From contig CAMVOY010000016.1 in NCBI GenBank assembly GCA_947169235.1, positions 1 to 44,190 on the forward strand: a stretch of 44,190 bases of DNA, given 5' to 3'. The notes beneath the pieces were generated by a model that saw only the letters and a list, made by a program, of their open reading frames with translations, searched no databases and was not told the origin of the DNA. The translations under genes were made by a program, and so were the position numbers. The first letter of the stretch is position 1; each line of letters begins with the position of its first letter. Of the stretch, positions 1-44,190 are shown piece by piece. Source of the stretch: an uncultured Lachnospiraceae bacterium. Its GTDB lineage: Bacteria > Bacillota > Clostridia > Lachnospirales > Lachnospiraceae.

Positions 1-379
1 ACTCGTGACCTGCGAGGAAGCAGAAGCACTCTGTCTCCTCCTCGAGGAGCATCTTTCCGAGGTTACCATGTCCAAGACCGACCTTACGGTGATCAGCAAC
101 AGAACCCGGGATGCAGAAGGACTGAAGTCCCTCGCCGATAGCTGCAGCTGCGTCAGCTGCGCGACGTGCTCCCTTCTTGATAGCGATAGCTGCACCTACT
201 GTGTAAGCCCAGCATGCATTCTCAAAACAGATAGGCTGGATGCCCTTTACCAGATCATAAACATTGAGTCCGGCATCCTCCGTTATCTTTTTAGCATCCT
301 CGATCGAAGCAATACCATACTCACCGAGGACCTTGTTAATCTGGTCAATTCTTCTTTCATATGATTCAAACAGTGCCAT
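1..379 (-). CDS. GGGtGRT family protein, C-terminal part cut off by the window
   Basis: The reverse strand reads from an ATG at 379, preceded by a GAAAGGAG ribosome site, and stays open to the window edge (126 codons seen). The visible N-terminus starts MALFESYERRIDQINKVLGE and carries the Ala/Gly-rich segments typical of the GGGtGRT family (about 330 residues), an Fe-S associated protein of unknown reaction in anaerobic Firmicutes. It lies 5 bp downstream of the NifU-like scaffold gene, the partner with which this family is normally paired, so the two form an operon. The family call rests on recall of its start plus this partner. The biochemical role is not established. Confidence 0.8.
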   Translation of the reverse strand, partial: MALFESYERRIDQINKVLGEYGIASIEDAKKITEDAGLNVYDLVKGIQPICFENACWAYTVGAAIAIKKGARRAADAAAAIGEGLQSFCIPGSVADHRKVGLGHGNLGKMLLEEETECFCFLAGHE

Positions 380-384
380 AGTGA

Positions 385-1077
385 TTACTCCTTTCTCGGA
401 TCGATAATTTTTGCTGCGTCATCGACACGACCATACTGACCCTTGGCTTTCTCCCAAGCCTCGTTCGGTGTGTCGCCTGCTTTGATGAAATCTGTCATCT
501 TGCCGAGATTGACGAACTGGTATCCGATCACCTCGTCATCTGCGTCAAGAGCAAGACCTGTTACATAACCCTCAGCCATCTCTAAGTAACGAACGCCCTT
601 AGCCTTGGTTGCATACATCGTTCCAACCTGTGAACGAAGTCCTTTTCCGAGATCCTCAAGACCCGCACCTACAGCAAGACCGTCATCAGAGAATGCACTC
701 TGGCTACGACCGTATACGATCTGTAAGAACAGCTCACGCATAGCGGTGTTGATCGCGTCACATACAAGGTCTGTATTGAGCGCCTCGAGAATTGTCTTTC
801 CCTGGAGAATCTCAGCTGCCATAGCTGCTGAGTGAGTCATACCGGAACAACCGATAGTCTCAACCAAAGCCTCCTCGATAACGCCGTCCTTAACGTTCAG
901 CGAAAGCTTGCAGCAACCCTGCTGCGGAGCGCACCAGCCAATACCATGAGTAAAACCTGAGATGTCTTTGATCTCTTTAGCATGTACCCACTTGCCCTCT
1001 TCAGGGATCGGAGCAGGCTCATGCTTTGCACCCTTAGCAACCGGGCACATCATTTCAACTTCTTTTGTGTAAATCAT
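385..1077 (-). CDS. Iron-sulfur cluster assembly scaffold protein (NifU N-terminal-like)
   Basis: A 230-residue cytosolic protein related to the NifU/IscU scaffold domain, on which Fe-S clusters are built before transfer. It has cysteines in the order expected for this subfamily: a CCKLSL segment near residue 56 and a GCSGMTHSAA segment near residue 77. The ATG at 1077 has a GAAAGGAG site 6 bp upstream, which sets the start. It is followed after 5 bp by the GGGtGRT gene, its usual companion. A sigma-A promoter with perfect -10 lies at 1125-1153 and faces away from the Na/Pi transporter. Whether the scaffold serves general Fe-S assembly or only its partner is unknown. Confidence 0.88.
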   Translation of the reverse strand: MIYTKEVEMMCPVAKGAKHEPAPIPEEGKWVHAKEIKDISGFTHGIGWCAPQQGCCKLSLNVKDGVIEEALVETIGCSGMTHSAAMAAEILQGKTILEALNTDLVCDAINTAMRELFLQIVYGRSQSAFSDDGLAVGAGLEDLGKGLRSQVGTMYATKAKGVRYLEMAEGYVTGLALDADDEVIGYQFVNLGKMTDFIKAGDTPNEAWEKAKGQYGRVDDAAKIIDPRKE

Positions 1078-1124
1078 TGCAATCTCCTTTCACATAAAAT
1101 TTTGCGAATCACAAACATAGTCAG

Positions 1125-1153
1125 ATTATACAACCTTTTGGGACATTTTTCAA
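1125..1153 (-). promoter_or_regulatory. Sigma-A promoter of the Fe-S scaffold operon
   Basis: On the minus strand TTGAAA (1148-1153) is followed after 17 bp by TATAAT (1125-1130). It sits about 50 bp upstream of the scaffold start codon and is back-to-back with the transporter promoter at 1173-1201. Confidence 0.75.
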
Positions 1154-1172
1154 CATAAAAATGAAAAAATCC

Positions 1173-1201
1173 TTGCGTTTTCGACTCTTGTATGTTATTA
1201 T
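1173..1201 (+). promoter_or_regulatory. Sigma-A promoter of the Na/Pi cotransporter gene
   Basis: TTGCGT (1173-1178), 17 bp, TATTAT (1196-1201). The ATG at 1192 lies inside this promoter, so the longest open frame overstates the N-terminus and translation must begin further down. Confidence 0.55.
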
Positions 1202-1296
1202 CCGAATTGGTAAGAAAAAACAGAAAAAGAAAAACACCAGGCAGCGCCTCAAAACAACGAAAAATGGCGCAGAAAGACATGAACGGGGTAGCGTGG

Positions 1297-2940
1297 ATGA
1301 CTATCTGGAATGTGTTCAATCTGATGGGAGGGCTTGCTCTCTTCATCTTCGGAATGAATCTTATGAGCGACGGGCTCAAGCTCGCCGCAGGTTCTTATCT
1401 CAAGACAATCCTTGAAAAACTAACCAAGAATCAGTTCATAGCAATGTGTGTCGGAGCAGGTCTTACTGCACTGATCCAGAGCTCGAATGCTATGTGTGTA
1501 ATGGTGGTCGGTTTCGTAGGAGCCGGCATGATGAAGCTGGAGCGAAGCGTCGGAGTACTGATGGGTGCAAAGATCGGTACCACCATCACCGGTCAGCTCA
1601 TCGCCTTCAATATATCGGAGATCGCGCCGGTCATCGCTTTCACCGGCGTTGTTATCATAATGATAGTTAAAAAACCGACCTGGAAAAATGTCGGCAACAT
1701 CATTACAAGTCTCGGTGTGCTTTTCATCGGTCTCGGAATGATGAGTTCTGCCATGAAACCTTTGGCGAACGAAATATGGTTCCAGGATATACTCGTAGGC
1801 GTGTCAAATCCGGTTCTTGCGATGTGCGTCGGATTCATCTTCACGGTTATCATCCAGAGTGCATCAGCTTCAGTCGGTGTACTGCAGATGATGGTGCTCA
1901 ACTCGATCATCGGCTTTGACCAGGCATTCTATATCATGCTCGGTATGAATATCGGAGCAAGTGTGGCTCCGGCACTCGCCTCTATCGGCGGACGTAAGGA
2001 TGCAAAGAGAGTTGCCTTGATCGTGGCGCTGTTCGAGTCCATCGGAATGATACTGTTTATGGTACTCACCAACGTGTTCCCGCAGATCCTCGAATGGATG
2101 GTGGCTACATCGCCGGATAACCCGTCAAGACAGATAGCGAATGCCAACACGATCTTTAACGTGGTAACCGTGCTCATACTCCTGCCGTGCTCGAAGTACC
2201 TTGTGAAGCTCTCACATCTTATCATACGCGGAGATGATGCCGAGGAGGAAGGCAATACTCTTCTGTTCATCGACACATCCGGCTATCAGACCGGAACCGT
2301 GCTCCTCGGGCAGATCGACTCTGAGGTGGGGCGTATGCAGCATCTCGCCAGGACGAACCTCGAGGCATCCACGAAGGTATTCTACGAAAAGGATGTCCTG
2401 TCCGAAAAGGACTTCCGCAAAAATGAGTCGAACTTAGACTTCCTGAATAAGGAAATAACCAATGCCCTGACCATGACCAACACGCTGAACTTATCAGCCA
2501 CAGAGGCTAACCATGCGGGACATCTGTATCATATTGTAAACGACTTCGAACGAATCGGAGATCATGCCGAGAATATGCTCGGTTACGCTCTCACGATGAA
2601 AAAGAACAAAGAAAAATTCACCGGCAAAGCGCTCAAAGACCTCAAGCAGCTTTCAAATGAGGTTTACAAGATATTCGATCTGGCGTGTGAGTATTTCTAC
2701 TCACCTGATGCGGAGACTTACCAGATCATAAACGATATGGAGGAAGGCATCGACGATATGGTCGCAAAGATGCGTAACTCAAATATCAAACGAATCAATA
2801 AGGCGAAGTGCGGTGCTACGGAGGGATTGTATTTCACGGAGATACTCGTGGATCTCGAGCGTATCGGTGACCACTCCATGAACATCGCAAAGTCCGTTAA
2901 AAAATACCCCGTATTCAAGCGCGGCGAGCAGATGGCATAA
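1297..2940 (+). CDS. Na/Pi cotransporter family protein with PhoU-like C-terminal domain
   Basis: An inner-membrane sodium/phosphate cotransporter of the NptA/YjbB type. It starts with a hydrophobic helix containing NLMGGLALFIFGMN, as family members do. The two inverted transport repeats show their QSSNAM (residue about 63) and QSASAS signatures. After eight or so membrane segments, residues about 350-545 form a PhoU-like helical domain with two ERIGDH motifs. The frame is open from 1192, but the promoter covers that codon; ATGs at 1264, 1279 and 1297 remain possible. I chose 1297 because it fits the family N-terminus and has GGGG 8-9 bp upstream. No terminator is obvious after the stop. Confidence 0.87.
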   Translation: MTIWNVFNLMGGLALFIFGMNLMSDGLKLAAGSYLKTILEKLTKNQFIAMCVGAGLTALIQSSNAMCVMVVGFVGAGMMKLERSVGVLMGAKIGTTITGQLIAFNISEIAPVIAFTGVVIIMIVKKPTWKNVGNIITSLGVLFIGLGMMSSAMKPLANEIWFQDILVGVSNPVLAMCVGFIFTVIIQSASASVGVLQMMVLNSIIGFDQAFYIMLGMNIGASVAPALASIGGRKDAKRVALIVALFESIGMILFMVLTNVFPQILEWMVATSPDNPSRQIANANTIFNVVTVLILLPCSKYLVKLSHLIIRGDDAEEEGNTLLFIDTSGYQTGTVLLGQIDSEVGRMQHLARTNLEASTKVFYEKDVLSEKDFRKNESNLDFLNKEITNALTMTNTLNLSATEANHAGHLYHIVNDFERIGDHAENMLGYALTMKKNKEKFTGKALKDLKQLSNEVYKIFDLACEYFYSPDAETYQIINDMEEGIDDMVAKMRNSNIKRINKAKCGATEGLYFTEILVDLERIGDHSMNIAKSVKKYPVFKRGEQMA

Positions 2941-2988
2941 GACCTGCTCCGGATTTTTCATATTTTTCATATTTTTTCAAAAAAAGGG

Positions 2989-3015
2989 TAAAGTATCTGT
3001 AATTGTTTCCGATAT
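2989..3015 (+). promoter_or_regulatory. Sigma-D (sigma-28, flagellar) type promoter
   Basis: TAAA (2989-2992), 15 bp, TCCGATAT (3008-3015). The B. subtilis SigD consensus is TAAA-N14-16-GCCGATAT, so only one base differs. It is oriented toward the gene at 3175 and predicts expression with motility or chemotaxis genes. No sigma-A promoter as good is seen in the gap. Confidence 0.65.
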
Positions 3016-3094
3016 ATATGTTAGACGAATCGGTTGGATAGCCCTTTTTTGTGTTGTCTGAGATTCGTGAATATAGAACGAAACGTAAACCAAA

Positions 3095-3158
3095 GTCTGG
3101 TGCGTGAGTATCGGCATGGAGGCCGATGGCGCATAAGACGCTTACAGTACGAAAGTAC
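3095..3158 (+). ncRNA. Structured 5' leader of the sigma-D controlled gene
   Basis: The leader between the promoter and the start codon can fold into a nested hairpin: GTCT/AGAC (3095-3098 with 3136-3139), TGCG/CGCA (3101-3104 with 3130-3133) and ATCGGC/GCCGAT (3110-3115 with 3122-3127). A short GTAC-GAAA-GTAC tetraloop stem (3147-3158) follows, ending just before the ribosome site. I looked for the conserved strings of c-di-GMP-I riboswitches and did not find them. The class is unknown. Confidence 0.35.
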
Positions 3159-3174
3159 GGAAAGGAAGGAACCT

Positions 3175-3897
3175 ATGGCTGTAAATGGAATTGGCGGCGG
3201 ACTTTCGGCTTATACGCAGTATCAGAACATGGCGGCTACGACCAAGAGGACTGATACGACCGGAAAAGCTGCAGAGACAGCTGCTGACACGGGCGTTACC
3301 GTAGAGTTCTCTGACGAGGCAAAGGAGGCTGCAGCTGCAGCAAAGGCTGCCGAGACGGAAACGACCGAAGAAAACAAAGTGGATGAGAAGCAGGCAGCAC
3401 GCGAAGCCCTCATCAAAACCCTGAATGAGCAGCTGGATGCTCATACGCAGCAGATGCAGAATCTGGTTTCCCAGCTTCTCGGCGGAAAACCGCAGGAGAA
3501 CGGATGGTCACTTGCAGAGACCTACCGTAAGCTTGCTGAGGCTGCAGATCCCGAGACGATCGAGCAGGCAAAGAAAGACATAGCCGAAGACGGAGAGTGG
3601 GGCGTTGAGAAGACCAGCGAGAGGATGTTCCAGATGGCGAAAGCTCTCTCAGGTGACGATCCTACAAAGGCAGACGAGATGATCGCTGCTGTGAAGAAGG
3701 GACTTAAGCAGGCTACAGAGGCTTGGGGAGAGGATCTCCCGGACATCTCACAGAAGACTGTGGATGCCACCATCAAAAAGCTCGAGCAGTGGCGCGACGG
3801 ACTTTCTTCAGATCAGAGCGCTGATAAGGTAGCAGAGAAGACTCAGAGCTACCTGACCAATCAGGCGCAAAGTGCGTATTTGGCCGGAGTGGCGTGA
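3175..3897 (+). CDS. Conserved hypothetical protein, probable motility regulon member
   Basis: A 240-residue protein without signal peptide or membrane segment. Residues 1-75 are low complexity (Ala, Thr, Glu); the rest is helical and contains a conserved-looking core: GEWGVEKTSERM near residue 145 and GLKQATEAWGEDLPDISQKT near 180. I recall proteins of this layout in many flagellated Clostridia, without a known function. The open frame extends upstream to 3034, but the ATG at 3175 has an AAGGAA site 6-7 bp upstream and the extension crosses the structured leader. A SigD-like promoter (2989-3015) suggests it is made with flagella or chemotaxis proteins. A strong terminator follows. Confidence 0.75.
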   Translation: MAVNGIGGGLSAYTQYQNMAATTKRTDTTGKAAETAADTGVTVEFSDEAKEAAAAAKAAETETTEENKVDEKQAAREALIKTLNEQLDAHTQQMQNLVSQLLGGKPQENGWSLAETYRKLAEAADPETIEQAKKDIAEDGEWGVEKTSERMFQMAKALSGDDPTKADEMIAAVKKGLKQATEAWGEDLPDISQKTVDATIKKLEQWRDGLSSDQSADKVAEKTQSYLTNQAQSAYLAGVA

Positions 3898-3910
3898 GAA
3901 CAACAGATTT

Positions 3911-3949
3911 AAAAAAGGAACCGAGGAATTGCACTCGGTTCCTTTTTTT
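3911..3949. terminator. Bidirectional rho-independent terminator
   Basis: Stem GGAACCGAG (3917-3925) / CTCGGTTCC (3934-3942), 8-nt loop, flanked by A6 on the left and T7 on the right. It serves the gene ending at 3897 and the convergent gene ending at 3948, whose stop codon overlaps the T run. Confidence 0.9.
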
Positions 3950-4394
3950 ATTTCGTTTCAAGCATCTGATCCAAAATCTCCGCCGCGCAAGCAACGAGTT
4001 CCGGACACGGACGCTTTTTATAGTATTCTTCGGTTCGCTCCTCAGCCTGGGGTCCCGGCTTGACAGCGACACCTTCCAGCAATTCGCGACAAATGATAGA
4101 TCCGTTTTCATCGCGGAATCGCTTGGCAAACTCCTGAATCAACTTATAGTGATCATTTTTTTCAGGAGAGGATTTCGGATCATCATATCCGTGAACCATT
4201 CCGAGTACCATCAGCGCTCCACTGACACATCCGCATACCTCACGCATGCGTCCCATGCCACCACCAAACGACGATGCGATCTTTGCTGATGTTTCTCTAT
4301 CAAGTCCGGTGATATCCTCAAAAGCACATAATACAGCCTGCGAACAGTTGTAACCTTCAGTAAAAAGATTCGCAGCCAATTCCGCATGATCCAT
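3948..4394 (-). CDS. C_GCAxxG_C_C family redox protein
   Basis: A 148-residue protein of the C_GCAxxG_C_C family, small Cys-rich proteins thought to bind metal or take part in redox chemistry. Visible signatures are YNCSQAVLCAF (residues about 14-24) and FGGGMGRMREVCGCVSGALM (about 43-62), then a cysteine near residue 104 and a C-terminal CPELVACAAEIL. The ATG at 4394 has GAGGGG 7 bp upstream; the longer frame to 4442 lacks a site. The Rpn nuclease gene ends 44 bp upstream on the same strand, so co-transcription is possible. Function is not known for this family. Confidence 0.85.
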   Translation of the reverse strand: MDHAELAANLFTEGYNCSQAVLCAFEDITGLDRETSAKIASSFGGGMGRMREVCGCVSGALMVLGMVHGYDDPKSSPEKNDHYKLIQEFAKRFRDENGSIICRELLEGVAVKPGPQAEERTEEYYKKRPCPELVACAAEILDQMLETK

Positions 4395-4438
4395 AGTTGA
4401 TCCCCTCATATTTTCTCTTTGGCACCTATCCAAACCAC

Positions 4439-5326
4439 TCACCAGTATGTTTCAACCAGTTTTTTTGATTCTTCAGGAGACATTCCCATCTTTGACTCAA
4501 TTTTTATTTCTGCATCGTCAGAAGAGCCACCATACTCCTTAACAATCTCAATGATTGCTCTGGCACCTTGCTCAATACCAAGTGCTCTGCCTTCTACAAG
4601 TCCGGCCTCAAGAGCATCGCGTTTCATGATCATCTCATTTTGTCTCATGACGATATACTCGCGACGCCACTCTGAATTCATCTTTGCTTCCTGTACAGCC
4701 ATATCGAGCCTCCTTACATAATCGTCATCTGACATTATCCCCATAACATAATCCAGAAACGCCTTCAACTTGTCATCTACGTCATCCGCTGTTCCGATAG
4801 CATTAAGGACTACATTCATCGTTCCATCCTCAAGCTCCAGTTCCGGCTTTTCCTCACATCGATACGTAAATGTATACTTATGTAAACCCAAACCAAACAA
4901 ATCAAACGGGCATATCATGATCACATATGAATCACTAAGTCTGTCATATTCCACACCTTTTTCAAGCAAACGTGTGTCCGCAATTGACAGGTAATACCGA
5001 ATTCTTTTGGGCAAGTTTTGCTTGTCAAGCACCTGCATCTCTACCGTAAAAGCCGGACCATTCTGATCGACAGCATATACATCAAAACGAACACCATGGA
5101 TATCTAATCCTATCTCGATTGTCTTTTGGGGTTCTATATCCAAATGTGAAATTCGAACACCGGGAATAATCATTTGAACAAGCTCCAATAAAAACTTCTC
5201 ATTCTGCATAATTTTACAGAAAAGGAAATCATCACTTATTCCCAGCGACTCCCACGGAGCAATCTCCATTGTGCTATCTTCAACATCACGATCATTAATC
5301 TGAATATTAATATTCTGTTTTCCCAT
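4439..5326 (-). CDS. Rpn family recombination-promoting nuclease / PD-(D/E)XK transposase-like protein
   Basis: A 295-residue protein of the Rpn/PDDEXK-transposase family, DNA nucleases linked to recombination and, in some reports, phage defence. The catalytic core shows Asp82 (RFDVYAVD), then Glu96-x-Gln98 (TVEMQ), the D...ExQ form of the PD-(D/E)XK motif. The family hallmark YYLSIADTRLLEKGVEYDRL lies at residues 111-130. The C-terminal third is a charged helix with an EAGLVEGRALGIEQGA segment, as usual. An AGGAGGTGA site 6 bp upstream of the ATG at 5326 decides the start. It borders an AT-rich island with a TIR operon. Confidence 0.87.
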   Translation of the reverse strand: MGKQNINIQINDRDVEDSTMEIAPWESLGISDDFLFCKIMQNEKFLLELVQMIIPGVRISHLDIEPQKTIEIGLDIHGVRFDVYAVDQNGPAFTVEMQVLDKQNLPKRIRYYLSIADTRLLEKGVEYDRLSDSYVIMICPFDLFGLGLHKYTFTYRCEEKPELELEDGTMNVVLNAIGTADDVDDKLKAFLDYVMGIMSDDDYVRRLDMAVQEAKMNSEWRREYIVMRQNEMIMKRDALEAGLVEGRALGIEQGARAIIEIVKEYGGSSDDAEIKIESKMGMSPEESKKLVETYW

Positions 5327-5339
5327 ATCTTCACCTCCT

Positions 5340-5382
5340 ATTTTACATGAATTACGCCACTTCGTCAAGATGAACGTAATTC
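5340..5382 (-). promoter_or_regulatory. Promoter-like sequence and inverted repeat upstream of the Rpn gene
   Basis: On the minus strand TTGACG (5363-5368), 17 bp, TAAAAT (5340-5345). The -35 is bracketed by a perfect inverted repeat GAATTACG (5349-5356) / CGTAATTC (5375-5382), a possible operator. Transcription from this -10 would begin inside the ribosome site, so the promoter is uncertain. Confidence 0.4.
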
Positions 5383-5476
5383 TCCCGAGGAATCTGATAT
5401 GATTTGAATTTTGGGTACCAAAAAGAGATGTCTTATAGACTTATCTGCGCTATTCACTTGTCTTCGAATCACGGAA

Positions 5477-5605
5477 TCAAATTCCGAGTAGAATGATAAG
5501 AATCAATCCCCATGCGCAGCGATGAGGGTGATTGAATATATCGTACCACACTTTATTGTCATATGCAAGTCTTTTTTCTTTCAATAATCTTCCGTAATAT
5601 AGCAT
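5477..5605 (-). CDS. Possible small membrane protein, 42 residues
   Basis: A 42-codon frame starts at an ATG at 5605 with GCGAGGAG ending 3 bp upstream. It begins MLYYGRLLKEKRLAYDNKVW and ends in a hydrophobic stretch (WGLILIILLGI), so it could be a single-pass membrane peptide. A short CGGAA/TTCCG hairpin (5472-5486) overlaps the stop. I do not recognise the protein. It sits in an otherwise empty 450-bp gap between the Rpn gene and the SPFH operon, and no promoter for it is obvious. Confidence 0.3.
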   Translation of the reverse strand: MLYYGRLLKEKRLAYDNKVWYDIFNHPHRCAWGLILIILLGI

Positions 5606-5661
5606 TGTCTCCTCGCTTTTAAACCAGCTGAAACGCTCGAAATCTCGGGCTTTGCAAGCCC

Positions 5662-5689
5662 TTGACACCCCCCCATTTCATGATATAAT
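5662..5689 (+). promoter_or_regulatory. Consensus sigma-A promoter of the SPFH-TIR operon
   Basis: TTGACA (5662-5667), 16 bp starting with a C7 run, TATAAT (5684-5689); both boxes are perfect. Transcription would give a leader of about 85 nt before the GGAGG site at the SPFH gene. A full-consensus promoter suggests strong, steady expression unless repressed. Confidence 0.85.
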
Positions 5690-5779
5690 AACCTAGGATT
5701 TGTGCTTTTTACATGCATTTCTCACTAATTGGGCACACCTAACACATATCTAGAAAGTATAAACAAGGAGGATAACTAG

Positions 5780-7282
5780 ATGGGACTTGCAGAACTCGTC
5801 AAATATGAAGGGGATAATTCTACCTTTATATGGAAATATCCAAGCGAAGACTTTAACAAGATGTCAGAGCTTATCGTTCACGAAAGCCAAGAAGCAATTT
5901 TCTTTGCAAATGGACAGGCTGCTGACACTTTCGGACCAGGACGCTACAAATTGGATTCTGAAAATATCCCTATTCTTACCAAGCTAATTAACATAGTCAC
6001 CGGAGTAAGCGTGTTCCACAGCGAGGTCTTCTTCATCAATAAAACTGTCCAAATGGCCATCAAATGGGGAACAGACTCAAAAGTACGTTTTATTGAACCT
6101 ACTTTAGGTGTACCTCTTGAAATAGGCGCCTCCGGAGAAATGAATCTGGCCGTATCAGATGGAAGAAAACTCCTTCTCAAGCTGGTTGGAACAATGGGCG
6201 GTATAGCATGGAGCGAAAGCGGTGATGGCTTTACCAAATCACTTCAACAGTCGTTCAAACCACTCATTTCAACGGCTGTAAAATCACATCTTTCCGCTTC
6301 TATCAAACAAGAAAACCTGGATCTCATTGATATTGATGAGCACTTAATTCAACTATCAGACATACTAAAGCAAAACATTATCTCAGGCTTTGAAGAATAC
6401 GGATTAACAATTCCCGAGTTCTATGTTACCAATATCGTATTGCCTGAGAATGATCCAAACTTCAAGCGTCTCAGAGAATTACATACAATCGAGCTCCAAA
6501 AAAAGATGGCCACGGCCGAAGCCGAGGTACGAACCACTCAAGCTGAAAGTAAAGCTTCTTACATGACTGCTGAGGCTGAAGCTGAGGCAAAAATCAAAGC
6601 AGCTCAAAGAGAAGCTGTTCTAGAAGCCCAGACCACAGAAACTGAAGTTGCAAAACGAGAAGCCGAAAGAAAACTGATTCAAGCTCAAGCTGATGCGGAA
6701 GCCAACAGATTATCCGGGTTCTCAGAAGCCGCGGTAATGCAGGCAAAAGGATACAATCAGAAAGATGTTATCCAAGCCGATGTTCAAAAAGCATACGCGG
6801 AAGGAATCGGAAACATGGGCTCTAATATCGGAGCCAGCGGTGGTAGCGCCTCCGTAATGGGAGACATGCTTGGTTTAGGAGTCGGCATGGCAACGATAGG
6901 TGCCGTAACTCCGCAAATCGGAGAAATGATGAAGGGTTTGAACTCTGGAACTGCAAATACAGGCATTGATAATACATCCAGAGGAGATTCCTCTTCTATC
7001 AACAGTCCTATCAAATGTCCTAAATGCGGAAACACAGTTCCTAATAACGCCAAATTCTGTTTAGAGTGTGGCACAAAAATCGAATTTCTAAATGATAACG
7101 AGATTGTATGCCCTTCATGCGGAGAAAAGACCACTAACGGCAAATTTTGTATGAACTGCGGTACCCCTTTATCAACAAAATGCCCCAACCCTGACTGTGG
7201 TGCTAACATCCCTATCGGTGGTAAGTTTTGCTTAGAATGTGGTACGAAGATTTCACAAACAACAGGCGAAAGTGAGGAATAA
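5780..7282 (+). CDS. SPFH domain protein with three C-terminal zinc ribbons (YdjI-like)
   Basis: A 500-residue protein. Residues about 30-225 form an SPFH/band-7 domain of the type found in B. subtilis YdjI ('virion core protein' annotations). Residues about 225-330 are an Ala/Glu-rich coiled coil, then a Gly-rich segment, then three zinc ribbons: C413/416/427/430, C444/447/457/460 and C468/473/484/487. Such proteins oligomerise on the membrane and recruit zinc-ribbon partners. The ATG has AAGGAGG 8 bp upstream. The TIR gene begins 6 bp after the stop, so the two are translated from one message. Base composition is lower in GC than flanking genes, which hints at transfer. Confidence 0.88.
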   Translation: MGLAELVKYEGDNSTFIWKYPSEDFNKMSELIVHESQEAIFFANGQAADTFGPGRYKLDSENIPILTKLINIVTGVSVFHSEVFFINKTVQMAIKWGTDSKVRFIEPTLGVPLEIGASGEMNLAVSDGRKLLLKLVGTMGGIAWSESGDGFTKSLQQSFKPLISTAVKSHLSASIKQENLDLIDIDEHLIQLSDILKQNIISGFEEYGLTIPEFYVTNIVLPENDPNFKRLRELHTIELQKKMATAEAEVRTTQAESKASYMTAEAEAEAKIKAAQREAVLEAQTTETEVAKREAERKLIQAQADAEANRLSGFSEAAVMQAKGYNQKDVIQADVQKAYAEGIGNMGSNIGASGGSASVMGDMLGLGVGMATIGAVTPQIGEMMKGLNSGTANTGIDNTSRGDSSSINSPIKCPKCGNTVPNNAKFCLECGTKIEFLNDNEIVCPSCGEKTTNGKFCMNCGTPLSTKCPNPDCGANIPIGGKFCLECGTKISQTTGESEE

Positions 7283-7288
7283 CAATAA

Positions 7289-10200
7289 ATGACAGTCTTT
7301 AAATGCAAAATGTGTGGCGGAGACCTCGAAGTTCATGATGATGGCAAAACGTGTAGATGCATGCATTGTGATCGAGAACAAACTCTCCCCAATACAGATG
7401 ATGATCGAATCAGAAGTCAATATGACAGGGCTAACGCACTTAGGTTGAAATCTGAGTTTGATCGAGCCGAAAAGATATACACCGAAATTACTCAAGAGTC
7501 ACCAAACGATCCCGAGGGATACTGGGGTTTGATTCTATGTCGCTACGGTATAGAGTATGTCAATGATCCAAAAACAGGAAACCGTATACCAACATGTCAC
7601 CGAGTTTCTTTTGAATCAGTAATCGCTGACGAAGACTACAAAAAAGCTCTCGAATTTGCAGATATCAGCCAAAAAATACTGTATGAGAACCAAGCAAAGG
7701 AAATCGACGAAGTACAACAACGCATCTTGTCTATTTCAAGGGAGGAAAATCCCTACGATATTTTTATATGCTACAAAGAAACAGATGAAAACGGCTCACG
7801 AACCGAGGATAGTGTCATCGGAAATGATCTTTACTACCGCTTGAGCGATGCGGGATTTCGCGTTTTCTTTTCTGCAATTACCTTAGAAGACAAGCTTGGT
7901 CAGGATTATGAGCCCTATATATTCTCCGCACTGAATTCTGCAAAAGTCATGCTTGTTCTAGGCACAAAAAATGAATTCTTCAATGCAGTATGGGTAAGGA
8001 ATGAATGGTCTCGTTTTCTTAAATTACTCAAAAATGATCGATCAAGATTACTCATACCTTGTTATAAAAACCTTGATCCATATGATCTTCCTGATGAGTT
8101 TGCACATCTTCAAGCCTTAGACATGGGCAAAATAGGCTTTATAAGTGATCTTATCCGCGGTGTAAAAAAAATCATCCAACCAGAAACAACCACTAAACAG
8201 ACCTCATCTGAACAACCTACTGTAGTTTCATCTTCTGCAAACACAGCTTCGCTCGAAAAGCGAATGTTTATGAGTATTGAAGACGGAAAATGGGAAGATG
8301 CTGACACATTTTCCGAAAGAATACTTGATGTGGATGCTGAAAATGCGATTGCTTACCTCGGAAAGCTTATGATAAAGCTTAATGTAAGAAAACGCGAACT
8401 ATTAAGCAGCCAGGACGAGATACTAATCTCTCACAAAGAATTTCAGCGCGCGATTGATTTTTCATCCGGTGAAACCAGACAAGAAATCGAATCCTATTCA
8501 AAGGGACAGCTATACAACATCGCCTTTAAGTATTTGGAACAATCAGATAAATCTGCAAATGATTATCTGAAAACAGCCAATATCTTTCTCAATGCTTCCG
8601 GCTACAAAGATGCGGACGAACAAAAAAGAATCGCGATGGATGAATACGAAAAACTAATATCAGAATCTAATGATAAGTTATGTGAGTCTGCAAAACAAGT
8701 TGCAGACTCAACATCAATCCCTGAAATTGATAAGATGATTGAAGAACTATCCTCATTAAATGGATGGGGCGAATCAAAAGAAATCATTCAGAATCTCTTA
8801 GATAAGAAAAAATCATTGATCAGAAACAGAGTTAAAGATGCACTTCACGATCAACAAATACCCATAATTGATAGCACTATTGATTTGATTAAATCTATCA
8901 GCAATTGGGACGAAGCCACTGACTTTTTAAAATCCCTCGAACAAGAAAAGAACAGTTTGCTTGATAAAAAACTAATAGAAGATAAAAAGGACGCTGTTTT
9001 AGAAGGCATCTCATTATCAGAGCTTCATTCAAAATCAGGCAGGACTAGTGCGATTAAAAACGCTTGCTTTGCAACAATAATCGGTATACTTAATGTATTT
9101 TATTTTAAAACGGTATTATCTGTAAGCTTACCAATCATGCTTATATTTGAAATACCCGTTGCAGCTACGATTTTCTTAGTTTGGAAGAAATATTCCGATA
9201 TCGCAGTCCGATATTTGTTTATCGAACTGGGTTTCCTTTCTTTAATTGCCATAATCGAATCATTTATGGACATATCTACTATACTGCCCGCAACCATTGT
9301 TATGCTTTGCTTTATTATTCAAAATTTATTGCAAGTACTTCACATAAATGAGAAAACAGGCCTTGTGAGGCAAATTCGGGATAGGTTTAAAACCACAAAT
9401 TGGGAAACGAATTCGGAAATATCGGCAGTTATAAAAAAGTTCAACTGGGATGAAAAAAACAAAATAGACATAGACCCAATTTCAATGACAGATGATTCCA
9501 CCTATGATAACGTTGAAAGTATCAAAGATTTTACTCCGGATTTTTTTATAGACTCGGAAACACTCTGTAATCTTGATAAAAAGAATAAAAAGTTACGTAA
9601 CTACATTTATATTGCAAGCGGAATCGCCGTCACTCTATGTTTTATTATCACATTCATTATAAATAAGATCGACAATTCTTCCGAAATCTCGGATGAAATC
9701 TCTGTCGATTCAAATCTATCGTCTGATTCAACTACTTTGCAAATCGATACACATCATCTTGCTACAAAAGAAACCATCGACTCCACCGTTGATGAAGAAC
9801 AAACCATCGATGAGAAGAATAACACAGAAGTTTCAACAAACGAAAATACACGCTCTATAAACGATGTAATCGCTGCATACAACGATTATCTTACAAAAGA
9901 GTATGGTACTGGCTCCTTAGCAAATCAACCTCTTTTCCATGAATCGATAAACGATGGTAAAGATGTTTGGATAGATGGTTGCCTTCTTTACGACATAGAT
10001 GGGGATGATTACCCTGAATTATTTTTCAAAAGAAAAAATGATATGTTTCTATTATACTTCTACCCAAAACTAAATGATATCAGTGTAATCATCGATGATA
10101 ATGATACCTATAGTTTTGATTATGATTTTCGTGTCAACCCTGAACACAATGGCGAAGTCTTTTATTCAGGATTGTACGATGGCGTTGAGAACAACTCTCT

Positions 10201-10489
10201 TCTTTCCTTCGAAGACTTAGAACTAATAACCCTTATGGAGTACAGTTATGATTCATCAGAAAAAGAATATTGCAAAACGTCTCAATTCTACGATCCCTAT
10301 GATGATGATTCCGATATAACTGATGATGAAGTGCCTGCTGACTACGTTACAATTACCAAGAAAGAGTACAATCGCATAAAAAAAGAAACGGAAAAAAAAT
10401 GTGAAGATTGGGATAGAATAACACCTGATTCATTGTACCTGTCACTTGATGATGCTTTTAATAGTTATAAATCATCTTTACCAAATTGA
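7289..10489 (+). CDS. Zinc-ribbon / TPR / TIR domain transmembrane protein
   Basis: A 1066-residue protein. Residues 6-27 form a zinc ribbon (C6, C9, C24, C27). Residues 40-140 are TPR-like. Residues 154-295 are a TIR domain starting YDIFICYKETD; Glu208 in GQDYE aligns with the catalytic glutamate of NADase TIR domains, and WVRNEW fits the end of the fold. Helical repeats follow (about 325-560, including two related 32-residue units near 480 and 527), then about four membrane segments (590-684) and one more at 772-792. The outer C-terminal domain carries a YDIDGDDYPELFF Ca-binding-like loop. The stop of the SPFH gene is 6 bp upstream and its GAGGAA serves as ribosome site. NADase activity is inferred. 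Confidence 0.87.
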   Translation: MTVFKCKMCGGDLEVHDDGKTCRCMHCDREQTLPNTDDDRIRSQYDRANALRLKSEFDRAEKIYTEITQESPNDPEGYWGLILCRYGIEYVNDPKTGNRIPTCHRVSFESVIADEDYKKALEFADISQKILYENQAKEIDEVQQRILSISREENPYDIFICYKETDENGSRTEDSVIGNDLYYRLSDAGFRVFFSAITLEDKLGQDYEPYIFSALNSAKVMLVLGTKNEFFNAVWVRNEWSRFLKLLKNDRSRLLIPCYKNLDPYDLPDEFAHLQALDMGKIGFISDLIRGVKKIIQPETTTKQTSSEQPTVVSSSANTASLEKRMFMSIEDGKWEDADTFSERILDVDAENAIAYLGKLMIKLNVRKRELLSSQDEILISHKEFQRAIDFSSGETRQEIESYSKGQLYNIAFKYLEQSDKSANDYLKTANIFLNASGYKDADEQKRIAMDEYEKLISESNDKLCESAKQVADSTSIPEIDKMIEELSSLNGWGESKEIIQNLLDKKKSLIRNRVKDALHDQQIPIIDSTIDLIKSISNWDEATDFLKSLEQEKNSLLDKKLIEDKKDAVLEGISLSELHSKSGRTSAIKNACFATIIGILNVFYFKTVLSVSLPIMLIFEIPVAATIFLVWKKYSDIAVRYLFIELGFLSLIAIIESFMDISTILPATIVMLCFIIQNLLQVLHINEKTGLVRQIRDRFKTTNWETNSEISAVIKKFNWDEKNKIDIDPISMTDDSTYDNVESIKDFTPDFFIDSETLCNLDKKNKKLRNYIYIASGIAVTLCFIITFIINKIDNSSEISDEISVDSNLSSDSTTLQIDTHHLATKETIDSTVDEEQTIDEKNNTEVSTNENTRSINDVIAAYNDYLTKEYGTGSLANQPLFHESINDGKDVWIDGCLLYDIDGDDYPELFFKRKNDMFLLYFYPKLNDISVIIDDNDTYSFDYDFRVNPEHNGEVFYSGLYDGVENNSLLSFEDLELITLMEYSYDSSEKEYCKTSQFYDPYDDDSDITDDEVPADYVTITKKEYNRIKKETEKKCEDWDRITPDSLYLSLDDAFNSYKSSLPN

Positions 10490-10546
10490 TACTTGTGATA
10501 ACCTCAAAAAATCAAAAACGATTCTGTTTTCACCACTTTTCAGCAA

Positions 10547-10585
10547 GGACACTGTGCAAGCGTCGATGCACAGTGTCCTAAATCA
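10547..10585 (+). terminator. Hairpin terminator after the TIR gene
   Basis: Perfect 12-bp stem GGACACTGTGCA (10547-10558) / TGCACAGTGTCC (10567-10578) with an 8-nt loop, followed by TAAATCATTTTC. The T run is weak. It overlaps the intergenic space before the convergent EAL gene and may act for both strands. Confidence 0.6.
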
Positions 10586-10593
10586 TTTTCTTA

Positions 10594-13500
10594 CTACACC
10601 TCTTTTATATCAACCACTTCATCATTTATCGTATACTTACATCTGGCCACTTCCAGATCAAGGTGCTCCTTACAGGTAACAACATCCTCATCAACCTCTG
10701 TTTTGATTTTCACCAGCATGTCGGAGTTACTCATCTTCACGGATGTATCACCACTCACGGAGCCTACTATCATGGCATCCTTTCCATGGCCCTCCCCTCT
10801 TACGCCTGTGTATGACAACGAAAGATCGGTATGACCTTTCAATGCACCCAGACACGTCGATCTGTCTCCTCGAGAATTAACGGATAATCCTGTACTCTCA
10901 AAATCTATCTGCGCCTGATCTCCATCCAATGTACCGATACATGCAATGGAAGAACCACCGACAAATGTTTTTATCGCACATTTATAGAACTTAACTTTGG
11001 CATTTCCCTTAATGGAGCCTATGCATATGCCGGATGTAAGTGAAAACTCCGATGTAAATGCACACTCACTGATCCTCAGATCAACATCTCCGGTCACAGC
11101 TCCTACGCCCACGCATTTGTTTGAGCTGGCCTCAAGAAGATACTTACCACGCTGAATCGAAATCCTTCCACCCAGACCGGAACCGATACAGATTCCTTTT
11201 TTCCCTGAGGTTTCGATATGGACCTCACCATCCTGATGGAACACCAGTCTTCCGTTTGCAGACTGAAGGTCATTTCCTATACCGAAAAACTCCTCTGAGT
11301 CAAGTATTATACTCAGATCACCGGTTCCCTCCAAAGTCAGCTTCGAGCTCTCAGGCACACGGATACCACCGCGCTTTAACACATTCTCTCCGTGAAGGAT
11401 CAGCGTTACATCCGCGTTTTCACCGATATCGATACACGGATGCCCCTTTATATTTGTGAAATAAACATTCTCAAGCGTCAACACACCGTTGTAGTTCGGT
11501 GCTATCCTCATGTTAAGATTCGTAGGCATACCCGGCGCTCCTGTGAATGTCACATCACGACAGATCGGATTGTCTTCACCCACGACAATATCCGAGTAGC
11601 CTTCCTTTGTAAGCGTATTAAGCGGAACTCGGACAGTTCGTCCCGCCTTATAAGAACGTCTGGTTAAACCACCCTCCTTACGCTCTTTGGCATACTGCTT
11701 CATCTCTTCTTTTATCTTGCTGCCTATCTCCATGATTATCTCAGGTGCAGGCTTCGAGGTATAGTAGCCCTGTATCAGATCCGCACCGAGATGGATCACC
11801 ATACGCAGCTCCTCCGAGGTCTCAACTCCCTCGGCCAAAGCCTTGATATCATTGTCATGGCAGAAATTGATGATCTCTCTGACGAAGTACTGCTTTTGCG
11901 GTCTGTCCTGAATATCACTCAAAAGAGAGCGATCGATCTTTACATAATCAGGCATATAACGAAGCAGGTTCGCTATGTTCGAATACCCTGTTCCGTAGTC
12001 ATCAACTGCCATCTCTATTTTCTTTTTGCCGAAATAATCCTTAAGTCTGTCGAGCTCTTCATCAACAACCTCAGCCTCCTCAGTCATCTCCACGACAACA
12101 CTTTTGTGAACCTTGTCAAAAAGTGTGTCCATCTCCGCATATACATTCTGGTCAAGCTTAACTCCGGGGATGCTGTTGATGAATACCTTTTTCCCGCCAA
12201 AAAGCTCCGGACTCTCATCGATCATACTGAGCACATTTAAAAATGTCGCCTTCTCAACATCTGCAAGACGTCCCAACATGCCACTGTATTTGATGATACT
12301 GAGCGGAGATACTCTTCTCTCGGTGCTCGAACGCATCAGCGCCTCAAATCCGAACACTTCGCCATCTTCCACATTTACGATCGGCTGGAAATAATATGTA
12401 AAAAGATTCTCATTGAGAAGTGCTTCCACTGTCTCACAGTCAGCCTTTTCCTCTCCAACCAGCTGCTCGACAGCCTGAACCTTTGCAAACTTCCGCGCTT
12501 CATTATTCTTCATCTCAGAAATATGCAAAGCCGAAGTACGTCTCAATGCTTCAAAGCTTCTGGCTACCTGCTCTATCCACTGACGGTATACGATATCATA
12601 TGACCTTATCTTTTCACGATAACGAACCACTGCATAACCGAAGCATTCATCCTCATAGAACACCGGAGTAAAGAAATATGCACCGGGTTCATCGTCCTCT
12701 CCGAGCCCCGGCAAAAGATCCTTTGTCTCAAATATATCTGTCAGATCCACACAGCCATCCGACCCGTCGCTGTCATAGCAAACCGCGTGGATCATGTATT
12801 TGTCGTAGCCGTCATTTTTGCTGTGAACAGCCTCCTCATGATCCATCTCACCCCAGGTACGCTGCAGGCAAAGGTGGAACTCCTTTACATCATTTATCTG
12901 ATAAGCATAGGTATATACCGTGCTCAAAAATCCCATGAGATTGACCTGACTCATCAGATCATCCGCCATGAAGTTGTTTATCGAATAATATCCATCCGTA
13001 GAAAGATCTGTCCCCCAGCTCTCACGGGTATTCGGCATCGGCTGGATCACCCCGTCATGACAGCCGCAGCTGGGTCCCGTCACGATCTCTGCTTTTGCCT
13101 TAAATTCCCCGACTTCTTTTCCCTGCATTTTTGCGATCAGGTACTCTGCCGCATATACACCGCATTGTCTCGCGGGAACGATCGCAGATGTGAGCGGTAC
13201 CGGTGATGTACGTCCCTCCTCTGTGGAATCAAATCCCACTACTGCGATATCATCAGGAATATGATATCCCCTCTCGGTCAGCGCTTCGCACACGCCTATC
13301 GCCATCTGGTCATTGGCGCAAGCGATAGCTTCGGGTATCCCCGCATCTCCCGACAAAATCTGATCCACGCAGAGCTGTCCGCTCCTATACCAGAAATCAC
13401 CATAAATGATCCTATCCTCACGTACCTCGAGTCCATGATCTCTCATTGCCTGTTTGTAAGCTTCGAGACGCTGCTTTGAGTGAGGATGCCATTTTTTACC

Positions 13501-13920
13501 TGTTAAAAAAGCGATGTCATTGTAATGATGATCTTCTATAAGATGTGAGACAAGCTCAACGATGGGAGTATATCCGTCCGTACATACCGAGTCAAAATAA
13601 GGACTCGTCTGCTCGATAACAATAACCGGCTTATCAAATCCCTCGTGGAGTTCCTCCTCGATTCGTTCTGCTATGCCGGTTGACTGGATAGTATCCTTGA
13701 GCATGACTACAGAATCAAAAAGATCGTAGTTGAAAAGAGAATAAATGTTTGACTCACCCATCTCCCGATCGGCGGTAGACTGGTATTTTCTATACATCGA
13801 AAAAACACAAACGTCGTAGTTCTCCCGTTGCGTCTGTGATAAAAAACCTTCTATAAATCGGCGCTGATACTCCTCGTCAGCCTGTCCTATGAGTATCGCA
13901 ATTTTTCTTCGTTTTGCCAA
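10594..13920 (-). CDS. LacI-like sensor / EAL c-di-GMP phosphodiesterase with beta-solenoid tail
   Basis: A 1108-residue protein with no signal peptide or membrane helix. Residues 5-290 are a LacI-type periplasmic-binding fold (no HTH). Residues about 300-480 are a linker/GAF-like region. Residues 495-735 form an EAL domain with all catalytic motifs: EALMR (526-530), FINS (Asn582), Glu611, DDYGTGYSN (640-648), Lys661, EGVET (698-701) and QGYYTSKP (717-724). It should hydrolyse c-di-GMP. Residues 760-1108 are beta-rich repeats (ICIGSGLGG, CVGVGAVTG, ICIGSIKGN, ACIGTLDGD) like a solenoid. The start is TTG at 13920, chosen because GGAAGG lies 8 bp upstream. An extended -10 promoter is at 13969-13997. 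Confidence 0.85.
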   Translation of the reverse strand: MAKRRKIAILIGQADEEYQRRFIEGFLSQTQRENYDVCVFSMYRKYQSTADREMGESNIYSLFNYDLFDSVVMLKDTIQSTGIAERIEEELHEGFDKPVIVIEQTSPYFDSVCTDGYTPIVELVSHLIEDHHYNDIAFLTGKKWHPHSKQRLEAYKQAMRDHGLEVREDRIIYGDFWYRSGQLCVDQILSGDAGIPEAIACANDQMAIGVCEALTERGYHIPDDIAVVGFDSTEEGRTSPVPLTSAIVPARQCGVYAAEYLIAKMQGKEVGEFKAKAEIVTGPSCGCHDGVIQPMPNTRESWGTDLSTDGYYSINNFMADDLMSQVNLMGFLSTVYTYAYQINDVKEFHLCLQRTWGEMDHEEAVHSKNDGYDKYMIHAVCYDSDGSDGCVDLTDIFETKDLLPGLGEDDEPGAYFFTPVFYEDECFGYAVVRYREKIRSYDIVYRQWIEQVARSFEALRRTSALHISEMKNNEARKFAKVQAVEQLVGEEKADCETVEALLNENLFTYYFQPIVNVEDGEVFGFEALMRSSTERRVSPLSIIKYSGMLGRLADVEKATFLNVLSMIDESPELFGGKKVFINSIPGVKLDQNVYAEMDTLFDKVHKSVVVEMTEEAEVVDEELDRLKDYFGKKKIEMAVDDYGTGYSNIANLLRYMPDYVKIDRSLLSDIQDRPQKQYFVREIINFCHDNDIKALAEGVETSEELRMVIHLGADLIQGYYTSKPAPEIIMEIGSKIKEEMKQYAKERKEGGLTRRSYKAGRTVRVPLNTLTKEGYSDIVVGEDNPICRDVTFTGAPGMPTNLNMRIAPNYNGVLTLENVYFTNIKGHPCIDIGENADVTLILHGENVLKRGGIRVPESSKLTLEGTGDLSIILDSEEFFGIGNDLQSANGRLVFHQDGEVHIETSGKKGICIGSGLGGRISIQRGKYLLEASSNKCVGVGAVTGDVDLRISECAFTSEFSLTSGICIGSIKGNAKVKFYKCAIKTFVGGSSIACIGTLDGDQAQIDFESTGLSVNSRGDRSTCLGALKGHTDLSLSYTGVRGEGHGKDAMIVGSVSGDTSVKMSNSDMLVKIKTEVDEDVVTCKEHLDLEVARCKYTINDEVVDIKEV

Positions 13921-13968
13921 TCTATGTTCCTTCCTGATCCCTTAAACAGGGCTATTTTCACTCATTAC

Positions 13969-13997
13969 ATTATAGCATATAAAGCAGTAAAAGGCAA
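13969..13997 (-). promoter_or_regulatory. Promoter of the EAL gene
   Basis: On the minus strand TTGCCT (13992-13997), 17 bp, TGC-TATAAT (-10 at 13969-13974): a perfect -10 with the extended TGn element. It begins about 10 bp after the coaBC stop. Confidence 0.7.
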
Positions 13998-14009
13998 TAG
14001 CGCTTTTTT

Positions 14010-15224
14010 CTAATGGATGGTCAGCTCACAGGTACTATATGATGATATCATATTGAGGATCTCATCGGCATCCTGTTCTTTTGTCATGATCGGTAGTTCA
14101 TGAACACTGTTCGCCGTGATCATGGTGATAACATTTGTATCTCCCGCGAAGCCTGCCCCCTCAGTCCTAAGATTGTTCGCCACGATCATGTCGGCATTTT
14201 TCTTTTCAAGCTTTTTTCTCGCATTTTCCACGAGATCCTCTGTCTCCATGGCAAAGCCGCAGATGAACTGCCCGGGCTTTTTGTTTTCGCCGAGCCATGC
14301 GAGGATATCCGTGGTGGACTCAAGCTCTATGGACGGAACCCCATCCTCTTTTTTTATCTTTTTATCCGATGCGACTTTAGGAGTATAATCTGCAACTGCA
14401 GCTGACTTTATGATGATATCACTGTCGGAATGCTCTTTCACCGCTTCAAACATATCCTTTGCAGACTCGATATGTATGACATTTACTTTTATCGGGTCCG
14501 GCAGGTCATTTGTTCCTGAGATTAGTGTTACCTCTGCACCTCTTCTCATGGCTGCCTTTGCTATGGCATAACCCATCTTTCCGGTAGAATGATTGGTTAT
14601 ATAACGAACAGGATCGATGCTTTCTTTCGTAGGACCTGCCGTAACCAAAACCTTTTTACCGGCGAGATCTTTTTTATCTTCCAAAGAAAAAAGTACATAC
14701 TCTAGCAGGATATCTGTCGAAGGAAGTCTCCCCTTACCACTTACTCCGCAGGCGAGTCTGCCCTCATCGGGTTCTATGATCTCATATCCGTATTTTTTCA
14801 GTTTTTCAAGATTATCCTGTAGTATCTCCGACTCATACATACCTGTATTCATAGCCGGCGCGATCAACTTTTTACAGCCCGCTGCCATTATGGTAGTAGT
14901 AAGCATATCGTCCGCGATACCGCCTGCTATCTTTCCGATCACATTTGCCGATGCAGGCGCCACTAAAAACAGATCGGCTTTCTGTGCCAGTGAAACATGC
15001 TCAATATTATAATTAAAATTGCGGTCAAAAGTATCTACCAGACACTTGTGATTCGTGAGTGTTTCAAATGTTATCGGATTGATAAAATTGGTCGTATTTT
15101 TCGTCATTATAACATAGGTGTCCACACCCATCTTTACCAGATTACTGACCAGATCCGCCGCCTTATATGCAGCTATGGAACCCGTAACTCCGACGATCAC
15201 TGTTTTATTGTTTTTATCTGACAT
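14010..15224 (-). CDS. coaBC: Bifunctional phosphopantothenoylcysteine decarboxylase / phosphopantothenate-cysteine ligase
   Basis: A 404-residue cytosolic enzyme for two steps of coenzyme A synthesis. Residues about 8-180 are the flavoprotein decarboxylase (CoaC) with VTGSIAAYKA, PAMNTGMYES and the substrate-clamp CGVSGKGRLPS. Residues about 190-400 are the CTP-dependent ligase (CoaB) with TAGPTKESIDPVRYITNHS and KSAAVADYTP. Length is normal. The ATG at 15224 has GGAGTAGG upstream. It is last in the minus-strand order panG-like, panB, panC, panD, coaBC, which carries ketopantoate to 4'-phosphopantetheine; pantothenate kinase is not in the window. Confidence 0.95.
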   Translation of the reverse strand: MSDKNNKTVIVGVTGSIAAYKAADLVSNLVKMGVDTYVIMTKNTTNFINPITFETLTNHKCLVDTFDRNFNYNIEHVSLAQKADLFLVAPASANVIGKIAGGIADDMLTTTIMAAGCKKLIAPAMNTGMYESEILQDNLEKLKKYGYEIIEPDEGRLACGVSGKGRLPSTDILLEYVLFSLEDKKDLAGKKVLVTAGPTKESIDPVRYITNHSTGKMGYAIAKAAMRRGAEVTLISGTNDLPDPIKVNVIHIESAKDMFEAVKEHSDSDIIIKSAAVADYTPKVASDKKIKKEDGVPSIELESTTDILAWLGENKKPGQFICGFAMETEDLVENARKKLEKKNADMIVANNLRTEGAGFAGDTNVITMITANSVHELPIMTKEQDADEILNMISSYSTCELTIH

Positions 15225-15293
15225 GCCTACTCCAATCCCGGTTTATTTTTAAATCGAACCGATAGTTATAAGACATTGTTTTATTCTATCATA

Positions 15294-15677
15294 TCAACGT
15301 ATCTGACCGTGAGTTTCCTTGTCATCAAGTGATACTATATGGTTGTCGTCATCAACAAAAACAACCTTCGGTTTGTGCGTCTTTACTTCTTCTTCCGAAA
15401 GCTCACAGTAACACATGATGATCACCTTGTCTCCTACGCTTACCTCTCTGGCAGCCGCTCCGTTTAAGCATACCATCCCGCTGCCCCGTTCACCGGTGAT
15501 TACATAGGTCTCAAACCTGGATCCGTTATTTACATCCACCACCTGTACCTTCTCGTACTCAAGTATGCCTGCCGCCTCCATCAGAAGCGGATCAATGGTG
15601 ATCGATCCGACATAGTCGAGCTCGGCCTGCACGACCGTGGCACGATGGATCTTTCCTTTTAACATATGAAGTACCAT
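15294..15677 (-). CDS. panD: Aspartate 1-decarboxylase
   Basis: A 127-residue pyruvoyl enzyme that makes beta-alanine from aspartate. It cleaves itself at Gly24-Ser25, visible as YVGSIT, to form the pyruvoyl group. The rest matches the family: [13 protein letters not shown] and [14 protein letters not shown]. The ATG at 15677 has GGAGGA 6 bp upstream. It lies 57 bp after panC and 69 bp before coaBC, in the pantothenate operon. Confidence 0.95.
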
Positions 15678-15734
15678 GGTTCTTCCTCCGTTTCTTCCCT
15701 TACTGATCTGTTATTTTTTATCAGTATTTTTTAC

Positions 15735-16586
15735 TTATGCTTCGTAAATGAAGTTGTCAATAAGTCTTGTCTTTCCGATATATACCGCCACAGCCACAAG
15801 CACGGATCCCTCGATAGTATCGATCGGCTCTATGGAATCAAAGTCAACTGCTTCCACATAATCAATCTTTGCGAGAGGCTCTGCCTCTATGGTCTTTGTA
15901 ACGATCTCCTTGATAACGGAAGCATTTTTCTCTCCTGCTTCAACTTTCTGTCTTCCTGCAGTAAGTGCCTTGTTAAGCACGGTTGCTGCCCGGCGCTCCT
16001 CGGGTGAAAGATAAGTATTTCTGGAGCTCTTCGCGAGACCGTCATCCTCTCGTATGATCGGGCAGCCTACTATCTCCAGATCGAAGTTCAAGTCGCGAAC
16101 CATGCGTCTGATCACTGCGAGCTGCTGAGCATCCTTTTGTCCGAAATATGCCCTGTCCGGTCCGACAATATGAAAGAGTTTTGAACAGACCGTGCACACT
16201 CCGCGAAAATGAGTGGGTCTCGTCTTACCGCAGAGATTCTTTGTCACATGATCCATATCAACAAATGTACAGAAATCATCCTCATACATATCAGCCGGTT
16301 CCGGATGGAAGATCAGATCAGCACCCGTATCCTCACACAGCTTTGCATCTCTGTCGAGATCTCTCGGATATGTTGCCAGATCCTCGTTCGGTCCGAACTG
16401 AATCGGATTTACAAAAACGCTCACTACTGTTTTATCATTCTGCTCAACTGACTTTTTAATAAGGCTCTGATGTCCCTCATGCAGATATCCCATCGTCGGA
16501 ACAAGCCCTACCGATAAACCCTGCTTTCTCCATTCCTTTACTTTTTTTCTCACCTCATCAGGTGATGACTTAATTTCAATACTCAT
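15735..16586 (-). CDS. panC: Pantoate-beta-alanine ligase
   Basis: A 283-residue ATP-dependent ligase that joins pantoate and beta-alanine to give pantothenate. Motifs are PTMGYLHEGHQSLI (residues about 30-43, the HIGH-type nucleotide site), VNPIQFGPNEDLATYPRD and RAYFGQKDAQQL. Length is normal. The ATG at 16586 has AGGAGG 8 bp upstream. It sits between panB and panD on the same strand. Confidence 0.95.
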   Translation of the reverse strand: MSIEIKSSPDEVRKKVKEWRKQGLSVGLVPTMGYLHEGHQSLIKKSVEQNDKTVVSVFVNPIQFGPNEDLATYPRDLDRDAKLCEDTGADLIFHPEPADMYEDDFCTFVDMDHVTKNLCGKTRPTHFRGVCTVCSKLFHIVGPDRAYFGQKDAQQLAVIRRMVRDLNFDLEIVGCPIIREDDGLAKSSRNTYLSPEERRAATVLNKALTAGRQKVEAGEKNASVIKEIVTKTIEAEPLAKIDYVEAVDFDSIEPIDTIEGSVLVAVAVYIGKTRLIDNFIYEA

Positions 16587-16631
16587 AAAACAAACCTCCT
16601 ATCATGTAGTGCAGGAAACAGCTGACAGCTT

Positions 16632-17465
16632 CTAGTATAGCTTCTCTATAACATCATCATCAATCTTAAACGTATGCTCCTCAGCAGGAAACGCTCCGCT
16701 TCCTACCTCATCGATATAACCGGAGATCGCTTCTTTCATGATGTCTCCGACCTTCGCATACTGCTTTACAAACTTCGGAACAAAATCAGAATACATTCCA
16801 AGCATGTCGGCATAAACAAGCACCTGTCCGTCGCAGCCTGCTCCGGCTCCGATTCCTATGGTCGGGATATGAAGCTTCTCTGTTACCAGTGAAGCCAGCT
16901 TAGCAGGCACACACTCCATAACTACCGCAAACGCTCCGGCCTCCTCTACAGCCAGTGCCTCCTCTATAAGAAGTCTCGCAGCAGCTTCAGTCTTCGCCTG
17001 TACCTTGAACCCTCCAAAAGCATTCACTGACTGCGGTGTCATACCTATATGAGCACATACCGGAATCCCGGACTCTGTCATAGCTTTTATCTGAGGGCAC
17101 ACCCTGTGTCCACCTTCAAGCTTCACCGCGTCGGCTCCGCCCTCCTTCATCAGTCGGCCGGCATTTTTTAATGCTTCCTCCACCGATACCTGGTAGGACA
17201 TAAACGGCATATCGATTATAAGCAGAGCATTCCTCGCCCCGCGTGATACCGCTGCGCCATGGTGTATCATGTCCTCCATGGTCACCGGTATCGTATCCTC
17301 ATATCCCAGGACAACGTTTCCGAGTGAATCTCCCACAAGGATCGAGTTTACCCCGGCCTCGTCGATAAGCTTTGCCGTCGAATAGTCGTAGGCCGTGAGC
17401 ATTGTAAGTTTTTTCCCCTCTTCCTTCGCCTGACGAAATGTCAGTACCGTGTTTTTCTTTCCCAT
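16632..17465 (-). CDS. panB: 3-methyl-2-oxobutanoate hydroxymethyltransferase (ketopantoate)
   Basis: A 277-residue TIM-barrel enzyme that adds a hydroxymethyl group from methylene-tetrahydrofolate to 2-oxoisovalerate. Motifs are [30 protein letters not shown] (metal-binding Asp), [17 protein letters not shown] and [17 protein letters not shown]. The frame is open to 17492, but the ATG at 17465 has GGAAG upstream and fits the family start. It begins 16 bp after the stop of the panG-like gene. Confidence 0.95.
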
Positions 17466-17481
17466 TTTTCTTCCTTTCCGG

Positions 17482-18333
17482 TCAGATCTCATTTTCGAGT
17501 ATCTGCCTCATAGGTTCGTAATCCCTTCCGGGATTCTTTTTGGTGGCTATATCTATAAGACGCACGGCAAGTGGAATATATATTGCCTTCTCATCCGGCG
17601 TCATAACCTCAATATGATGCTTCACGGTTTCCACATCGCCACGCTCGATGGGACCCGTAAGAGCGGCAACCGGACCATTTTTGATCATGGATGACGTGTT
17701 CTTTTCGATAAGCGGCGTAAGTATCTGCGCCGCGTCCTCCTCCGTAAACCCGCAGTCGAAAAGCATTGAAAGACTCATGTCGTAAAGTCCTACCATGAGG
17801 TTGCTCGCCACACTCGCCGCAGCGTGATAACGCATCTTTTTTTCCCTGTCGATCACAAAAACTCTGTGCCCCAACCCCTCAAAAAGAGCGCGCATGTAAC
17901 CTACGGCTGACTCGTCACCTTCCATGGTCAGCATGGTAGTATGAAGTTGTCGGTAATCGGAAAATCTGTCGCTGAATGCAAACATTGGATGGATGGAAAC
18001 GCCTGTTGCTCCGGTCGTTTCGATCCCTTGAAAAAGCATCGATGATAATGACCCACTGAATATCCCTATGATCTTTTCACTGATATCCATGGTTTTGATC
18101 TTTTCCCACACCGAAGCTATCACATCATCCGGTGTCGCGATGAAGATCACATCGCTTTGTGCAACGAGCTCCGTAAGGGAGGACATTGCACAGGTTTCGA
18201 CAAAAGTCGCGGCCTCGTCCGCGCTTTTTTGATCTGTGTCGTAGTACCCCGTGACCGTCACATCTGCCCCCGACAGGTATTTCCCCATCGAACAGGCCAC
18301 CTTGCCGGCCCCGATAAATCCTACTGTTTTCAT
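17482..18333 (-). CDS. Rossmann-like/DUF2520 protein, probable ketopantoate reductase (PanG-like)
   Basis: A 283-residue protein with an N-terminal NAD(P)-binding Rossmann fold ([17 protein letters not shown]) and a helical DUF2520 dimerisation domain (SIHPMFAF near residue 111, then [10 protein letters not shown] near 166). The family resembles 6-phosphogluconate/pyrroline-5-carboxylate reductases. As first gene of an operon with panB, panC, panD and coaBC, and with no panE nearby, it most likely reduces ketopantoate to pantoate, as reported for PanG of Francisella. That function is inferred from context. The ATG has GGGGGTGAGG upstream. Confidence 0.8.
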
Positions 18334-18435
18334 GGCCTCACCCCCTTCTCAAAGGGCAGGTCACTCTCATCGTTTGATGCAGTTTCTTCCGAATACCGCT
18401 CGTAAAAATGAGCATCGTTCTAGCAATGCGTACTT

Positions 18436-18464
18436 ATATTAGCATAAAAAAATGGCTTTGTCAA
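18436..18464 (-). promoter_or_regulatory. Promoter of the pantothenate/CoA operon
   Basis: On the minus strand TTGACA (18459-18464), 17 bp, TGC-TAATAT (-10 at 18436-18441, extended). The -35 lies inside the terminator hairpin of the upstream trpF gene. The leader of about 95 nt contains two short hairpins; I did not recognise a known pan RNA motif in it. Confidence 0.65.
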
Positions 18465-18484
18465 CGAATTAACAAAGTCATTTT
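18449..18484 (-). terminator. Terminator after the trpF-like gene
   Basis: Minus-strand hairpin AAAATG-A-CTTTGT / ACAAAG-C-CATTTT (18449-18461 with 18472-18484), one mismatch, followed by a T run. It overlaps the promoter of the next operon. Confidence 0.65.
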
Positions 18485-18491
18485 CATGTCA

Positions 18492-19091
18492 TTATTTCGT
18501 ACGTCTTGCTATCCTGATAAACGCATCTATCTTGTCTCTGTCTTTGATCCCGTTTGTCTCAACGCCGGACGTCACACTTACTGCGAACGGATGGCAGATC
18601 TTGATCGCCTTTTCAAGGTTGTCCACAGTCAATCCTCCCGCCAAAAAATACGGTCTGGCGATACCTTCCATCATCCTCCAATCAAGAGGAATTCCATTTC
18701 CTTTGTCCGAGTAGTAAAGGATACTGTCAGCGGGGCTTTCTAAGGCATCCGATACATCCTGACTCGATTTGACACGGAACCCCTGAATGATCGGTTTATC
18801 GGTGAACGCCTTTATCCTCTCGATCTCACCGGAACCCTCATTTCCATGGAACTCGATGATATCAAATATGTCGTCGTTTGCGGCACTGGCTACTATCTTT
18901 GTATTTTCATTTACAAAAACTCCGACAACACGAATATCTCCATCCAGCATCTGTCTGAGTTTCTTTGCCTTTTCGTATGTGATGGAATTATAGTTTTTAA
19001 AAAATGAAAAGCTTATGTACTCGGGCTTCAATTCATTTACAAGCTCCACATCCTCCGGAGACTTGATCCCGCATATCATAACTCTGGCCAT
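18492..19091 (-). CDS. Divergent phosphoribosylanthranilate isomerase-like protein (TrpF)
   Basis: A 199-residue (beta/alpha)8 protein of the TrpF family. It keeps the catalytic Cys7 (MICGIKSPEDVEL), VGVFVNEN, the FLAGGLT phosphate loop and VTSGVETNG. The expected catalytic Asp of the ILLD...GGTG..FDW segment is not seen: the matching stretch reads ILYYSDKGNGIPLDW, with Tyr at the Asp position. The SKRYVS motif is also altered (NYNSIT). No other tryptophan gene is present. It starts 26 bp after the chemoreceptor gene (GGAG upstream), so they are co-transcribed. It may be a poor isomerase or have another substrate. Confidence 0.75.
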   Translation of the reverse strand: MARVMICGIKSPEDVELVNELKPEYISFSFFKNYNSITYEKAKKLRQMLDGDIRVVGVFVNENTKIVASAANDDIFDIIEFHGNEGSGEIERIKAFTDKPIIQGFRVKSSQDVSDALESPADSILYYSDKGNGIPLDWRMMEGIARPYFLAGGLTVDNLEKAIKICHPFAVSVTSGVETNGIKDRDKIDAFIRIARRTK

Positions 19092-19117
19092 AACTTACTC
19101 CATTTTAGCTAACCTAA

Positions 19118-21043
19118 CTACATTCTTTTTGCAAAAATATCAAGATTGCCGGCATTTACTTCGTATGTTCCGGTATCGCGAGTTTTCTCAACCTTGCCTC
19201 CATCATAGACCTTATTCAACATCTCAAGCGGCGTAGATCCCCACAAAACCGGACGCTGCGCTATGGCTGCATTGATCTGTCCATTACGCACATATCCTAT
19301 TATCTCCTTGGTGAAGTCGATCGTAACGAGTTTCAGATCAAGCTCGCTATGGAGTCTCAGATACTCGGCCATCTCAGCGCCCCAATCGATGTTGGTCGTG
19401 AAGATGAGCTTCAGATCAGGATGCTCAGCGAGAAGGTCTTTCACTATACGGTTTACATCATCATTACCCGGACTGCTCTTTACGGCGAACTTGTGAAGTT
19501 TAATTCCGGCTGTTTTACCCATCTCTTCAATGAATCCGGCAGCTCTGTCTTCGATGGCATCCATCTTTGAATCGCTCCAGATACCTATAGCCGCTTCGCC
19601 TTCTCCTCCCATAAGCTTGATGGCTGAGCGTGCTGCATTTCGTCCGCATTCTTTATTATCCGTACCTACTATCGATACGTATGGAACCCCATCAATGGCA
19701 GACTGCAAAAATACCACCGGAAGTTTCTCCGAAGATATGCGTTTAACCTGCTCGTCGACATTTCTTCCTGAAACCGGAGATATAACAAGTCCATCGTATT
19801 CATTTGCATTTACCTTTGACAGGAAGTCCGTCGCCTCTTTCGCACCTGCTTCACCTCTGTTCTTCGGTGCAAAAATATCAACATCGAAATTAAGGATCTT
19901 CGCAGTCTTTTTGGCTTCCTCCGTTGCCGGATTCCAGAACGGAACATCTATATCCCACATCATGGCGATCTTTTTCCGTCTGTCTTCATCCAGACTCACC
20001 TTGATATGCGAATTGACACGATCCATCTCGGTAACTTTTTTCTGAAGATCTCTCGCCATCTGCTTGAGCATGGCAGCAGAGTTGTCCTGCATCATCGTAA
20101 GCGAAGCAACCTCCTCGGTCGTCGCAGATGAGTTCTCCGTGATCTGGTGTATGTTATCAATGGAGTTGAGCAGCGAATCCTTTTCGTCCATCATCACGGA
20201 AACGTCATCGCGGAACTCGCGCTGTTTACTTACAAACGTGTTTATGGAATCATGGATCCCGTTCATGGTGTCAGTAACCTTATTGACCGTATCTGACTGT
20301 CCCTCAAATACCTCCTGCGACACATCGAGTGTCTTTTTCAATTCGTCAAGATCCTTTGTTACACTTCCGATAGCCTCGCTGATGGTCTCACTTGTATTGC
20401 GGCTCTCATCGGAAAGCTTTCTGACCTCCTCTGCGACTACGGCAAAGCCTTTTCCGGCTTCACCTGCACGGGCAGCCTCGATGGAAGCGTTCAGTGCAAG
20501 GAGATTTGTCTGAGATGTGATGCCGTATAAAAGCTTGATAATCTCGTTTATCTCATCCATTCTCTTGGTGAGCTTGTCGATCTCACCTGCGATGGAGTTG
20601 ATAGCTTCTATATTTCTCTCCTGAGATTCCTTTAGCTCATCGATGATCTTTTGACCTTCGGAGTTTTCTTCATTCATCGTATGGGCCAGATTGTCCATAT
20701 CATCGGAGATGACTCCCAGATCATCCATCTTGCCGACGATACGATCGATTATGATCATACAATCGCTGACATCCTTGGCCTGATCCTGAGCACCGTCCGC
20801 AATTGTCAGAGTGGCTTCTTTTACGTTGTTTGACGCATCAACAACACCGTCTATCACTCCGTCCATCTGTCCGGATATCGCCATAATGGCGTTGAATTTG
20901 CGCCTCACATCCTCAAAGTACTGTCTGTAGTTGTGATAGATCCTCGACGCCTGGCTTCCGTCTTTGTTCAATTCGGTATCTTCGTAGTTATACCGTTCGA
21001 TCAGGTTGTAAACAGAAGCAGATCCTTTTGATTTGTCTTTCAT
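19118..21043 (-). CDS. Soluble chemoreceptor with C-terminal sugar-binding-protein domain
   Basis: A 641-residue methyl-accepting protein with no membrane segment or signal peptide. Residues about 45-330 are the coiled-coil signalling domain with the conserved tip ([19 protein letters not shown]) and the following [10 protein letters not shown]. Residues about 355-641 are a periplasmic-binding-protein type I fold (ribose/galactose-binding class): [50 protein letters not shown]. The ligand domain therefore lies in the cytoplasm at the C-terminus, unlike classic receptors. The ATG at 21043 has AAAGGGG 7 bp upstream. It is followed by the TrpF-like gene. Confidence 0.88.
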
Positions 21044-21078
21044 AAAGCACACCCCTTTCTTTCGAATGATCAATTATA

Positions 21079-21108
21079 ATTGTAACACATCATAAGTACT
21101 TACGTCAA
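21079..21108 (-). promoter_or_regulatory. Promoter of the chemoreceptor gene
   Basis: On the minus strand TTGACG (21103-21108), 18 bp, TACAAT (21079-21084). An inverted repeat GTCAAT-N15-ATTGAC overlaps the -35. It is a sigma-A type site; no sigma-D motif is seen here, unlike the gene at 3175. Confidence 0.55.
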
Positions 21109-21135
21109 TCAGAATACTCACCTTATTGACAGTTT

Positions 21136-23505
21136 TTACATACCCATCGCATGCCCTACCAGATTGACCGCCGCTGCAACCAGCCACGCGATGAAACACT
21201 GACGCACGACTACATAGATTGCCCATCTGTGCCCGAGCTCTCTTCTGATCGCTGCAACAGCTGCAACACACGGAGTATACAAAAGGCTGAATACCAACAT
21301 GGAAACAGCAGAAAGCGAGCTGATCGCAACCGAGAGATCTCCTCCCGGGAACAGAACCTCCATCGAAGCAACCACACTTTCTTTAGCCATAACTCCACTG
21401 ATAAGTGAGGTCACTATCCTCCAGTCGCCAAGTCCTGCCGGCCTCATGACAGGTTCAATAAACCCTGCTATGCTTGCCAGCATACTGTCCCTGGCATCCG
21501 ATACCATGTTGAATCCGAAATCAAAGCTTTGCAAAAACCACACGAGGATCGTTGCGATAAGGATGACTGAAAATGCTCTTTGCAAAAAGTCCTTTGCCTT
21601 CTCCCAGAGCAGCCATACGACATTCTTCGGTCTCGGTATACGGTAGTTCGGGAGCTCCATAACGAACGGAGCAGTCTTTCCTTTAAATATCGTTTTTTTA
21701 TAAATAAGAGCTATTATTATTCCGACGATTATACTCAAAAAGTAAAGTGCCGTGATAATCCACCATCCCGCATTCGGGAAAAATGTATGGATAAAAAATC
21801 CATATATGGGAAGCTTGGCCGTACATGACATGAACGGCGTCAATAGTATAGTCATCTTTCTGTCTCTGGAGCTCGGTAGTGTTCTGGTCGACATGACCGC
21901 CGGAACTGTACAGCCAAACCCTATCAAAAGCGGAACAATACTACTTCCCGACAATCCTATCTTCCTGAGTATCTTGTCCATAACAAATGCAACTCTTGCG
22001 ATATAACCGCTGTCCTCGAGGACGGAAAGGAAAAAGAACATGGTTACTATTATCGGCAAAAAGCTCAATACACTTCCGACTCCGCCGAATATACCCTTAG
22101 ACACGAGGCTTTGCACCACATCGTTAACACCGCCTGCCTCCATCGCCTTCGTGGCGAGCTCATCGAGGGCATCTATCCCCATCTGCATCAGATCCTGCAA
22201 AAATGGACCGATCACCGCAAATGTCAAAAAGAATACCAAAGCCATAACGATCACAAACATCGGTATGGCGGTATACTTTCCGGTAAGGACCTTATCCATT
22301 TTTCGGCTTCTGATATGTTCCTTACTCTCAACCGGTTTTTTTACACAGCGGTCAACAACTTTGTATACGTAGGAGAATCGCATCTCCGCCATGGCTGCGT
22401 TACGATCAAGTCCTCTTTCGTTTTCCATCTGAAGAACGATATGCTCAAGCATCTCCTTTTCATGGTCATCAAGCTTGAGTTTTTTCCGGACACGCTTATC
22501 TCCTTCGATAAGCTTTCCGGCGGCAAAACGTACGGGCAGTCCCTCTCTTTCGGCATGATCTTCGATGAGGTGGATGGTCGCATGCATGCATCTGTGAACC
22601 GCTCCCCCATGGTCGTTCGTCTCGCAGAAGTCCTGTCTGAGCGGGGGTTCCTGATACTTTGCAATATGCACGGCATGGTGAACGAGCTCCTCTATACCCT
22701 CGTTCTTTGCCGCAGAGATCGGAACCACTGGGACACCAAGCATATCCTCCATTGCATTGATATCCACGGATCCGCCATTTCCCGTCATCTCATCCATCAT
22801 GTTGAGCGCGACCACCATCGGGATCCCCATCTCCAGAAGTTGCATCGTCAGATACAGACTTCTCTCAATAGTAGTCACATCAACTATGTTTATGATCGCG
22901 TGAGGATGCTCCTTCAGTACGAAGTTTCTCGATACTATCTCCTCACTCGAGTATGGTGACATGGAATAGATACCCGGAAGATCCGTGATCCGTGTGTTGG
23001 GATAGCCCTTGATCACGCCGTCCTTTCGATCCACGGTAACACCGGGGAAATTACCGACATGCTGATTTGATCCGGTAAGCTGGTTAAAAAGAGTTGTCTT
23101 CCCGCTGTTCTGATTGCCAACCAGGGCGAACGATAGACATGTATTTTCCGGCACGGGATGCTCGGTTTCTTTCTCGTGATATTTTCCTTCCTCGCCCAGA
23201 CCCGGATGGCTGACCTTCACCTCACGTTCTCTGATTGTCTTTTTATCCTGAGCCGATTCCGACTTCTTTTTTTCTTTACCGGAAACCGGTTTTATCCTGA
23301 TCTTTTCCGCTTCTTTTAATCTGAGAGTGAGTTCATATCCGTGTGTCCTTATCTCGATCGGATCTCCCATCGGGGCGAACTGAACAAGACTGACCGAAGC
23401 TCCGGGGATCAATCCCATATCGAGAAGATGCTGCCTGAGTTCACCCTCTCCATCCACTGTTATAATACTCGCCGACTGTCCCGGCTTCAGTTCATCCAGT
23501 CTCAT
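21136..23505 (-). CDS. feoB: FeoA-FeoB fusion ferrous iron transporter
   Basis: A 789-residue inner-membrane Fe(II) importer. Residues 1-75 are a FeoA SH3-like domain (DELKPGQSASI, GLIPGASV), then a charged linker, then the FeoB G-domain: G1 GNQNSGKTTLFNQL, G3 DLPGIYSMSPYS, G4 NMMDEM. After a GDI-like helical region the membrane core shows the Gate motifs (SGYIARVAFVMDK, GFGCTVPAVM, FMSCTAKLPIY, LYTPCVAA). Separate FeoA is common in Clostridia; here it is fused. The ATG follows a GAGTGAG site. It lies 60 bp downstream of dtd, with a hairpin between them. Confidence 0.95.
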   Translation of the reverse strand: MRLDELKPGQSASIITVDGEGELRQHLLDMGLIPGASVSLVQFAPMGDPIEIRTHGYELTLRLKEAEKIRIKPVSGKEKKKSESAQDKKTIREREVKVSHPGLGEEGKYHEKETEHPVPENTCLSFALVGNQNSGKTTLFNQLTGSNQHVGNFPGVTVDRKDGVIKGYPNTRITDLPGIYSMSPYSSEEIVSRNFVLKEHPHAIINIVDVTTIERSLYLTMQLLEMGIPMVVALNMMDEMTGNGGSVDINAMEDMLGVPVVPISAAKNEGIEELVHHAVHIAKYQEPPLRQDFCETNDHGGAVHRCMHATIHLIEDHAEREGLPVRFAAGKLIEGDKRVRKKLKLDDHEKEMLEHIVLQMENERGLDRNAAMAEMRFSYVYKVVDRCVKKPVESKEHIRSRKMDKVLTGKYTAIPMFVIVMALVFFLTFAVIGPFLQDLMQMGIDALDELATKAMEAGGVNDVVQSLVSKGIFGGVGSVLSFLPIIVTMFFFLSVLEDSGYIARVAFVMDKILRKIGLSGSSIVPLLIGFGCTVPAVMSTRTLPSSRDRKMTILLTPFMSCTAKLPIYGFFIHTFFPNAGWWIITALYFLSIIVGIIIALIYKKTIFKGKTAPFVMELPNYRIPRPKNVVWLLWEKAKDFLQRAFSVILIATILVWFLQSFDFGFNMVSDARDSMLASIAGFIEPVMRPAGLGDWRIVTSLISGVMAKESVVASMEVLFPGGDLSVAISSLSAVSMLVFSLLYTPCVAAVAAIRRELGHRWAIYVVVRQCFIAWLVAAAVNLVGHAMGM

Positions 23506-23520
23506 TTTCTCACTCTTTCT

Positions 23521-23553
23521 AAAAACAAGCCGTGAAGATATGTCATCCTCACG
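23521..23553 (-). terminator. Hairpin between dtd and feoB, probable terminator or attenuator
   Basis: Minus-strand stem CGTGAGGAT / ATCTTCACG (23545-23553 with 23531-23539, one G-U) with 5-nt loop, followed by GGCTTG and T5. No promoter fits in the 60 bp before feoB, so partial read-through would have to supply it. Confidence 0.45.
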
Positions 23554-23565
23554 ACCTGCTATTTT

Positions 23566-24015
23566 TTACATGATCTGATCCGAATCAAGTATTACGGTAA
23601 ACGGACCCTCATTTACCAAAGACACCTTCATATCAGCACCGAATATCCCACGTTCGACTCTCTGAACACGCGCGGAACACTGATCACAGATATAATCATA
23701 GAGCTCCTCAGACATCTGCGGAGCACCGGCATCGGTAAAACTCGGACGATTACCCTTTTTGCAGTTCGCATAAAGAGTGAACTGTGAAACCATAAGAAGT
23801 GAACCGCCGACATCCGCCAGACTTAAGTTGGTTTTTCCGTTTTCATCATCAAAGATGCGAAGCTTGATCAACTTATCAAGCATCTTGTCAGCTATCTCTT
23901 TGGTGTCATTTTGGCCAATCCCGACCAGAACCAAAAAACCCTTGTCTATACTTCCTACGGTCTTTCCTTCAACCTCTACACCGGCAGACGACACAACCTG
24001 GATAACAAATCTCAT
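23566..24015 (-). CDS. dtd: D-aminoacyl-tRNA deacylase
   Basis: A 149-residue cytosolic enzyme that removes D-amino acids (and glycine from tRNA-Ala) from mischarged tRNA. Both active-site signatures are present: [12 protein letters not shown] (residues about 77-88) and the cross-subunit [10 protein letters not shown] near the end, where the family has NxGPxT. Length is normal. It starts 2 bp after the Bax1-I gene stop, so the two are coupled. Confidence 0.95.
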
Positions 24016-24017
24016 GC

Positions 24018-24746
24018 TCAGTCATCTCCTACAATGCGGAGGATATCAAGGAACAGATTGATGATATCCACGTACAAAGAAGTCGCGAACATCACTGCAT
24101 TCTTCGCGGTCGGAGTCGCCTCCTGAGCCTTTGCCCAATCATATCCGATGAATCCGGAGAAGATGATCGCAGAAACAACGCTGATCCATGTCGGATATGT
24201 TCCCGTGATAAGAAGCATCACCACTTCCGTGATGATCACTCCGAGCAGTGCCACAAACAATACTCTTCCGATCTTCTTGAACATATCCTGCCACAGTGTT
24301 CCCAAAAGAAGCATCAGGGCGGTAACAACGGTCGTTACCAAAAATGCTTCCAAAACTATAGTGGGCATATACATTCCTACGATCATTGCCAGACAGATAC
24401 CAAATCCGACAACAAGAATATTATACCCGATAAAACTTATGACAGGATTCTTTGCAACATGAACTACGATACATCCCAGGATGACCATCCCCAGATATAT
24501 CAGCAGATAAACCCATGAGCTCTGAAAAGCTGCCGTGATCTGTTTTCCGAAAAACATGCATATTGCGGTATCAAGAGCAACTCCCCACAGTACGATAAAT
24601 CCGATTATCAGATTGTATGCTCTGCGTGATATCGTACCTGATTCGCTCATCACTGCTTCTGTCGCTGCGCGCGTAGCTGCACCGGTGGTTTCCATCACCT
24701 GCTCATAAAGCGGCTTTGATACAGATTGTCCGTTATTCTGATCCAT
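24018..24746 (-). CDS. Bax inhibitor-1/YccA family membrane protein
   Basis: A 242-residue protein with seven predicted membrane helices starting near residue 45 ([17 protein letters not shown]), and an Asp-containing last helix region ([14 protein letters not shown], then [15 protein letters not shown]) typical of the BI-1/TMBIM family, Ca2+/proton-leak channels in studied bacteria. The ATG at 24746 has AAGGAG 7 bp upstream and a promoter at 24786-24815. The C-terminal [13 protein letters not shown] matches many Firmicutes members. Role in this organism is unknown. Confidence 0.9.
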
Positions 24747-24785
24747 AAGGTTCTCCTTCCTTACATAACATCTGTTACAGGTAGC

Positions 24786-24815
24786 ATTATATCATATATC
24801 AACCGCGGGTGTAAA
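24786..24815 (-). promoter_or_regulatory. Promoter of the Bax1-I/dtd unit
   Basis: On the minus strand TTTACA (24810-24815), 18 bp, TATAAT (24786-24791). It lies just downstream of the histidine kinase stop. Confidence 0.65.
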
Positions 24816-24833
24816 GAAAAAATGAGCAAATGT

Positions 24834-26153
24834 TCACACCTGCAGTATCAGGTTGACACAGAATGTCCTTCCGTCAGCCTTTATCGTCATGGTTCCCTTC
24901 ATTCTTTCGGCAGTAGCCTTTACGGAACGTAATCCGATACCATGACCTGTTCTTTCTGATTTTGGTAATCCGTCACGCCCCCAGTTTATCCTTCCGAAAA
25001 AGGTGTTCTCCACACTGAGTCCCATCATTTCATCAGAGATCATCTGAGCTACAGCTATGATCTCCTTTTCGCCGGACACATCCGAGGTCTCTCTTACCGC
25101 ATTTTCCAAAAGGTTTCCGAGCACCGTACAGATCTCGTACTCCTCCAACGGCAGTTCTTCGGGGAGATTGAGAACAAAGCGCGTGCTTATCCCTTTCTCA
25201 TCCGCGATATCTTTATAGTATGTCACCACAGCATCAATAGCATTATTCGCGCAGAACCGTTCCGGCGACTCTCCCATCTGACTGTTAATATGATGGATAC
25301 AGTCGGCGAGCTTTTCGTATTCCTTATCTGCCACATAGCTGTTAATAAGGAGGACCTGCTGGCGAAAATCATGTCTGAGCGCCCGTGAAGCATTATAATA
25401 CTCACTGAACTCCCGGTATCTCTTTTTCTCCATCAAAAGCATTTCGTTTTCCTGTTGGGTTTTGGTATTCTCTCTGTTTTTCCTCTCCATCCACCAGGCG
25501 ATATAAAACACTCCGCATATAACTACCGGAAGGATCGAAACCAGCACGATCCCTATGGCGCGCGCTCGAAACAGGATCAGATTTCTCGGATCAGTGGGTA
25601 TCAGCCAATAAAAGAATGCCGTCAAAACAACCGGCAGTATAAAGATCTTTTTCCATATATTTTTCAAAAGAACATCTTCCAAAAGATACGGTATCCATGT
25701 AAACAGAGCTCTGAAAAACAAGGCAAAAACAACAACAAAAACTCCAAAACAAATAAGTGAAGATGAAGCAGCAAACAGATCCGTTTCTCCTTCTGTCGCC
25801 ATTTTTTTTGCTTCTATGGGCGCACTTAAATACACTGTATACATAGTGCAAAAACTTCCGAGCATCATGGCAATAAAAAAGCAAAAAAGCTTTTTAAAGA
25901 TATCCCCTTTTACCAGAAACAGATATGCGATCATAAACAACGGGAGAGAGGGTATCAATACCTGATTTGTACTCAGTCCGTACATCGAACAGATAAAAGC
26001 ACAAACAACGGAATATATTATTATAACTATACCGCTTATTGAAAATACGAATGCACAATTAAATCTTGTATTGTTTCTCATCGGAATATATGCAAAGAAT
26101 GCTACGGGAAGCACAACTATGAACTCAAGAAAATATCTGAATAACACATCCAT
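24834..26153 (-). CDS. GHKL sensor histidine kinase (AgrC/VirS type)
   Basis: A 439-residue membrane kinase. About six membrane helices occupy residues 1-215. A coiled linker leads to the H-box SRALRHDFRQQVLLINSYV (His near residue 265), the N-box CTVLGNLLENAVRE (about 340) and the G-box GHGIGLRSVKATAERM (about 408), as in HPK10 quorum-type kinases. The ATG has GAGGAG 8 bp upstream. It follows the LytTR regulator by 20 bp, a standard partner. No AgrD-like pheromone gene is seen nearby, so the signal is unknown. Confidence 0.9.
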   Translation of the reverse strand: MDVLFRYFLEFIVVLPVAFFAYIPMRNNTRFNCAFVFSISGIVIIIYSVVCAFICSMYGLSTNQVLIPSLPLFMIAYLFLVKGDIFKKLFCFFIAMMLGSFCTMYTVYLSAPIEAKKMATEGETDLFAASSSLICFGVFVVVFALFFRALFTWIPYLLEDVLLKNIWKKIFILPVVLTAFFYWLIPTDPRNLILFRARAIGIVLVSILPVVICGVFYIAWWMERKNRENTKTQQENEMLLMEKKRYREFSEYYNASRALRHDFRQQVLLINSYVADKEYEKLADCIHHINSQMGESPERFCANNAIDAVVTYYKDIADEKGISTRFVLNLPEELPLEEYEICTVLGNLLENAVRETSDVSGEKEIIAVAQMISDEMMGLSVENTFFGRINWGRDGLPKSERTGHGIGLRSVKATAERMKGTMTIKADGRTFCVNLILQV

Positions 26154-26173
26154 TTATAATTCTCCTCGGGCTC

Positions 26174-26902
26174 CTACGCCCACATGCCCTGTTTCATATG
26201 ATCAATACGGTACTGTGAAAACTGCATCTTTAACGCCTGTTTGTCTCTGATCCTAAATGGAAATACGACATCATTTTTCATCCTGACGCCGTCGTCCTCC
26301 AGATAAACCGCATGATCCATATTTATATATACTCCGCGATTGCAGAAAAGAAAACAGGGATGTATCTCCAGCTTTTCAGAGATACCCGTAAAGGTATCTA
26401 TACATCTGATAGGTTCCTCATCATCATCCAGATCTATCATTACATTGTGCCTGTCTGATACAACGGAAATAATTCGGTCAATCGGGAGTCTCAGTTCACC
26501 GTATGCAACTTTTATTGATATCTCCGGCACAGTCTGCGCGAACACTTTTTTCGCTTCGCTGAGTATCTTTCCTATTCTATCTTTTTTACATGGTTTCACA
26601 ACGTAATCAAACGGATGAACCGGGAAAGCATCAAACGCATACTCCTTAGAGGTTGTCTGAAATATTATCAGAACGTGAGGATCTGTTTCTCTGACTTTTT
26701 TTGCAAGTTCAATACCATCCATCCCGTCCATCTGTATATCCAGGAATAAAATATGGAACCGTCCGGGCATAAGTTCATTAAGCAGGCTTTCAGCATCGGA
26801 AAAGGTGTCAATATCCGAGGATTTGTCAAGGGATGATAAAATATCCTTCATACGCTTAAGATCATCTGCATTGTCATCCACTACAGCTATACTAAAGCTC
26901 AT
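26174..26902 (-). CDS. LytTR family response regulator
   Basis: A 242-residue regulator. Residues 3-120 are a receiver (IAVVDDN; phospho-acceptor Asp in LFLDIQMDGMDG; Lys in VVKPCKKDR). Residues about 135-235 are a LytTR DNA-binding domain, which binds direct repeats two helical turns apart. The frame is open to 26965, but the ATG at 26902 has GAGGTGA upstream and gives a normal receiver start. It is encoded just before its kinase. A fitting 20-bp-period repeat lies upstream of the neighbouring lipoprotein gene (27701-27733), a plausible target. Confidence 0.9.
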   Translation of the reverse strand: MSFSIAVVDDNADDLKRMKDILSSLDKSSDIDTFSDAESLLNELMPGRFHILFLDIQMDGMDGIELAKKVRETDPHVLIIFQTTSKEYAFDAFPVHPFDYVVKPCKKDRIGKILSEAKKVFAQTVPEISIKVAYGELRLPIDRIISVVSDRHNVMIDLDDDEEPIRCIDTFTGISEKLEIHPCFLFCNRGVYINMDHAVYLEDDGVRMKNDVVFPFRIRDKQALKMQFSQYRIDHMKQGMWA

Positions 26903-26936
26903 GATATGATCACCTCTCTTTCCGTAAACATATCCT

Positions 26937-26965
26937 ATTATACATAAAAACCCTTGCACAGGCAA
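26937..26965 (-). promoter_or_regulatory. Promoter of the LytTR/kinase operon
   Basis: On the minus strand TTGCCT (26960-26965), 17 bp, TATAAT (26937-26942). The -35 and spacer overlap the terminator of the lipoprotein gene. Confidence 0.6.
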
Positions 26966-26973
26966 GGGTTTTT
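26946..26973. terminator. Terminator after the acidic lipoprotein gene
   Basis: Perfect stem AAAAACCCTTGC (26946-26957) / GCAAGGGTTTTT (26962-26973), loop ACAG. It can act on either strand; only a minus-strand gene reads into it. Confidence 0.85.
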
Positions 26974-27027
26974 ACATATTCTACAACGTATTCAATATCA
27001 AAACAACTTTCTACTCACGGGATCGGA

Positions 27028-27606
27028 TTACTCTTCCTCCTCGTACTCCTCATCCTCTGCAGTCTCATCCTCTGCAGTCTCATCCTCAGCAGCCTCATCT
27101 TCAGAATCCTCAGCCTCTTCATCAACTACTTCAGAGTCGTCCTCTGCAGGCTCCTCTGCTTCAGAAGCATCATCAGCCGGAGCTGCTTCAAGATTTCCCG
27201 TACCCTTTTTCATTACGCTTGTTACCGTAGCGCCTGAAGCGTCCTTTACGGCATATGTGAGTGTTTTTGCATCCTTGTCATACTTTACGGAGCAGAAAAT
27301 ATCACTCTGGCCCTTCTGCTTAAGCTCGAAACCATCTGACTTAAGCTCCATATCGAACTCAAGGGTACCTGTAATGTTTGTAGATGTAAGAGTCTTGTCA
27401 TCCTTGATAGTCCAGTTAGTCACACCCTGCTCCGGTGTCAGACCAAGTGATGCAGCATAATCTGCTACAGACTGTCCGTTGATGGTATCAACAGTCCAAT
27501 CACCCTTGATATCATCCATGGAGATAGCTCCACATCCTACCAGGCATACACATGAGAGTACACCTGCGATCAGCATAACGCCGATCCTTCTCATCATTGA
27601 CTTCAT
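27028..27606 (-). CDS. Putative lipoprotein with long acidic tail
   Basis: A 192-residue secreted lipoprotein: signal peptide with lipobox LVGC (Cys25), then a small beta-rich domain (DIKGDWTVDTINGQSV, about residues 30-135), then about 50 residues made almost only of Glu, Asp and Ala with AEDET repeats. It resembles DUF-type lipocalin-like domains of Clostridia, but I do not recognise a function. GGAGGAAGG precedes the ATG. Its promoter (27664-27692) has a direct repeat just upstream of -35, suggesting control by the adjacent LytTR system. The acidic tail could bind cations or cell-wall material; this is speculation. Confidence 0.8.
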   Translation of the reverse strand: MKSMMRRIGVMLIAGVLSCVCLVGCGAISMDDIKGDWTVDTINGQSVADYAASLGLTPEQGVTNWTIKDDKTLTSTNITGTLEFDMELKSDGFELKQKGQSDIFCSVKYDKDAKTLTYAVKDASGATVTSVMKKGTGNLEAAPADDASEAEEPAEDDSEVVDEEAEDSEDEAAEDETAEDETAEDEEYEEEE

Positions 27607-27663
27607 ATTACCTTCCTCCTTTTTTACGCCTTTCCTTATGACGTATTTTGTATCCGAAGGGTG

Positions 27664-27692
27664 AGTCTACACTATATCTTCCGATTCGTCAA
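27664..27692 (-). promoter_or_regulatory. Promoter of the acidic lipoprotein gene
   Basis: On the minus strand TTGACG (27687-27692), 17 bp, TAGACT (27664-27669). The -10 is weak, as expected for a promoter that needs an activator. Confidence 0.6.
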
Positions 27693-27700
27693 CATTTTCC

Positions 27701-27733
27701 GCACGAACGACGCTCATTTTGCACGAATGACGC
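27701..27733 (-). promoter_or_regulatory. Direct-repeat activator site, probable LytTR box
   Basis: Two 13-bp repeats, GCACGAACGACGC (27701-27713) and GCACGAATGACGC (27721-27733), start 20 bp apart (two helical turns) and end 8 bp upstream of the -35. Read on the minus strand they contain TCGTTCGTG/TCATTCGTG, similar to the AlgR-type LytTR box. Confidence 0.55.
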
Positions 27734-27791
27734 CATGACCTGAATCTCAGCGAAAAATCCCCTAAGATGCTTTCAATCCCTGACACACCGA

Positions 27792-28442
27792 TCATTTTCT
27801 GACCTTTTTTGACAGCAGGTTTCCTGCACCTTGTGAGAGCATGACCATTATGATAAGAATGGCTACGGTGGTCCAAAGCACATCCGTCTGATATCTGTAG
27901 TACCCATACTGAAGCGCCAAAGCACCCAAGCCTCCTCCGCCTATGACTCCTGCCATGGCGGAGTAGCCAAGTACTGTTGCGACATTTATGGCTCCGCCCA
28001 AAAGAAGTGAAGGCGTAGCCTCAGGGAGAATAAAATGGATAATAACGTAAATCGGCGAAGCACCCATCGATACAGCTGCTTCTATTATGCCGGGTTGTAC
28101 CTCTGATAATGAAGATTCCACCATACGGGCGACGATAGGGATCGCACCGATTGTCAAAGGTACTATAGTTGCCACGGTACCTATCGAAGATCCCGTGATA
28201 AATCTTGTAACCGGAATAAACAATACAAGCAGGATCAAAAACGGAAGCGATCTGAATATGTTCACTATCAAACCTATCACGAAGTTTACGGGACGGTTTT
28301 CAAGTATCCTTCCCTTGCCTGTCGCATACAGGACTATCCCGAGCGGAAGTCCGATGATATATGCAAACAGCGCTCCAAAGAAGGTCATGACCAGAGTCTC
28401 CCAAACCCCATTCAATATAGCATTTATTATATACTCATTCAT
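27792..28442 (-). CDS. metI: Methionine ABC transporter permease
   Basis: A 216-residue inner-membrane permease of the MetI family with five membrane helices and the EAA loop (ESSLSEVQPGIIEAAVSMGA, residues about 113-132). It starts 11 bp after the metN stop. With MetQ and MetN it forms the D/L-methionine importer. Length is typical. Confidence 0.93.
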   Translation of the reverse strand: MNEYIINAILNGVWETLVMTFFGALFAYIIGLPLGIVLYATGKGRILENRPVNFVIGLIVNIFRSLPFLILLVLFIPVTRFITGSSIGTVATIVPLTIGAIPIVARMVESSLSEVQPGIIEAAVSMGASPIYVIIHFILPEATPSLLLGGAINVATVLGYSAMAGVIGGGGLGALALQYGYYRYQTDVLWTTVAILIIMVMLSQGAGNLLSKKVRK

Positions 28443-28453
28443 CCGATCGCCCC

Positions 28454-29221
28454 CTATATCCCGAGTCCATTGTTCACGTAGTAATCAAGAATTGTCTCTG
28501 ATCGCTTTTTACTTTTTGCTGCTTCAAATGCTTCTTCCACATCACCTACATATGCAAGTGTTCCCTCGTCTATTATAGCCACCCTGTCACATATCTTTTT
28601 TACCACCGACATCTCATGCGTGATTATAACAACAGTGAGCTTTCTCTTTTCATTTATCTCTTTTAACAGGTCCAGGATCTCCCCGGTGATCTTCGGATCC
28701 AGCGCACTTGTCGCCTCATCACACAGAAGCACCTTCGGATCCGCAGCAAGCGCTCTGGCTATCGCAACGCGCTGCTTCTGGCCACCTGAGAGCCTCGACG
28801 GATATTCATTTTTCTTTTCCTCGAGGCCTACTACTTTCAGCATCTCAAGTGCTTTTTTCTTTCTTTCACCGCGTGGTAGTCCTGCGATCTTTAATGGCTG
28901 CATCACATTTTCTATCACGTTTCTTTGTTGCAAAAGGTTGAAACTCTGAAAGATCATCGCGATCGATCTTCTGGCCTTTCTGAGCTCTGCAGGGTTTAAA
29001 CGAGCGAGATCCTGATCGTAGTAGTTTACGGTTCCCGCCGATACCTCCTCAAGCCTGTTGAGTGTTCTGACAAGCGTGGATTTACCCGCACCACTCATAC
29101 CGATGATACCGAATATCTCTCCTTCATTTATCTGAAGACTTACATCTTTTAGGGCATGAAAACCCTTGCCGTCATTGTTATAGATCTTTGATACTTTATC
29201 AAGTTTAAATACGGTAGACAA
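28454..29221 (-). CDS. metN: Methionine ABC transporter ATPase lacking the NIL domain
   Basis: A 255-residue ATPase with Walker A GMSGAGKST, Q-loop, signature LSGGQKQR, Walker B VLLCDEATSAL and switch His (VIITHEM). It ends about 90 residues short of E. coli-type MetN, so the C-terminal NIL/ACT-like domain that binds methionine and inhibits transport is absent. The frame opens with GTG at 29230, but that codon overlaps the AGGGAGGTG ribosome site; TTG at 29221 is placed 5 bp after it and is chosen as start. A tRNA-like element lies 26 bp upstream. Confidence 0.9.
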   Translation of the reverse strand: MSTVFKLDKVSKIYNNDGKGFHALKDVSLQINEGEIFGIIGMSGAGKSTLVRTLNRLEEVSAGTVNYYDQDLARLNPAELRKARRSIAMIFQSFNLLQQRNVIENVMQPLKIAGLPRGERKKKALEMLKVVGLEEKKNEYPSRLSGGQKQRVAIARALAADPKVLLCDEATSALDPKITGEILDLLKEINEKRKLTVVIITHEMSVVKKICDRVAIIDEGTLAYVGDVEEAFEAAKSKKRSETILDYYVNNGLGI

Positions 29222-29246
29222 AGCTTTCACCTCCCTCTTTTTTTAC

Positions 29247-29316
29247 GATGCTGGTCGGACTCGAACCGACAACTTCGGCGTATGATGCCTATGCTATTCC
29301 CCGCGGCCACAGCATC
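29247..29316 (-). tRNA. tRNA-Met(CAU)-like element in the metN leader, possibly a tRNA mimic or pseudo-tRNA
   Basis: The minus strand folds as a 70-nt cloverleaf: a perfect 7-bp acceptor stem GATGCTG/CAGCATC, an anticodon stem with one A-G mismatch around loop ATCATAC (anticodon CAT, U33 present), a 4-nt variable loop and a perfect 5-bp T arm GTCGG-TTCGAGT-CCGAC. The D arm is poor: only G10-C and C11-G pair well, and the usual A14 is C. No CCA is encoded and the discriminator would be G. It lies between the alcohol dehydrogenase stop and metN, 26 bp before the metN start. It may be a real tRNA, a decayed one, or a regulatory mimic. Confidence 0.6.
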
Positions 29317-29318
29317 AC

Positions 29319-29339
29319 ATAGAGCATTATCAGCTCTAT
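29319..29339 (-). repeat. Short hairpin before the tRNA-like element
   Basis: Inverted repeat ATAGAGC-N7-GCTCTAT at 29319-29339, overlapping the alcohol dehydrogenase stop codon and ending 2 bp before the tRNA-like element. There is no T run, so it is not a terminator; a processing or protection role is possible. Confidence 0.4.
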
Positions 29340-30496
29340 ATTGCGAGTTTTAATACCTCTGTAAAACCCTTTTCATCCAATGGCTCATAGTGACCCACCG
29401 GTCCATTTTTAGTTGCTCTTTTTGCCATGATATCGAAATCCTTATCATCGATACCCAGCTCCGTAAGAGTTGTTTTTAATCCTATCTTTTTAAAGAAGCT
29501 TTCAAGTTCCTCAGACAGTTTATAAGCTCTTTCTTTTTCGGTGTAATCATACGGATCGACTCCGAAAACCCTGCTTGCAAGCAAGGCAAGTCTCCATGGT
29601 TTCTTTTCGGCCATGTATTTCGTCCATGCGACAAATACGACAGCCATACCTTCTCCGTGTGTGATACCGTACTGAGCTGATAGCTCATGTTCTATACGGT
29701 GCGATCCCCAATCGGCACGTCTGCCTGCATCAAGGAAATTGTTGTGGGCTACACTCGCGAGCCACTGCACCTCAGCTCTGGCATTTATATCATGCAGATC
29801 CTCCTGCAATCGGTCCGCATTTAATAATAATGCCCTGATCGCCCCTTCGATCAGATAATCCGTCGTATCAGAATTCTTTTCGTCAGAGAAGTAACGCTCC
29901 AGCAGATGAGCAAGAACGTCTGCCACTCCGACGAATGTCTGATACTCTGGAAGTCCCGCAGTGAACTTAGGGTTCATGATAGCAAACTTAGGGATGATCC
30001 GGTCATCCTCGAATCCCAGCTTCCATTCACCGCTCGAAAGGATCGCCGCATTCGATGTCTCCGAACCGCTCGATGCGGTCGTGGCGATAACTCCTATCGG
30101 AAGGACCTCTTCGGGTGTCACCCCTTTGTCAAAGAAATCCCACACATCCCCGTCATAAGGGATACCGATGGCGACCGCCTTCGCGGTATCGATGGAGCTC
30201 CCTCCACCGACCGCAAGGACAAAGTCAACTTTTTCTTTCTTTCCTTTATCAACCAAATCTCTTACAAGTTCGATGGTCGGATTCGGTACTACATTTCCGT
30301 TTTCGCTAAAAAATATCCCGAGCTCATCCACCGCTTCTTTTATAACGGAATATATTCCGAGATCCTTGATGAAGTCTCCGCTGTAAACCAGCAGAAGTGA
30401 CTTCACTTTATAGGAAGCGAGAAGGTCCTTTATACTCTTTTCACTTTCTTCTCCAAAAACTATTTTTGCCGGATTATAATACTCAAAACCAATCAT
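29336..30496 (-). CDS. Iron-containing alcohol dehydrogenase
   Basis: A 386-residue group III (Fe-dependent) alcohol dehydrogenase of the butanol-dehydrogenase branch, NAD(P)-dependent. It shows the GGGSSIDTAKA nucleotide loop (residues about 98-108) and metal-site segments ADVLAHLLERYF and HRIEHELSAQYGITHGEGMA. The ATG has GGAGGATAACG upstream. It is placed between metQ and metN in the same orientation, which is an odd insertion for a methionine importer. It might act on an aldehyde made by sulfur amino acid breakdown (for example methional or a sulfo-aldehyde), or be unrelated. Confidence 0.9.
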   Translation of the reverse strand: MIGFEYYNPAKIVFGEESEKSIKDLLASYKVKSLLLVYSGDFIKDLGIYSVIKEAVDELGIFFSENGNVVPNPTIELVRDLVDKGKKEKVDFVLAVGGGSSIDTAKAVAIGIPYDGDVWDFFDKGVTPEEVLPIGVIATTASSGSETSNAAILSSGEWKLGFEDDRIIPKFAIMNPKFTAGLPEYQTFVGVADVLAHLLERYFSDEKNSDTTDYLIEGAIRALLLNADRLQEDLHDINARAEVQWLASVAHNNFLDAGRRADWGSHRIEHELSAQYGITHGEGMAVVFVAWTKYMAEKKPWRLALLASRVFGVDPYDYTEKERAYKLSEELESFFKKIGLKTTLTELGIDDKDFDIMAKRATKNGPVGHYEPLDEKGFTEVLKLAI

Positions 30497-30565
30497 CGTT
30501 ATCCTCCAAATATCATTTGTTCACGTGGTTATTCTTTACAAATGCATCAGATTATGTAAGCTTTT

Positions 30566-31459
30566 TTACTGGAGCGGAACTACCGCGCCGTCATATTTAC
30601 CGTTAATGAAATCTGAGATTTCCTTGCTCTGCAGAACCTCTACGAGAGTCTTGATCGCAGGATCATCCTTCTTTGCCGGTGATGTTGCGATGATGTTTCC
30701 GTAAGTTTTAGCAGCGAGTCCGTCATTTGCCTCTACAGCGAGCGCATCCTTAACATGAAGGCCACCCTCGATAGCGTAGTTACCGTTGATGACTGCTACG
30801 TCTACATCAGGAAGTGCGTTTACAAGCTGCTCCGGGGCGAGCTCCTTGAACTCGATATTCTTCGGATTCTCAACGATATCTGCTACCGTTGCCTCGATAC
30901 CGGCATCCTCCTTAAGTGTGAGGATCCCTTCCTGAGCAAGCAGAAGGAGAGCTCTCGCCTCGTTTGTAACATTGTTCGGTACAGCTACGACTGCACCCTT
31001 CGGAAGGTCCTTAAGGTCCTTTGTCTTGCCCGCATAGATTCCAAACGGCTCATAGTGGATAGCACCTACTGATACCAGATCGGATCCGTTCTCCTCGTTG
31101 AACTGATCAAGATAAGGAACATGCTGGAAATAGTTCGCGTCAAGGCTTCCCTCGATAACGCCCGTATTCGGTGTTACCGAATCCTCAAGCTGTACTACCT
31201 CAAGCTCGATTCCCTTGTCAGCAAGTATCGGCTTAGCCTGCTCCAGGATCTCCGAGTGCGGAGTGATATTTGCTCCGACTACAAGCTTCACTGTCTCTGT
31301 TTCGGCAGCCGGTGTCTCCTCTGTCTGAGTCTGCTCGGTCTGCGCCTCCTCTGTAGCTTTTGTTGATGCTGATGCTCCCTCTCCGCATCCTACAAGTGCG
31401 AATGCAAGCGCGAATGAAAGTACTCCTGATACTACGTTTTTAATAAATGTCTTTTTCAT
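30566..31459 (-). CDS. metQ: MetQ/NlpA family methionine-binding lipoprotein
   Basis: A 297-residue extracytoplasmic solute-binding lipoprotein. The signal peptide ends in lipobox ALVGC (Cys25), followed by a Glu/Thr-rich linker. The binding domain has NlpA features: VKLVVGANITPHSEILEQ, DANYFQHVPYLDQFNEENG, EPFGIYAGK and ALVVIP-like region GAVVAVPNNVTNEARALLL. It is the first structural gene after leader A and its terminator, then adh, metN and metI. GAGAGGT lies upstream of the ATG. Confidence 0.93.
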   Translation of the reverse strand: MKKTFIKNVVSGVLSFALAFALVGCGEGASASTKATEEAQTEQTQTEETPAAETETVKLVVGANITPHSEILEQAKPILADKGIELEVVQLEDSVTPNTGVIEGSLDANYFQHVPYLDQFNEENGSDLVSVGAIHYEPFGIYAGKTKDLKDLPKGAVVAVPNNVTNEARALLLLAQEGILTLKEDAGIEATVADIVENPKNIEFKELAPEQLVNALPDVDVAVINGNYAIEGGLHVKDALAVEANDGLAAKTYGNIIATSPAKKDDPAIKTLVEVLQSKEISDFINGKYDGAVVPLQ

Positions 31460-31559
31460 GATTAACTACCTCTCTTTCTCTTTGTATTCTTTCTGTATGG
31501 ATGTTTTATATGATAACCCTCGGATGCATTCCGGATCTGCACCCTCGGAGTTTATCCGC

Positions 31560-31590
31560 AAAAAAATGCCCGGGACTCCTCTTCCCGGGC
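31560..31590 (-). terminator. Leader A attenuator terminator
   Basis: On the minus strand GCCCGGGA (31583-31590), 7-nt loop, TCCCGGGC (31568-31575), then A, T-rich run of seven T. It separates leader peptide A from metQ by about 100 bp. Its 5' arm can instead pair with 31670-31677 in the leader ORF. Confidence 0.85.
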
Positions 31591-31613
31591 TTACATTTGA
31601 TATGGCAAACAAC

Positions 31614-31733
31614 TCATGGTTTTATAAGGCGCACGGATAATAAACCGAACGCCCCGGCCATATCACTTCCCCGGGAACCAAGCATTCGACTGCACATGGT
31701 TTCACACATCATCATTTTCATCATGTCGGTCAT
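31614..31733 (-). CDS. Leader peptide A: 39 residues, Met-rich, upstream of metQ
   Basis: An ATG at 31733 has GGAGGT 7 bp upstream and a TGA at 31614. The peptide has nine Met and two Cys in 39 residues; it opens MTDMMKMMMCETMCSRM and ends MAGAFGLLSVRLIKP. The distance, strong ribosome site, Met codons before a methionine importer, and a following terminator fit a transcription-attenuation leader. Segment 31670-31677 (TTCCCGGG in the RNA, codons 19-21) is complementary to the 5' arm of the terminator, giving an antiterminator when a ribosome stalls on early Met codons. From residue 14 on it matches leader peptide B. The role is inferred. Confidence 0.75.
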   Translation of the reverse strand: MTDMMKMMMCETMCSRMLGSRGSDMAGAFGLLSVRLIKP

Positions 31734-31765
31734 AATCCGCACCTCCTTTTCTCTAGGTTGGTATC

Positions 31766-31794
31766 ATCATATCATACGGTATGCTTTTTGTAAA
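31766..31794 (-). promoter_or_regulatory. Promoter of the leader A-metQ unit
   Basis: On the minus strand TTTACA (31789-31794), 17 bp, TATGAT (31766-31771). It begins 12 bp after the CYS-box-like triad. Confidence 0.7.
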
Positions 31795-31806
31795 TTACGT
31801 GGATTT

Positions 31807-31834
31807 AATCATCCGCGATAAGCAATACTTATCA
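31807..31834 (-). promoter_or_regulatory. CYS-box-like LysR operator upstream of leader A
   Basis: Read on the minus strand: TGATA-N9-TATCG-N4-TGATT. The reported CmbR CYS-box of streptococci is TGATA-N9-TATCA-N2-4-TGATA. The site overlaps the stop codon of the upstream ATPase gene and ends 12 bp before the -35. Confidence 0.65.
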
Positions 31835-32467
31835 CAACTCTATTCTTACGTCCTCTCCCGTAAATCCATCATCATGCGTTGCAACTACAACGGCGGTCTC
31901 CGCTGAAACATAACCCTTCAGCACCTCTCTCACCACACCTGCAGTCTCCGCATCAAGGTTTGATGTCGGCTCATCAGCTATTATAATATCCGGATGTTTT
32001 AGGAGCACACCGGCAAGCAGGGCTCTCCTATATTCCCCTCCGGATATACGTCCCGGATAGGAGTTAACTATACCTGAGATCCTAAGTATATCAAATATCC
32101 CTTCCAGATCCTTCTCTTCAAAATCACACCCGATCAGCTTTAGCGGATAGGTAATATTATCGTGTACTGTCAGGGACGGGATCATTGTCACACCCTGCAT
32201 CATATATCCGATACTTTTTCCGAGAAGACTTATCCTTTCCTTCCTTTTTAATTCGGAATAGATTTCTTTTTCGACATTACCTTCCTTTATAATAACCTTT
32301 CCTTCATCGGGATGGAGCATGCCTGAAAGGATATTTAAAAGAGTAGTTTTGCCAATACCGGACTCGCCGGATATAACGGAAAAAGTCCCCGGATCAACAC
32401 TCAGATTGACATCTGAAACTCCGCCATCGGTAAAAGCCTTACCGATATGTTCTGCTTTCAATATCAT
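31832..32467 (-). CDS. ABC transporter ATPase (LolD/MacB type)
   Basis: A 211-residue ATPase with Walker A GESGIGKTTLLN, signature ISGGEYRRALLAG (a variant of LSGGQ) and Walker B IIIADEPTSNLD. It pairs with the FtsX-type permease upstream, as in exporters that work on membrane or envelope substrates by mechanical coupling. The open frame runs to 32488, but GGAGG 5 bp before the ATG at 32467 decides the start. The 165-bp gap to the permease stop holds a cassette of three hairpins. Substrate unknown. Confidence 0.88.
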   Translation of the reverse strand: MILKAEHIGKAFTDGGVSDVNLSVDPGTFSVISGESGIGKTTLLNILSGMLHPDEGKVIIKEGNVEKEIYSELKRKERISLLGKSIGYMMQGVTMIPSLTVHDNITYPLKLIGCDFEEKDLEGIFDILRISGIVNSYPGRISGGEYRRALLAGVLLKHPDIIIADEPTSNLDAETAGVVREVLKGYVSAETAVVVATHDDGFTGEDVRIEL

Positions 32468-32609
32468 ATTATCCTCCATGACGAGCACTTGTGCGAGTCA
32501 CCGCATGCGTGCTTGAAGCACGCATGTCGGATCAAAGGTTATTTGTGCTCGTCGCAAATAACCGTGTGAAAAATCGGCATATCAATGCGATTTTTCACAC
32601 TATCCTCCA
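32464..32609. repeat. Three-hairpin cassette flanked by direct repeats
   Basis: Three consecutive perfect stems: CATGCGTGC/GCACGCATG (32504-32512 with 32518-32526), GGTTATTTG/CAAATAACC (32537-32545 with 32555-32563) and a 13-bp GTGTGAAAAATCG/CGATTTTTCACAC (32564-32576 with 32588-32600). Imperfect direct repeats of TCAYAYTATCCTCCAT flank them (32464-32479 and 32595-32610). The left copy is the ribosome site of the ATPase gene, so the cassette looks inserted in front of it. It may be a non-autonomous mobile element or an intergenic repeat family. Confidence 0.6.
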
Positions 32610-32632
32610 TTCCGGAGCGTAGCGACTCCTTT

Positions 32633-33832
32633 TTATCTGATATCTTCCTTGACTATCAGTGCACCATCTTTTTTTAGTTGCCTGCTGAATACATAAACAA
32701 GAGCTATGACAGCTATCATCGCATCCAGCAAAAATGTCTTCAATGCAAACCACGCTACGACCCCGAAGCCCGGCTGGGCATACGGCATCTGTACCGTACT
32801 GCGTAAAAATGACTCCATCGGATACATTAATACTATAGTGATAATTATCGCACTTATTGCGGCTCCTATCATAACAAGTGCATACTCGAGTGAGATCAGT
32901 CTTACTATTTTTCCGGAAGTAACACCTACTGATATCAGGCGTCCGAGGATGACCCGACGCTGAAAAAGGTTCAATGACACTACGGCGAAGACGGCTATAC
33001 CCGCCGTTATAAGTAAAAAAACATTGAATATGGTAACAAGTGTACTGATCCCCGAAAGCTTCTCCATAAGATTACTTACAAGTGAAGTTATGCTGTATGC
33101 ACTGATCCCTTCCTTACCGTATTTTTTTATGATAGACTCCCTGACTTCCTCAGGTGTCTGATCCGAAGCGACATCAATAAGTAACATTGATACCTGTTCT
33201 TTTCCATCCTCGGTAGGAAACACCATGCTGTATCCTTCGGTAGATGCGACCTCCCTGGCCGAATCAAAGCTGATAAACGCGCTCGTATCATACCCCATCC
33301 CGGTATGATCCAAAACTCCTATCACCTTGAACTCTCTTCCGAAAAATGACACGGTCTGACCTTGCTCAAATCCCGCTTCGCTCCCGACTATTATCTCATC
33401 TGTTTTGGGAGCGGTTATGTTTTGTTCACTGAGCCATGCTCCAACCGTAAAGTCGGTTTTCGGATCATATGCTATCATCTGTATACCGCCTGCGGAACAG
33501 CACTCCGCATTCAATGTGGCGATATATCTTTCAGCGCTGACTCGGTTTACTCCATCTACAGCTGAGATCTTTTCAGCCCAGTCACTGTCAAGATTTACGG
33601 TGCATGCTTTTCCTTCAAACAAAGAGTTCTGCACATCATTTCCATACTCTGAAGGAACTACAATAATATCGGAACCGAGCCTCGTTTTAGTAAGCTCGGT
33701 TCCATTTATTGCACCTCTTTCAAATATGCTTCCCGAAAACACGGCAACGGAAACAAAGAAAAACAAAAGAAACAATACACTGCATATAAATCTTTGAGAA
33801 AACAGATCCTTAATAGCGAATCTAACGTACAT
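32633..33832 (-). CDS. FtsX-like ABC transporter permease
   Basis: A 399-residue permease: one N-terminal membrane helix (residues about 14-34), a large outer MacB-like domain (about 40-245), then three C-terminal helices of the FtsX domain (about 255-390). It belongs with the ATPase downstream and the DUF4418 protein upstream. The frame starts with GTG at 33841, but GGAG 8 bp before the ATG at 33832 favours the latter; it overlaps the DUF4418 stop by 11 bp, a sign of coupling. Substrate unknown. Confidence 0.87.
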   Translation of the reverse strand: MYVRFAIKDLFSQRFICSVLFLLFFFVSVAVFSGSIFERGAINGTELTKTRLGSDIIVVPSEYGNDVQNSLFEGKACTVNLDSDWAEKISAVDGVNRVSAERYIATLNAECCSAGGIQMIAYDPKTDFTVGAWLSEQNITAPKTDEIIVGSEAGFEQGQTVSFFGREFKVIGVLDHTGMGYDTSAFISFDSAREVASTEGYSMVFPTEDGKEQVSMLLIDVASDQTPEEVRESIIKKYGKEGISAYSITSLVSNLMEKLSGISTLVTIFNVFLLITAGIAVFAVVSLNLFQRRVILGRLISVGVTSGKIVRLISLEYALVMIGAAISAIIITIVLMYPMESFLRSTVQMPYAQPGFGVVAWFALKTFLLDAMIAVIALVYVFSRQLKKDGALIVKEDIR

Positions 33833-34226
33833 CTTCACCACTCCTACCGGAAAACAATTCTGTTACGATCAGCACTAACGAAAACACAATGACGGCAATA
33901 GAAGCGACATATATACCCGGTACCGTCTTCACCCTGCAGGCCATGTCCGGCATGTCACATGCCCCGATAACGGTCGGCGTAAGCGCCTCAACTATACCTG
34001 CAGCCAGAGCGATGAATCCGACTATGATAGACGTCTTTTTATCAGAAGCAAATACACCTCCGATCCCTATCACCGTGATTATGATTCCGATCAATAACGC
34101 TGTCTTTGCAAGGAAGTTGCAGGCTGCACCCTCCATCATTACGCACGGCTGTAAAACAGTAAACGGCGCAATGGCAATAAACAATCCTAACACCGCTATC
34201 AATAGACTAAATACTTTTCTTTTCAT
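33822..34226 (-). CDS. DUF4418 family membrane protein
   Basis: A 134-residue protein with four membrane helices. Conserved Cys/Met pairs face the loops: PCVMMEGAACNF between helices 1 and 2 and GACDMPDMACRVKT between 3 and 4. Such a pattern could bind a soft metal, but this is a guess. DUF4418 genes are commonly found next to FtsX-type permease and ATPase genes, as here. It starts 32 bp after metY. Confidence 0.82.
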   Translation of the reverse strand: MKRKVFSLLIAVLGLFIAIAPFTVLQPCVMMEGAACNFLAKTALLIGIIITVIGIGGVFASDKKTSIIVGFIALAAGIVEALTPTVIGACDMPDMACRVKTVPGIYVASIAVIVFSLVLIVTELFSGRSGEDVR

Positions 34227-34258
34227 TTCTTTTCCCTTCCTATACTATTATTGTTTTA

Positions 34259-35560
34259 TTATTTAAATGCTTTTTCAAACGCCTGTGTGAGATCCTCGAT
34301 AAGATCATCTGCATCCTCAAGTCCTATCGAAAGACGGATCGTGTTATCATATATCTCAGCCGCCTTTTGATACTCCGGCTTTAATTCAATATGAGTCGTC
34401 CTCGTCGGATTAATAATAAGCGATCTCGAATCACCGATATTCGCCTGGAATCCGAAAATCTCTACGGCCTCCAAAAGCTTTTTGCGGTTTTCATCATCAC
34501 CTTTTATGCCAAACGAAAGTATCGTACCGGCACCCTTGGGCGCATATTTTTCTGCAAGTTTCCTGTAAGGACTATCTTTGGCCCAGGGATGTCTTACCCA
34601 CAATACTTCATCCCGCCCCTGAAGAAAATCTATTATTTTTTTTGTTGTCGCCAAGGCTTTATCAAGTCTTTCCGACAGAGTCTCCACTCCGAGCATCACA
34701 AGGTATGAAGTGAACGGAGAGATCGCCGCCCCAAGATAGTTTAAGTGTATCGCCCTGATACGTCCCGTGAAAGGATTGTCCGGAAAAATATCAAGTGTGT
34801 CTCTTTTTGTTCCGTCCAGATCCTCAAGGAAGTAAGGAGTTTTTGTGAACTGCGGAAACTTACCGTTTCTCCAGTCAAACTTTCCGTTTTCAACAACTAT
34901 TCCGGCTATCACATTTCCGTGTCCGGTCAGCTGTTTTGTTGCAGAATAAACAACTACATCCGCGCCATATTCAAACGGATTTATCAGATACGGAGTCGCA
35001 ACAGTGTTATCAACGATCAACGGTATCTGATGATCATGTGCTATCTTTGCTATCGCCTCGATATCAAGGACTGTAGCATTCGGGTTAGTGATCGACTCGA
35101 TATAGATACACTTTGTATCCTCTTTTACAGCCTTTTCAAATGACGACGGATCATCAGGATCATCAACGATATCGGCCCCTATGCCAAACTCCTCAAACAC
35201 CTGCTCGAAACTGTCAAGTGAACCGCCGTAGAGTCTTGCAGTGGCCAATATCCTTCCCTGACCACCCGTAGCATTTAGAAGCGAGTATGTCACCGCTGCC
35301 ATACCGCTTGCCAAAGCTATCGCTCCCGTTGCTCCCGGATGCATCGAAACGATCCTTGCCTCAAGTATATCCGTAGTCGGATTCGAAAGTCTGGTGTACA
35401 GTGCATCATCGCTGTTAAATGCGAACATGGCATCCGATCTTTCCACGCTGCCAAGCTCATAAGCAGCTGTCTGGTAGATCGGTACATTTACTGCCCAGTT
35501 GTGATCGGCGGGATTGTAGCCGCCGTGAATTTTTGCAGTATCAAACCTCAACTCTGACAT
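34259..35560 (-). CDS. metY: O-acetylhomoserine sulfhydrylase
   Basis: A 433-residue PLP enzyme of the Cys/Met metabolism family that makes homocysteine from O-acetylhomoserine and sulfide. Motifs are the insertion-bearing N-terminus (HNWAVNVPIYQTAAYELGS), ALASGMAAVTYSLL, IVDNTVATPYLINPFEYGADVVVYS and the PLP-lysine SATKQLTGHGNVI. Length over 425 residues fits MetY rather than MetB/MetC. The ATG at 35560 has AGGGGG upstream; the TTG at 35575 is rejected. It follows the aminotransferase by 11 bp. Confidence 0.93.
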   Translation of the reverse strand: MSELRFDTAKIHGGYNPADHNWAVNVPIYQTAAYELGSVERSDAMFAFNSDDALYTRLSNPTTDILEARIVSMHPGATGAIALASGMAAVTYSLLNATGGQGRILATARLYGGSLDSFEQVFEEFGIGADIVDDPDDPSSFEKAVKEDTKCIYIESITNPNATVLDIEAIAKIAHDHQIPLIVDNTVATPYLINPFEYGADVVVYSATKQLTGHGNVIAGIVVENGKFDWRNGKFPQFTKTPYFLEDLDGTKRDTLDIFPDNPFTGRIRAIHLNYLGAAISPFTSYLVMLGVETLSERLDKALATTKKIIDFLQGRDEVLWVRHPWAKDSPYRKLAEKYAPKGAGTILSFGIKGDDENRKKLLEAVEIFGFQANIGDSRSLIINPTRTTHIELKPEYQKAAEIYDNTIRLSIGLEDADDLIEDLTQAFEKAFK

Positions 35561-35571
35561 GTTTTCCCCCT

Positions 35572-36927
35572 TCAATCAATTAACTTATTTTTCAATTCCT
35601 CAACAGTTTTATCAGCCCACTCACACGCCTTGTCAAGCTTTTCAAAGATCAGATCCAGATCCTGACTTGTAGTGATAAGCGGCGGTGCCGTAAGGAAGTG
35701 TGAGCCTCCTCCGAATGTGAGAATACCGTATTCATCACGGAGAATATTCAAAAATGTTCCGAGGAACGGTTTCCCGTCCGGTGTCTTATCTATAGGCTTT
35801 CTTTCATCTGCAGAAAGTGAAAACTCCACTGCACCAAACAGGCCTCTGGAACGAACATCCCCAATGGAAGGATGCTTACTCTTTAATTCTTCCAAGTGTT
35901 TTTTAAGTACCGGCTCCAACTCAAGAACATGCTCTTTTGTTCCGAGTCTTTTATACTCATTTATACATGCTATCGCCGCTGCCACTCCCAAAGGATGAGC
36001 ATTGTATGTAAGTCCTGCTCCAAAAGGATTCTCATCGTAGTAATCAGTTATCTCTTTGCTGAGGATAACTCCACCGAGAGGAGCATACGAACTGTTTACA
36101 CCCTTTGCAAATGTAATTATGTCAGGCTCTACACCTTCTCTTTCACAGGCAAACCAGTCACCGCAACGAAGGAATCCTGCCATAACCTCATCACAAACCA
36201 TCAGTATTCCATATTTTTTGGTGAGTTCTCTCACTCCCGCAAGGTATCCTTTCGGATAGGTAAAAGCACCGTTACTTCCTGCCACACTCTCTATAAAAAT
36301 AGCGGCGATCTTATCCGTACCCTCCTGCTCGATCTGGTACTCTAATCTTTTCAAAAAATGCTTTGTCGCTGCTTCCTCATTTTCAAACTTAATATCATAG
36401 CCATAAAGATGCGGAGCATCAAACTTTATAAAGCCGGGGATGGTTGGAAATAATGCAGCTCTGTCAGGCTCTCCCGTAAGGCTTCCGGCCCCGTATGTTC
36501 CACCATGATATGATTCGTATTTTGATAAGATCTTTTCTCTTCCGGTATATGCTTTTGCAAATCTGATCGCAAACTCATTCGCATCAGATCCTCCAAGTGT
36601 AAAAAGGACCTTCTGCATATTTTTAGGGGCTGCCTCCTCTATGATAAGCTCCCCAAGTATCCCCTTCTGATCATAGGTATGCTTTGGATTTACATATGCA
36701 AGCTCTTCTACCTGATCCTGAACCGCTTTGATTATATTTTTATTGTTGAATCCGATGTTGATATTACAGAGTTGGGATCCGAGATCTATATACTCTTTTC
36801 CCTCATCATCCCACACGCGGATACCGTCGGCCTTTTTCATGTAAAAAGGTTTATACTCCTTTTGATTGTATCCGATGAAAGAAAACATGGTATATTTTTT
36901 CGACTTATCATACAGTTCTTTTGACAT
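35572..36927 (-). CDS. Class III PLP aminotransferase, possibly taurine/omega-amino acid:pyruvate type
   Basis: A 451-residue fold-type I aminotransferase. It shows DGIRVWDDEGKEYIDLGSQL at the N-terminus, GGSDANEFAIRFA, the ESVAGSNG and CDEVMAGF segments and the PLP-lysine in TFAKGVNSSYAPLGG. The ATG at 36927 has AAAGGAG 7 bp upstream. It directly follows the taurine/sulfonate-type ABC importer, so it may transaminate an imported aminosulfonate such as taurine. The substrate is not set by sequence; other omega-amino acids remain possible. Confidence 0.85.
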   Translation of the reverse strand: MSKELYDKSKKYTMFSFIGYNQKEYKPFYMKKADGIRVWDDEGKEYIDLGSQLCNINIGFNNKNIIKAVQDQVEELAYVNPKHTYDQKGILGELIIEEAAPKNMQKVLFTLGGSDANEFAIRFAKAYTGREKILSKYESYHGGTYGAGSLTGEPDRAALFPTIPGFIKFDAPHLYGYDIKFENEEAATKHFLKRLEYQIEQEGTDKIAAIFIESVAGSNGAFTYPKGYLAGVRELTKKYGILMVCDEVMAGFLRCGDWFACEREGVEPDIITFAKGVNSSYAPLGGVILSKEITDYYDENPFGAGLTYNAHPLGVAAAIACINEYKRLGTKEHVLELEPVLKKHLEELKSKHPSIGDVRSRGLFGAVEFSLSADERKPIDKTPDGKPFLGTFLNILRDEYGILTFGGGSHFLTAPPLITTSQDLDLIFEKLDKACEWADKTVEELKNKLID

Positions 36928-36957
36928 TTTATACTCCTTTAACACTATACTCCTTTA

Positions 36958-37737
36958 TCATATCATGTATTCAGGCTGCCCGGCCTGACTTGCAAGCTCA
37001 AATCTTTCCAAAAGATCTTTTCTTATTTTCATAAAATCGCTGCCACCCCTGTTTCTCGGATGGTGCATTTTTATTTCCATTATTTCACTTATACGCCCCG
37101 GTCTCGGAGTCATGATTATGATCCTATCCGAGAGATATATCGCCTCATCAACATCATGAGTTACCAGGATCATTGTCGTGTTATTTTTCGCTTTTAATTC
37201 CAATAACTTATCCTGAAGATCTGCTCTTGTAAACGAGTCAAGCGCTCCCATAGGCTCATCCAAAAGAAGTATCTCGGGATCATTTATCAAAAATCTCGCG
37301 ATAGCAACACGCTGAGCCATACCTCCGCTTATCTGATGAGGATAAGCTTTTTCAAATCCGTTTAATCCGATCATATCTATCAGCTCGGGTACGCGGTGTT
37401 TGTTTTCTTTATACACTTTTCTGGCTTTTAATCCGTACGCAATGTTTTGCTCGACGGTAAGCCAATTATACAGATTCCCTTGCTGAAAAACATACCCTCT
37501 CTTCGGATCGGATCCTGTTATCTTTTCTCCTCTGAGAGTTATCTCTCCCTGCTTAACGGGATCGAGCCCTGCAAGCATTCGAAGAAGTGTGGTCTTTCCG
37601 CATCCCGACGCACCTATGATGGAGATGAACTCACCCTCCCTTACTTCAAAATTGGCATCAAGGAGCGCTACCGTTTCCTCTTCATCATCCTTGTAAATAC
37701 GGGATACATTTTCAACCTTAAGTATCACTTCGCTCAT
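36958..37737 (-). CDS. Taurine/nitrate/sulfonate-type ABC transporter ATPase
   Basis: A 259-residue ATPase of the SsuB/TauB/NrtD group: Walker A GASGCGKTTLLRML, signature ISGGMAQRVAIAR, Walker B ILLLDEPMGALDSFTR. The ATG at 37737 overlaps the permease stop by 4 bp (ATGA), so the longer frame to 37758 is rejected. It powers the importer encoded by the next two genes upstream. Confidence 0.9.
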   Translation of the reverse strand: MSEVILKVENVSRIYKDDEEETVALLDANFEVREGEFISIIGASGCGKTTLLRMLAGLDPVKQGEITLRGEKITGSDPKRGYVFQQGNLYNWLTVEQNIAYGLKARKVYKENKHRVPELIDMIGLNGFEKAYPHQISGGMAQRVAIARFLINDPEILLLDEPMGALDSFTRADLQDKLLELKAKNNTTMILVTHDVDEAIYLSDRIIIMTPRPGRISEIMEIKMHHPRNRGGSDFMKIRKDLLERFELASQAGQPEYMI

Positions 37738-38702
37738 TTGATGATTCCTTTCTGCCAACGCAACATATGCTTCTGAAGCTTATCTATTCCAAGTTTGATC
37801 ATACTGAATAATACTGCCATAACTATGATAGCTGCAAATACCTTGTAATAGGCGCTCCAAACCTTTGATGCATTGATATAATACCCGAGTCCTCCGGGCT
37901 GTCCCATCATCTCAGCCATAACAAGGTTTGTAAAGGCAAACGCTTCGGCTGTTGTTATGCCTACAAAGATCTGTGGCATCGCATGAGGTATAGCCACCGT
38001 AAATATCTGGTGTTTTGTGCTCGCCCCCAATGTCCTCGCCGCTTCAAACTGCGCTTTCGGTGTCCCTGTTATCCCTGATGCGGTCATCGTCGCAACCGGG
38101 AACCAGACGCATATAACAAGCAAAAATGCCGCGGCCGCAAACGATTCAGGAAAGATAATAAGTGCAAATGGCATCCATGCCACCGGCGGGATCACTCCGC
38201 ATATATCAAGTATAGGATTAACCCAATAAGCGATCTTCGGAAAGTATCCCACTATAACCCCGGTCACAATACCGATTATCACTCCAAGTATAAATCCGAC
38301 CGCAAAAAGCCTTATCGAGTAAAGAGTGTTTTCAAGTACGTAAGTACCGTCCTCTAAGTATGCTTCCGCGATGCCTGCCGGTCCCGGGAAAAACGGCTGG
38401 GGGAGTATTGCAAGCTTGGTTCCAGCAACATCCCAAACCGCCAATACTATTCCCACCGCAATCCTGAACGGAATCTTTTTTTTGAACTTCTTTTTCTTTT
38501 CTTTATCCTTCAGTGATATGATCCCTGTGATCACATAGACCGTGATCAGAACTACAAGCAATACTCTGTAAAGATCATTGCTGTTGAGTATGATTGAGGA
38601 TATCTGATAATCCTTAAAACTTATATCCGATATCTGTGGGATAAAAACATTAACACCGAGTGCCACTAAATATCCCAGTATCGCCAAGAATATCCTAATC
38701 AT
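37734..38702 (-). CDS. Taurine/sulfonate-type ABC transporter permease with N-terminal extension
   Basis: A 322-residue permease of the SsuC/TauC type. The core has six helices and the EAA loop (FEAARTLGASTKHQIFTVAIP, about residues 222-242). Two extra hydrophobic helices plus a lysine-rich loop precede the core (residues 1-85), longer than the usual 250-270 residues. It starts 13 bp after the binding-protein gene. Confidence 0.88.
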   Translation of the reverse strand: MIRIFLAILGYLVALGVNVFIPQISDISFKDYQISSIILNSNDLYRVLLVVLITVYVITGIISLKDKEKKKKFKKKIPFRIAVGIVLAVWDVAGTKLAILPQPFFPGPAGIAEAYLEDGTYVLENTLYSIRLFAVGFILGVIIGIVTGVIVGYFPKIAYWVNPILDICGVIPPVAWMPFALIIFPESFAAAAFLLVICVWFPVATMTASGITGTPKAQFEAARTLGASTKHQIFTVAIPHAMPQIFVGITTAEAFAFTNLVMAEMMGQPGGLGYYINASKVWSAYYKVFAAIIVMAVLFSMIKLGIDKLQKHMLRWQKGIIK

Positions 38703-38715
38703 TTTTTACTCCTTA

Positions 38716-39768
38716 TCACTTCGCATCAACATCAATCTCTGTGTACAGTTTGTCAATAAGCTTTGAGCTTTCTGTAGAAAGATAACCTATCTTGTAAAGC
38801 TGATCGGCAAAATATTCAACTGTATCCTTTACACCTCTTTTTCCGGCTGCAAACTCATCCTGTGTCGGATATGCATACTCCTTTAAGAGGTCAGCTGCAA
38901 GTGCAGCATCGTTTATCTCCGAATAGTTTTTCTCTGCGATGATCTTTACAGCCTCATCGGTAGAGTCATTGATAAACTGCTCTGCTTTTCTGAGTGCGCG
39001 GATGATCGCTGAGATCAGTGCCGGTTTCTCTTTGAGCACCTTGTTTGATGCATATACAAAACAGCAATACTTTCCTGCAAAGATATCGTCTGTTCCGATG
39101 TTAAGAAGAGTCTTTGCTTTTCCATCCTTTACGGCTTCACTTGCGATCGGATCCCAGATGGCTGCCGCCTGGATATCCCCGTTTGCAAGAGCCTGCAACT
39201 CAAGGTTTCCATCACTGTACGGAAGGAACTTAACCTTGGCATCAGAACCCGTAACCTTGATACCGTGGTTCTCAAGCCAGATGCTGGCTGCCTCGTACGG
39301 CGGACCGCCGATCTCATCAACTCCGATGTTTGCTCCGTCGAGATCCTCTACGGAGTTTATATCAGAGTCAGCTGCCGCAAGCACCTGAATACATCCGTTA
39401 TGAAGTCCTTCGACTACTGATACATCAACGTCCTGCTCGATTGACTGGAAATACATGAAATCACCGTTTGTGATCGGATACTCACCGTTATTCAGCCCTA
39501 TTTTTCTCGTTTCCGTATCTGCCGCGATAAGCTTTGCATCAATACCTTCCTCTTTGAAAAATCCTTTTTCAGCTGCGATATAAAACGGGGCTCCGCAAAG
39601 CGATCCGTCAAGCACAGGGATCTCCACCGTTCCGAAATCAGTCGAAGCACTTTCTCCCGACCCGCTCTTGTCTCCGCCGCTTGCCACTCCGCATCCCGAT
39701 ATTCCTACCGAGCCGATCAGCACCAAAGAAAGGGCGAGAGCACTAAACACTCTATATCTTTTTTTCAT
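38716..39768 (-). CDS. ABC transporter substrate-binding lipoprotein (NMT1/SsuA-like)
   Basis: A 350-residue lipoprotein: signal peptide with lipobox ISGC, then an NMT1/THI5-type binding fold (LCGAPFYIAAEKGFFKEEGIDA, NSVEDLDGANIGVDEIGG, AAAIWDPIASEAVKDG). These proteins bind taurine, alkanesulfonates, nitrate or pyrimidine precursors. Placement between mccA and metY makes an organosulfur ligand most likely. The open frame starts with TTG at 39786 inside the ribosome site; the ATG at 39768 is 7 bp after GGAG and is chosen. Confidence 0.9.
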   Translation of the reverse strand: MKKRYRVFSALALSLVLIGSVGISGCGVASGGDKSGSGESASTDFGTVEIPVLDGSLCGAPFYIAAEKGFFKEEGIDAKLIAADTETRKIGLNNGEYPITNGDFMYFQSIEQDVDVSVVEGLHNGCIQVLAAADSDINSVEDLDGANIGVDEIGGPPYEAASIWLENHGIKVTGSDAKVKFLPYSDGNLELQALANGDIQAAAIWDPIASEAVKDGKAKTLLNIGTDDIFAGKYCCFVYASNKVLKEKPALISAIIRALRKAEQFINDSTDEAVKIIAEKNYSEINDAALAADLLKEYAYPTQDEFAAGKRGVKDTVEYFADQLYKIGYLSTESSKLIDKLYTEIDVDAK

Positions 39769-39793
39769 TTGTTTTCTCTCCTTCAATATAATA

Positions 39794-40348
39794 TTATTTG
39801 ATGTTTTCTCTCCAGGTCGCCGGCTTGAACTCTCCCTTTAACGGAAGAAGTCTCTCGTCTACATCCACGCCGAGAACTGAATTGAAGTTATTTGTTGCCT
39901 GCATCTGTGCACCGAAACCAACGATGATGATGATCTCTGTATCGGTATAGTATTTTCTTAGTCCGTCAAGAAGCTCATCGGAAACCTTTGTGGGATCCTT
40001 TACGATCTGCGCTCCGAGCTGCTGAAGAAGCTTCTCGTTCTCTTCGAGAACAAGGTTTGCAGGATCAAGTCCAAGCTCTCTTAAGTCACTAATGAAGAAC
40101 AGTGAGCAGAGCTGACATCCGTTTGTGGTAGATACGGAATGCGCATAAATAGTTGCTGCACGCTGACCAACTGTTTTCTCAAGTGAAGCCCAGCTGTCAT
40201 ACCATCCCATAAATGCGAGATATGTTCCATAGTCCTGAAGCATAACAAGCTTCATGTTTGTGATCTTTCCTTTTGAATTAAGATCATCATAAGCTGCTTT
40301 TGACTGAGGATCAAGCTCCTCCGGTGTTTTAAGATTTACTCTTGCCAT
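39794..40348 (-). CDS. Carboxymuconolactone decarboxylase/AhpD-like family protein
   Basis: A 184-residue helical protein of the CMD/AhpD superfamily with the redox CxxC motif in NGCQLCSLFF (residues about 77-86), preceded by a histidine (YAHSVSTT). AhpD-type members reduce disulfides or peroxidase partners. It lies 25 bp before the binding-protein gene and 62 bp after mccA in the sulfur operon, so a thiol-related redox role is plausible. Exact function unknown. Confidence 0.82.
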   Translation of the reverse strand: MARVNLKTPEELDPQSKAAYDDLNSKGKITNMKLVMLQDYGTYLAFMGWYDSWASLEKTVGQRAATIYAHSVSTTNGCQLCSLFFISDLRELGLDPANLVLEENEKLLQQLGAQIVKDPTKVSDELLDGLRKYYTDTEIIIIVGFGAQMQATNNFNSVLGVDVDERLLPLKGEFKPATWRENIK

Positions 40349-40410
40349 TTTTATTATCTCCTTTCAATTTTGATTGTTATTTTTTATATGAAAGCTTCTT
40401 ATACAAAGCT

Positions 40411-41319
40411 TTACATAACTGTTTTATATAAGCCTTTACTTAAGTAGCGATCGCCTCTGTCCGGAAAAATAGTAACTATATTTCCGTGATCGATCTCATC
40501 TGCCAGCTTAAGGCTTGCGGCAAGTGCCGCACCCGATGATGAGCCCGCAAGGATACCTTCTTTTTTTGCAAGAAGTCTGGATGCTTCGAATGCTTCATCA
40601 TCGTTTATTTTTATCACCTTATCTACCAAAGATATATCCATGGTGTCGGCGATAAAATCATTTCCTATTCCCTCTATATCATAGTCATGATGCTCACCTC
40701 CGCCTATGGTGGATCCTTCAGGATCGGCAAGCACTCCTATGATATTTGGATTCTTTTCTTTTAAGTATTTTACTACTCCCGAGAACGTCCCACCGCTGCC
40801 GGCTCCCGCAACCAGATAGTCAATCTGACCGTCGAGCTGCTCATAAATCTCAGGTCCGGTAGTCTCGTAGTGAGCCAGGGGATTTGCCGGATTTCTGAAC
40901 TGTCTTAACGATATCGCACCCTCTGTATTTTTGAGGATCTCTTCTGCCTTTTCCTCAGCTCCGAGCATTCCTGCCTCCCTCGGTGTGTGGATGATATCAG
41001 CTCCCAGTGCTCGCATGATCTGCTGTTTTTCCTCTGAGAACTTAAGAGGCACCGTAAAGATCACTCTGTAACCCTGATTGAGCGCCGCTACTGCTATCCC
41101 GATACCGGTGTTGCCGGCTGTGGCATCAACTATCGTTCCTCCTTTTTTCAGGATCCCTCTTTGTACGGCATCATCTACCATGTACATGCCTACGCGATCC
41201 TTTACACTTCCTGCAGGGTTCATCAGTTCCAGCTTTGCGAAAAGATTTACCCCTTCTTTTACATCCATGTGATTTATCTTCAGTACCGGAGTATGTCCTA
41301 TCATACTCCGGATGTCCAT
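40411..41319 (-). CDS. mccA: Cystathionine beta-synthase / O-acetylserine-thiol lyase (MccA-like)
   Basis: A 302-residue PLP enzyme of the cysteine synthase family. It has the PLP-lysine in NPAGSVKDRVG and the ATAGNTGIGIA loop followed by FSEEKQQIMRALGA, which I associate with B. subtilis MccA (YrhA), the O-acetylserine-dependent cystathionine beta-synthase of reverse transsulfuration. GSGGTFSG and AGSSSGAAL complete the fold. Two starts are possible: ATG 41331 (AAAGGA upstream) or ATG 41319 (GGAGG 5 bp upstream); I chose the latter. It follows mccB by about 17-29 bp. Confidence 0.88.
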   Translation of the reverse strand: MDIRSMIGHTPVLKINHMDVKEGVNLFAKLELMNPAGSVKDRVGMYMVDDAVQRGILKKGGTIVDATAGNTGIGIAVAALNQGYRVIFTVPLKFSEEKQQIMRALGADIIHTPREAGMLGAEEKAEEILKNTEGAISLRQFRNPANPLAHYETTGPEIYEQLDGQIDYLVAGAGSGGTFSGVVKYLKEKNPNIIGVLADPEGSTIGGGEHHDYDIEGIGNDFIADTMDISLVDKVIKINDDEAFEASRLLAKKEGILAGSSSGAALAASLKLADEIDHGNIVTIFPDRGDRYLSKGLYKTVM

Positions 41320-41348
41320 ATGCACCTCCATAGTCTCGTCCTTTCTTC

Positions 41349-42506
41349 TCAGTTCTTCGCTGAGTTTTTGATAGCCTGCTCGATATCTGCGATAAGGTCA
41401 TCCGCATCCTCGATACCGACTGATAATCTTATCAGTTCATCTACGATACCGACCTTTTGTCTGATATCTGCAGGTATAGCCGCGTGCGTCATGCTCGCGG
41501 GGTGACAGACTAAGGACTCCACTCCACCCAGGCTCTCGGCCAGGGTAACAAGCTTGAGATTTTTGAAAAATGCCTTGTAGTCATACTTTTCATCGAGCAC
41601 AAATGATATCATCGCGCCCGGGCCGTCGGCCTGTTTTTTCTGAGTCTCATATCCCGGGTCATCAGGTAACCCCGGAAAGTATACCTTACTTACATAGCCG
41701 CTTTCTTTTAACCATGTTGCGATCTTTACTGCGTTTTGCACGTGTCTGTCCATGCGGACTCCAAGTGTTTTGATCCCTCTTATCACAAGGAAGCTGTCCC
41801 ACGGACCAAGCACGCCGCCGATCGAGTTCTGAAGGTAGTAAAGTCGGTCAGCCAATTCCTTATCCCTTACGGCTACGAGTCCTGATACTGTATCGCTATG
41901 GCCTCCGAGATACTTTGTTCCACTGTGTATGACTATATCAGCCCCGAGGGTCAACGGCCTTTGCAGATACGGTGTTAAAAATGTATTGTCAACGATCACG
42001 AGTTTTCCATGCTTATGTGCCACATCTGCAACCGCCTTAATATCAGTTACGCTAAGAAGTGGGTTTGCCGGAGTCTCTATGTATACAGCGACCACACTGT
42101 CATCTATCGCCGCCTCCACAAGATCGGTTTTTGACGAATCTACTATCTCATACGTGATCCCAAAGTTTTTAAAAACATTGTCAAGGATCCTGAATGTCCC
42201 ACCGTAAATATTGTCAGATACGACCAGCTTATCTCCCTCCTTAAAAAGTGAAAGCACTGTATCTATTGCTGCAAGCCCGGATGCAAATGCAAGTCCGTAC
42301 TCGCCTCCCTCGAGATCGGCGATAAGCTTTTCTAAAGCTGCTCTTGTGGGATTTCCCGTACGGGAATACTCCCATCCGCCTCTCATCTGACCAAGTCCGT
42401 CCTGTTTATATGTAGAAGTCTGATATACAGGTACGCTTACCGCTCCTGTGGTTTCATCTCCATCTATCCCTCCGTGAATCAGAAGGGAGTTAATATGTAA
42501 GCTCAT
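41349..42506 (-). CDS. mccB: Cystathionine gamma-lyase / gamma-synthase family enzyme (MccB-like)
   Basis: A 385-residue PLP enzyme. Motifs are SVPVYQTSTY, WEYSRTGNPTRAALE, AFASGLAAIDTVL, VDNTFLTPYLQRPL and the PLP-lysine IHSGTKYLGGHSD, then LAESLGGVESLVCHPASMTHA. Length (380-390) fits MetB/MccB rather than MetY. With mccA next to it, cystathionine gamma-lyase (homocysteine to cysteine route) is most likely; gamma-synthase activity cannot be excluded. ATGs at 42512 and 42506 are close; 42506 is 7 bp after GGAG. It is the first enzyme gene after leader B. Confidence 0.9.
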   Translation of the reverse strand: MSLHINSLLIHGGIDGDETTGAVSVPVYQTSTYKQDGLGQMRGGWEYSRTGNPTRAALEKLIADLEGGEYGLAFASGLAAIDTVLSLFKEGDKLVVSDNIYGGTFRILDNVFKNFGITYEIVDSSKTDLVEAAIDDSVVAVYIETPANPLLSVTDIKAVADVAHKHGKLVIVDNTFLTPYLQRPLTLGADIVIHSGTKYLGGHSDTVSGLVAVRDKELADRLYYLQNSIGGVLGPWDSFLVIRGIKTLGVRMDRHVQNAVKIATWLKESGYVSKVYFPGLPDDPGYETQKKQADGPGAMISFVLDEKYDYKAFFKNLKLVTLAESLGGVESLVCHPASMTHAAIPADIRQKVGIVDELIRLSVGIEDADDLIADIEQAIKNSAKN

Positions 42507-42576
42507 AGTCATTCTCCTTTCTTAGGCGTGAGCCACATACATGCTCGGATTCTTCAGCTATGCTCACACCTTTCAC

Positions 42577-42606
42577 ACAAAATATGCCCGGGTGGGTGAC
42601 CCGGGC
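42577..42606 (-). terminator. Leader B attenuator terminator
   Basis: On the minus strand GCCCGGGT (42599-42606), 5-nt loop, ACCCGGGC (42586-42593), then ATATTTTGT. The T run is weaker than in leader A. The 5' arm can pair with CCCGGGC at 42686-42692 in the leader ORF. Confidence 0.75.
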
Positions 42607-42624
42607 AAGTAGCAAGATTATGGC

Positions 42625-42750
42625 TTAACAACATCGTTTGATGATCGAGCGCACGGAAGATAAACCGAACGCCCCAGCCATACCCGCCCGGGAATCCTGC
42701 ATTCGACAGCAAGTGGTTTTACTTGTTTTCATAAACATCGAAGCGGCCAT
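42625..42750 (-). CDS. Leader peptide B: 41 residues, Cys/Met-rich, upstream of mccB
   Basis: An ATG at 42750 has GGAGGT 7 bp upstream, in the same context as leader A, and TAA at 42625. The peptide has five Met and four Cys: it opens MAASMFMKTSKTTCCRM and ends in CC just before the stop. It aligns with leader A from residue 14: C-[CS]-R-M at 14-17, S-R at 20-21, then MAGAFGL and SVR. A terminator starts 18 nt after the stop, and codons 19-22 can pair with its 5' arm. Stalling at Cys/Met codons would favour expression of the mccBA operon. The role is inferred. Confidence 0.72.
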   Translation of the reverse strand: MAASMFMKTSKTTCCRMQDSRAGMAGAFGLSSVRSIIKRCC

Positions 42751-42781
42751 ATTCCGCACCTCCTCTCTTCAAACTGCTATA

Positions 42782-42810
42782 ATCCTAGCATGTTACTAGG
42801 AATATGTCAA
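42782..42810 (-). promoter_or_regulatory. Promoter of the leader B-mccBA operon, with overlapping palindrome
   Basis: On the minus strand TTGACA (42805-42810), 17 bp, TAGGAT (42782-42787). A palindrome TCCTAG-N7-CTAGGA (42783-42801) covers the -10 and spacer and could bind a second regulator. Confidence 0.65.
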
Positions 42811-42822
42811 TTATACCATTTT

Positions 42823-42850
42823 TATCGTCGGCGATAATCAAAGTTTATCG
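42823..42850 (-). promoter_or_regulatory. CYS-box-like LysR operator upstream of leader B
   Basis: Read on the minus strand: CGATA-N9-TATCG-N4-CGATA, matching the TGATA-N9-TATCA-N2-4-TGATA architecture with C for T at the outer positions. It ends 12 bp before the -35, as at leader A. Confidence 0.65.
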
Positions 42851-42852
42851 CA

Positions 42853-42893
42853 ACAAAACCCGGACAGATGATCAATTATGATCATTCATCCGG
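42853..42893 (-). terminator. Orphan minus-strand hairpin after a gene remnant
   Basis: Stem CCGGA (42860-42864) / TCCGG (42889-42893) with inner TGATCA-ATTA-TGATCA, followed on the minus strand by GTTTTGTT. It looks like the terminator of a gene that is now only a remnant (42918-42969). Confidence 0.5.
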
Positions 42894-42917
42894 ACTTTAC
42901 GATTTTCCGAGTCTCTT

Positions 42918-42969
42918 TTACTTGCCCCACACTTCCTCGGCGATCTCCTTAACAAGAGTGATAAAAAGG
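42918..42969 (-). pseudogene. Possible 3' remnant of a lost minus-strand gene
   Basis: A frame of about 16 codons ending ITLVKEIAEEVWGK-stop at 42918 is followed by a terminator-like hairpin but has no start: an in-frame stop precedes it next to the CYS-box-like site. It reads like the tail of a helical enzyme. I cannot name the parent. Confidence 0.3.
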
Positions 42970-42986
42970 TTTTATCATTTGCGATC
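42959..42986 (+). promoter_or_regulatory. Third CYS-box-like operator, upstream of the alpha/beta hydrolase
   Basis: On the plus strand TGATA (42959-42963), N9, TATCA (42973-42977), N4, CGATC (42982-42986). The first two arms match the CmbR consensus exactly; the third keeps GAT. The next promoter -35 begins 12 bp later, the same spacing as in the two leader units. Confidence 0.55.
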
Positions 42987-42998
42987 AGATTAACCTAA

Positions 42999-43027
42999 TT
43001 TTCAAATATATCATTTGATGATATCAT
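42999..43027 (+). promoter_or_regulatory. Promoter of the alpha/beta hydrolase gene
   Basis: TTTTCA (42999-43004), 17 bp, TATCAT (43022-43027). Boxes are moderate; the call is supported by its position relative to the CYS-box-like site. A CCGCAG-N5-CTGCGG hairpin (43059-43075) sits just before the ribosome site. Confidence 0.5.
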
Positions 43028-43093
43028 ATACACATCGCTAAACAAACCTGTATTTGTGCCGCAGCGTATCTGCGGAAGGAAGGAGAGAGTATC

Positions 43094-44095
43094 ATGAAAG
43101 AGAGATTATTAAAAAAAGTATTAGCTGCCTTATTGGTAGCAGGTCTTTTGACCGGGTATGGACTATTTATTGATCCAACTGTATCAGTTGCAGATGAAGC
43201 AGCTGCAGATGAGAGCAATACTCCATCAGATGAAAAGCCTTGGTATGAATATGTTAATGTGGATTGGAAAGAAAGCAGTATCGAGCTTTCGACAGGAATC
43301 AATCTGACATATCTCACCATTGGCCCTAAAAAAGGAAAGGCTGTCATCCTTATTCACGGTGCAACCGACAGTCGCGTATCCTGGTCTCAGGTAGCTCCTA
43401 AACTTGCCGCTAAAGGCTACAGAGTATATGTACCGGAATTAAGAGGGCACGGAAAAACAGACAAACCAGAGGATGATGCATATACACTTGACGAGCATGC
43501 ATCTGATATCAAAGCATTTATTAAAGCATTGGGGCTAAAGAAAGTAAACCTGGTAGGACATAGTCTTGGGACATTTATATCCGAAAAGATTGCTATCGAT
43601 AAACCAAAGCTTGTTTCATCACTGACTCTGATAGGTGCGGGTTACAAGGTGAAGAGCAATGCCGTTATTGATTGGGTTCTAAATGGAGATGGCGAGTCAT
43701 TCCCGGGTGTAAATGCATTTGTAAATGGCGGAGAGATTCCGGACACATTTATCAGAGAGTGGACTGCAACCGTAAATGAGAATGCGGATTTTGCCGAAGC
43801 GACATATCGTCATGCAAAGGGACTTCCTTCATATGCCTGGGGAGCTATTTTCAACGGACTGAATGGAACGGATCTATCTTCCAAACTGAAAAAGATCAAA
43901 GCACCTGTGACAATCATCTGGGGAACAGAAGATATCGTCTTCCCGGAAAATGAACAGAAGCAGTTAAAGAAGCTTTTGAAAAATGCCAAAACAAAACTTG
44001 TCAAGATAAAAGGTGCCGATCACAATACACATTGGGCTTCCAATGAAATTGCAGAAAAGGTAGCAGGACTGATCGCATCAAGAGTCGGAAAATAA
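43094..44095 (+). CDS. Secreted or membrane-anchored alpha/beta hydrolase
   Basis: A 333-residue protein with an N-terminal signal peptide or anchor (residues 5-30), an acidic linker, then an alpha/beta hydrolase fold from about residue 60. The catalytic triad is visible: nucleophile Ser in VGHSLGTF (about residue 158), Asp in WGTEDIVF (about 277) and His in GADHNTHW (about 312); the oxyanion segment is HGATDS. AAGGAG lies upstream of the ATG. The gene is more AT-rich than the met genes and points the other way. A CYS-box-like site upstream suggests sulfur-responsive control, perhaps for a thioester or sulfur-bearing ester, which is speculative. Confidence 0.88.
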   Translation: MKERLLKKVLAALLVAGLLTGYGLFIDPTVSVADEAAADESNTPSDEKPWYEYVNVDWKESSIELSTGINLTYLTIGPKKGKAVILIHGATDSRVSWSQVAPKLAAKGYRVYVPELRGHGKTDKPEDDAYTLDEHASDIKAFIKALGLKKVNLVGHSLGTFISEKIAIDKPKLVSSLTLIGAGYKVKSNAVIDWVLNGDGESFPGVNAFVNGGEIPDTFIREWTATVNENADFAEATYRHAKGLPSYAWGAIFNGLNGTDLSSKLKKIKAPVTIIWGTEDIVFPENEQKQLKKLLKNAKTKLVKIKGADHNTHWASNEIAEKVAGLIASRVGK

Positions 44096-44172
44096 GCTTG
44101 TACTCCATCTATATAAAAATGGGCCGTCGTAAAGTCAATGTCATTTAGTTAAGATGACAAACGAAAGAGTTC

Positions 44173-44190
44173 TATACCAAAACTGGTATA
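44173..44190. repeat. Palindrome at the window edge
   Basis: Perfect inverted repeat TATACCA-AAAC-TGGTATA occupies the last 18 bases. It may be an operator of the next gene; the context is cut off. Confidence 0.3.

Follow-up and report, generated by a model that had tools for sequence, protein, structure and literature searches.

The DNA upstream of metQ in an uncultured Lachnospiraceae bacterium raises the question of how methionine uptake is switched on in a genome in which the familiar regulatory RNAs are not apparent at this locus. Sulfur amino-acid genes in Firmicutes are usually attributed to S-boxes, T-boxes, and protein regulators, and attenuation by leader peptides has long been known. 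The initial annotation of the window, i.e., of the whole stretch of 44,190 nucleotides analysed here, reported no S-box or T-box and proposed ribosome-mediated attenuation in which stalling at Met codons opens the metQ unit. According to the present analysis, the element very probably belongs to a mostly clostridial family of ribosome-mediated transcription attenuators in which Met and Cys codons are read; its translated leader and two competing hairpins probably turn on methionine import under a shortage of sulfur amino acids.

The features of the locus are collected in Table 1. The ORF of 39 codons plus TGA that had been described ahead of metQ, Met-rich and with a strong ribosome site, is read directly in the sequence (31733–31614, minus strand), as are its nine Met codons (1, 4, 5, 7, 8, 9, 13, 17, and 25, five of them within codons 4–9); the terminator (31589–31568), beginning 24 nt past the stop, and the exact complementarity of its 5' arm, region 3, to the region 2 segment in codons 19–21 are confirmed as well. 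Four features were absent from the initial annotation: the sister copy of the leader (42750–42625), the Cys at codons 10 and 14, a second helix of the antiterminator (GATATGGC/GCCATATC), and a gene resembling tRNA(CAU) within the putative metQ transcription unit.

Table 1. Features of the metQ and metB-like loci in the window.
Feature	Position	Strand	Basis or remark
Palindrome GATAAGTATTGCTTATC upstream of -35	31817..31833	-	sequence; possible operator
Promoter-like TTTACA (31794-31789), 17 nt, TATGAT (31771-31766)	31766..31794	-	sequence reading; putative
Shine-Dalgarno AAGGAGG of leader ORF	31742..31748	-	sequence; comparison of core-frame ATG and Shine-Dalgarno
Leader start ATG	31733-31731	-	followed by MTDMMKMMMCETMCSRMLGSRGSDMAGAFGLLSVRLIKP, then TGA 31616-31614
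Leader peptide ORF, 39 codons + TGA	31614..31733	-	proposed sensor: Met/Cys codons 4-17
Region 2, antiterminator 5' strand TTCCCGGG	31670..31677	-	within codons 19-21
Second antiterminator helix, 5' strand GATATGGC	31657..31664	-	complement 31606-31599; paired in minimum-energy fold
Second antiterminator helix, 3' strand GCCATATC	31599..31606	-	minimum-energy fold
Region 3 CCCGGGAA, terminator 5' arm and antiterminator 3' strand	31582..31589	-	sequence, pairing, covariation, folding
Region 4, terminator 3' arm TCCCGGGC (31575-31568), then A + U7 tract	31560..31575	-	sequence
metQ, first regulated gene (proposed), NlpA/MetQ lipoprotein	30566..31459	-	Pfam PF03180, E 2.6e-83; NCBIfam MetQ models below curated cut-offs
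Iron-containing alcohol dehydrogenase (adh) in metQ unit	29336..30496	-	PF00465
Divergent tRNA, anticodon CAU, between adh and metN	29245..29317	-	ARAGORN; Rfam tRNA, 41 bits; relatives
metN-like ATPase	28454..29230	-	best NCBIfam model MetN, below cut-off
metI permease	27792..28442	-	NCBIfam PRK10782 MetI, above cut-off
Sister leader ORF MAASMFMKTSKTTCCRMQDSRAGMAGAFGLSSVRSIIKRCC	42625..42750	-	homology search and sequence; same window
Sister leader terminator arms (TGCCCGGG ... ACCCGGGCA)	42585..42607	-	sequence, folding
metB-like gene, Cys/Met metabolism PLP enzyme, after sister leader	41349..42512	-	PF01053, E 1.4e-151

In the proposed mechanism, RNA polymerase would start just upstream and a ribosome would load onto the leader ORF. 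When charged Met (and/or Cys) tRNA is short, the ribosome would halt in the Met/Cys cluster before codon 17 and leave region 2 free to pair with region 3 in an antiterminator extended by the second helix; the terminator would not form and metQ-adh-tRNA-metN-metI, presumably as one unit, would be transcribed. When the amino acids are plentiful, the ribosome would cross region 2 to the stop codon, regions 3 and 4 would pair, and transcription would end in the U tract. The isolated metQ leader RNA is predicted to fold into the antiterminator form including the second helix (-66.5 kcal/mol), with a z of -2.14 and 4 of 200 shuffles equally good, a moderate excess only, so that the real support is comparative and comes from the frame and codons, the complementary arms, and their covariation.

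Searches with the leader DNA in 39 genomes of the genus gave seven matches at E 0.01 or better; a match of 28 bases in G031 is not a leader, the leader sequence being absent there. The leader peptide, used as a query against 299 genomes of the bacterial family, found its own genome and three genomes of other genera, in which the matches all precede OAH-sulfhydrylase-like genes. A covariance model of the 92-nt core, whose inner hairpin of eight pairs has both sides changed at four pairs, matched 45 of 397 genomes of the bacterial family (42 of 334 genera), 16 of 391 genomes of the class, with G445, G503, G700, and G764 weak and without the motif, and, at E 1e-5, four of 398 genomes of the phylum, two of them new (G1051 and G1159); the large model searches used stricter filters, so that their figures are lower bounds. 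A DNA pattern run over named species genomes found at least 119 stretches, and the 80 among the matches listed belong mainly to Lachnospiraceae, Ruminococcaceae, Oscillospiraceae, Saccharofermentans, and other Clostridia records, together with two Anaerovibrio, one Christensenella, one Eggerthellaceae assembly, and one Sorangium, the last (L139) being set aside as probably due to chance. Five of the 59 R1 model matches (L078–L081 and L089; 23–26 bits) have no motif and were excluded before counting; model leaders were taken from 30 of the 45 matching genomes of the bacterial family, the other 15, plus L209 and L210 from the phylum, staying outside the leader counts. The 134 leaders left after exclusions give, once identical cores are collapsed, at least 130 distinct ones (54 from the model and 76 from the pattern matches listed), and since they are related the family counts are not independent. 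The leader family is mostly in Clostridia and mostly ahead of sulfur amino-acid genes. Members are also present in the two Anaerovibrio genomes, which we take to be Negativicutes, and in the Eggerthellaceae assembly (L093, L132, and L159), which suggest transfer beyond Clostridia or, for the Eggerthellaceae, a mis-binned contig.

An ATG with a Shine-Dalgarno sequence of at least five bases lies in the core frame of 111 of the 130 leaders and in the other two frames of 2 and 0, and the core frame stays open for at least 51 nt beyond the core in 127 of the 130, the corresponding figures for the other frames being 79 and 60. Codon positions were counted in the 54 model-found leaders, the pattern-found ones having been preselected for TGTCGAATG: ATG is at +1 in all 54, CGA at 0 in 52, Cys at -1 in 48 and at -2 in 49, and Met at -3 in 41. 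The block of Cys and Met codons grows and shrinks by whole codons, as in MCMCMCRM, KMCCMCMCRM, MCCMWMCCRM, MMCRM, and MCMRM. The near-invariant Cys before CGA-ATG, usually with Met beside it, indicates that the family probably reads both cysteine and methionine.

Two explanations that dispense with ribosome stalling can be weighed against the frame. A metabolite-binding riboswitch, its conserved core open in one frame by accident, would agree with the strong nucleotide conservation, with the two-sided changes in half of the inner hairpin, and with the CGA-ATG, which is conserved beyond what a spacer requires and in this respect counts against an attenuator; the restriction of start and Shine-Dalgarno sequence to one frame, the variation of the Cys/Met block by whole codons with its composition kept, and the lack of an Rfam match in the window element or in the leaders of 16 loci make it very unlikely. 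In particular, the Rfam search of the metQ element returned nothing at the gathering threshold, confirming the absence of an S-box or T-box noted in the initial annotation, and below threshold only unrelated families at E up to 10, while on the loci of the 16 relatives only a tRNA matched. In the bacterium's own genome no SAM-I riboswitch matched (neither RF00162 nor another SAM class occurs at the element), and a single T-box match, on contig C5, is below the gathering score, none being at the metQ element. The ORF could otherwise encode a functional Met/Cys-rich small protein, for example a metal-binding one, with an unrelated terminator downstream, which would fit its composition and strong ribosome site; this is most improbable, considering that the peptide tails are variable or nearly absent, that the pairing with the terminator is conserved, and that no Pfam family (six peptides) or NCBIfam family (seven peptides) was matched. 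The leader that ends right past the core (L071) counts against the attenuator too.

The second line of support is the switch itself. The helix between regions 2 and 3 is better than all of 20 shuffles in 110 of the 125 leaders with enough sequence, and region 4 is succeeded by a U-rich tail (five or more T within 10 nt) in 118 of these 125. At least nine of ten fixed positions are paired in 39 of the 54 model-found leaders (3.8% with region 2 shuffled), and GC-to-AT double changes occur five times each at two positions in this set; in the 48 of the 54 leaders with eight or more pairs, 459 of 480 cells are paired, and 1000 partner swaps never gave more than 437, region 3 having been located in the covariation set by best complementarity. 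A further pairing near region 3, CGAATG with CATTTG, was dismissed; the metB-type leaders do not have it. The covariation also bears on the idea that the nascent peptide (CCRM..SR...MAGAF) itself detects a small molecule and, like TnaC, brings about arrest of the ribosome, which would be in line with several conserved residues and with ORFs that mostly extend about 20 codons beyond the Cys/Met cluster. The residues past CCRM, however, overlie the RNA helices and change together with them, SR becoming SQ where CGG in region 2 becomes CAG and region 3 compensates (e.g., L049, L053, L062, and L064), and the peptide tails vary; arrest by the peptide is consequently regarded as unlikely.

The attenuator further requires that the stall position decides the fold, and this was computed by parking a ribosome, with its leading edge taken as 12–13 nt beyond the start of the A site, codon by codon on 112 leaders picked for having both helices and a U-rich tail. 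Without region 4, the antiterminator reaches 0.5 in 112 of 112 leaders for each stall from -8 to CGA, a result that holds by construction because the helices were required for selection, in 28 of 112 at AUG, and in none at +2 to +5. Once region 4 is included, the antiterminator reaches 0.5 in 76–92 of the 112 for stalls from -8 to -1, with 92 at the last Cys codon, in 64 at CGA, in 9 at AUG, and in none at +2 to +5. By this profile, the Cys/Met cluster occupies the latest codons at which stalling can open the operon, and CGA-AUG is spacer-like. A ribosome placed at the stop codon brings the terminator to 0.5 in only 71 of the 112 leaders, which counts against the attenuator.

The two copies in the window behave less simply. 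In the metQ leader at equilibrium, the antiterminator prevails for stalls at codons 8–13 (M8, M9, C10, and M13; 0.57–0.96) and also at codons 1–3 (0.66–0.73), codon 4 is a tie, and the terminator prevails at codons 5–7 and from codon 14 onward, against the attenuator; before region 4 is made, codons 1–16 give the antiterminator (0.75 or more). For the sister leader, which precedes a metB-like gene, the equilibrium fold is the terminator at every stall, again counting against the attenuator, and before region 4 codons 1–17 give the antiterminator. The sister copy therefore requires kinetic, i.e., co-transcriptional, folding, and the simple equilibrium picture is weakened; in the model, metQ leader stalls at codons 5–7 and from 14 on would need it too. 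Four of the features by which attenuators are generally recognized are found here: a short ORF with a ribosome site near the presumed transcript start (comparative evidence, predicted translation), regulatory codons that fit the pathway, an antiterminator and an intrinsic terminator that are mutually exclusive, and, by computation, a fold decided by the stall position, with kinetic folding needed by the window copies for some stalls.

The genes downstream agree with a sensor of sulfur amino acids. The first downstream ORF, found for 127 of the 130 leaders and grouped by BLASTP with domains scanned in representatives of each group, is in 77 of the 127 a PLP enzyme of Cys/Met metabolism in the OAH-sulfhydrylase/MetB (OAHS/MetB) cluster, in 38 an NlpA and/or family-3 binding lipoprotein, in five an amino-acid ABC permease, in two CysK, in two an M20 peptidase, and in one a glycyl-radical enzyme, the remaining two being without assignment. 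The family-3-containing lipoproteins number 17, of which 11 also have an NlpA domain and six have family-3 only, some being cut by the end of the locus; the label "cystine-binding protein" for these 17 was dropped in favour of their domains, family-3 with or without NlpA. The 11 proteins that combine family-3 and NlpA/MetQ domains (L044, L049, L053, L058, L059, L062, L064, L090, L125, L149, and L156) were assigned by BLASTP, and L062 also by Pfam; several leaders of such lipoproteins alternate Met and Cys codons. The glycyl-radical enzyme (L063, 1740–3092) is closest to sulfopropanediol dehydratase, below the model cut-off, hinting that sulfonate use may come under the same leader control.

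In the eight codons before CGA, leaders of family-3-containing genes have 3.0 Cys codons (17 leaders) versus 2.05 in MetQ-type leaders (21 leaders; permutation p 2.5e-4), or 3.12 versus 2.06 when similar leaders are collapsed (16 and 16; p 1.5e-4), the tests collapsing similar leaders at most and ignoring deeper relatedness. Met codons are more numerous in MetQ-type than in OAHS/MetB leaders (1.81 versus 1.21, p 0.004); between MetQ-type and family-3 leaders they do not differ significantly (p 0.13–0.22), which counts against the attenuator.

Taken together, the reading frame, the codons used, the covariation, the geometry of stalling, and the genes downstream strongly support the ribosome-mediated attenuation first proposed. 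As for stalling at Met codons as the sensor, stalls at M8, M9, C10, and M13 favour the antiterminator at equilibrium, and the codon-wise results indicate that the five Met codons within 4–9 are only part of the likely metQ sensor. The amino acid sensed is most likely methionine at the metQ leader, a specificity that we only infer, and would be cysteine in the sister and in many relatives. It is possible, though doubtful, that the metQ attenuator senses mainly cysteine, or both amino acids, with Met codons secondary: Cys beside CGA-ATG is the hallmark of the family, codons 10 and 14 are still Cys, most of the 21 MetQ-type leaders keep MCC or MMCC ahead of CGA, and the Cys and Met pools are connected through pathway genes encoded nearby, as is established. 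Against cysteine stand the equilibrium fold, in which a stall at C14 favours the terminator, and the comparison with the sister, since the metQ leader has nine Met codons versus five and two Cys codons versus four, Ser instead of Cys at codon -1, and has lost the Cys-Cys ahead of the stop.

Within the genome, the two leaders share 75% identity over query positions 84–202, and the shift of the metQ copy to Met is consistent with retuning towards methionine. Leaders of metB-like genes are present in G000, G001, G019, G005, G006, and G024, and metQ leaders in G000, G001, and G019. In G006 one leader is followed by metB, cysK, ahpD, metQ, and adh on a single contig with no second leader; G001 has the same order with a second leader between ahpD and metQ, and in G000 and G019 additional genes are interposed. 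From this distribution, the metQ leader appears to be a duplicated copy retuned towards methionine; the metB leader of G006 is also Met-rich, so the direction of individual codon changes is not certain. Separately, G000 and G001 share the leader block 31556–31830 at 99% identity over 275 nt, with different flanks on both sides, which suggests a recent exchange of the block.

A CAU tRNA lies between adh and metN in G000, G001, and G019, and a close relative precedes a metN-like ORF in G006 (positions for this set: window 29245–29317, minus strand; L211 6373–6445; L212 15622–15693; L220 196–267), which ruled out the idea that the operon tRNA is confined to genomes with the metQ leader. The window tRNA is 81% identical to tRNA-Cys(GCA) in G021 and G022 and 78% identical to that of G028, near a cysK-like ORF (named by eye), and only 55–62% identical to the three other CAU tRNAs and the regular tRNA-Cys of its own genome; its anticodon may possibly have switched from Cys to Met. 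In L221 and L222, relatives with a Cys anticodon (1501–1572, minus strand) sit after an ACCTAT..AAAGTAGGT box resembling that of many leaders; a Cys/Met PLP-enzyme-like ORF (by eye) lies within 1.5 kb downstream of the tRNA in L221, and none is among the three longest ORFs near the tRNA in L222. A wider and tentative proposal, which we hold to be somewhat short of probable, is that of one homologous, re-addressable attenuator of Cys/Met genes, broad and scattered in Clostridia, whose sensed amino acid would be determined by a handful of codons preceding CGA-AUG as a fixed ruler. In the present lineage, duplication would have placed a copy into an original gene order metB-cysK-ahpD-metQ, and the copy would then have shifted from Cys to Met; next to it lies the operon tRNA with anticodon CAU, whose relatives close to sulfur genes in other members of the genus have the Cys anticodon GCA.

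The region of the putative promoters has its own motifs. A CCTATTGACATAGTAGG-like palindrome covers the -35 in 101 of 129 leaders (e.g., L075, L070, and L062), compared with 14 of 714 stretches drawn at random from the same loci, and is a candidate operator that we take to resemble the CymR/Rrf2 type. Among the 28 leaders without this CCTA..TAGG box, GATAA-N7-TTATC is found in 9 of the 12 inspected, upstream of TTTACA or a similar -35 (window 31833–31817, L024, L025, L027, L043, L067, L068, L069, and L071), and is perhaps an activator site.

A scattered translated attenuator without a match in Rfam 15 (window and loci of 16 relatives) would give many Clostridia a further layer of regulation, rumen or gut assemblies accounting for many of the matches listed, and would help to explain a genome without a detected SAM-I riboswitch. 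The family would also represent a natural series in which codon swaps may change the amino acid sensed, and it provides a seed alignment and a signature with which unassigned 5' regions and short ORFs could be annotated. The open-access literature, which was searched without subscription journals and preprints, gave no report of this leader family.

Attenuators of the trpL type have a leader ORF with regulatory codons, an antiterminator/terminator switch, and a U tract. The metQ family shares these features and differs in that its regulatory codons specify two sulfur amino acids, that a near-invariant CGA-AUG separates the stall codons from region 2, and that its ORF runs through region 2 and the inner hairpin. 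In Clostridium perfringens, a Cys T-box and an S-box are described as controlling Cys and Met genes through premature termination (PMC2940859, in part); these sense tRNA or SAM by RNA without a translated leader, unlike the metQ family. Regular leader-peptide attenuation in Firmicutes is described for hisZ/hisS* of bacilli, with histidine codons instead of those of the metQ family (PMC2965389, excerpt). Short Cys-codon ORFs precede cys/cbs operons in Mycobacterium, Propionibacterium, and Bifidobacterium; according to the portion of the report at hand, their Cys runs are near the stop and the mycobacterial regions have no conserved terminator hairpin (PMC1262725). A Met/Cys-rich leader peptide before a methionine importer is shared with metL, which precedes metNIQ in the actinobacterium Streptomyces lividans and contains ...CMCRRMC...; metL is given in the available text as having a leaderless start and no typical Rho-independent terminator, whereas the metQ leader has a Shine-Dalgarno sequence and an intrinsic terminator (PMC8079986). 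The uORFC-8-2 motif before cysS of Rhodobacterales is likewise a Cys-codon uORF with a terminator, positions 14 and 15 usually being taken by its two tandem Cys codons, and was proposed to act by ribosome-mediated attenuation (PMC8632094, partial text); it occurs in alphaproteobacteria and only before cysS, and the same partial text mentions neither Met codons nor CGA-AUG, so that organisms and genes, rather than motif sequence, set the metQ family apart from it. The mechanism is of a known kind; the leader family looks new.
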